The notes under the pieces were generated by a model. It ran no database searches and was not told the origin of the DNA. It saw only the letters and a list, made by a program, of their open reading frames with translations. Position numbers and translations under genes: made by a program. From Candidatus Gastranaerophilales bacterium (GTDB taxonomy: Bacteria; Cyanobacteriota; Vampirovibrionia; Gastranaerophilales; Gastranaerophilaceae): a DNA stretch of 38,315 nt. The stretch spans positions 1 through 38,315 of the forward strand of contig CALVGY010000003.1 in assembly GCA_944327215.1 (NCBI GenBank). Reading direction: 5' to 3'. This document shows positions 1-38,315 of this stretch, piece by piece (positions within the stretch are counted from its first letter, which is position 1; every line of letters begins with the position of its first letter).

Positions 1-27
1 ATATATTATACATTTACCATTACATAT

Positions 28-276
28 ATGCAAGAGGAAGATAAATTATTATTACAATTATTTGGTAAAAAGTTAAAGTCTCTAAGAGAACGAAAATATG
101 AATCTCTGAATAAATTTGCTTTTGATAATACACTTTTGACCTCGGCAACAATCAGTAGAATTGAAAACGCTTGTGTTGACTTTAAATTTACGACATTGGT
201 AAAAATTGCAAATGCTCTTAATATAACCCCAAGCGAATTATTGCAAGATTTGGATTTTAAATATAAAGATTTATAA
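28..276 (+). CDS. Small XRE-family HTH transcriptional regulator
   Basis: An 82-residue protein that is almost entirely one helix-turn-helix domain of the XRE/Cro-CI type. The frame shows the usual order: a leading KKLKSLRERK helix, a poorly conserved helix 2, then the recognition segment SATISRIENA and the hydrophobic LVKIANALNITPSELL tail (about residues 14-75). It probably binds DNA as a dimer. There is no effector domain, so the signal it senses is unknown. The frame stays open to the left edge of the window and no good ribosome site precedes this ATG, so the true start may lie outside. It resembles, but does not copy, the small XRE protein at 19532-19777. A gap of 45 bases separates it from ribE. 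Confidence 0.8.
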   Translation: MQEEDKLLLQLFGKKLKSLRERKYESLNKFAFDNTLLTSATISRIENACVDFKFTTLVKIANALNITPSELLQDLDFKYKDL

Positions 277-287
277 TATCCTTATCA

Positions 288-315
288 TTGAGCTTATTAT
301 TTTTCATGCTAAAAT
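288..315 (+). promoter_or_regulatory. Candidate sigma-70 promoter for ribE, apparently leaderless
   Basis: TTGAGC (288-293), a 16-base spacer and TAAAAT (310-315). The ATG of ribE is only six bases after the -10 hexamer and no Shine-Dalgarno sequence lies between them, so the transcript would begin at or very near the start codon. The acpS promoter has the same GCTAAAAT-N6-ATG layout. No room exists for an FMN riboswitch. Confidence 0.45.
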
Positions 316-321
316 AAATTT

Positions 322-975
322 ATGTTTACAGGGATTGTAGAAGAAACAGGACTTATAAAAAGCTTTGACGGTCACAAGCTTGTTGTTGAATGTTCAAAGG
401 TTTTAGAAAATACTCAAATCGGTGACAGTATAGCAATTGATGGTTGCTGCCAGACAGTTGTTGATATGAATGCAAATTCTTTCAGCGCTGATGTAAGTGA
501 AGAAACCTTAAAAATCACAAAAGGTTTTAAATCAGGAGAATGCGTAAATCTTGAAAGAGCACTACTCCCACAAGGTTTAATTGAAAATACTTCCGCTACC
601 GGCAAAGAGGGCTACGTGCGTAGCACCCGACCAACAAGAATGGGCGGTCATATTGTACAAGGACATATTGACGGAACTGCAAAATATTTAGGTGATATGA
701 CCTTTGAAGTGTCGAAAGAATTGGATAAATACATCGTTTATAAAGGTTCCATAGCAGTGAACGGTGTAAGTTTAACTGTTTCTAAATCTCAAAACAATAT
801 GTTCAGTGTTGCAATTATCCCGCATACATTAGAAAATACCAACCTAAAATATTTAAAAATCGGAGATTTGGTGAACATTGAAACCGATATTTTGGGAAGG
901 TATGTTGAAAAATTTTTATTAACGAAAAATAATAATATTACGGAAGATTTTTTGAAAGAAAACGGGTTTATGTAA
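322..975 (+). CDS. ribE: Riboflavin synthase, alpha subunit
   Basis: A 217-residue lumazine-binding protein that dismutates two molecules of 6,7-dimethyl-8-ribityllumazine to give riboflavin. The diagnostic N-terminus MFTGIVEETG starts the first beta-barrel. The second barrel begins near residue 108 with MGGHIVQGHIDGTA, and the C-terminal part carries the family segments IPHTLENTNL and VNIETDILGRYVE. The length is typical for the family. The usual GVCLTV motif in barrel 1 reads GCCQTV here, a mild variation. The gene is one base upstream of ribBA, so the two are co-transcribed. The other riboflavin genes, ribD and ribH, are not in the window. The start is fixed by the conserved N-terminus although no ribosome site precedes it. 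Confidence 0.95.
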   Translation: MFTGIVEETGLIKSFDGHKLVVECSKVLENTQIGDSIAIDGCCQTVVDMNANSFSADVSEETLKITKGFKSGECVNLERALLPQGLIENTSATGKEGYVRSTRPTRMGGHIVQGHIDGTAKYLGDMTFEVSKELDKYIVYKGSIAVNGVSLTVSKSQNNMFSVAIIPHTLENTNLKYLKIGDLVNIETDILGRYVEKFLLTKNNNITEDFLKENGFM

Positions 976-976
976 A

Positions 977-2185
977 ATGGAAAATTTTAAATTTGATAGT
1001 ATAGAAGATGCTTTAGAAGATTTTAAAAACGGCAAAATGATTATTGTTGCCGATGATGAAGATAGAGAAAACGAAGGAGATTTGATTTGCTCAGGGCAAA
1101 TGGTTACACCTGAAATAATAAAATTTATGGCAGAAAATGCAAAAGGGCTTATCTGCCTTGCAATTTCACCTGAAATTGCAGAAAAAATGCAGCTTCATCA
1201 AATGGTGGAACAAAATACGGAAAGTATGAGAACAGCTTTTACCGTAAGTATTGATGCCAATGAAAAATTTGGTGTAACAACAGGAATTTCAGCATTCGAT
1301 AGAGCAAAAACAATTGAGGTTTGTCTTGCTCCTGATGCTCAACCGTCTGATCTTAGACGTCCGGGACATATGTTTCCTTGTGTTGCAAGAAAGGGTGGAG
1401 TTCTTACTCGTACAGGCCATACAGAAGCGGTTGTTGATTTAGCAAGATTGTGCGGGCATGTTCCTGCAGGCCCTATGTGCGAAATTATGGGAAAAGACGG
1501 ACATATGGCAAAGCGTGATGAATTGTATGAATTTGCGAAAAAGCATGGGATTAAATTCATTTCAGTTGCAGAATTAATCGCATATCGCCTTAAATCAGAA
1601 AAAATAGTAACTCGTGAAGCAGAAGCACATCTTCCGACACAGTTTGGCGAATTTGAAATTTACGGATACGTAAATCACATGACAGGTCAGGAAAGCGTTG
1701 CATTGGTCAAAGATGATGGGTCTGACAAAATTCCTCTTGTTAGAGTTCACAGTGAATGTTTAACAGGGGATATTTTCGGAAGCTTAAAATGTGATTGCAA
1801 TTATCAGCTTCATACTGCATTGCAAATGATTGCTAAATACGGAAAAGGTGCAGTTGTTTATATGAAGGGGCATGAGGGCAGAGGTATTGGAATTATAAAC
1901 AAAATCAAAGCTTACCATCTTCAAGAAGAAGGACAAGATACAGTAGAAGCTAATATTTCATTAGGATTTAAACCTGATTTAAGAGATTATGGCATGGGTG
2001 CACAAATCATAAGAGATTTAGGCTTTAATAATTTTAACTTGATTACAAATAATCCTAAAAAAATCGTCGGTTTGAATGGTTACGGATTAACTGTACATGA
2101 TATAGTAAAAATAGAACCGCAGATAAATTCTTATAACAAACGTTATATGGAAACTAAAAAAGAAAAAATGCATCATATGATATAA
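977..2185 (+). CDS. ribBA: Bifunctional DHBP synthase / GTP cyclohydrolase II
   Basis: A 402-residue fusion that supplies both entry substrates of riboflavin synthesis. Residues 1-200 are 3,4-dihydroxy-2-butanone-4-phosphate synthase, with the acidic loop DDEDRENEGDL and a TGHTEAVVDLARL segment. Residues 205-395 are GTP cyclohydrolase II, with RVHSECLTGD and the zinc-binding pattern C-x10-C-x-C (SLKCDCNY), followed by HEGRGIGI and LRDYGMGAQI. All catalytic motifs appear intact. In Cyanobacteria and Firmicutes this fusion is the usual arrangement. It follows ribE by one base and probably shares its promoter. Confidence 0.95.
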   Translation: MENFKFDSIEDALEDFKNGKMIIVADDEDRENEGDLICSGQMVTPEIIKFMAENAKGLICLAISPEIAEKMQLHQMVEQNTESMRTAFTVSIDANEKFGVTTGISAFDRAKTIEVCLAPDAQPSDLRRPGHMFPCVARKGGVLTRTGHTEAVVDLARLCGHVPAGPMCEIMGKDGHMAKRDELYEFAKKHGIKFISVAELIAYRLKSEKIVTREAEAHLPTQFGEFEIYGYVNHMTGQESVALVKDDGSDKIPLVRVHSECLTGDIFGSLKCDCNYQLHTALQMIAKYGKGAVVYMKGHEGRGIGIINKIKAYHLQEEGQDTVEANISLGFKPDLRDYGMGAQIIRDLGFNNFNLITNNPKKIVGLNGYGLTVHDIVKIEPQINSYNKRYMETKKEKMHHMI

Positions 2186-2224
2186 TCCCGTGCTCAGTTG
2201 CCGGACAAGACAAGGAATTAAGTT

Positions 2225-3244
2225 ATGCTCCCATATACTCACAATGAAAATGACAAAAATGATATCAATTTTGAAGCGAGGCTGTTAACCCCAGAGGATT
2301 ATAAAGGTTTTGCTCCTGTTTACGAAGATTTTAGGACAAGAGCTTGTGATGAGTACAAATTTGAACTTGAACCTTTAAATTTTGAGGATTTTACAGATTC
2401 TGTGGAAAAGGGCTTGATAGATTGTTTGGTTTTGTATGAAGATACAATTCCTGTTGCATTTCTTGTTTATACAACAGCAATTTCTGAGGCTGTAGAATTA
2501 AATATTATTCATTCTTTTAAAATGGAAGATATGATTTCTCGCTCAATGTATTTGGTTAAAAAATTCCTTGAACTTACTAAATCTGAAAGATTAGAAAAAA
2601 TAGTTTGTTATCCGATGCTTGGAGCACAAAAGGATTTGATTGCTGATATTGCAAGGTATGGTTTTAAGTTTGTAGGAATTGCAGTTTTGCGATTTATGAT
2701 GGCCGGAACAAATTCTCGTGATATATTGAAAATGGCTCAATTAAAAGATCTTGATGAAGATTATAAATTGGTAGATTGGAACAACAAATATCTTGAAGAT
2801 GCTATAGAAGTTGTTCAAGAAGGTTTTGAAACTTCTGCTGATGCACTTTTTGATCCGAGATTTAAAACTATTGAAGGAACCCGTGATATTATTTCCAAAA
2901 TTGTAGATAATATTTATGCGGAATTTTTACCTGAAGCTACATCTGTAATGCTTTATAACAATATCCCTGTAGGTTTTTGTTTTATGAATCTTACAGGCGG
3001 TAGAATTGCTAATATTCCGATAGTATCAATCAGAAAACAACATCAGGGCAAGGGTTTGTCAAAACATATGTTGAAAAAGTCAATTGAAAAACTTGTTGAA
3101 TGGTTTGATAACGGCGAAAAACCAATTAGTGAAGTTAACACAACAACAGAGACAAATAACTTTCAGGCTCTTAAGATGTATAGGCATTTAGGATTTAAAG
3201 AAGATTATAATTATCCTCAAGCTTATCTGCCTGTAAAAGATTAA
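2225..3244 (+). CDS. Two-part GNAT-family N-acetyltransferase
   Basis: A 339-residue protein with two halves. The C-terminal half (about 185-335) is a recognisable GNAT domain: IPVGFCFMNL is the beta-4 strand, IVSIRKQHQGKGLSKHML is the acetyl-CoA-binding loop with its Q-x-G-K-G signature, and TTTETNNFQALKMYRHLGF is the conserved end. The N-terminal half (about 15-170) has the same fold outline (VAFLVYTT, then a helix and YGFKFVGIAVLRF) but lacks a clear acetyl-CoA loop, so it is probably a degenerate GNAT copy used for structure or substrate binding. The acceptor substrate cannot be read from the sequence. An AAGGA ribosome site sits eight bases before the ATG. It lies 39 bases after ribBA and could be the last gene of that operon. 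Confidence 0.75.
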   Translation: MLPYTHNENDKNDINFEARLLTPEDYKGFAPVYEDFRTRACDEYKFELEPLNFEDFTDSVEKGLIDCLVLYEDTIPVAFLVYTTAISEAVELNIIHSFKMEDMISRSMYLVKKFLELTKSERLEKIVCYPMLGAQKDLIADIARYGFKFVGIAVLRFMMAGTNSRDILKMAQLKDLDEDYKLVDWNNKYLEDAIEVVQEGFETSADALFDPRFKTIEGTRDIISKIVDNIYAEFLPEATSVMLYNNIPVGFCFMNLTGGRIANIPIVSIRKQHQGKGLSKHMLKKSIEKLVEWFDNGEKPISEVNTTTETNNFQALKMYRHLGFKEDYNYPQAYLPVKD

Positions 3245-3268
3245 TTTTTTTCTATTATTTATATAACC

Positions 3269-3297
3269 TTGCAAAATATCTGTTTTACACATATAAT
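3269..3297 (+). promoter_or_regulatory. Candidate sigma-70 promoter for rfbA
   Basis: TTGCAA (3269-3274), a 17-base spacer and a perfect TATAAT (3292-3297). It stands about 55 bases before the rfbA ATG in the 107-base gap after the GNAT gene. Confidence 0.55.
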
Positions 3298-3351
3298 TTT
3301 TTAAAAAGTAGGAAAATTATTGTTTAAAAATATTAATGTAAAGAGGTATTT

Positions 3352-4242
3352 ATGAAGGGTATTGTATTAGCAGGCGGTTCAGGAACAAGGTTATATCCAA
3401 GTACTATTGCTGTATCAAAGCAGTTGTTGCCGATTTATGATAAACCAATGATTTATCATCCGATTTCTGTTTTGATGTTGGCAGGGATAAAAGATATTTT
3501 AATAATTTCAACACCTGCTGATTTGCCTAATTTTGAACGTCTCTTAGGGGATGGAAGTCAATTTGGGGTAAAATTTTCTTACAAAGAGCAACCATCTCCT
3601 GATGGATTGGCACAAGCTTTTATCCTAGGGGAAGAATTTATTGGAGATGGTAATGTTGCTTTAATTTTAGGTGACAATATATTTTATGGCGGTGGATTTT
3701 CAGGTAAGCTTAAACGAGTGGTTAATGATATTAAAACTCTCGGCGGGGCAACTGTTTTCGGGTATCAGGTAAAAGACCCTCAAAGGTTTGGGGTAGTGGA
3801 ATTTGAACGCCGTGATGATAATGTTTTGAATGTTGTTTCAATTGAAGAAAAACCCCAAAATCCAAAATCGAATTATGCTGTTACAGGTTTGTATTTTTAT
3901 GATAACAAAGTTGTTGATTATGCTAAGAATTTGAAACCTTCTGCAAGAGGTGAATTAGAAATTACTGATTTAAATAACGTTTATCTCAAAAATTCTAAAT
4001 TGCGTGTAGAGTTGTTCCCACGCGGTTTTGCATGGCTTGATACAGGAACACATAATTCTTTATTGCAAGCAAGTCAGTATGTGAAAACAATTGAGGAAAA
4101 TCAGGGAATTAAAATAGCTTGTCTTGAAGAAGTTGCATATCGTATGGGCTTTGTAAGCAAGGATGTATTACAAAAAACTGTTGAAAAATACAGAAATAAT
4201 GAGTATTTTAACTATGTGAAAGATATACTTAACAAGTTGTAA
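3352..4242 (+). CDS. rfbA: Glucose-1-phosphate thymidylyltransferase
   Basis: A 296-residue nucleotidyltransferase that makes dTDP-glucose from dTTP and glucose-1-phosphate, the first step to dTDP-L-rhamnose and other deoxysugars of surface polysaccharides. The N-terminal signature [11 protein letters not shown] binds the nucleotide. [49 protein letters not shown] and [15 protein letters not shown] are all characteristic of RmlA/RfbA and the length matches. An AGAGG ribosome site precedes the ATG. The companion genes rfbB, rfbC and rfbD are absent here, so the pathway must be completed elsewhere. A lipid-carrier sugar transferase two genes downstream fits a role in glycan assembly. Confidence 0.95.
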
Positions 4243-4296
4243 GTTTTTTAATTTTCACATATAATAATTTGACGGGACTTTTCAGGGAGGGCAAAA

Positions 4297-5535
4297 ATGA
4301 ATATAGAGCATATAAAAAAAGTTGATCCGCAAGTTGCGGCAGAAATAGAAAAAGAGTTTGACAGACAACAAAATACAATAGAGCTTATTGCAAGTGAAAA
4401 TATTACATCAGAAGCTGTAATGGAAGCTTGTGGAAGCGTTTTAACAAATAAATATGCTGAAGGTAAACCTCACAAAAGATTTTATAACGGATGTGAACAT
4501 GTTGATGTTATCGAAGAATTAGCACAAAAAAGAGCCTGTGAACTATTTCATATGGATCATGCAAATGTTCAACCTCATAGCGGCGCTCAGGCAAATATGG
4601 CTGTATTTATGGCAGTATTAAAACCCGGAGATAAAGTCCTTGGTATGGATTTGTCAAATGGTGGTCACTTATCTCATGGTTCTCCTGTTAATTTTTCAGG
4701 GTTATATTTTGATGTAAAAAGCTATGGCGTTGATGAATATGGAAATATAGATTATGAAAATGTTCGTCAAATGGCACATGAACATAAACCAAAACTTATT
4801 ATTTGCGGTGCAAGTAATTATTCTAAAATTATTGATTTTAAGAAATTTAGAGAAATTGCAGATGAAGTTGGGGCTTATTTATTAGCTGATATTGCTCATA
4901 TTGCAGGATTAGTTGCAGCTGGACTTCATCCATATCCTGCTGGTTATGCACAATTTGTGACAACTACAACACACAAATCTTTAAGAGGTCCAAGAGGCGG
5001 GATTACTATGTGTGATGAAGAATTCGCTCAAATTATTGATAAAGCGATTTTCCCAGGCATGCAAGGCGGACCTTTGGAACATATTATTGCAGGTAAAGCG
5101 GTTGCTTTATTAGAAGCTTCAAAACCTGAATTCAAAACTTATGCCGAACAAATTTTGAAAAATGCAAAGGCTTTGGCACAAGGTCTTATGGACGAAGGCA
5201 TGGACATTGTCGGCGGAATGACAGAAAATCATTTGATGACTTTGGACTTGAGAAAAACCGGCAAAACAGGTAAAGATATGGCAAATGTTTTGGAACGTGT
5301 CGGAATTACTGCTAACAAAAATACAGTTCCGAACGATCCGCAAAGTCCATTTGTGACAAGCGGGATAAGATTGGGTGTTCCGGCTGTTACAACAAGAGGT
5401 TTCAAAGAAGAAGATATGACAGAAGTCGCAAAAATTATTGCATCTGCGATATTTTCATCAGATAATGAATTGGGATTACAAAATTTAAGAGAACGTTCTT
5501 TAAAACTTTGTAAGAAATACCCGATATATAGATAG
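4297..5535 (+). CDS. glyA: Serine hydroxymethyltransferase
   Basis: A 412-residue PLP enzyme that interconverts serine and glycine while loading one-carbon units on tetrahydrofolate. The family signature [11 protein letters not shown] is near the N-terminus, [13 protein letters not shown] and [11 protein letters not shown] follow, and the PLP-binding lysine is Lys227 in [14 protein letters not shown]. The C-terminal domain carries [15 protein letters not shown]. Length and motifs are complete. A strong GGGAGGG ribosome site lies seven bases before the ATG, which suggests high translation. The next gene starts 11 bases after the stop, so the two are probably one transcript although their functions are unrelated. 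Confidence 0.96.
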
Positions 5536-5546
5536 AAGGATAATTT

Positions 5547-6578
5547 ATGCTAATCAAATTAACTCATGCACATGTAATCGGAACTGTAATAGCTTACTTG
5601 ATAGGAGTATGTCTGGTTCCTCTTGTTATTAGTTTTTCAAAAAAAGAGGGATTAGTTGATGTTCCAAATGAAAGAAAAATTCACACAAAACCAATTTCAA
5701 GGATAGGCGGAGTTGCGATTTGGGCAAGTACAATGCTTACATTTTTGTGCTTGGTGTTTCTGAGTTATTATCCTTATGGAAGTTTGTTATCTGGAATATT
5801 ATTAGGCGGTTCTTTAATGTTTTTGTTAGGACTTGTCGATGATATTTATAATTTGGATGCTAAATTCAAGTTGTTCTTACAAATTTCTATTGCAACATTA
5901 GTTTATTTGTTGGGTGTTCAAATCAATAATGTTCCGTTTATTGGGGATTTGGGCATCTTTTCATATCCTATAACATTGCTTTGGATAGTTGGAATTTCAA
6001 ATGCTTTAAATTTTATAGACGGAGTAGACGGGCTTGCAGGCTCTGTTGTTACAATCAATGCTGTTACTCTTGCAATTATCGCTGTTGCAATGACTCCTCC
6101 AAACCCGATAAGTGCATTGATTGGATTTATTTTGGCAGGTTCAATGCTTGCATTTTTAACATATAATTTTAACCCTGCTAAAATCTTTATGGGTGATAGC
6201 GGTGCATTATTCTCAGGCTTTTTGCTTGCTACAATTTCGATTACCGGTGTTATGAAAGCTGCAACACTTGCAATTTTGTTACCGTTTTTGGTTTTGGCCG
6301 TTCCTATTATGGATATAACTTTTTCTTCTTTAAGAAGAATTGCAAAAGGGAAATCTCCTTTTGTTGCAGATGCTGAGCATATTCACCACAAATTGCTTCA
6401 CGCAGGTTTTTCACAGAAAAAGACAGTTATGATATTGACATCTGTTGCAATTATTGCAGGAGCTTTGGCATCATTGTTTATGGGCAGCCAGACTATAAAA
6501 CATTATTTTATTTATATTCTTGTAATTGTTGTAATAATGTTGTTGCTAAACTTTATAAAAGTATTGACAAAAAAATAA
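5547..6578 (+). CDS. WecA/TagO-type undecaprenyl-phosphate sugar-1-phosphate transferase
   Basis: A 343-residue polytopic inner-membrane protein of the MraY/WecA family, which transfers a (GlcNAc- or similar) sugar-1-phosphate from its UDP donor to undecaprenyl phosphate to start a surface glycan. Visible motifs are GLVDDIYNLDAKFKLFLQ (Asp-Asp Mg site), NALNFIDGVDGLAG, NPAKIFMGDSGALFSG and the cytoplasmic AEHIHHKLLHAGFSQ loop, whose HIHH separates WecA-like enzymes from MraY. About ten or eleven hydrophobic segments are visible. An AAGGA site precedes the ATG, and it follows glyA by 11 bases. The exact sugar cannot be told from sequence. The last codons overlap the -35 hexamer of the next promoter. 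Confidence 0.9.
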   Translation: MLIKLTHAHVIGTVIAYLIGVCLVPLVISFSKKEGLVDVPNERKIHTKPISRIGGVAIWASTMLTFLCLVFLSYYPYGSLLSGILLGGSLMFLLGLVDDIYNLDAKFKLFLQISIATLVYLLGVQINNVPFIGDLGIFSYPITLLWIVGISNALNFIDGVDGLAGSVVTINAVTLAIIAVAMTPPNPISALIGFILAGSMLAFLTYNFNPAKIFMGDSGALFSGFLLATISITGVMKAATLAILLPFLVLAVPIMDITFSSLRRIAKGKSPFVADAEHIHHKLLHAGFSQKKTVMILTSVAIIAGALASLFMGSQTIKHYFIYILVIVVIMLLLNFIKVLTKK

Positions 6579-6593
6579 TTATGTGTTACAATC
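6565..6593 (+). promoter_or_regulatory. Strong sigma-70 promoter inside the end of the wecA-like gene
   Basis: A perfect TTGACA (6565-6570), a 17-base spacer and TACAAT (6588-6593). This is the closest match to consensus seen on the plus strand. It would start a transcript near 6600, leaving a leader of about 160 bases before the 6759 gene. Confidence 0.65.
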
Positions 6594-6599
6594 CCTTAT

Positions 6600-6758
6600 G
6601 GATTTAATTACTCAGTTTTGGACCGTGTCGTTTTTACGGGATAGATGTTCAAAATATTTAAGTGTAAGTCCACCTATATATTCTTAATGTTAAACTTATT
6701 ATATGTGAGTTTAACACATAAGGATTACGTGTATTAGTTAAGTAAAGGTTTATTAGCT
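6600..6758 (+). promoter_or_regulatory. Long leader with inverted repeats (possible regulatory RNA)
   Basis: This gap holds no recognisable gene. It contains a short CCGT/ACGG hairpin near 6623-6639 and a perfect 9-base inverted repeat, TGTTAAACT (6688-6696) and AGTTTAACA (6708-6716), with an 11-base loop and no T-run after it. The second element is therefore not a terminator. It could be an operator or a structured 5' leader. No known riboswitch class was recognised. Confidence 0.35.
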
Positions 6759-7286
6759 ATGACAATAAGTGCAGTTGGACAAAATGAAAATAATCATTTA
6801 AACACTATTGTAAAATATACGGCAGCAGGTACTGCTGGTGGATATGCCCTTAAATATTTATGGCCTGTTACACAACAGGAAAATGATTTTAATCCTCGTA
6901 CAGTAATTAATTATTGCCGTAAAGTTACAAATAAAAATTGTATATCTGAATTTAAAAAGAAAAAACAAATGAATGCGGCACAAGATATGTTTGTAAAAAT
7001 GATAGAAAATGAGGATAAAATTAAAAAGGATGCATTTAATTATAATAATATAACTAAAAAAGTGAAAGCATTAGGCGGGGAATATTCTGCTGAAGGTAAG
7101 GAATTTAGAAATATTATTCGTTATGTAAACGAAACATCTAAAAATATGACAAGAAAATTTGCTTCAGCATATCATATTATGTTGAAATTTAAAAGACCTG
7201 CTGTACCGTTTTTGGTTGCTGGCGCAGGTGCAGGCTTTTTAGCAGGATTTGCTCATAATGTCTTAAAAGATGACATTAGTGCATAA
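6759..7286 (+). CDS. Small protein with two hydrophobic segments, unknown function
   Basis: A 175-residue protein that I do not recognise. It has a glycine/alanine-rich hydrophobic stretch near residues 22-38, a long lysine-rich helical middle (about 45-145), and a second glycine-rich hydrophobic segment at about 147-168 (FLVAGAGAGFLAGF). This looks like a hairpin membrane protein or a membrane-associated helical bundle. It has its own consensus promoter and an intrinsic terminator, so it is a monocistronic unit. It is probably specific to the lineage. Nothing in the neighbours suggests a role. Confidence 0.6.
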   Translation: MTISAVGQNENNHLNTIVKYTAAGTAGGYALKYLWPVTQQENDFNPRTVINYCRKVTNKNCISEFKKKKQMNAAQDMFVKMIENEDKIKKDAFNYNNITKKVKALGGEYSAEGKEFRNIIRYVNETSKNMTRKFASAYHIMLKFKRPAVPFLVAGAGAGFLAGFAHNVLKDDISA

Positions 7287-7313
7287 TTTTATATTTTTTC
7301 ACCAAAAAAATAT

Positions 7314-7345
7314 AAGGTCGAATTGGTTTTCGACCATTTTTTTTA
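7314..7345 (+). terminator. Intrinsic terminator after the 6759 gene
   Basis: GGTCGAA (7316-7322) pairs with TTCGACC (7329-7335) around a six-base loop and is followed by A and eight T's. The opposite strand is also T-rich after the stem, so it may end the minus-strand phosphatase transcript as well. Confidence 0.8.
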
Positions 7346-7349
7346 TTAA

Positions 7350-7859
7350 TTATTTAAAGTTTATTTCATTCAAAATTTTCTTAGCTATTTCAATCATTTG
7401 GGGGTATTTAGTATAAATATATCCCATTTCTATCATTTCTTTAACACAATTATCAAAATTGTCTATCCTATTTAATACTTTATATATAAGTGAATAAAAT
7501 CCTGTTCTGTCAGCACCTAATTTACAATGATGAAGACATTTGCCATTACGAGATTTAATTTCATCCATATAATTAAGAAATTGAAAAGTTTTTTCTTTTT
7601 CTGGGTTGCTAGAAACAGATGGTATGTTATAATAATTTATATTTAATTTTTTTGCAACATCTGCTTCTATAAAGTCTGTGTCAGGAGATTTCAGTGTTCT
7701 ATAATTAATAATATCTGTAATATGTTCATTATTTTTCAAAAATAAAATTTCATCTTTTTCAGGTTGTGCAGATCTTAAAAGATAATTATCAATTTTTTTA
7801 TAATTTTTAGGATAATTATATGCTGTAAAGTTAATTTTATTTATTTTAAGAATTTTCAA
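7350..7859 (-). CDS. Dual-specificity / tyrosine phosphatase-like protein
   Basis: A 169-residue protein with the cysteine-phosphatase P-loop HCKLGADRTG: Cys112, five residues, Arg118, then Thr-Gly. This C-x5-R loop holds the phosphocysteine intermediate in dual-specificity and tyrosine phosphatases. Upstream, YLLRSAQPEKDEILFL resembles the start of bacterial DSP/DUF442-type domains. The substrate may be a phosphoprotein, inositol phosphate or nucleotide and cannot be assigned. The first 15 residues contain INFTAYN, a short motif similar to N-termini of other small proteins here. The start codon lies inside the end of miaB (14-base overlap), with AAGGAG as ribosome site, so expression is coupled to miaB. 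Confidence 0.75.
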   Translation of the reverse strand: MKILKINKINFTAYNYPKNYKKIDNYLLRSAQPEKDEILFLKNNEHITDIINYRTLKSPDTDFIEADVAKKLNINYYNIPSVSSNPEKEKTFQFLNYMDEIKSRNGKCLHHCKLGADRTGFYSLIYKVLNRIDNFDNCVKEMIEMGYIYTKYPQMIEIAKKILNEINFK

Positions 7860-9204
7860 ATTTTACTCCTTGTAAGTACCAAGTTTTTACACCTGTAATC
7901 TTTACGTTTACAAATTCCCCTGTCAAATCTTTGTCGCAAGGAATATGAACTGTTTTGAAATTTCTTGTTTTCCCTGTATTTATCATTTTGCCTTTATGCT
8001 CGTAGAAATTTTCAATTAGAACTTCCATTTCTCTGCCGACGTATTTAAGATTTGATTTAAGGCAATTTTCTTGAATTTTTTTGTTTAATCGTTGAAATCT
8101 TTCGTCTTTAACATCTTCCGGTATAAATTTGTCTGTCCATTTAGCTGCAACAGTTTTTTCTCTTGGAGAATATGATGCAAGATTTGAATAATCAAGTTCA
8201 AATTCATCAATTGCAGTCAGAGTTTCTTCAAATTGTTCTTCTGTTTCGCCCGGAAAACCTGCTATAAAATCACTTGTGATTGTAACATCAGGCACCATAT
8301 CTCGAACTTTTTTGACTATTTTTGCGTAAGTTTCTCTATCATATCTTCTGTTCATTGCTTTCAATACTTCAGAGCTTCCTGATTGCATTGGAATATGAAA
8401 ATATTCACATACTTTATCAAGTTCAACAACAGTTTTGATAAGTTCATCTGTTATATCTGTCGGATAAGAAGTTACAAAGCGAATTCTAAATTTGCCTTCG
8501 ATTTTATTTAAGTCTCTTAAAAGATTTGCAAGACGGTAATTGCTAAGTTCAGGATGATCAGCTTGTTTTGTCGGAAAGTCTTTTCCGTAGCTGTCAACAT
8601 TTTGCCCAAGTAATGTAATTTCTTTAAAACCTGCATTAAGAGCATCTTTTGCTTCTTTAATAATAGTTTCAGGCAATCTTGAACGTTCTCTGCCTCGTGT
8701 ATAAGGTACAATACAGTATGTACAAAAATTGTTGCAGCCTTCAGTTATCGGAATCCAGGCATTCACACCTTTAACTCTGTGAATATCATATTTTACAGCC
8801 AAATCATCTTCTGTAGCATTAGTTTCTGAACATTCACAAACTTTTTCATCATTGTTTATTCTTTTAATAATTTCGGGTAATGAATATATTTTGTGAGTTC
8901 CAAGAACAAAGTCAACATAAGGCGCGCGTGAAAATATACTGTTTGCTTTTTGTTGAGCTACGCAGCCACAAATTCCTATTTTTATATTTTTACCCTCTTG
9001 TTTCCATTTTCCCCATACGCCTAATTGGCTAAAAGCTTTGTCTTCGCTCAATTGTCTGATAGAACAAGTGTTAACTATTAACAAATCTGCTTTTTCTGGT
9101 TCTTTTGTTTCTTCATAATCAAGGTAAGATAGCATTCCGAGCATTCTTTCCGAGTCAGATTTGTTCATCTGACAGCCCATTGTTTCTATATAAACTTTTT
9201 TCAT
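7846..9204 (-). CDS. miaB: tRNA-2-methylthio-N6-dimethylallyladenosine synthase
   Basis: A 452-residue radical-SAM methylthiotransferase that adds a methylthio group to i6A37 in tRNAs reading UNN codons. The N-terminal UPF0004 domain has its three cluster cysteines (in ETMGCQMN, VNTCSIR and GICGCVAQQ). The radical-SAM loop is CNNFCTYCIVPYTRGRERSR, which is typical of MiaB, and a C-terminal TRAM domain follows (about 385-450). I chose the ATG at 9204 rather than the TTG at 9210 because the AGGGA ribosome site is seven bases from the ATG and only one from the TTG. The stop overlaps the phosphatase start. Confidence 0.95.
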   Translation of the reverse strand: MKKVYIETMGCQMNKSDSERMLGMLSYLDYEETKEPEKADLLIVNTCSIRQLSEDKAFSQLGVWGKWKQEGKNIKIGICGCVAQQKANSIFSRAPYVDFVLGTHKIYSLPEIIKRINNDEKVCECSETNATEDDLAVKYDIHRVKGVNAWIPITEGCNNFCTYCIVPYTRGRERSRLPETIIKEAKDALNAGFKEITLLGQNVDSYGKDFPTKQADHPELSNYRLANLLRDLNKIEGKFRIRFVTSYPTDITDELIKTVVELDKVCEYFHIPMQSGSSEVLKAMNRRYDRETYAKIVKKVRDMVPDVTITSDFIAGFPGETEEQFEETLTAIDEFELDYSNLASYSPREKTVAAKWTDKFIPEDVKDERFQRLNKKIQENCLKSNLKYVGREMEVLIENFYEHKGKMINTGKTRNFKTVHIPCDKDLTGEFVNVKITGVKTWYLQGVKFENS

Positions 9205-9267
9205 ATTCAAATCCCTATTTATTTAATGTTAACTGATTAAATTATAATACAAAAATAGTTAATATAC

Positions 9268-9296
9268 TTGACTTTCCGCAAAAAAAAATATATCCT
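9268..9296 (+). promoter_or_regulatory. Candidate sigma-70 promoter for the acyl-CoA ligase gene
   Basis: TTGACT (9268-9273), a 17-base spacer and TATCCT (9291-9296), about 33 bases before the ATG at 9329. It lies in the divergent gap between miaB and the ligase. Confidence 0.5.
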
Positions 9297-9328
9297 AATA
9301 TCATAATGGTGTGAAAGGTGTTTATTGT

Positions 9329-11002
9329 ATGGGATTATGTAAGAAAAATGTCTTGTTTCTGCTGCAAGAGCGTACAGAAAAATATGCAGATAAAGTTGCA
9401 CTTGGAATGAAAAACAAATATGGCTGGAGAGAATTTACTTACCGCGGTATTGGTTTGATGTCAAGAAAGCTTGCTCATTATCTAATTAGTGAATTAAATG
9501 TACAAAAGGGTGACAGATTAGCTATTCTATCTGAATCCAAACCTGAATATGGAGCTTGTGTCTTTGCGTCCGTAATTTCCGGAATGACGGCTGTGCCTTT
9601 GGATGTAAAGCTTACTAAATATGAATTGAAATCAATACTTTCTGATTGTGAACCTTCTGTTATTATGGTTTCTGAGCATAATCTTGAAATGGCAAGGTAT
9701 TTGAAAGATGTTCTTCCATCTGTAAAAGAAGTAATTATAATGGATGAACCTTCTTGTGAAACGGAAGAAAAAAGTATTTATGAGCTTCCTGATAACTATG
9801 ATTGCAGATGGCGTTTCAGAAATTCTAATTCAACTGCATTCATAATTTATACATCAGGAACGACAGGGGCTCCAAAGGGTGTTGAAATTACTTTTGCAAA
9901 TATGTTAGCGCAACTTGATGATTTAAAACTTGCTCTTGATCAGATTTTGCCGTATGAGCATGTAAATATTTTATCAATATTGCCTATGAACCATCTTTTT
10001 GAGATGACTGTAGGATTTTCAACATTTTTAAACTTCGGCTTTTCTGTTTATTATACTCCAAGCTTAAAGCCGAAAGATGTTTTAAGTATTATGAGAGAAA
10101 AGCAAGTTGAATTTATGATAGTTGTACCTGCATTTTTAAAACTTTTAAAAACAGGTATTGAAAATGAATTAAGTAATTCCCCTAAAGCTGTGCAAACCGC
10201 TTTTTCTATAATGTTTAAACTCGCAAAATTTATTCCTTCATATAGAATAAAAAAATTTATGTTTAGAAAAATTCATGCAAAATTTGGCGGGCATTTTTCA
10301 GGCTGTATATCAGGGGGTGCACCTTTAGATGTTGCAGTTGGTGATTTCTTCCAGAGGATAGGAATTAAAGTTTATCAGGGTTATGGACTGTCAGAGACAA
10401 GTCCTGTAGTATCTGTTAACACTGATCGTCGTTCTGATATTGCATCTGTTGGAAGACCATTAAACAGTTTCGAGGCCAAAGTTGATGACCAGACCGGAGA
10501 ATTGATGCTTAAGGGCCCTAGTGTTATGAAAGGTTATCATAATCATCCGGAGCTTACGGCGGAAGTTATTGAACCTGATGGATGGCTTCATACCGGTGAT
10601 ATTGCAAGAATTAGCAAAGAGGGACATATTTATATAACAGGCAGGATTAAAAATATGATAGTTTTATCCGGTGGCAAAAAAGTTTTTCCTGAAGAGGTTG
10701 AGTCTGTAATTGACAAAAGCCCTTATATTGCTGAAGTTTGTGTTTTAGGAACTTCAAGAACTTTCGGCGCAAAGGATGGAACTGAAGAAATAAGTGCAGT
10801 TATAGTCCCGACAGATGAGGTAATTCAAAAATATGATTGGGATACAGTAGATAAGCTTGTAAAAGATGAGGTAAAAAAATTGTCTTTGCGGTTGACTCCA
10901 TACAAAAGACCAATTAATATAATAGTAAGTAAAAATCCATTACCAAGAACAACTACAAGAAAAGTTAAACGTAAAGAGGTAAAAGAGCTTGTAAATGTAT
11001 AG
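9329..11002 (+). CDS. AMP-binding acyl-CoA (long-chain fatty acid) ligase
   Basis: A 557-residue adenylate-forming enzyme of the ANL superfamily. The ATP/AMP loop is YTSGTTGAPKGVE (about residue 173). GGAPLDVAVGDFF, YQGYGLSETSPVVS and WLHTGDIARISKEGHIYITGR follow, and the C-terminal LPRTTTRKVKRKE carries the catalytic-lysine region. The pattern is that of FadD-like long-chain acyl-CoA or acyl-ACP synthetases, which activate fatty acids with ATP. The chain-length preference and the acceptor cannot be told. I prefer the ATG at 9329 to the GTG at 9311 because AAAGGTG lies eight bases before it. The small exported protein at 11012 follows after nine bases and is likely co-transcribed. Confidence 0.9.
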   Translation: MGLCKKNVLFLLQERTEKYADKVALGMKNKYGWREFTYRGIGLMSRKLAHYLISELNVQKGDRLAILSESKPEYGACVFASVISGMTAVPLDVKLTKYELKSILSDCEPSVIMVSEHNLEMARYLKDVLPSVKEVIIMDEPSCETEEKSIYELPDNYDCRWRFRNSNSTAFIIYTSGTTGAPKGVEITFANMLAQLDDLKLALDQILPYEHVNILSILPMNHLFEMTVGFSTFLNFGFSVYYTPSLKPKDVLSIMREKQVEFMIVVPAFLKLLKTGIENELSNSPKAVQTAFSIMFKLAKFIPSYRIKKFMFRKIHAKFGGHFSGCISGGAPLDVAVGDFFQRIGIKVYQGYGLSETSPVVSVNTDRRSDIASVGRPLNSFEAKVDDQTGELMLKGPSVMKGYHNHPELTAEVIEPDGWLHTGDIARISKEGHIYITGRIKNMIVLSGGKKVFPEEVESVIDKSPYIAEVCVLGTSRTFGAKDGTEEISAVIVPTDEVIQKYDWDTVDKLVKDEVKKLSLRLTPYKRPINIIVSKNPLPRTTTRKVKRKEVKELVNV

Positions 11003-11011
11003 GAGTCAAAG

Positions 11012-11461
11012 ATGAAAAAAATAATATTAACAGCAGTGTTTTTTGCAATAGGTATTCCTGTAATCTCAGCTGACGTTATAGAACAAAGTAATGTTCCTCA
11101 ATCTGAGGTAATTCCGGAGGTGCAAAATGTTGTAAAACCTGCAGATCCTGTAAGAGATGAACTGCCACCTCAGTGGTCGGAATTTTGTGAAGCAGGTTAT
11201 GAACGTGCTGTTTATAAAGACAGACATGATGTTTTCGATATTTTTAGTTTTGTAAAGTCTGAACGTGTAAAAAATAACTATTGGGCAGAACGTAGGGTAA
11301 GTTTTGAAAAATATTTGAAAACTTGCGAAAATCTTGATAGTCATTCCAAGTCAGCTTGTTATGCAAAATTACGTGAAATGGAAAATGACAAAAATGAGCT
11401 TTATAAGATAAAGAGTAAGCAGTTGTTGTACGAAAATAATGTTGATATTCACAGAAGATAA
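11012..11461 (+). CDS. Small exported protein, unknown function
   Basis: A 149-residue protein that I do not recognise. Residues 1-20 (MKKIILTAVFFAIGIPVISA) form a clear Sec signal peptide with a likely cleavage after VISA, so the mature protein is periplasmic or secreted. A proline-rich linker is followed by a charged helical domain of about 95 residues with three cysteines. An AGGAG ribosome site sits before the ATG. It is the last gene after the acyl-CoA ligase with a nine-base gap, which hints at a shared transcript but not a shared function. Confidence 0.6.
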   Translation: MKKIILTAVFFAIGIPVISADVIEQSNVPQSEVIPEVQNVVKPADPVRDELPPQWSEFCEAGYERAVYKDRHDVFDIFSFVKSERVKNNYWAERRVSFEKYLKTCENLDSHSKSACYAKLREMENDKNELYKIKSKQLLYENNVDIHRR

Positions 11462-11466
11462 TTTTA

Positions 11467-11658
11467 TTAGCAATATTCAGTGATTTTATTGATTTCCTTG
11501 AGCGCAAGTTCAAGGATTTCGTATATATTGCCAATTTGGCTATTTTCGCTCATCTCACATTCTGCATAAACTTTCAATACCTGCAGATAACTGCTTAGTT
11601 TTGTTGCATGCTCAGATATGATATTTAGTTTTTCAAAGTAATTTTTCTCTGTTTGTAT
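11467..11658 (-). CDS. Short helical-protein ORF lacking a standard start codon
   Basis: This frame is open for over 60 codons and reads like real protein: an amphipathic helix (NYFEKLNIISEHATKLSSYL), a short QVLKVYAECEMSE link and a second helix (IYEILELALKEINKITEYC) before the stop. It has no ATG, GTG or TTG near its beginning; the first in-frame candidate is an ATA at 11656-11658. A consensus minus-strand promoter (11670-11698) would start transcription only a few bases upstream. It may be a gene that lost its start by mutation, a gene using a rare start, or a remnant. The family is not recognised. Confidence 0.45.
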   Translation of the reverse strand: MQTEKNYFEKLNIISEHATKLSSYLQVLKVYAECEMSENSQIGNIYEILELALKEINKITEYC

Positions 11659-11678
11659 ATTACTATTTTATAGTAATA
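11658..11678. promoter_or_regulatory. Palindromic operator between the short ORF and the AbrB-type gene
   Basis: TATTACTAT (11658-11666) and ATAGTAATA (11670-11678) form a perfect 9-base inverted repeat with a three-base centre. It covers the -10 and start region of the minus-strand promoter. A related half-site, ATGGTAA (11681-11687), pairs with TTACCAT (11708-11714). The AbrB-type protein at 11747 is the obvious candidate to bind here. Confidence 0.5.
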
Positions 11679-11698
11679 AAATGGTAATAATTTGTCAA
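11670..11698 (-). promoter_or_regulatory. Consensus sigma-70 promoter reading toward the short ORF
   Basis: On the minus strand TTGACA (complement of 11693-11698), a 17-base spacer and TACTAT (complement of 11670-11675). Transcription would start near 11663, a few bases before the open frame that lacks an ATG. Confidence 0.6.
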
Positions 11699-11746
11699 CT
11701 AATTATGTTACCATAAAATTATAATAATATTATAATAGGAGAATTT

Positions 11747-11911
11747 ATGGTAAGAAAATCTTTAAGACCAATCGGTGGCAGTTATGGTGTAATAATCCCG
11801 AAACTTTATCTTGAGGAAATGGGGATTAATCCTGTATTACACGATGTGGATATTGAGGTAAAAGATAAGGTGCTTATTGTTAAAAAATTGGATAAGCAAA
11901 AAGAAAATTAA
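11747..11911 (+). CDS. Small AbrB/MazE-type swapped-hairpin DNA-binding protein
   Basis: A 54-residue protein with the pattern of the SpoVT-AbrB/MazE fold: SLRPIGGSYGVIIPKLYLEEMGI, then a short turn and VDIEVKDKVLIVKKL. Such proteins dimerise through interleaved beta-hairpins and bind palindromic DNA, either as antitoxins or as stand-alone regulators. No toxin gene of the MazF or PIN type follows; a terminator does. The AGGAG ribosome site is seven bases before the ATG. The palindromes upstream suggest autoregulation. It is divergent from the start-less ORF at 11467-11658. Confidence 0.75.
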   Translation: MVRKSLRPIGGSYGVIIPKLYLEEMGINPVLHDVDIEVKDKVLIVKKLDKQKEN

Positions 11912-11945
11912 AAAAAGAGGTGATTTATAATCACCTCTTTTTAAG
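11912..11945. terminator. Bidirectional intrinsic terminator between the AbrB-type gene and rubrerythrin
   Basis: AAAGAGGTGAT (11914-11924) pairs with ATCACCTCTTT (11930-11940) around a five-base loop. A's precede and T's follow the stem, so it can end transcripts from both convergent genes. Confidence 0.85.
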
Positions 11946-11962
11946 ATTATGACATGAATTGA

Positions 11963-12505
11963 TTATGAAAAATATCTTTTCAAAAGACCGTCAAATGCTC
12001 TACCATGACGAGCTTCGTCTTTAGCCATTTCATGAACTGTGTCATGGATAGCGTCATAACCTAATTGTTTAGCACGAGCTGCGATAGCAAGCTTACCTTC
12101 GCAAGCGCCTTGTTCAGCATCAGCTCTCATTTCAAGGTTTTTCTTAGTTGAATCAGTTACAACTTCGCCTAACAATTCAGCAAATTTTGCAGCGTGTTCA
12201 GCTTCTTCAAAAGCATATCTTTTGTAAGCTTCTGCAACTTCTGGGTATCCTTCTCTTTCAGCAACTCTTGACATTGCAAGATACATTCCAACTTCAGTAC
12301 ATTCACCTGCAAAGTGAGCTCTCAAGCCTTCCATAACTTCTTTATCTTCAACTTTACCATCGCCTACTTTATGTTCACAAGCATATACTTTTCCTTCTGC
12401 TGTATTTATTTCTTTAAATGTAGTTGCACCACAAAGAGGGCATCTTTCAGGAGCTTTATCAGCTTCTGTTGACCAACCACATACTGTACATACAAATTTA
12501 GCCAT
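11963..12505 (-). CDS. Reverse rubrerythrin (N-terminal rubredoxin plus di-iron domain)
   Basis: A 180-residue peroxide-scavenging protein. The rubredoxin domain comes first (CTVCGW then CPLCGA, residues 5-30), and the ferritin-like di-iron bundle follows with Glu/His ligands in [21 protein letters not shown], the [11 protein letters not shown] helix and [11 protein letters not shown]. Classical rubrerythrin has the reverse order, so this is the reverse type found in anaerobes, which reduces hydrogen peroxide with electrons from NADH via partner reductases. I chose the ATG at 12505 because AAAGGTGG precedes it; an upstream GTG at 12514 overlaps that site. It has its own promoter. Confidence 0.93.
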
Positions 12506-12558
12506 TTTTACCACCTTTCTTAATACAATAAAATTTAGCCTCTTTTTTTACATAGTTT

Positions 12559-12587
12559 ATAATACACCATAATTTTAAATTTGTAAA
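12559..12587 (-). promoter_or_regulatory. Candidate sigma-70 promoter for rubrerythrin
   Basis: On the minus strand TTTACA (complement of 12582-12587), a 17-base spacer and TATTAT (complement of 12559-12564). Just upstream the minus strand reads GATAATAATT (complement of 12594-12603), which weakly resembles half of a Fur/PerR box. That would suit an oxidative-stress gene but is not a full site. Confidence 0.5.
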
Positions 12588-12661
12588 GTAGGAATTATTA
12601 TCATTTTTTCAAAAATTCACATAAAAATCAAATATTTTTATTTAAAAATATATTTATTTAT

Positions 12662-12689
12662 AAAAAAAAGACCTTGTTTTATCAAGGTC
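12662..12689 (-). terminator. Orphan minus-strand terminator
   Basis: GACCTTG (12670-12676) pairs with CAAGGTC (12683-12689). Only the minus strand has the eight-T tract (12662-12669), so it ends leftward transcription. No minus-strand gene lies just to its right. It may insulate rubrerythrin from antisense transcription or end an unseen small RNA. Confidence 0.6.
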
Positions 12690-12822
12690 AAGGTTGGTTA
12701 TTTTGGTTATGTTATAGTAATTATGATTAAGATTCGTTTTACATTGTTTATAATTATCCTGAAAGATTGGATTTGCCATGCCAAATGGAAAAGTTTACAA
12801 AACTTTATGTTATTATATTGAT

Positions 12823-13239
12823 ATGTTTGAAAAATTAAAAAAATTTTTTCTATCAAAGATTTTAAGACGCAAATATTACCGGACAGGTAAATGCAAAGCT
12901 TGCGGGAAATGCTGTACACAGATTTATGTAAAGCATTACAAGCATGTTGTTAATGATGAAAAAGAATTTGAAAAACTTCAGTATCTGCATAGGTTTTATA
13001 CATATTTAAAAATAATAGGCAAAGACGATATTGGTTTAATTTTTGAATGCCAGAATTTGGATCCTGTCACTCACAAATGTAAAATTCATAAAACTCGTCC
13101 TGGGATTTGCAGAAGATACCCGCAAGAAGAATTATTCTCCATGGGGGGAGCTTTATCTGAAGATTGTGGTTATAAAATGGAACCTATTATACCTTTTTCT
13201 GAAGTTTTGGAAAAAGAAAGTCGTAAAAGGATTACATAA
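12823..13239 (+). CDS. YkgJ-family cysteine-cluster protein
   Basis: A 138-residue protein of the UPF0153/YkgJ family, thought to bind zinc or an Fe-S cluster; its biochemical role is not established. The cysteine pattern is KCKACGKCC near the N-terminus, then FECQNLDPVTHKCKIHKTRPGICRRYP, and a later DCGYK. I prefer the ATG at 12823 because MFEKLKKFF looks like a natural N-terminus and TATTAT stands six bases before it. The ATG at 12778 would add 15 residues and lies in a possible -35 region. Neither has a good ribosome site. The last eight bases overlap the end of the convergent 13232 gene. Confidence 0.75.
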   Translation: MFEKLKKFFLSKILRRKYYRTGKCKACGKCCTQIYVKHYKHVVNDEKEFEKLQYLHRFYTYLKIIGKDDIGLIFECQNLDPVTHKCKIHKTRPGICRRYPQEELFSMGGALSEDCGYKMEPIIPFSEVLEKESRKRIT

Positions 13240-13789
13240 TTTCTGTATTATTTAATTCTACAATATCAAAAGAATTTTCAAGAGTTGTGTTCTTTGATTT
13301 CTCCAAAATCAATTCAAGTCCTTTTGATTTAGGATGAATTAAAATGTTTTCTTGTGGAGCTTTCCCACAAGCAAGTATTGATGTGTCTATATCAGGTCTG
13401 TCACATAATAAATCTGCAAGTTTGTTGACTGTTTTAATAGAATTTTCACCATTAGGATTATGGATTTCACTCCCTCCGATAATCCATGCGGTTAAAGTTT
13501 TTTTTGTTTTTTCTTTAAAGTTATCAATTATATTTTCTATTTCTTCAAGTAATTTAGTGATATTTTCACCTGTTGGGATGTATTTTAAAACACCAGCTTT
13601 ATCATTGTTAATAATTACAACTATATTTTCATCATTTGGCTTTGCGCTATATATTTGACAGTTTCTTAAAATATATTTATTACCTGGTTTTAAATCTTTT
13701 GATTTTCTTGCAATATCAAACGCTAATTCGTTAAATTTTGTAGGGTTGCATATTAAAGTAGTTTGACCTTGAAAACTTACATTATTCAT
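13232..13789 (-). CDS. Unknown cytoplasmic protein with N-terminal VSFQG motif
   Basis: A 185-residue protein that I do not recognise. There is no signal peptide or membrane segment. It looks like an alternating alpha/beta protein: VVIINNDKAGVLKYI, a lysine-rich helix, TAWIIGGSEIHNP and TSILACGKAPQENILIHP. Residues 2-8 (NNVSFQG) resemble short N-terminal motifs on other unassigned proteins in this window. AAGGAG precedes the ATG. The text resembles neither a known enzyme nor a phage protein. It is convergent with the YkgJ gene and overlaps it by eight bases. Confidence 0.6.
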   Translation of the reverse strand: MNNVSFQGQTTLICNPTKFNELAFDIARKSKDLKPGNKYILRNCQIYSAKPNDENIVVIINNDKAGVLKYIPTGENITKLLEEIENIIDNFKEKTKKTLTAWIIGGSEIHNPNGENSIKTVNKLADLLCDRPDIDTSILACGKAPQENILIHPKSKGLELILEKSKNTTLENSFDIVELNNTEIM

Positions 13790-13916
13790 ATTTGTTTTAC
13801 TCCTTATTTATTAATTATAAAATGCGTAAAAAAATTTTTTGCTACTTTCAGGCAATGAAAAATTACAAATTGTCGTTTAAGCTTATAATGTAGGATAATT
13901 TGAAAGGTTGGAAAAT

Positions 13917-14249
13917 ATGAAGAAATGTATATTTATATTGATATTAATGTTTAGCAGTTTACAAATTCCTGTTTTGGCAACTTGCAGTATAACAGGCGGC
14001 GCCTGTACAGCTTCGTCTATTTTAGAGACACCTTCTCTTGAACAGAGATTAGTTCCCGATAATTTAGAAGAATTACAAAAACCTGATGCGTTTCGACCAT
14101 CTTATATAACTCCTTATTATGATTTGTTGATTAACACAGAACAGAATACTTCTTCTTTACCTCCTGAAAATAATTACAATTCAAATTGTCAATTTGGGGT
14201 ATGTATGCCGGGTCAATCTACCGGAGCCGGCGCAGAGATTGTTGAATAG
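13917..14249 (+). CDS. Small exported protein with paired cysteines
   Basis: A 110-residue protein of unknown function. Residues 1-21 are a Sec signal peptide (MKKCIFILILMFSS...) ending at PVLA. The mature part opens with TCSITGGAC and ends near NCQFGVC, giving two cysteine pairs (C-x6-C and C-x4-C) that could form disulphides or bind metal. The middle is low-complexity and rich in Pro, Asn and Ser. The ATG at 13917 is preferred to the TTG at 13908 because GAAAGG lies nine bases before it. A terminator follows, so it is a single-gene unit. Confidence 0.55.
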   Translation: MKKCIFILILMFSSLQIPVLATCSITGGACTASSILETPSLEQRLVPDNLEELQKPDAFRPSYITPYYDLLINTEQNTSSLPPENNYNSNCQFGVCMPGQSTGAGAEIVE

Positions 14250-14269
14250 CTGGTAAAAAGAAAAAGATG

Positions 14270-14302
14270 GGGACAATCATTTAATTTGTCCCTTCTTTTT
14301 TT
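14270..14302 (+). terminator. Intrinsic terminator after the small exported protein
   Basis: GGGACAA (14270-14276) pairs with TTGTCCC (14286-14292) around a nine-base loop, followed by TTCTTTTTTT. Confidence 0.85.
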
Positions 14303-14350
14303 GTTGATTTTTCGCTTCAATTATTAATTTTTTGTTTATTTTTTTAAGAT

Positions 14351-14379
14351 TTGAAAAAAAAAGTGTTATAACATAAATA
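14351..14379 (+). promoter_or_regulatory. Candidate sigma-70 promoter for dnaK
   Basis: TTGAAA (14351-14356), a 17-base spacer and TAAATA (14374-14379). No CIRCE element (TTAGCACTC-N9-GAGTGCTAA) is visible, so HrcA control is not indicated. An AAAGGAG ribosome site lies before the ATG. Confidence 0.4.
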
Positions 14380-14418
14380 TAATTAATGGAAGGTAATAAT
14401 TCATAGTAAAGGAGATAA

Positions 14419-16266
<1,848 letters not shown>

Positions 16267-16286
16267 TGACAAAGGCATCATCTTTT

Positions 16287-16318
16287 AAAAACGACCTCTT
16301 ATTAAAGAGGTCGTTTTA
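16287..16318 (+). terminator. Intrinsic terminator of dnaK
   Basis: A 13-base stem, AAAACGACCTCTT (16288-16300) with AAGAGGTCGTTTT (16305-16317), around an ATTA loop. The 3' arm ends in four T's. Confidence 0.85.
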
Positions 16319-16361
16319 GTAATTAATGAATTCTATTAATGTAACAAAATGTAAATATAAA

Positions 16362-16390
16362 TTTAAAATAGTCTTAAACTCCCTTATACT
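16362..16390 (+). promoter_or_regulatory. Candidate promoter just before the TAGGA repeat
   Basis: TTTAAA (16362-16367), a 17-base spacer and TATACT (16385-16390). The predicted transcription start falls at about 16397, the first base of the tandem repeat, so the repeat would form the very 5' end of the mRNA of the 16517 gene. Confidence 0.4.
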
Positions 16391-16396
16391 ACCTCT

Positions 16397-16447
16397 TAGG
16401 ATAGGATAGGATAGGATAGGATAGGATAGGATAGGATAGGATAGGAT
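16397..16447. repeat. Pentanucleotide tandem repeat, ten copies of TAGGA
   Basis: The unit TAGGA is repeated ten times without error, plus one extra T (51 bases). Each unit carries AGGA, the core of the ribosome site used by genes here (the 16517 gene itself uses AAAGGAT). All three plus-strand frames contain TAG stops; all minus-strand frames are open. Five-base units are prone to slippage, so copy number may vary between cells and change the 5' leader of the downstream gene. Confidence 0.97.
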
Positions 16448-16516
16448 GCCTTTATAGCAATTTTTTCTCCTTTTTTGTTTTTATAAAAATATAGAAGAAA
16501 AGAAAGGATATTTATT

Positions 16517-16861
16517 ATGGGAATTACAGTTAAAGATTTATTTCAATATGATCCGAATTTTGATCCGGCGAAGATTCGTCGTTTAACCGGAAAGTCAGAT
16601 TATAAAAAAACAGATTCTGTTGATTTAGCCAGATTAGCCGCATTGAATGATAATGATTTATCAATTTTTGTAGCAAGAAAAGATAAAACAGTGTTAAATT
16701 ATATCAATAATGATAATGTTCGTGCCCAAGTTGCAGATGCATCTCATGTTAAAAATGTCAAAAGTGAAAAAACAAATAAAAATGAACAAAATAATTCCAA
16801 TATTGGGGCTATTCCTATGGACAAAAGTATTTTTGATATAAAAGAAAAAGAAGCTGTATAG
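16517..16861 (+). CDS. Unknown small soluble protein downstream of the TAGGA repeat
   Basis: A 114-residue protein that I do not recognise. It begins MGITVKDLFQYDPNFDPAKI and has a structured, mixed-charge N-terminal part up to about residue 72, then an Asn/Lys-rich, probably disordered stretch (about 73-95) and a short tail. No signal peptide or membrane segment is seen. AAAGGAT lies eight bases before the ATG. The gene sits 69 bases after the pentanucleotide repeat and ten bases before the next small gene, so the pair forms a likely operon whose level could depend on the repeat. Confidence 0.6.
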   Translation: MGITVKDLFQYDPNFDPAKIRRLTGKSDYKKTDSVDLARLAALNDNDLSIFVARKDKTVLNYINNDNVRAQVADASHVKNVKSEKTNKNEQNNSNIGAIPMDKSIFDIKEKEAV

Positions 16862-16871
16862 GAGATAATCT

Positions 16872-17108
16872 TTGATAAAAAATATTCAACAAAATAATAA
16901 TATCTCAAAACAAGACTATAATGAAGCTCAAGTATATTTAAAAAATCAGATTAAACAACCTAAAAATTTAACTGATTTGAAGCGCAATGCAAATATAAAA
17001 TTGCGTCAAGTACAACTTGCAAGAAATCAAGGTGATATAGAAATAGCTGCGATACTTGCTTATGAGTATCAGCAAATTATTCAAGATATAAATAATTATT
17101 ACAAATAA
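16872..17108 (+). CDS. Unknown small helical protein (TTG start)
   Basis: A 78-residue protein rich in Gln, Asn, Lys and Ile with an all-helical look (for example QVQLARNQGDIEIAAILAYEYQQII). I do not recognise the family. The start is a TTG with GGAG seven bases upstream; no in-frame ATG exists near it. It follows the 16517 gene by ten bases and ends in a terminator, so both are one transcript. Nothing suggests a function beyond protein-protein interaction, which is only a guess. Confidence 0.55.
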   Translation: MIKNIQQNNNISKQDYNEAQVYLKNQIKQPKNLTDLKRNANIKLRQVQLARNQGDIEIAAILAYEYQQIIQDINNYYK

Positions 17109-17139
17109 AAAAGACGACCTTTTAAAAGATCGTCTTTTT
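17107..17139. terminator. Bidirectional terminator between the 16872 gene and gatA
   Basis: AAAAAGACGA (17108-17117) pairs with TCGTCTTTTT (17130-17139), with an internal TTTTAAAA segment. It is symmetrical enough to end both convergent transcripts. Confidence 0.8.
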
Positions 17140-17161
17140 GTTATATTTTATTTAATTGGAC

Positions 17162-18625
17162 TTATATATTAGCTAATTTTAAATAGTAATCGTTAGCTCT
17201 TTCGAATTTGTGAGCAGCATTGAACAATCTGCTCTCTTGCAATTGAGGAGCTAAGATTTGAAGGCCGATTGGCATACCGTCACGGTCAAATCCTGCAGGA
17301 ACGCTTAATCCAGGTATACCTGCCAAGTTAGCTGAAATTGTTGCAATATCTGTTAAATACATAGCCAACGGATCTGATGCTTTAGCACCCAAATCAAATG
17401 CAGTGTTTGGACAAGTTGGTGATATTAAAATATCAACTTTTTTGAAAGCTTCTTCAAAATCTTGAGTAACTAATGCTCTCATTTGTTGAGCTTTTTTGTA
17501 GTATGCATCGTAGTAGCCTGATGATAATGCATAAGTTCCAAGCATTATACGACGTTTAACTTCAGGGCCGAATCCTTCTGCACGAGTTTTTGTATACATT
17601 TCGAGTAAGTTTTTAGCATCAGGAGTTCTGTAACCGTATTTTACACCGTCAAAACGTGCTAAGTTTGAAGAACATTCAGCAGTAGCTAAGATGTAATAAA
17701 TACCTATTGAATATTTTAATTTCGGTAAAGAAATTTCAACAATTTCGCAACCTAATTTTTTGTAATCTTCAATAGCTTTTTCCATAGCTTTTTGAACATC
17801 TTCAGACAAACCTTCAGACATAAGCTCTTTTATAACACCAACTTTCATACCTTTGATGTCGTTGTTTAAGTTAGCTGCATAATGTTCAACAGGCAAATTC
17901 AAAGAAGTAGAATCTTTAGGATCATGACCTGAAATAACTTCCAACAAATTTGCAGCGTCTTCAACTGTTCTTGCAAAAGGTCCGATTTGATCTAAAGAAG
18001 ATGCAAATGCAATTAGACCGTATCTTGAAACACGACCGTATGTTGGTTTCATTCCAACAATACCGCAGAATGATGCCGGGAGTCTAATAGATCCGCCTGT
18101 GTCAGAGCCAAGAGCTAAAGTAGCTTCACAAGCTGCAACAGAAGCAGCGGAACCGCCTGATGATCCGCCTGGAACTTTATTTAAATTCCAAGGGTTGTGA
18201 ACTTTCTTGAATGCTGAGTTTTCATTTGAAGAACCCATTGCAAATTCATCCAAGTTTGCTTTCCCAACGATTGGAACAAGGTTATTCAATAATTTTTCAC
18301 TAATAGTAGCGTTGAAAGGAGAAACAAAGTTTTCCAAAATTTTTGAAGAAGCTGTTGTTTTAGATCCTTTCAAGTTCATATTATCTTTTAGAGCAAGAGG
18401 GACACCTGCAAGAAGAGGTAATTCTTCGCCTTTTGCAATTTTTTCGTCAACTTTTTTAGCTGTATTCAGTGCAATTTCTTTTGTTAAAGAATTGAAAGCA
18501 CCAAGTTTTTCATCAAGGTCGTTAATTCTTTCAAAAGCTGCATTAGTCAATTCTACAGCTGAAATTTCTTTATTTTTTAAAGCTTTGCTTTGTTCTGTAG
18601 CTGATTTTTTTAAAAGCTCGTTCAT
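17162..18625 (-). CDS. gatA: Aspartyl/glutamyl-tRNA amidotransferase subunit A
   Basis: A 487-residue amidase that releases ammonia from glutamine for the GatCAB complex, which converts misacylated Glu-tRNA(Gln) or Asp-tRNA(Asn) to the correct amide. The Ser-Ser-Lys catalytic triad is in place: the lysine in GVPLALKDN, the first serine region in VPGGSSGGSAASVAA and the second in LGSDTGGSIRLPASFCG. Length and C-terminal GLQILAP segment are typical. The AAGGAG ribosome site is five bases before the ATG. gatB and gatC are not in the window, so the complex is encoded at separate loci. Confidence 0.96.
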   Translation of the reverse strand: MNELLKKSATEQSKALKNKEISAVELTNAAFERINDLDEKLGAFNSLTKEIALNTAKKVDEKIAKGEELPLLAGVPLALKDNMNLKGSKTTASSKILENFVSPFNATISEKLLNNLVPIVGKANLDEFAMGSSNENSAFKKVHNPWNLNKVPGGSSGGSAASVAACEATLALGSDTGGSIRLPASFCGIVGMKPTYGRVSRYGLIAFASSLDQIGPFARTVEDAANLLEVISGHDPKDSTSLNLPVEHYAANLNNDIKGMKVGVIKELMSEGLSEDVQKAMEKAIEDYKKLGCEIVEISLPKLKYSIGIYYILATAECSSNLARFDGVKYGYRTPDAKNLLEMYTKTRAEGFGPEVKRRIMLGTYALSSGYYDAYYKKAQQMRALVTQDFEEAFKKVDILISPTCPNTAFDLGAKASDPLAMYLTDIATISANLAGIPGLSVPAGFDRDGMPIGLQILAPQLQESRLFNAAHKFERANDYYLKLANI

Positions 18626-18685
18626 AATTTCTCCTTAAAGCTATTCAATTATGTTATAAGAAAATTTTATGACAAAAATAACTGT

Positions 18686-19432
18686 TTAGCAAGTTAAGTA
18701 GTTGATTATCTTTTTATAGATGTTTTCTGCAAATTTTGTGTAATCATTGTTTTGATTTTTATATTCATTCGTCATAAGTTCTACCCAATTATTGTGTTGG
18801 ATTTTAAAATTTTCTGTAATTTGTATAATATTTTCATTATTTATATTTTCAAGTTGATAATTGGAAATTATAATTAATTTAAAATTATTTGTTTTTGTTT
18901 GTAGCACATTAAAAAGATTAAGTATATCTTGTTTTAATAATTTTTTTTCAAAATTAGAATATATAAAATATATTTTTTTGTTAGAATTTAATGTATTTTT
19001 AAAATTTATAATTCTTTTTTTGTATCTTTTTTTGAATTCATTTAATGTGAGCATATTATCGTGTGGATAATATGATTTAGTATATTCATTTATCCATTTA
19101 TTATTTTTGTATTCTAATCCATCAAAAAAATTATTAAAATCATTTTCAATAATTTCTATAATTTTTGTTATATCTTGAAATAAACATAAATCAAATGGAT
19201 ATGTTTTTTCTCCATATATTTTTCTTGGTTTTAAATTTATAGTTGTCATTAGGACTCTTGGTAAACAATTATTTCCAAGTGGTATGATATGATAATTTTG
19301 TTTTTTAAATTTCAAGAAGTTTTTTAGAGAAAAATAAAAAAGGAAATTTCTTGTATTTTTTCTATATTTTTTCGGTAGCCAGAAAGTTATTAATTTAATA
19401 AGAATTTTTTTTAATTTCAAATAATAAAACAT
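18686..19432 (-). CDS. DUF1796-like putative cysteine peptidase
   Basis: A 248-residue, extremely AT-rich gene. The segment IIPLGNNCLPRVLM followed by TYPFDLCLFQDITKII matches the start of DUF1796 proteins (normally SLGxNC...PFDW), a family of putative papain-like cysteine enzymes often found near surface-polysaccharide genes; the first Cys would be the nucleophile. The match rests on these two motifs only. The N-terminus is hydrophobic and very basic, so membrane association is possible. I chose the ATG at 19432 over the TTG at 19435. Its base composition (runs of A/T and Asn/Ile/Lys codons) is unlike gatA, which suggests recent transfer. Confidence 0.55.
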   Translation of the reverse strand: MFYYLKLKKILIKLITFWLPKKYRKNTRNFLFYFSLKNFLKFKKQNYHIIPLGNNCLPRVLMTTINLKPRKIYGEKTYPFDLCLFQDITKIIEIIENDFNNFFDGLEYKNNKWINEYTKSYYPHDNMLTLNEFKKRYKKRIINFKNTLNSNKKIYFIYSNFEKKLLKQDILNLFNVLQTKTNNFKLIIISNYQLENINNENIIQITENFKIQHNNWVELMTNEYKNQNNDYTKFAENIYKKIINYLTC

Positions 19433-19531
19433 CAAAATATATCCTTATTTTGGTCATAAGTATGAACTATTATACATGATTTATAGTTTATTAACAAAAA
19501 ATATTCACATGTATGAAGTTATTTTAAAATT

Positions 19532-19777
19532 ATGACTAATAAAGATTTCAACAAAATAGTATGTAGCAGAATATTAGAGCTTAGAAAAAAGCATAATTTT
19601 AACATAGAACAACTTGCCTATCAAAGTGATATATCTAAAGGCGGGTTGAGTGAAATTGAAAGAAATATGAAAGAATCAAGATTATTTACAATTTTGAAAA
19701 TATGTAGTGCTCTTGGAATTATTATGAAAGAATTTTTTAATTTTGAAGAAATTGATAATTTTTTAAATCAATTATAG
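19532..19777 (+). CDS. Small XRE-family HTH regulator
   Basis: An 81-residue protein that is one XRE helix-turn-helix domain: ILELRKKHNFNIEQLAYQSDISKGGLSEIERNMKESRLFTILKICSALGI is the classic five-helix pattern, split here into two halves around the recognition helix SKGGLSEIERN. It is divergent from the DUF1796-like gene (99-base gap), so that gene is a plausible target. No ribosome site is obvious before the ATG. Its end overlaps the end of the convergent coiled-coil gene by six bases. Confidence 0.8.
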   Translation: MTNKDFNKIVCSRILELRKKHNFNIEQLAYQSDISKGGLSEIERNMKESRLFTILKICSALGIIMKEFFNFEEIDNFLNQL

Positions 19778-20353
19778 GCTTTGCATTTTTTTATTTATTT
19801 GTGCATGAATTTTATTGGCGTGGTATAGATAGTTTGTTAGTTTTTCGTAATTTGCTTTTGTTTCGCCGTATGGAACTTTCATTGCGATTAGTTCATCCAC
19901 ATTTTCATTTATGCTTTCTAAAGTTTCAAGTGAATCGCTCAAATCTAGTATAGATTTGAATTTTTTTGATAATTTCGCGATAATTTTTCTTGATACAAAA
20001 CGAGCAAGACGACGAATTGGGGATAATTTTGTTTTTTGTTTTTTAGATGTTATGGCATCAGATATCTTTTCTGTTATATTGCGTTTAGAATATTCTTCTT
20101 TTAGTTCCGCAAGTTCATTTTCTATTTGTTTTGCACGGATTTTTAAATCCATTACATCCAAAAGTTTTCCTAAAAGTTTTGCCCCCTTAATTTTTGAATT
20201 TAAAGCATCAAGAGCCTCTTCTTTTTCGGCAATTAAATATTCAAGCTTTAACGTTTTGTCATCAAGATCCTTGAAAGAATTGTCGTTTAAGATATTTAAA
20301 TCGTAATCATTTAATCTTTTATTAAAATTTGTTTGGAATAGATTATTGTTCAT
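19772..20353 (-). CDS. Coiled-coil protein, unknown function
   Basis: A 193-residue soluble protein made almost entirely of charged helices. Residues 35-90 show heptad-like spacing typical of a coiled coil (for example LEYLIAEKEEALDAL and IRAKQIENELAELKEEY). A basic stretch (about 100-130, with SPIRRLARFVSRKI) is followed by further helices. No enzyme motif is visible. An AGGA ribosome site precedes the ATG. It lies 37 bases downstream of the LptF/G-type gene on the same strand and may be transcribed with it, which would allow a role near the envelope. Confidence 0.6.
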   Translation of the reverse strand: MNNNLFQTNFNKRLNDYDLNILNDNSFKDLDDKTLKLEYLIAEKEEALDALNSKIKGAKLLGKLLDVMDLKIRAKQIENELAELKEEYSKRNITEKISDAITSKKQKTKLSPIRRLARFVSRKIIAKLSKKFKSILDLSDSLETLESINENVDELIAMKVPYGETKANYEKLTNYLYHANKIHAQINKKMQSL

Positions 20354-20390
20354 TTCATGTTTTCCTAAAACACGTCAATAAGAAAATTTG

Positions 20391-21506
20391 TTATTCTATT
20401 GTGTAAACTTTTTTATAATACAATACTACACCTATTAATGTTAGTACAATGTTTGGCATCCAAGCTGCTAAAAATGGCTGTAATGTTCCGGCTTCACCAA
20501 AAGATATAGATAAGGCTCTTATCAGATAGTAAGCAAATATGATTAAAATGCTGAATAAAAATCCTCTGTTGTATCTTACTCTAGGTGGTGTTATAGCAAG
20601 CGGAACACCGATTAGAACCAACGCAATTGTCGTTAGCGGAAGCGCTAGTTTGTCATAAAGTTCTATATGGATTATATTTTTTTGTTCATCGCTAATGTGA
20701 TTATGTCGAATATAATTTATTAATTGCGTAAAATTCATTTCTTTGGCAACGTTTTTGTTTAATTCTTTTGACATATCAAGCCCAAATTTTACAATTGAAT
20801 TGTCAAATAATGTTGTATTAAGAATTTTGCCATCATCGCTAACTGTGTATACGGCACCTTTTTCAAATTCCCATCCTTCTGGAGAAGTTTTACCCTCATC
20901 GGCCTGTAAAATTTGAATTGTTCCTTCTTTTGCCGTATCCAAAACTGTAATGTTATGCAAAACTTTGTTTTCACAAAAACCTACATAGAAAAGTCGTTTT
21001 AAACTATCCCCTTCTGTAAGTTCTTTAAATACAAAGTTTTGTTTCCCTTCTGGAATATTTTTTTGTCCTAAAGACCAAAGTGCTAAATCTTTTGATTGTT
21101 TGGTCATTACAGGAACTATGCTTTCATTAATTATAAAGCTGCAAATTGACATTAAAAGTGCAAATATAAATATGGGTTTAGCAATTCTGTTTAACCCGAT
21201 TCCGCAAGCTCTCATAACAGTGATTTCAGACTTCAAGCTCAAACCATTCAATGTCATAACTGTAGCCAGCAAAACACCCATCGGAATTGTCATGACAATT
21301 ACTTGCGGCAAGTTTAAAATAATCATCATTAAAGCAACTTTGAAAGGAATTCCAAACAGTGAAATTTGTTTGATAAGAGTGATAAATGTATCTGAAGCAA
21401 ATATAATAGATGTAAATACGCAAACGCCCATAATAAACATCTCAATTATTTGCCTCAAGATATATTTATCAAGTATTGAAATTCTTTTGTCGTCAAAATT
21501 TGCCAT
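20391..21506 (-). CDS. LptF/LptG-family permease
   Basis: A 371-residue inner-membrane protein of the YjgP/YjgQ family, the transmembrane part of the LptB2FG exporter that pulls lipopolysaccharide from the inner membrane. Three hydrophobic segments occupy about residues 15-125, a periplasmic beta-jellyroll domain lies at about 130-270, and three more segments end the protein (for example TTIALVLIGVPLAITPP). SEITVMRACGIGLNRIAKP is the conserved coupling-helix region. A single homologue, rather than a neighbouring F/G pair, is seen here, as in Cyanobacteria where one protein may act as a homodimer (inference). It implies an outer membrane. Confidence 0.88.
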   Translation of the reverse strand: MANFDDKRISILDKYILRQIIEMFIMGVCVFTSIIFASDTFITLIKQISLFGIPFKVALMMIILNLPQVIVMTIPMGVLLATVMTLNGLSLKSEITVMRACGIGLNRIAKPIFIFALLMSICSFIINESIVPVMTKQSKDLALWSLGQKNIPEGKQNFVFKELTEGDSLKRLFYVGFCENKVLHNITVLDTAKEGTIQILQADEGKTSPEGWEFEKGAVYTVSDDGKILNTTLFDNSIVKFGLDMSKELNKNVAKEMNFTQLINYIRHNHISDEQKNIIHIELYDKLALPLTTIALVLIGVPLAITPPRVRYNRGFLFSILIIFAYYLIRALSISFGEAGTLQPFLAAWMPNIVLTLIGVVLYYKKVYTIE

Positions 21507-21530
21507 AATTTAATCTTACTGAAAATAATT

Positions 21531-22502
21531 TTATTTATCAAATTCGATAAGAACTTTTAATGTTTCTTTTTCTTTGTTTTTCTCAAATGCTTCAATTGCA
21601 TCATCTGCTTTGTATTTTGCTGAAATAAGCGGAGAAAAATCAATTTTGCCTGATTTTAAAAGTCTCAATGCAGGTCCAAATTGTCCGCAGCGTGAGCCTA
21701 ATACCGTGATTTCATCAATTACGATTGGCGCAAGATTGAATTCTTTAGATGCTGCAACTGTGCTTTTTAAAACCAAAACTCCGCGAGGTTTTGTGAGAGC
21801 CAAAGATGTTTCAAAACCTGAAACAGATCCTGTAGCTTCAACAACAACGTCATAGATTTTTTCAACTTTTAAATCGTTAAGGAGTTTTGTTTCGACCCCT
21901 TGAGTGCGAGCAATATCAAGCTTGTTTTGATGTTTGCCGACTAAAGTTACGTCGTAATTTTGAGCATTAAGCGCTAAAGCTGTAATAAGCCCAAGTTTTC
22001 CATCTCCTAAAACTATTACTTTTTGGAATGGTTTTATATGTAATTGTTCAGTGATTTCGCAAGCTGCAGCCAAAGGTTCTACAAATACTGCCTGTTCATC
22101 AGGAACGTTATCAGGAACTTCAAAGAGAACTTCCAAAGGCATTGTAAAATATTGTGCAAATACGCCGTCTTTTCTCCAAATTCCTAAAGTATGACGTTCA
22201 GGACAATGGCGGTATAATTTTTCAGCGCAATATGGACAATCAGGTTTTTTACATCCGTAGCTGATTTCAGGAACGACTCTTTTGCCTAAAAGAGATTGGT
22301 CTTCATCATTTATTTCTTCAACAACTCCGACAGCTTCGTGCCCTAAAATCCCTTTGTATCCCATATAACCTTTTGTGATTTCATAATCGGTATTACAAAT
22401 TCCTGCAAGAGTAACACGAACTAATGCCTCTCCTTTTTGAGGAATTGGTTTTTTATAATCATTTACTAATTTTAATCCTTCATCAAATACTACAGCTTTC
22501 AT
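21531..22502 (-). CDS. Zinc-dependent medium-chain alcohol dehydrogenase
   Basis: A 323-residue MDR-family oxidoreductase. GICNTDYEITKGYMGYKGILGHEAVG holds the catalytic-zinc ligands in two pieces (Cys in GICNTD, His-Glu in GHEAVG). CKKPDCPYCAEKLYRHC carries the four structural-zinc cysteines. VIVLGDGKLGLITALAL is the NAD(P)-binding Rossmann loop. The substrate (a polyol, threonine-like alcohol or other) cannot be read. I chose the ATG at 22502; the GGAG ribosome site is six bases upstream and lies within the TTG-started extension (22514). The protein is slightly shorter than the usual 340-350 residues. Confidence 0.9.
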   Translation of the reverse strand: MKAVVFDEGLKLVNDYKKPIPQKGEALVRVTLAGICNTDYEITKGYMGYKGILGHEAVGVVEEINDEDQSLLGKRVVPEISYGCKKPDCPYCAEKLYRHCPERHTLGIWRKDGVFAQYFTMPLEVLFEVPDNVPDEQAVFVEPLAAACEITEQLHIKPFQKVIVLGDGKLGLITALALNAQNYDVTLVGKHQNKLDIARTQGVETKLLNDLKVEKIYDVVVEATGSVSGFETSLALTKPRGVLVLKSTVAASKEFNLAPIVIDEITVLGSRCGQFGPALRLLKSGKIDFSPLISAKYKADDAIEAFEKNKEKETLKVLIEFDK

Positions 22503-22534
22503 CTTTTTCTCCAAATTTTTTATATGTTTTAATA

Positions 22535-22735
22535 TTATCCTTCTGCAACAACCGTTGTCAAAAGTTCTCCGTAGCTGTTCATTGACCCGTCAGTTTCTTC
22601 TACTACGTAGTTATAACCTTCTTTGCCTTCTACAGCTTTTTCAGCTTTTTGTAAAGCTTCATCATAATCTTTTGTTTCTGCTACTAATGTTTTTGAAAAT
22701 TCTGAATGATTTTTTAGAGTATAAACGTGGTACAT
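22535..22735 (-). CDS. Small unknown acidic protein
   Basis: A 66-residue soluble protein with mixed strand/helix pattern (MYHVYTLKNHSEF, then a DYDEALQKAEKAVEG helix, then YNYVVEETDGSMNSYG). I do not recognise the family. It has a good ribosome site (AAAGGGG) before the ATG, a strong sign that it is real. It lies 32 bases upstream of the zinc dehydrogenase on the same strand and may be its operon partner. Confidence 0.6.
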   Translation of the reverse strand: MYHVYTLKNHSEFSKTLVAETKDYDEALQKAEKAVEGKEGYNYVVEETDGSMNSYGELLTTVVAEG

Positions 22736-22862
22736 ATTTTCCCCTTTCTTAGTTTTTTAGAAGAATTGGAAGTTAGGATTTCAAGCTATTTTAGATATTG
22801 CAGTACAAACTTATTTTTTGAAATCAGCTTGTCTTCTGTTAGCTGAATAGCCGGAATAACTT

Positions 22863-23519
22863 CTATACTCCTTTCTGTTCTATTTTCTCTTTTAATTCTA
22901 ACACTTCATATTTTAGTCTGTTTAATTCGCATTTTACAGGATCCGGAATTCTGTTGTGCATTAAAACTCCGTTTTGATCAATAATTTTTCTATGGACGAC
23001 TCTGCCTGGAACTCCTACAACTGTTGAATATTCAGGTACATCATCTACTACAACGGAACCTGCTCCTACTCTTACGTAATCACCAAGTGTTATATTGCCT
23101 AAAACTTTAGCACCTGCGCCGACTATTACGTTATTGCCTAAAGTCGGGTGGCGTTTACCGTGTTCCTTGCCTGTCCCGCCAAGTGTTACTTGTTGATAAA
23201 TTAAAACGTCATTGCCAATTTCTGTTGTTGCACCTATTACAACACCTTCTCCGTGGTCGATAAAAAATCTTCTGCCGATTTTTGCTGCAGGGTGAATTTC
23301 AATCCCTGTAATAATCCTTGTGATATATGAAATTACCCTTGGAATTAGAGGAATATGCCATTTGTAGAGCCTATGAGCGAATCTATAAGCTATTAGGGCA
23401 TGAAGTCCCGGGTAGCATAGAATAACTTCAAGCAAATTTTCTGCGGCAGGATCTTTGTCGTATATTACCTGAATGTCTTCTTTTACTTTTGTTATCCCTC
23501 TTTTTAGTATTTTAAACAT
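22863..23519 (-). CDS. cysE: Serine O-acetyltransferase
   Basis: A 218-residue left-handed beta-helix acyltransferase that makes O-acetylserine, the direct precursor of cysteine. The hexapeptide-repeat region is clear: IEIHPAAKIGRRFFIDHG (catalytic His), VVIGATTEIGNDV, QVTLGGTGKEHGKRHP and VRVGAGSVVVDDVP. The N-terminal helical domain is shorter than in E. coli CysE, as in the common short form. An AGGTG ribosome site lies before the ATG. cysK is not adjacent. The gene ends with AAAGGAG just before its stop, discussed under the findings. Confidence 0.95.
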   Translation of the reverse strand: MFKILKRGITKVKEDIQVIYDKDPAAENLLEVILCYPGLHALIAYRFAHRLYKWHIPLIPRVISYITRIITGIEIHPAAKIGRRFFIDHGEGVVIGATTEIGNDVLIYQQVTLGGTGKEHGKRHPTLGNNVIVGAGAKVLGNITLGDYVRVGAGSVVVDDVPEYSTVVGVPGRVVHRKIIDQNGVLMHNRIPDPVKCELNRLKYEVLELKEKIEQKGV

Positions 23520-23571
23520 TTTATTTCACCTGTTTTTGTGAATCCTTTTTGCTGAGTTAAATTTTTTAATA

Positions 23572-24792
23572 TTAAACTAACTTAGCAAATTTACGTTTCC
23601 CTGCTTGCAATACTATACTGTCTGTAAAGTTGAATGTATAAGCCATATCGGTAATTTTTTCACCATCAACTTTTACTCCGCCGCCTTGAATGAGACGTTT
23701 TGCTTCGCCTTTGCTTGCTGTGAATTTGAGTTCTACAAGAACATCAAGAATTCCTTTACCGTTCATTCCTGAAACTTCTTCAATATCATCAGGAATTCCC
23801 TTGTGAGAAACTACATTAATAAATGCATCTTGTCCGCGTTTAGCGCCTTCTTCTCCATGGTATTCTTTTGTGATTGTATATGCAAGTTTCATTTTAATGT
23901 CACGAGGATTTACTGAACCTTCTGCAATTTGTTTGTCGATTGTTTCCAACTCTTCTTTTGTAGCATCTGTCAATAAGCTAAAGTATCTTGAAATCATATT
24001 GTCAGGAATACTCATCAATTTGCCGAACATATCAACTTCTGAATCTGTTAATGAAATGCAATGTTCAGGGTATGTTTTAGACATTTTTACAACACCGTCT
24101 GTTCCTTCCAAAAGAGGCAAAAGCATAACCAATTGCGGGTATTTTTTGCCGTATGCGGCTTGAATATCTCTGCCTAAAAGGGTATTAAACCTTTGATCTG
24201 TACCACCAAGTTCTATATCAGAATCAACTTCTACGGAATCGTATGCTTGCATCAAAGGATAGAAAAATTCGTGAATTGAAATCGGACGACCTTCTGCGTA
24301 TCTTTTTGCAAAATCATCTCTTGTCATCATTTGCGCAACTGTAACTTGTGCTGATAATTTTAATAAATCAGTAAAGCTCATTTTATGAAGCCAGTCAGCA
24401 TTATTTACAACTTCTGCATCGCTTACATCTAGTACTTTTGACATTTGATCGAAATAAGATTTTGCATTTTCTTCAACTTGTTCTTTTGTTAAGGCAGGGC
24501 GAGTTTCTGATTTGCCTGACGGATCGCCAACCATTGCTGTTGCACCACCAACAATCAAGACAATTTTATGCCCCAAACTTTGGAATTCCCTTAATTTTCT
24601 CATAACAACAGTGTGTCCAAGATGCAGGTCAGGTCTTGTAGGATCCATCCCTAATTTGACTCTCAAAGGTGTGTTTGTATCGTGTGAGTGTTGTAATTTT
24701 ATTGCTAATTCTTCAATTCCGCCTGGTAACACTTCTGCATTACGAGTCAAATGTTTTGCCTGCTCAATAAATTCTTTTCTTATTTCAACCAT
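23572..24792 (-). CDS. tyrS: Tyrosyl-tRNA synthetase
   Basis: A 406-residue class I synthetase that charges tRNA(Tyr). The HIGH-type motif is HLGHTVV (in DPTRPDLHLGH), the KMSKS loop is KMSKTYPE, and a C-terminal S4 RNA-binding domain is visible (ASKGEAKRLIQGGGVKVDG). This motif form belongs to the TyrZ-like type of the enzyme. I chose the ATG at 24792; GGAG six bases before it lies within the longer TTG-started frame (24804). No T-box leader is obvious upstream. Confidence 0.96.
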   Translation of the reverse strand: MVEIRKEFIEQAKHLTRNAEVLPGGIEELAIKLQHSHDTNTPLRVKLGMDPTRPDLHLGHTVVMRKLREFQSLGHKIVLIVGGATAMVGDPSGKSETRPALTKEQVEENAKSYFDQMSKVLDVSDAEVVNNADWLHKMSFTDLLKLSAQVTVAQMMTRDDFAKRYAEGRPISIHEFFYPLMQAYDSVEVDSDIELGGTDQRFNTLLGRDIQAAYGKKYPQLVMLLPLLEGTDGVVKMSKTYPEHCISLTDSEVDMFGKLMSIPDNMISRYFSLLTDATKEELETIDKQIAEGSVNPRDIKMKLAYTITKEYHGEEGAKRGQDAFINVVSHKGIPDDIEEVSGMNGKGILDVLVELKFTASKGEAKRLIQGGGVKVDGEKITDMAYTFNFTDSIVLQAGKRKFAKLV

Positions 24793-24868
24793 AATTTTCT
24801 CCAATTATTAAAATCTGTAAATTTATTATATCACGAGCAAAAAAATTTTTACGAGTTTTGTATTGACT

Positions 24869-24964
24869 ATGGATAAGATTAATAACTTGAACTATACAGG
24901 GATTCAAAAATGTGATTTAATAGGAACAATACCAAGAATTAAAACGTGGTATTTATGGTGCTAA
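24869..24964 (+). CDS. Short ORF, possibly a gene fragment
   Basis: A 31-residue frame (MDKINNLNYTGIQKCDLIG...) in the 258-base gap between tyrS and the tail-fibre genes. Its first residues, INNLNYTGIQ, match the N-terminal motif seen on other small proteins in this window, so it may be the 5' remnant of a member of that class. No ribosome site is visible. It could also be chance. Confidence 0.25.
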   Translation: MDKINNLNYTGIQKCDLIGTIPRIKTWYLWC

Positions 24965-25018
24965 AAAGCAAATGAATTTTTTCAAAGTATAATAAATGAT
25001 TATTTTTACATAAAATAG

Positions 25019-25046
25019 AAAAGACCGATATTAATATCGGTCTTTT
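25019..25046. terminator. Perfect palindromic terminator after the tail-fibre pair
   Basis: A 28-base perfect palindrome with the 14-base arm AAAAGACCGATATT, followed on the minus strand by T-rich sequence. It ends the tail-fibre transcript. Confidence 0.8.
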
Positions 25047-25050
25047 AGTA

Positions 25051-25461
25051 TTATTCTGAAATAGATTTTAATTCAGTTCTTAATTGAGTAATTTTTGAAT
25101 TGTAGTATTCAAGCCAAGTAAAGTTTTCATCTTTTAGAGAAGGTTCTGCTAATGCCCTTATTCTTTTTTTGTCTATTTCGTCTAATTCATCTTGGATTTC
25201 TTTGCTTCTTATTGCATTTTGAATTTTAAGTTGTTTTGTTTTTGCTTCTTCGTCATTCAATTGTTTCCATATTCCGTTTTCTTTTGTATATTTTGAACTG
25301 TCTGCTGCAATTACGTTATTATTGAACAAGATTATTATTTTTCCCTTATTTTGTTCTTCTAATAAATCAGCCCAATATTCATCAGTAATTTCTATAGCAT
25401 TTTCAAAATTGTCTTCGTAAAACCCATAGTCTTGATTATTTTTTGTTCCGTAATATTTCAT
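25051..25461 (-). CDS. Tail-fibre accessory (assembly chaperone-like) protein
   Basis: A 136-residue protein. The N-terminal part (YGTKNNQDYGFYEDNFENAI, then ITDEYWADLLEEQNKGK) and the C-terminal helical part (EIDKKRIRALAEPS, then YYNSKITQLRTEL) follow the layout of phage tail-fibre assembly or hinge-associated proteins, where a short beta domain is joined to an Arg-containing helix pair. This is a pattern-level match only. GGAGGG precedes the ATG. It lies nine bases downstream of the tail-fibre gene, as expected for such a pair. Confidence 0.55.
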   Translation of the reverse strand: MKYYGTKNNQDYGFYEDNFENAIEITDEYWADLLEEQNKGKIIILFNNNVIAADSSKYTKENGIWKQLNDEEAKTKQLKIQNAIRSKEIQDELDEIDKKRIRALAEPSLKDENFTWLEYYNSKITQLRTELKSISE

Positions 25462-25470
25462 TTTTCCCTC

Positions 25471-26148
25471 CTAGTATCCGATAGCTATCCAGTTCATGTT
25501 GTAAAATAAACCGCCACTTCCTATATCAAAGCCTGTTAGTGATTGGTGGCTGAATCCGGTATCACTTCTTGTGGTATCCATTGTCCAGCCGTTTTTAGAA
25601 AAGATAGGACAGGCTAAAGTAGTGAATGCTATAGGATAAGTTATTACTGATCCTACATATACTCCCCATTCAATAAGAAGCCCATTCGGGAATTTTATAT
25701 ATCCTTGATTGGTTTTACTTACTTTTCCGGTTACAGAATTCCAAGTCCCCCAAGCTGAATTTGTATAAGTTCTTGTATAAATTTCTGGGTTGTCTCCGTC
25801 ACAAAACCATATTTGTTTAATTTCAGATTCTTCTTTGCCTGTTACAACAAGTACTCCGGAAGTCCCTGTAGGAATATTCACAGGGGTATAAAGTGTTGAA
25901 AATATGTAAGTCCCTTTAGTTTTGTAATCATTTAAATCTGTATCTGATTCTGTAACTGTGAATTCTGTTATTAGTTCTGTTTTATCAGCTTTAGTTTCAA
26001 GTATTTCATTTACATCAGAAATATTTGTATCACAGGATGATTTGTTTGCATCAATTTTATCTGCAAGTGCTATAAAGTTTGCATTGACTTCATTAGCCTT
26101 AGCTTTGGTACCGGGGATAAAAGAATACGGTATCATTGAATTAGTCAT
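25471..26148 (-). CDS. Phage-type tail-fibre protein
   Basis: A 225-residue protein. The N-terminus (SFIPGTKAKANEVNANFIALADKI) is the characteristic start of many short tail-fibre proteins. A coiled segment (about 30-65) leads to a middle domain resembling the pyocin-knob fold (YIFSTLYTPVNIPTG, then YTRTYTNSAWGTWNSV). The C-terminal part (GYIKFPNGLLIEWGVYVG) resembles the tail-fibre gp53-type receptor-binding domain. GAAAGGAAA precedes the ATG. No other phage gene lies nearby, so this is an isolated receptor-binding module or a prophage remnant. Confidence 0.75.
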   Translation of the reverse strand: MTNSMIPYSFIPGTKAKANEVNANFIALADKIDANKSSCDTNISDVNEILETKADKTELITEFTVTESDTDLNDYKTKGTYIFSTLYTPVNIPTGTSGVLVVTGKEESEIKQIWFCDGDNPEIYTRTYTNSAWGTWNSVTGKVSKTNQGYIKFPNGLLIEWGVYVGSVITYPIAFTTLACPIFSKNGWTMDTTRSDTGFSHQSLTGFDIGSGGLFYNMNWIAIGY

Positions 26149-26224
26149 AAATTTCCTTTCTGACTAATTTAATGAAGTATGTTTATTTAAAAAAGGCGTT
26201 TGAATAATCAATTATACCACGTGT

Positions 26225-26254
26225 TTGCAAAATCCGTCAATCTTGTGCTAAAAT
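26225..26254 (+). promoter_or_regulatory. Candidate leaderless promoter for acpS
   Basis: TTGCAA (26225-26230), an 18-base spacer and TAAAAT (26249-26254). The ATG follows six bases later with no ribosome site, the same layout as at ribE. Confidence 0.4.
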
Positions 26255-26260
26255 TCTTGT

Positions 26261-26605
26261 ATGGTAATTGGTGTAGATATAGAAGATATTGAAAGATTTA
26301 AAAACAAATCAGCGGAATTTATAAACCGAGTTTTTACTGATTTGGAAAAAGAATATTGTAATAAATTTTCAAACCCGGAAAGTCATTTTGCCGCTCGATT
26401 TTGCGCAAAAGAAGCTGTGATTAAAGCATTAACAGCTCTTGATATAAAAGGAGTTCAACTTAATGAAATAGAAGTTTTCCATAATGAAAATATGTGTCCG
26501 CAAATTCGAATTTTAAAAGACTTGAATAAAAATATAAATTTTCAATTAAGCTTATCCCACGACAGATCAAAAGCTATAGCATTTGTTAATGCTGAAGAAC
26601 AATAG
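26261..26605 (+). CDS. acpS: Holo-[acyl-carrier-protein] synthase
   Basis: A 114-residue phosphopantetheinyl transferase that moves 4'-phosphopantetheine from CoA to apo-ACP for fatty-acid synthesis. The two signature motifs are IGVDIEDIERF (Mg-binding Asp) and FAARFCAKEAVIKAL (with the catalytic Glu and Lys). SLSHDRSKAIAFV is the conserved C-terminal strand. Length is typical. The gene ends 20 bases inside the end of convergent pheA, with no terminator between them. Confidence 0.95.
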   Translation: MVIGVDIEDIERFKNKSAEFINRVFTDLEKEYCNKFSNPESHFAARFCAKEAVIKALTALDIKGVQLNEIEVFHNENMCPQIRILKDLNKNINFQLSLSHDRSKAIAFVNAEEQ

Positions 26606-27458
26606 CTTTACTTTTTCTATATGAACCGAAAAATCTCATAAATGTTGAATGTTGTTTTATCTGTTTTATGGTGCCAATGATTCCAGGGTTATGCACGTGT
26701 CCTTCAAAGCTCACTATAAATATATAATCCCCAAATTGTTGTTTGGCTGGACGTGATGCTATATAGGAAAGATTTATATTATTTTGCATGAAAATTTGAA
26801 GAATGTTCAAAAGAGCTCCGGGTTTATTTTCTGTTGAAAATGCAATTGAAGTTTTGTCATGGCCTGTTTCTTCTGTTTCAAAATCTCCTATCAGTATAAA
26901 TCTTGTTTGATTTGTTTTGTCATCATTAATATTTTCTTTTAGAATATTTAAGTTATAAATTTCTGCAGTTTTTGCACTCCCGATAGAAGCGTATGTCAAA
27001 TTATAATTTTGTAAACTTCTTGCGGCTTCTGCAGTACTTGGAGCTTCAATAATATTTACATTAAAAGGCATTTCGTCATGTATGAAATTTTGACACTGAG
27101 CAAGAGCCTGAGGGTGAGATATTATGCCTGTTATGGATGAAAATTCTGTTGTTCTTGCAAGCAAACAGTGATGAATTGGCATATAATGCTCAGATAATAT
27201 TCTAATGTTAGGGTTTTTGGTTGTCATAAGATTGTCTAAAGATTCTCTTACAGTTCCTTCTATTGAATTTTCAACAGCCAAAACTCCTAAAGTATCAGGG
27301 TTGTCATCAACATATTCAACAACCTGTCTAATTGTGGGCATAGGTGTCGGATAAGCGTTAATATTGAATTTGTCACAAAAATAGTCTTTTGCCATTTCAG
27401 TAAAAGAAGCTTGTGGCCCAAGGTATGCAATTGATTTTACATTTTCAAAATTTAACAT
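26586..27458 (-). CDS. pheA: Prephenate dehydratase
   Basis: A 290-residue enzyme converting prephenate to phenylpyruvate in phenylalanine synthesis. The catalytic domain opens with AYLGPQASFTEMAKDYF and contains AVENSIEGTVRESLDNL and the TRF motif (NQTRFILIG). A C-terminal ACT domain (STENKPGALLNIL onward, with the ESRP-like segment reading ASRP) gives feedback control by phenylalanine. No chorismate mutase domain is fused, so that activity is encoded elsewhere. AAGGA lies ten bases before the ATG. It overlaps the end of acpS by 20 bases and diverges from the phosphohexomutase gene. Confidence 0.95.
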   Translation of the reverse strand: MLNFENVKSIAYLGPQASFTEMAKDYFCDKFNINAYPTPMPTIRQVVEYVDDNPDTLGVLAVENSIEGTVRESLDNLMTTKNPNIRILSEHYMPIHHCLLARTTEFSSITGIISHPQALAQCQNFIHDEMPFNVNIIEAPSTAEAARSLQNYNLTYASIGSAKTAEIYNLNILKENINDDKTNQTRFILIGDFETEETGHDKTSIAFSTENKPGALLNILQIFMQNNINLSYIASRPAKQQFGDYIFIVSFEGHVHNPGIIGTIKQIKQHSTFMRFFGSYRKSKAIVLQH

Positions 27459-27518
27459 TTGCGCTTAATCCTTATTTTTAATATGATAATTATATCAGAG
27501 AGAAAATATCGAGGCAAT

Positions 27519-28892
27519 ATGAGTGAAATAAAATTTGGGACAGACGGTTGGAGAGCTGTAGTAGGACAAGATTTTAATGAAGACAATGTACAACGTGTTA
27601 TTAAAGCTATCGGAAAATATGTTTTTGATAATTTCGGATTGCACAAAAAAATAATTGTGGGTTTTGACCCTAGAAATAAGGCTTTGGAGTTTGCTACATG
27701 TGCAGCTAATCAACTTGCAGAATATGGTTTTAATGTTTTGTTAAGTGATAAAGTTATTCCAACACCTGTTTTGGCATATAATGCAAAGCATTTGAATGCT
27801 TGTGCGGTTATGTTTACAGCATCTCACAACCCGCCTGAATATTTGGGGATAAAATTTATTCCTGATTATGCAGGGCCTGCAACGTCTCAGATTACCGATG
27901 AACTTATGATTAATCTGCATTTGCCATTCCGTCAGAAAGGAAAAGGAATGGTTGAAAAATATAATTTTAAACCTGATTATTTCAGCCATTTGGAAAAACT
28001 TATTGATTTCGCAAAAATTAAAACATTGAACAAAAATATTATTTTTGATGGACTTTATGCTGCAAGTATAGGATATTTTGATAAAATTTTGGATGTCCAT
28101 GGAATTAAATATGATAGTTTACATATGTATCATGACATTAATTTTGGCGGCGGAATGCCCGAACCTAAACCAAAGTATTTAAAAGAGCTTATTGAAAAGG
28201 TTAAGCAAACTCCTAATTCGGTTGGTTTTGCAAATGATGGTGATTCAGACAGATTTGGAGTAATAAATGAAAATGGGGAATATGTTTCACCAAACGAAAT
28301 TATCGCAATTTTATTGATGCATTTGAAAAAACATAAAAATTATTCAGGTTCAATTGTAAAAACTGTAGGTGCAAGTCTTTTGTTAAATAAAGTTGCTGAA
28401 AAATTGGGTGTTGAAGTGATAGAAACTGCTGTCGGATTTAAGCATGTCGGCGAAGCTATGAGAAAACATAATCCGATAATAGGCGGAGAAGAATCAGGCG
28501 GTTTAAGTATTCAAGGTCATATCCCAGAAAAAGACGGTATACTTGCAAATTTGTTGATTTTAGAGGCTATGGCATACGAAAACAAATCTCTTGTTGATTT
28601 ACAAAAAGAATTATATGATTTTGTAGGTTGTAAATTTTATAATGACAGAATAGATAAACGTCTTGATAATGTTAATGAAATTAAGCCGATATTGGAAGAG
28701 TATAAAAATAAATCTAAAATTGGAAATTTTGAGGTTAAAAATATTGACACAAAAGACGGTGTGAAATTGTATTTTACGGATAACTCAAGCTGGGTTCTTG
28801 TAAGACCTAGCGGTACAGAACCTCTTTTGAGAATTTATTTTGAAAGCGACAGCTTGGAAAAATTGGATAAGCTTAGAAGAAGTGACGTCTAA
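27519..28892 (+). CDS. Phosphoglucomutase / phosphomannomutase family protein
   Basis: A 457-residue alpha-D-phosphohexomutase. The phosphoserine loop is TASHNPPEYLGIKF, the metal loop is FANDGDSDRFGV, the sugar-binding loop is IGGEESGGLSI, and the phosphate-binding tail is VRPSGTEPLLRIYFE. All four family motifs are intact. Which hexose is used cannot be told; a product for the sugar-nucleotide pathway of rfbA is plausible. I chose the ATG at 27519 (MSEIKFGTDGWRAVVG) with GAGG five to six bases upstream, not the 27459 frame start. The last 20 bases overlap the convergent zf-TFIIB gene. Confidence 0.93.
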   Translation: MSEIKFGTDGWRAVVGQDFNEDNVQRVIKAIGKYVFDNFGLHKKIIVGFDPRNKALEFATCAANQLAEYGFNVLLSDKVIPTPVLAYNAKHLNACAVMFTASHNPPEYLGIKFIPDYAGPATSQITDELMINLHLPFRQKGKGMVEKYNFKPDYFSHLEKLIDFAKIKTLNKNIIFDGLYAASIGYFDKILDVHGIKYDSLHMYHDINFGGGMPEPKPKYLKELIEKVKQTPNSVGFANDGDSDRFGVINENGEYVSPNEIIAILLMHLKKHKNYSGSIVKTVGASLLLNKVAEKLGVEVIETAVGFKHVGEAMRKHNPIIGGEESGGLSIQGHIPEKDGILANLLILEAMAYENKSLVDLQKELYDFVGCKFYNDRIDKRLDNVNEIKPILEEYKNKSKIGNFEVKNIDTKDGVKLYFTDNSSWVLVRPSGTEPLLRIYFESDSLEKLDKLRRSDV

Positions 28893-29409
28893 AATATCGG
28901 CGTCTGCAGCTTCTGGCCAATAAATCTACAGCTGCTGAAAACATTTTAAATTTTCTGTCCTCATCAAGTGCATCTTTACAGAAGTCATGAAGGTCTATTC
29001 GTTCCTGCTGGTTATTATTAACTTGCTGCGGTCTCTTTTTATTTTTTTGTTGTATATGTTCCTGAATTTTCTCAAATTCATTATTGTCAAGGAAAATTCC
29101 GCCGCAGGTGTAGCATGTATCTATTTGTACTCCGAAAGTTTTTGTTTTCACCATAGGTTTATTACATACCGGACAAATTCTTGTTTGGGTTTCATCAACC
29201 GGCATGAAGTTTTTATTTTCAACAATTTTCCTGATTTCTTCCGCAGAATTATCTGACGCTCCGCACTGCTGTAATTCTTTATTATCGAAGAATATTCCGC
29301 CGCAGTTATTGGCGCAAATATCAACATTTATTCCTTTGTCCGGAATAAAAATTTTTGTCATTTCTATACCGCAAGCAGGACATATTAATTTTTCGTTTGT
29401 ATCTGTCAT
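28873..29409 (-). CDS. Double zf-TFIIB-domain protein (copy B)
   Basis: A 178-residue protein with two zinc-ribbon modules of the zf-TFIIB class. The first is CPACGIEMTKIF...CANNCGGIFFDNKEL (about 10-50) and the second is CPVCNKPMVKTK...CYTCGGIFLDNNEF (about 79-112). Both keep CxxC pairs. A Lys/Arg-rich tail with RSCRRRYFRRHFF ends it. Proteins of this class are widespread in bacteria and their function is unknown; nucleic-acid or protein binding is assumed. The ATG overlaps the stop of copy A by four bases, so the two are translationally coupled. Confidence 0.8.
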   Translation of the reverse strand: MTDTNEKLICPACGIEMTKIFIPDKGINVDICANNCGGIFFDNKELQQCGASDNSAEEIRKIVENKNFMPVDETQTRICPVCNKPMVKTKTFGVQIDTCYTCGGIFLDNNEFEKIQEHIQQKNKKRPQQVNNNQQERIDLHDFCKDALDEDRKFKMFSAAVDLLARSCRRRYFRRHFF

Positions 29410-29930
29410 GAAACATCCTTATAAAATAATTTATCCATTGCTTTTAAAAATTTTGAGCGTTTTGCTAAATTCATATTATTTTTAAGTTCTAAATCATCTA
29501 TTTTAGACCCTATTTCATTATATGTTTGCGAAAGCAATGCTTGACGTCTATCTTTTTCTGTCGGGTATTCTTCTCGCATTTTAATTAATTCTCCGTGGTC
29601 AAAGAATTTGGCTCCGCAATTATAGCATTCATCAATAATGATATCTCCTTTAGCACTTACGGAGTTTTTAACCATACTTGTGTTGCAAACAGGACAAATT
29701 CGAACTTTATTTTCATCAGTTTGTTCAAAAGTTTTATCTTGTATTGCTTGTTTTAATTCATCAATATTTTCTGAATATTCGTCAAACTTTTTTAATTCTC
29801 TGTTGTCAAAAAGTATTCCGCCGCAACCGTTAAGGCATATATCTATATTGACCCCTTCTTTAGACATAAAAATTTTTGTCATTTCTTTGCCGCAAGCAGG
29901 ACAGTTGATAATTTTTGTTGTATCAGCCAT
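29406..29930 (-). CDS. Double zf-TFIIB-domain protein (copy A)
   Basis: A 174-residue paralogue of the next gene, with the same two zinc-ribbon modules: CPACGKEMTKIF...CLNGCGGILFDNREL (about 10-50) and CPVCNTSMVKNS...CYNCGAKFFDHGEL (about 78-115). The first modules of the two copies are almost identical (CPACG-x-EMTKIF), which shows a tandem duplication. The C-terminus (RSKFLKAMDKLFYK) differs from copy B. A GAGGT ribosome site precedes the ATG. Function unknown. Confidence 0.8.
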   Translation of the reverse strand: MADTTKIINCPACGKEMTKIFMSKEGVNIDICLNGCGGILFDNRELKKFDEYSENIDELKQAIQDKTFEQTDENKVRICPVCNTSMVKNSVSAKGDIIIDECYNCGAKFFDHGELIKMREEYPTEKDRRQALLSQTYNEIGSKIDDLELKNNMNLAKRSKFLKAMDKLFYKDVS

Positions 29931-29956
29931 TTTTTTTACCTCTTTTTTGTTAAATT

Positions 29957-29987
29957 AAAAAGTACGGATGTTTTCATCCGTACTTTT
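29957..29987. terminator. Intrinsic terminator after the M48-like gene
   Basis: A 13-base stem, AAAAGTACGGATG (29958-29970) with CATCCGTACTTTT (29975-29987), around a TTTT loop. It separates the M48-like gene from the zf-TFIIB pair on the minus strand. Confidence 0.8.
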
Positions 29988-29998
29988 GTTGTTTCTAA

Positions 29999-30835
29999 TT
30001 ATTTTGTTTCTGCATTTTCTGATAAGTTTTTCAAGATAGTATATGATGCATCCCATCCGTTTAGACCGCCTGTAGCTTTATATTTTGCAATTTGTTTAGC
30101 TCTTTCGGTTTTTAATTTAGCTTGTTCTTTTTGCCATTTAGCAAGTTTTTTTGCATCAGCATTTCTTTCATCTATGTCCGGTTGAATAAATGCAAGAAAG
30201 TTTTTGTATTCTTGGCAATTGTATCCTGCTTTTACTTTAGAAGGGTAGTTGTATGCAAGATAGTCATAAATATACATTGTTCTTTTAAAGTTATTAGGCT
30301 GTCCTTTTAACAAATCAAGAGTGCTTCCTGGCATTTTGCCTAAAACTACAATCATTGCAAGTGGGTTATATCCTGCTTGAATCATTAAGTCTACACCTGT
30401 GATATCTGCAGCCATTTGGTCTTTTTCTGACATATTGTTTAGCGTAAGTTCATTGGCAATTAGTGCTGTGTTTTCAAGGCTTGTATCTACGAAGCTACCT
30501 GCGATGGCTGATGTCAAATTAGATACCAGTTTTTTCTTTGAAGCATTCGCATTTACAAGAGCTCCAACTTCTTGAGAAATAACTGCAGCTACTTCGTTAT
30601 CATTGCCTGTGTATTGGAGATTTGTTTTGCTTATATATAGCTCATTATTAACATTTGATGTGCTATTGCCAACTTCAGTGTCAGTTACGACGAATGTTGT
30701 GTTTGAAGGTAATCCGTTTTTAGAAAGTACTTGTTTCCCGACAGTTGGAACTCTGTCAACTGCACTCCAAGTCGCAGCAAGTGAAGGAACCGCTAAAGAT
30801 GCTGCTAAGAATAACGACAAAATAATCTTTTTCAT
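29999..30835 (-). CDS. Exported M48-like protein lacking the zinc-binding residues
   Basis: A 278-residue exported protein. Residues 1-20 (MKKIILSLFLAASLAVPSLA) form a Sec signal peptide. The following NDNEVAAVISQEVGALVNANASKK aligns with the M48 zinc helix, which normally reads ENELAAVLAHEIAHVxxRH; here the two His of HExxH are Gln88 and Ala92. The usual ExxxD ligand motif reads QMAAD (Q140-D144) before GVDLMIQAGYNPLAM, the normal M48 continuation. It therefore looks like a pseudo-protease kept for binding or chaperone work. The C-terminal 60 residues are Lys-rich. A GAAAGGGA site precedes the ATG. Confidence 0.7.
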   Translation of the reverse strand: MKKIILSLFLAASLAVPSLAATWSAVDRVPTVGKQVLSKNGLPSNTTFVVTDTEVGNSTSNVNNELYISKTNLQYTGNDNEVAAVISQEVGALVNANASKKKLVSNLTSAIAGSFVDTSLENTALIANELTLNNMSEKDQMAADITGVDLMIQAGYNPLAMIVVLGKMPGSTLDLLKGQPNNFKRTMYIYDYLAYNYPSKVKAGYNCQEYKNFLAFIQPDIDERNADAKKLAKWQKEQAKLKTERAKQIAKYKATGGLNGWDASYTILKNLSENAETK

Positions 30836-30914
30836 ATTTTTCCCTTTCTTCCTATTATTTGAAAAGTTATTGGCTCGGTAATTATAAATTAAGCACCTGA
30901 ACCGTTGAGCTTTT

Positions 30915-31604
30915 CTAATCTGTAAATCTGTATTTGATTAATGCAATAATTGCATGAATTCCATCTCTCCAAGTAATTTTTTTACCTTCAGCAAATTCTC
31001 TTCCATAATAAGAAACAGGTAATTCATACAATCTGGCGCCACGTTTTAGCACTTTTGCAGTAATTTCTGGTTCAAAATCAAATCTGTTTGATTTAATTTC
31101 AATCCCTTTTATAAAATCTGCTCTGAAAGCTTTATAACAGGTTTCCATGTCGGTTAATGTTGAACCGTAAAGAATGTTTGTTAAAAGTGATAAAAATTTG
31201 TTTCCTAAAAGATGATGGAACATAAATGATCTTGACGGTTTACTTCCCGAAAGTCTTGAACCGTAACAAACGTCAGCTTTTCCATCAAGAATAAGTTTTA
31301 TCAATGGTTCATAATCCACCGGATCATATTCCAAGTCTGCATCCTGAATTACAATAATATCTCCCGTTGCTTCTTTAAATCCTGTTCTTAAAGCAGCTCC
31401 TTTACCTTGGTTGTAATCGTGATACAAAACTTTATAAGGATATTTAGCATACAAATCTTTTGTTCCGTCTGTAGAATAATCATCTATGAGTATGATTTCT
31501 TTTTCTAATCCGCAAAAATTTGCATCTTCTACTTTTTTTATTATCTTGTCAAGTGTCGCTACTTCATTATAAACGGGAATAAGTATTGTGACTTTGTTCA
31601 TCAT
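30915..31604 (-). CDS. Family 2 glycosyltransferase (dolichol-phosphate mannose synthase-like)
   Basis: A 229-residue GT-A glycosyltransferase. The N-terminal ILIPVYNEVATLDKIIKKV, IILIDDYSTDGT and YNQGKGAALRTGFKEATGDIIVIQDADLEYDP (split donor and DxD sites) are typical of enzymes that transfer a sugar to a polyprenyl-phosphate carrier. SRFDFEPEIT-type and GREFAEGKKITWRDGIHAI segments match the DPM1-like subgroup (here NRFDFEPEIT). It lacks transmembrane helices, as in the short soluble form. The start may instead be the second ATG at 31601, six bases from AAGG. Donor and acceptor are unknown. Confidence 0.9.
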   Translation of the reverse strand: MMNKVTILIPVYNEVATLDKIIKKVEDANFCGLEKEIILIDDYSTDGTKDLYAKYPYKVLYHDYNQGKGAALRTGFKEATGDIIVIQDADLEYDPVDYEPLIKLILDGKADVCYGSRLSGSKPSRSFMFHHLLGNKFLSLLTNILYGSTLTDMETCYKAFRADFIKGIEIKSNRFDFEPEITAKVLKRGARLYELPVSYYGREFAEGKKITWRDGIHAIIALIKYRFTD

Positions 31605-31623
31605 TAACCTTCTATAAAAAACA

Positions 31624-31652
31624 TTTGTAATATTCTAAAAAATATTGTACAA
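31624..31652 (-). promoter_or_regulatory. Divergent promoters sharing one -35 sequence
   Basis: The palindrome TTGTACAA (31645-31652) acts as -35 on both strands. Minus: TTGTAC, 17 bases, TACAAA (complement of 31624-31629), toward the glycosyltransferase. Plus: TTGTAC (31645-31650), 18 bases, TAAATT (31669-31674), toward the HD-GYP operon. Confidence 0.4.
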
Positions 31653-31704
31653 TAAAAACAAAGAGTTGTAAATTATATTATGTGGTAATGAATGGATTAA
31701 GAAA

Positions 31705-33420
31705 ATGAGTGAGTGCGATAAAGATTTGATAAAAAATGGTTTGTCTCTTTTAGAAGAAAAAAAGTATAAAGATGCATTGGAAGTGTTTTTGCAGGCCGAA
31801 AAATTTTATAGTGATCAAAAATCTGACGAAAACCTTTCAGTGGCATTAAGTTTTTGTGCAATTGCAAAGTATTTTACAGGCAAATCTCATTATGCGGAAG
31901 TTCTAAAAATTTTGAATGATGCTGATTATATGGCTCGTTATAGTAAAAGCGCGACGGCACAATTGGTAAATGAATACGCTCGTGGAACCGTATATTATGG
32001 TGAAGGAGCAGAAGATATTGCAATGCGCCATTTTACAAATGCAAAAAATATAGCTATTGAATATGGTGATGAGTTATCAGTGATAGGTTATGTATTAACA
32101 AGAATAAAGCAAATTAAAAGCGGTAAAAAATTCTCTGTTGCAGTTTCAAGTGACCCGCTTGTTTCTTTGGTTAAGATAGGACGTTCAATCAGTGCTGTTA
32201 CAGATATTGATGTATTGCTCAGAGTTATTGCTGAGGAAACAAGAGTTGCAATCCAAGCGGACAGATGTACTGTTTTTTTACTTGATAAAGAAAAAGATGA
32301 ACTTTGGAGCAAAGTTGCTTTGGGTATGGACAGTACAGAAATAAGATTTCCTGCAGATAAGGGGTTAGCAGGATATGTAGTAAAAACAGGTGAACCTTTA
32401 AATATCCCTGATGCATATAAAGATCCAAGGTTTAATCCTGATGTTGACAAAGAAACAGGGTACAAAACAAAAACGATTTTGTGTTTGCCTATCAAAAACA
32501 ATAACAAAGAGATTATTGGTGCGTTTCAGGTATTAAATAAAAAGGGTGGAGTTTTCACAAAAGTTGATGAAGATTTGCTTGTAGCAATAGGTGGTAGTGC
32601 TTCTATCGCTCTTGAAAATGCACAACTTTTCGAGCAACAAAAAGAACTTTATAAGGAACAAAAAGAACTTTTTGAAAGCTTTATAAATACACTTGCAGCA
32701 TCTATAGATGCCCGTGATAAGATTACTGCAGGTCATTCAAGCAGGGTGAAACTTTATGCAATGCTGCTTGTTGATGCACTTGGTTGTGATGAAAAATTTA
32801 AGGAACTTGTTGAACGTGCTGCAATTCTTCATGATATTGGGAAAATCGGAATAAGAGATACAGTTTTGCAAAAGGAAGGGAAATTGACCCCGGAAGAATA
32901 TAAGCATATTCAAGAACATGTTCAGATTACGCATAATATTCTTGATAAAATTTATATGTCAAAAGATTTTAAGATGATAACTGAAATCGCTTGTTCTCAT
33001 CACGAAAAATATGACGGAACAGGTTATTACAGACATCTTAAAGGCGAAGATATTCCATACGGGGGAAGAATTCTTGCAGTTGCAGATGTTTTTGATGCAA
33101 TAACATCACGCAGACACTATCGTGATAAAATGCCTATTCAAAATGTTATTGATATTTTGATTGAAGGTAAGAATAAACATTTTGACGGGAATTTGGTTGA
33201 TACTTTTTTAAAGATTTCAGCTGATAAAATTATTAATGTATTTTTGACTGAAAATCATCATTGTTTTAAAAAAGAAGATCAAGAAGTATTGAGTCATTAT
33301 AATCTTAAAGATATTCACGATTTTATAGTTAATGAAAATGTTAATGATGAGCAAAAACATATTGCAGAATTATTTAATTTCTATTATTTTGGAAATGTAG
33401 CAGAAAATGAGGGAGCTTAA
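31705..33420 (+). CDS. TPR/GAF/HD-GYP signalling protein
   Basis: A 571-residue cytoplasmic sensor. Residues 1-140 are helical repeats (TPR-like), 155-310 are a GAF domain (KIGRSISAVTDIDVLLRVI ... IALENAQLFEQQ), and 330-500 an HD-GYP phosphodiesterase domain: HSSRVKLYAML, ILHDIGKIGI (His376-Asp377), EHVQITHNIL, CSHHEKYDGTGYYRHL. HD-GYP enzymes hydrolyse cyclic-di-GMP; here the signature GYP reads GYY (Gly440-Tyr441-Tyr442), while the metal-binding His/Asp residues remain. The C-terminal 70 residues are extra and helical. The TPR protein gene starts on the base after its stop codon. Confidence 0.9.
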   Translation: MSECDKDLIKNGLSLLEEKKYKDALEVFLQAEKFYSDQKSDENLSVALSFCAIAKYFTGKSHYAEVLKILNDADYMARYSKSATAQLVNEYARGTVYYGEGAEDIAMRHFTNAKNIAIEYGDELSVIGYVLTRIKQIKSGKKFSVAVSSDPLVSLVKIGRSISAVTDIDVLLRVIAEETRVAIQADRCTVFLLDKEKDELWSKVALGMDSTEIRFPADKGLAGYVVKTGEPLNIPDAYKDPRFNPDVDKETGYKTKTILCLPIKNNNKEIIGAFQVLNKKGGVFTKVDEDLLVAIGGSASIALENAQLFEQQKELYKEQKELFESFINTLAASIDARDKITAGHSSRVKLYAMLLVDALGCDEKFKELVERAAILHDIGKIGIRDTVLQKEGKLTPEEYKHIQEHVQITHNILDKIYMSKDFKMITEIACSHHEKYDGTGYYRHLKGEDIPYGGRILAVADVFDAITSRRHYRDKMPIQNVIDILIEGKNKHFDGNLVDTFLKISADKIINVFLTENHHCFKKEDQEVLSHYNLKDIHDFIVNENVNDEQKHIAELFNFYYFGNVAENEGA

Positions 33421-34956
33421 TTGTTGCGAAACTGTTTGTCTATAGTTGTAATAAGTTTAGTAATAGGAATGCCGGTTTATTCTCTTGATTTTGACAGCAT
33501 AAAACCAGCCAATCCTTTTGCGGAAAATTCTGCTCCTGTGAATACTATTGCTTTACCTGTTAAAAAGGCTACTTTAACTCATAACAGCATTCACAACCAA
33601 TATGTTATAGCTTTTGATCGTTTTATGCAGAGCAATGTCAAGTCTGCTTACGGAAATTTTAAAGTCCTAATCGAAACTATGACACCAAACGATTACGGCT
33701 ATATGTTGATGGCAGAACGTATGGCAGATATAGGATTTTTTAACCTATCAGAGTTGGCGGTTTCCAAAATTAATGATAAAACAATTTCGGATTTTCTTGT
33801 CGGTGATATAAAAAGTTATTATTACCCTTCAAAAAAATTGAAACCTGATGATGAAATGTATTTGGGAGAAGTATTTTCAAATATAATTTATAATGATCAA
33901 AGCCGCGAAGCGACATCAGAACTCGTAAAAAACACTTCGCTTCTTGCAGAATCTGATTATGCAAATTATGTTGCTGCTTTGGGGTATTTGAAATCAAGTA
34001 ATATTGCAAATGCCGAAATTTATATAGATGAGGCAATAAAGAAAAATCCCCAGAATATAAATTATAAAAAGTTAAAAGCAGAAATTTTGTCTCAAGGTAA
34101 AAAACCTAAAAATGCACTTAAAATGGTTGATTACTTAAAGACACAAAAATTTTATACAACTGATTTTATAAAGAAAGCTGATTCTTTAGAGCAGTATGTT
34201 CTTTATAAATCAGAAAAAGATTACGCTCAAAAAATGTACCATTTAGGTTATTATTATTACTATGAGGGAGAGCTTGCAAAGTCTATAAGAACGTTACAAG
34301 GAGCTGTGACATCAAAGAAAAAGTATAACAAGTCAGTTTATGCAATTATGGCAAGAGTATATTTTGATATGCAGGATTATGAAAAAGCTCAGGATAGCGC
34401 ATTAAAAGCTCATAAACTTGATAGTAGCAACCCTATGGCGCTTTTGGTTCTTGGAGATTTGAGTTATAGAAATCGAGATTATAAAGAGGCTCTAAAATAT
34501 TATAAGGATGCAGAACCCCACGATAAAAATTCTTGGGTTTGTCCTGTAAAAATAGCCCAAACTTATGAACAATTAAATAAAGAGAAAAAAGCTATAGAAA
34601 TTTATGAAAAAGTTTTAAAAACTTATTCCGATGCCTATATTGCTTATTACAAAATAGCATTGAAAGATAAATCTAAGGAACTTGCATATTTGAAAAAAGC
34701 AATATCAATAAATATGAATTATAAAGATGCTTGGATAGATTTAGGGCGTGTCGCAATAGAACGTGGCAATTATACGGAAGCTAATAAATATTTGGGTATA
34801 GCAAAATATATTGACGAAAATGATTTTAGATATTATTATTATCAAGGATTGATTGCAAAAAATCAGGGAATGAAGCAGGATGCTTTACAATACTTTAAAA
34901 AATCCCTTAGCATAAACCCTGATTATCAGCCTGCGAAAGAGGAATTGAGTCTATGA
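33421..34956 (+). CDS. Exported tetratricopeptide-repeat protein
   Basis: A 511-residue protein. A signal peptide (LSIVVISLVIGMPVYS, about 6-21) leads to a mostly helical chain. TPR units are clear from about residue 270: MYHLGYYYYYEGELAKSIRT, AIMARVYFDMQDYEKAQDSA, ALLVLGDLSYRNRDYKEALK and ending in YYYQGLIAKNQGMKQDALQY. An earlier repeat (ALGYLKSSNIANAEIYIDEA) lies near 185. The start is TTG (33421), with a second TTG next to it, and GGGAG a few bases upstream. It starts on the base after the HD-GYP stop, and its stop overlaps the next start by four bases. It may be a periplasmic scaffold, but the partner is unknown. Confidence 0.85.
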   Translation: MLRNCLSIVVISLVIGMPVYSLDFDSIKPANPFAENSAPVNTIALPVKKATLTHNSIHNQYVIAFDRFMQSNVKSAYGNFKVLIETMTPNDYGYMLMAERMADIGFFNLSELAVSKINDKTISDFLVGDIKSYYYPSKKLKPDDEMYLGEVFSNIIYNDQSREATSELVKNTSLLAESDYANYVAALGYLKSSNIANAEIYIDEAIKKNPQNINYKKLKAEILSQGKKPKNALKMVDYLKTQKFYTTDFIKKADSLEQYVLYKSEKDYAQKMYHLGYYYYYEGELAKSIRTLQGAVTSKKKYNKSVYAIMARVYFDMQDYEKAQDSALKAHKLDSSNPMALLVLGDLSYRNRDYKEALKYYKDAEPHDKNSWVCPVKIAQTYEQLNKEKKAIEIYEKVLKTYSDAYIAYYKIALKDKSKELAYLKKAISINMNYKDAWIDLGRVAIERGNYTEANKYLGIAKYIDENDFRYYYYQGLIAKNQGMKQDALQYFKKSLSINPDYQPAKEELSL

Positions 34957-35600
34957 AGAAAAACATTTTAATAGTAGAAGATCATGAATTAACAAGATTC
35001 GGACTAAAAACGACATTTGAAAATGTTGATTATGTAGATCAGATATTTGAAGCTGATTCTGCAGAAAATGCTATTGAAATATTCAATAACAACAATATAG
35101 ACATAATAATTATGGACTTAGGTTTGCCGAATATGAACGGTATTGAAGCAACCAAACAAATTCGTTCATCAAACAAGGATGTAAAAATTGTTATATTAAC
35201 ATCCCATAATGATGAAAAAGAAGTTTTGAACAGCTTAAAAGCCGGAGCTAATGCTTATTGCTCAAAAGAAATTAACCCTCAAAGACTCGTTGAAGTAGTA
35301 AGATCAGTAGCAGAGGGTGCTGCTTGGTTTGATCCGAGTATTGCTCATATCGTATTAAAAGCCAGTGCTAATTCCCCCACTTTTGAAAATGAAAATAACA
35401 GTAAAGATTACGACCTTACCTCTCGTGAAGCTCAAATATTAAAACTTATGACAGAAGGCTACAGCAATATGGAAATTGCACAAATGCTTGTTATAAGTAT
35501 TAATACAACAAAGGCTCACGTTGCAAATATATTGCAAAAATTAGAAGTTGATGACAGGCTTCAAGCTGCATTAAAAGCATTAAAAAATAAAATTGTTTAA
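34953..35600 (+). CDS. NarL/FixJ-type response regulator
   Basis: A 215-residue two-component regulator. The receiver domain (1-120) has the acidic pair EDH at 9-11, phospho-acceptor Asp55 in IIIMDLGLPNMNG, and the Lys in GANAYCSKE. A linker of about 25 residues leads to a LuxR-type HTH (LTSREAQILKLMTEGYSNMEIAQM, then TTKAHVANILQKLEV, 148-205). It should activate or repress transcription after phosphorylation. The ATG overlaps the stop of the TPR gene (ATGA). No histidine kinase lies in the cluster. Confidence 0.93.
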   Translation: MKKNILIVEDHELTRFGLKTTFENVDYVDQIFEADSAENAIEIFNNNNIDIIIMDLGLPNMNGIEATKQIRSSNKDVKIVILTSHNDEKEVLNSLKAGANAYCSKEINPQRLVEVVRSVAEGAAWFDPSIAHIVLKASANSPTFENENNSKDYDLTSREAQILKLMTEGYSNMEIAQMLVISINTTKAHVANILQKLEVDDRLQAALKALKNKIV

Positions 35601-35620
35601 AAAATCTAAAGGAATATATA

Positions 35621-36232
35621 ATGTCTGATTTGACAAACGTTTTGCTTGTTGATGACAATTCAAAATATTTAAAAGATGCTCTTCCGTTTTACGGATACGA
35701 GGTTACTTCTGCGTACGACGGTGTGCAGGCATTAAAAGAACTTGCGAAGGGAAATAAGTTTGATATTGTCCTATTAGATGTTATGATGCCAAATATGGAC
35801 GGTTGGGAAACATTAAAGGCAATTCGTTCATCAGATAAAACAAAAGATCTACCTGTTATAATGTTGACGGCTGTAAACGATGATAAAAAAATGGTTTCCG
35901 GTTTGAAAATCGGGGCAGACGATTATATTGTAAAGCCGTTTATTCTGCCTAACCTTTTGGCTCGTATGGAAGCTGTATTAAGACGTTCTAAAAGAGTTCC
36001 AAAAGCTTATAAATCTTCTGGGGATGCCATTTCAGAGGATCTTTTGACGTCAAAAGAAAAAGAAGTGTTACAAATGATATCAAAAGGGGCAAGTAATAAA
36101 CAGATAGCAGATAAAATGTTTGTAAAAGAGGTTACAATAAAAACTCATTTGAACAGTATTTATAAAAAATTAAAGGTAGCAAACAGAACTCAGGCAGTTC
36201 TTGTTGCCATGCAAACTGATTTATTAAAGTAA
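35621..36232 (+). CDS. Response regulator with OmpR-like receiver and LuxR-type HTH
   Basis: A 203-residue regulator, 20 bases after the previous one. The receiver (1-120) has LVDDN (10-13), phospho-Asp53 in VLLDVMMPNMDGW, and ADDYIVKPF, which is typical of OmpR-type receivers. The output domain is, however, a LuxR HTH (LTSKEKEVLQMISKGASNKQIAD, then VTIKTHLNSIYKKLKV). This combination resembles cyanobacterial/plastid Ycf29- and NblR-type regulators, which is one reason to suspect a cyanobacterial relative. AAAGGA precedes the ATG. Target genes are unknown. Confidence 0.92.
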   Translation: MSDLTNVLLVDDNSKYLKDALPFYGYEVTSAYDGVQALKELAKGNKFDIVLLDVMMPNMDGWETLKAIRSSDKTKDLPVIMLTAVNDDKKMVSGLKIGADDYIVKPFILPNLLARMEAVLRRSKRVPKAYKSSGDAISEDLLTSKEKEVLQMISKGASNKQIADKMFVKEVTIKTHLNSIYKKLKVANRTQAVLVAMQTDLLK

Positions 36233-36258
36233 GAAAATATAAGGAGAATTTATAAAAA

Positions 36259-36792
36259 ATGATAGATTACACAAAGGAAGAATTAATTGAATTATTGAAG
36301 AAAAACCCCGAAAAATTTAACGAGTGGAAAGTTGAGCAGGATGAAGTAGATTTGTCTGAAGTTGACTTTTCAGGTATAAACTTATCAGAGATTGATTTTT
36401 CCAATGCGGATTTAAATTCCAGCTCTTTTGCTGATTGCAGCTTGTCTTTAGTGAATTTTACAAATGCAGATTTAACTTCTGTAGATTTTACAAGAGCAAG
36501 AGTTTTGGAATGTGATTTTACAGATTCTTTGTTAACAGGCGCAGATTGCAGTTATGCATCAATGACTTATTGTAATTTTTCTGATTCAGATATGGCCGGT
36601 TGTATTTTGTCAGAAACAGATTTGTCAAATTCTGATTTATCAGCGAGTCAAAATTTAAATTCAAGCCGTTTTGATGAAGATACAGTATGGCCTGAAGATG
36701 ATATGTTACCTGAAGATTTTGACAGCACTGGTCATAGAGATTTGTCATCATTGCAAGATGAAGATGAAGATATGGTTTCATCCGATTGGTAA
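36259..36792 (+). CDS. Pentapeptide-repeat protein
   Basis: A 177-residue acidic protein. Residues 31-130 form about twenty pentapeptide repeats of the A(D/N)LxX/xxF type (SEVDFSGINLSEIDFSNADL, then FTNADLTSVDF and ADCSYASMTYCNF), which build a right-handed quadrilateral beta-helix. The 30-residue N-terminus is charged and helical, and the last 45 residues are Asp/Glu-rich. Some pentapeptide proteins mimic DNA, others bind membranes; nothing here decides. AAGGAG precedes the ATG. It follows the second response regulator by 26 bases and ends the operon. Confidence 0.9.
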   Translation: MIDYTKEELIELLKKNPEKFNEWKVEQDEVDLSEVDFSGINLSEIDFSNADLNSSSFADCSLSLVNFTNADLTSVDFTRARVLECDFTDSLLTGADCSYASMTYCNFSDSDMAGCILSETDLSNSDLSASQNLNSSRFDEDTVWPEDDMLPEDFDSTGHRDLSSLQDEDEDMVSSDW

Positions 36793-36895
36793 TTAAATTT
36801 TTAAATTTTTGTTCAAGTATAGGGAGTCAGATTTTCAAGCTTGGCTTTCCATATATTTATAGGAAATTTTAGATTATTTTATCCGACAAAAAATC

Positions 36896-36923
36896 TTGAC
36901 TAGCTCCTTTTAGCACGTACAAT
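36896..36923 (+). promoter_or_regulatory. Candidate sigma-70 promoter of the Fe-S scaffold gene
   Basis: TTGACT (36896-36901), a 16-base spacer and TACAAT (36918-36923), 32 bases before the ATG. Upstream, TTTCC and GGAAA (about 36847-36866) form a loose inverted repeat that could be a regulator site. Confidence 0.55.
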
Positions 36924-36955
36924 AATCTTGTATATAACCGAAGGGAGTATAGAAA

Positions 36956-37660
36956 ATGTTGGATCGTATACAAATTACAAAAGAAGTAGAAGAAATGTGC
37001 TGTGTTAAACGCGGCGTAAAAGGCGAGCCTGCTCCTATCCCTCAAGAAGGTGATTGGACAAAAGTAAAAGAAATAAAAGAAATTTCTGGCTTGACTCACG
37101 GTTGTGGATGTTGTGCTCCGCAACAAGGTACTTGTAAATTAACTCTTAATGTTAAAGACGGTATCATTCAAGAAGCACTTGTAGAAACTATTGGTTGTTC
37201 AGGTATGACTCACTCTGCAGCTATGGCAGCAGAAATTCTTCCTGGAAAAACTATCCTTGAAGCATTAAACACAGACCTAGTTTGTGATGCTATCAACGTT
37301 GCAATGAGAGAATTATTCTTACAAATCGTTTATGGTAGAACTCAAACAGCTTTCTCTGATAACGGTCTTCCTGTAGGTGCTGGTCTTGAAGATTTAGGAA
37401 AAGGTCTAAGATCTCAAGTTGGTACTATCTACTCAACTAAACAAAAAGGACCAAGATATCTAGAACTAGCAGAAGGTTATGTTCTTGAATTAGGTCTTGA
37501 TAAAAATGATGAAATTATCGGATACAAATTCGTTCATATGGGCAAATTTATGGATGCAGTTAAAAAAGGCATGGATCCAAAAGAAGCTCTTGAAAAATTC
37601 ACAAGCACTTACGGCAGATTTGCTGATGCTGTTAAGACAATTGATCCGAGAGTTGAATAA
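36956..37660 (+). CDS. Fe-S cluster assembly scaffold-like protein
   Basis: A 234-residue protein of the group annotated as iron-sulfur assembly scaffold (NifU/IscU N-terminal-like). It has three cysteine clusters: EMCCVKRG near residue 14, HGCGCCAPQQGTC near 49-60 and ETIGCSGMTHSA near 79, which would hold a cluster. The C-terminal half (LELAEGYVLELGL onward) is a beta domain specific to this group. An AAGGGAG ribosome site precedes the ATG. C-ending codons are more frequent than in most neighbours, suggesting high expression. It forms a pair with the GGGtGRT gene, as in many anaerobes. The biochemical role of the pair is not established. Confidence 0.85.
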   Translation: MLDRIQITKEVEEMCCVKRGVKGEPAPIPQEGDWTKVKEIKEISGLTHGCGCCAPQQGTCKLTLNVKDGIIQEALVETIGCSGMTHSAAMAAEILPGKTILEALNTDLVCDAINVAMRELFLQIVYGRTQTAFSDNGLPVGAGLEDLGKGLRSQVGTIYSTKQKGPRYLELAEGYVLELGLDKNDEIIGYKFVHMGKFMDAVKKGMDPKEALEKFTSTYGRFADAVKTIDPRVE

Positions 37661-37667
37661 TAAAATT

Positions 37668-37701
37668 GTCATGCTGAAAAGTGTTTCAGCATCAGAATGA
37701 C
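37668..37701. repeat. REP-like palindrome between the scaffold and GGGtGRT genes
   Basis: ATGCTGAAA (37671-37679) pairs with TTTCAGCAT (37684-37692) around an AGTG loop, flanked by GTC and a delayed GAC that can extend the stem. The sequence resembles the GTCATGCTGAA...TTTCAGCATC palindromes scattered through many bacterial genomes. Only one copy is in the window. Confidence 0.6.
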
Positions 37702-37757
37702 CTTTAAATAAATTTAAGGTGACGTATTAAAAAAAAAATAATTAAGAGGAAATAAAA

Positions 37758-38315
37758 ATGACAGTAAAATTTGAAGGACAAGACAGACGTCAAGCAAAAT
37801 TAAATAAAGTTCTTCCTGAATACGGCTTCAAATCTTTAGAAGAAGCTCAAGAACTTTGTAAATCAAATGGTATTGACGTTGAAGCAATTGTTAAAGGAAT
37901 TCAGCCTATTGCATTTGATAATGCTGTTTGGGCTTATACATTAGGTGCAGCTATTGCATTGAAAAAACAAGCTAAAGATGCTGCTGAAGCTGCAAGCCTT
38001 ATTGGTGAAGGCTTACAAGCATTTTGTGTTCCAGGATCTGTTGGTGATACAAGAAAAGTTGGTTTAGGCCATGGTAACTTAGCAGCAATGCTTTTGAGAG
38101 AAGAAACTCAATGCTTCTGTTTCTTAGCAGGTCACGAATCTTTCGCAGCTGCTGAAGGTGCAATTGGTATTGCAAGAAATGCTAACAAAGTTAGAAAAAA
38201 TCCTTTAAGAGTTATCTTAAACGGTTTAGGTAAAGATGCTGCTTATGTAATCTCAAGAATCAACGGTTTTACATCTGTTGAAACTAAATATGATTACAAA
38301 ACAGGCGAATTAAAA
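37758..38315 (+). CDS. GGGtGRT-family protein, 5' part
   Basis: The first 186 codons; the gene runs past the window edge. The start MTVKFEGQDRRQAKLNKVLPEYGFKSLEEA is that of the GGGtGRT family, and a Gly-rich segment (LIGEGLQAFCVPGSVGD) and GLGHGNLAAMLLREETQCFCFLAGHESFAAAEGAIGIA follow. The family is found in anaerobes, always near the scaffold protein seen upstream; its function is unknown. An AAGAGGAAA site precedes the ATG. Codon use resembles dnaK, so it is probably strongly expressed. Confidence 0.85.
   Translation, partial: MTVKFEGQDRRQAKLNKVLPEYGFKSLEEAQELCKSNGIDVEAIVKGIQPIAFDNAVWAYTLGAAIALKKQAKDAAEAASLIGEGLQAFCVPGSVGDTRKVGLGHGNLAAMLLREETQCFCFLAGHESFAAAEGAIGIARNANKVRKNPLRVILNGLGKDAAYVISRINGFTSVETKYDYKTGELK

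Follow-up and report, generated by a model that had tools for sequence, protein, structure and literature searches.

The window, a 38,315-nt stretch (positions 1 to 38,315 of contig CALVGY010000003.1) from a Candidatus Gastranaerophilales assembly, carries at 16397..16447 on the forward strand a TAGGA array of 10.2 copies at 100% identity (TRF score 102), with 0 such matches expected by chance in 100 dinucleotide shuffles. Its ten full units (16397-16446) form ten overlapping TANNNT hexamers, -10-like in sequence, at 5-bp spacing. The ten-copy repeat reported in the first-pass annotation is thus a perfect one, and the promoter proposed there, TTTAAA-N17-TATACT, was found where it had been placed: a -35-like TTTAAA (16362..16367, +), whose TTT is nearly invariant across the promoter family described below, is followed by a 17-nt spacer, a TATACT -10 element (16385..16390, +; TATAAT or TATACT in the family) and 6 nt leading to the first TAGGA unit, a distance that supports the claim that the array lies at the predicted transcription start. 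That predicted start (16396-16398, within the discriminator and start region at 16391..16398, +) is placed from the -10 element; by the YR+1Y pattern the family consensus, CTCA followed by TAG, gives C-A-T, and the window has CTCT followed by TAG. Three further elements surround the core promoter: a box of the HLR1 type, associated with the regulator RpaB, which matches the consensus perfectly on the minus strand (16338..16355, AATGTAACAAAATGTAAA); an element within the -35/-10 spacer (16371..16381, +; GTCTTAAACTC here, GGCTGAAACCC as family consensus) that stands out in the information profile; and a conserved leader box directly after the array (16447..16466, +; TGCCTTTATAGCAATTTTTT here, TGCGCCYRTAGCAAYWTTTTT in the family). 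The same assembly holds a second array, of 5 copies, on contig C1 behind the same type of promoter.

The array is followed by two small genes on the forward strand, ORF1 (16517..16861, 114 aa), whose ATG at 16517 lies 70 nt downstream of the array, and ORF2 (16872..17108, 78 aa, TTG start), its conserved partner. Because ORF1 has a Shine-Dalgarno sequence of its own, AAAGGA at 16503..16508 (+), the repeat does not serve as its ribosome site. The two proteins had been called unknown, and neither matched a Pfam or NCBIfam family; ORF1 belongs to an orphan family present in 15 of the 33 genomes of the genus, and its predicted fold (mean pLDDT 75) had no match in the PDB. The pair is kept side by side at the loci of relatives, and the small operon is therefore real.

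Downstream of the family promoters we collected 174 ORFs, which grouped in 80 clusters. In a Pfam scan of ten cluster representatives LysM was the sole domain above cut-off, and EF-hand-like matches fell slightly below it. Judged by eye, these representatives show no signal peptide at the N terminus, and a single hydrophobic stretch rich in glycine occurs in several of them. Short motifs such as PMDKSIFD and DASIFK are common to some of the orphan targets (L313, L227, L010 and the window's ORF1), with a SIF-type match in 7 of the 80 cluster representatives, and other proteins begin with motifs like INFTAY or VSFQG (window positions 7859 and 13789); motifs of both kinds are possibly export or sorting signals. 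Elsewhere in the window, two adjoining minus-strand ORFs at 25051-26148 resemble phage tail fibres by eye, in surroundings that are otherwise chromosomal.

The window array belongs to a promoter family whose members are dispersed over hundreds of unrelated loci in Ca. Gastranaerophilales. Arrays of at least four TAGGA units occur in 20 of the 33 genomes of the genus, and every one examined sits behind the same promoter. A sequence-only promoter profile (R1), with E-values that are approximate owing to a shortened calibration, matched 31 of the 33 genomes with up to 30 sites per genome, and in several genomes about 10-30 family promoters precede orphan proteins, counts that rest on pattern and profile searches. 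Within the family Gastranaerophilaceae the profile found matches in 63 of 117 genomes, spread over 28 of 41 genera; across a class-wide sample of 146 genomes it matched 42, all of them from the window's own family, and no member of the promoter family was seen outside it. The named records that carry the promoter are Candidatus Gastranaerophilales, Ca. Scatousia and records labelled Fusobacterium sp. CAG:439, the last of which look mislabelled. In 1.36 Mb of sequence collected around such sites, and so not as a genome-wide rate, TATA[AC]T stood at the right distance from 167 of 181 distinct arrays of at least four pentamers; on inspection the remaining 14 had the same promoter with a CATAAT-like -10, or were cut by a contig end. 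The assemblies, sampled at one genome per species, are fragmented and broken at arrays: several contigs end inside one (C36, C55 and C62 of genome G005, C30 and C35 of G029), so assemblies probably lose promoter copies and the per-genome counts are too low. In our literature search no paper dealt with this repeat, or with an RpaB regulon of this group, and the pentamer-array promoter is apparently a type not described before.

The published consensus of the HLR1 box is (G/T)TTACA(T/A)(T/A)NN(G/T)TTACA(T/A)(T/A) (PMC11633204), and activating copies lie at -45 to -60 (PMC11633204, PMC9241938). In the family the box, on the minus strand, was perfect in 142 of 249 sites and had one mismatch in 47 more, against a best score of two mismatches in composition shuffles. 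It is mostly fixed 47 nt before the start of the -10, or about -59 to -42 from the predicted transcription start, a position compatible with activation. The larger site sets come from a profile trained on array-bearing promoters, and two sets served as controls for this training bias: among 32 promoters chosen by their array alone the box was perfect in 16 and one base off in 7 (either strand), and HLR1 together with TATAMT, sought in eight genomes with no array or spacer term, returned 52 matches against 1 for the reversed pattern. The window genome has just two PF00486 proteins, one of them an RpaB equivalog (NF045944, 362 bits against a cut-off of 330), in line with the earlier report of RpaB from Melainabacteria genomes, where its role was left open (PMC3787301). 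From these sequence matches, RpaB likely controls the array promoters through the HLR1 box. Next to rpaB in the window genome, on the opposite strand, lies a large recombinase-like gene (L421:1869-3215).

The array goes together with the spacer element. A GAAACCC-type element is conserved in the -35/-10 spacer across the family, and among 30 HLR1 promoters with loci that had been found without using the array, in which the spacer element was judged by eye, an array was present in 20 of the 21 with the element and in 0 of the 9 without it (p = 7e-7). A second conserved HLR1 promoter, TGTAAAGAAATGTAAC...TATATACT (L443, L431, L447, L434 and L427; G000:C46:9937-9992 and relatives), has neither spacer element nor array, and precedes a small gene (MAVANLKKID...) immediately upstream of a nadD-like gene; it constitutes a natural array-free control. 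The promoter family, its architecture, its conservation and the co-occurrence of array and spacer element are direct observations.

Across the arrays the period of 5, the TA that opens each unit and the position stay constant, and the commonest copy number is four. A TANNNT hexamer begins 5-6 nt after the -10 in 264 of 274 distinct sites, most decayed arrays included, compared with 11 of 274 after shuffling; in 198 of 202 sites the first TA follows the -10 after 5 or 6 nt, which is 11-12 bp from start to start, and the period is 5 in 206 of the first 211 sites. The remaining bases vary: the units at the 274 promoters were TAGGA (155), TAGCA (38), TATGA (30), TATGG (15), TATGC (4), TAGAA (3), TATGT (2) and others found once each; a further 24 were not scored as arrays. 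Ten unit types are joined by nine single-base steps, none of which touches the T or A of TA, an outcome with a probability of about 0.01 under equal rates if unit changes are treated as independent, which they are not fully. Interruptions within arrays (16 of 670 internal units) hit the A of TA four times and are too few to show stronger selection on TA than on NNN.

Copy number ranges from 2 to 16, with the window's ten in the upper tail, and the mode is four also where length played no part in the choice of arrays (42 of 94 non-TAGGA arrays). The suggestion that the number of units might differ was borne out at the ORF1 locus, where related species, with one genome each, have 10, 5, 6 and 4 units, and G005, a 93.5%-identical neighbour, has five. 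At ORF1 orthologues in other species TAGCA replaces TAGGA in the same place. Within a genome nearly all arrays share one unit, apart from occasional stable exceptions: G001 and G011 have TAGGA plus one TAGAA array, G029 an additional TATGA array, and G031 TAGCA units plus one TATGG array. The TAGAA promoter is common to the two related species (L210 and L140, at G001:C57 and G011:C2), among TAGGA promoters in both, so a deviant unit can be stable. In all five genomes compared (5/5), the ORF1 promoter is closer to other promoters of its own genome than to its orthologues, which points to concerted evolution by copying, conversion or slippage.

These patterns bear on what the array might do in the transcript. 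The first-pass annotation had read the AGGA of each unit as a ribosome-binding core, a reading left without support by TAGCA, TATGA, TATGG and TATGC units, which stand in the same place at orthologous or paralogous promoters. An anti-Shine-Dalgarno decoy or landing pad was rejected on the same ground, that units at homologous sites lack the AGGA core; a (GG)n G-quadruplex because TAGCA, TATGA and TAGAA arrays have no GG tracts; and stop codons in all frames because TATGC and TATGG units contain none. Nor is the leader an intrinsic terminator: no hairpin of terminator strength was found, and the mean energy before the U-run was similar to that of shuffled sequence (-1.9 against -1.6 kcal/mol). 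Leaders of ten loci, the window's (L003) included, had no match in Rfam.

We suggest, with a probability of roughly 45%, that these are RpaB-type promoters of orphan proteins in which tandem -10-like elements create a sigma-dependent promoter-proximal pause. An RpaB-type regulator bound at HLR1 (about -59 to -42) would bring RNA polymerase to a promoter that combines TATAAT with a weak -35, and the first transcribed bases would then be -10-like TANNNT hexamers, arranged head to tail at 5-bp spacing. These hexamers could recapture sigma region 2 and hold the polymerase in a promoter-proximal pause, which would set the rate or timing of its escape and may allow a factor bound at the spacer element to be loaded. 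The three N bases of each unit would be largely free, and replication slippage and exchange between promoters would homogenise them, so that the unit could differ between species while TA, period and position stay. Sigma capture and pausing are inferred here by analogy with Escherichia coli, where sigma70 distal pauses depend on a canonical -10 that is followed, after a 6-nt spacer, by a -10-like element 11 bp downstream; there the -10-like element holds sigma70, and the resulting pause, 16-20 nt from the start, is a backtracked one (PMC7876045). That geometry, a -10-like hexamer 11-12 bp below the -10, is present in nearly every family site, and the typical hexamers TAGGAT, TAGCAT and TATGAT match TATAAT at 4-5 of 6 positions. 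Against pausing, some units (TAGGT, for example) agree with TATAAT at no more than 3 of 6 positions, and one -10-like element is enough in E. coli, leaving four or more unexplained. A fuller version, in which the tandem pause array, a loading factor bound in the spacer and RpaB together gate a regulon of lineage-specific, possibly exported proteins, with selection on the period and the TA step and not on the sequence, seems to us rather doubtful as a whole.

Other readings share much of this evidence. The array might act in RNA: with (UANNN)n at its 5' terminus, the leader could protect the transcript, help ribosomes to load, or offer a binding site for a protein or a small RNA; the array would stand at the very 5' end of the predicted transcript, and the rest of the leader, TGCGCCYRTAGCAAYWTTTTT and then TTTGTTTTTATAAA, is conserved too. 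However, the unit differs within one genome (the four with exceptions above), which makes a sequence-specific RNA function unlikely, over a third of the collected arrays have no AGGA core, and neither a stable structure nor, at the ten loci, an Rfam match was found; we consider this reading unlikely. Slippage could instead make the array a phase-variable or tuning microsatellite, in which gain and loss of units alter the expression of each promoter and make the target proteins heterogeneous. The perfection of the repeats, the 10, 5, 6 and 4 units at orthologous arrays, the tail of up to 16 units and the presence of some 10-30 such promoters before orphan proteins in several genomes would all fit, but a four-unit mode is short for high slippage rates, an array that lies between the -10 and the ORF, 70 nt from the latter, alters neither the -35/-10 spacing nor a reading frame, and the differences in copy number are between species. 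This makes an expression switch of that kind quite improbable.

The pairing of a -35/-10 element with a -10-like pause sequence, two coupled hallmarks, also recalls antitermination of the Q/AlpA kind, in which a loader at the spacer element would capture the sigma-paused polymerase and later terminators would be ignored. The leader, however, is without an intrinsic terminator, as its folding energies indicate, and no loader protein was identified; antitermination here is very doubtful, and because the leader has no terminator hairpin our preferred reading includes only the pause. Finally, the array could be a by-product, with promoters copied or converted within each genome and the start region gaining functionless repeats by slippage, as the resemblance of ORF1 promoters to those of their own genome and each genome's own dialect of -10 flank and unit might suggest. 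Yet in many genera the arrays hold to one base position and to a constant TA, the HLR1 promoters of the same genomes that lack the spacer element have no array, and orthologous sites switch unit and retain the array, all of which makes a functionless origin highly improbable.

For RpaB in the non-photosynthetic relatives of the cyanobacteria, the promoter family supplies a concrete regulon and a candidate regulator, and a large number of orphan genes in gut bacteria are, by their promoters, probably under common regulation. Its units and copy numbers also form a natural series for asking how tandem -10-like sequences affect early transcription.

Several described systems resemble this architecture in part. 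RpaB-activated HLR1 promoters of cyanobacteria (psaA/B, atpT) have the same perfect direct repeat in an activating position, with RpaB present, but here the hosts are non-photosynthetic gut bacteria, the targets are orphans and the consensus lies on the minus strand relative to transcription; in the literature compared, a spacer element and pentamer array are not reported for the cyanobacterial promoters. Phase-variable simple sequence repeats are likewise perfect, short and tandem, with copy numbers that differ between relatives, whereas the present arrays lie at the start site and not in promoter spacing or a reading frame, have a four-unit mode, and have their unit replaced wholesale between species. 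Loading promoters of the Q/AlpA type (phage late promoters and alpB) combine a -35/-10 element with a -10-like sequence at the start, and in Pseudomonas aeruginosa alpB the binding element lies between -35 and -10 and the pause element at -1 to +5 (PMC9371919); the promoters described here differ in having tandem elements, no terminator in the leader and no known loader protein. A further likeness is to the sigma70-dependent pause elements in the initially transcribed region of lambda pR', of lac and of the E. coli distal G1 pauses, which share the canonical -10, the 5-6 nt spacer and a TANNNT 11-12 bp downstream; here, where the pause is a predicted one, the element usually recurs in at least four tandem copies at 5-bp spacing, and does so throughout a whole promoter family.
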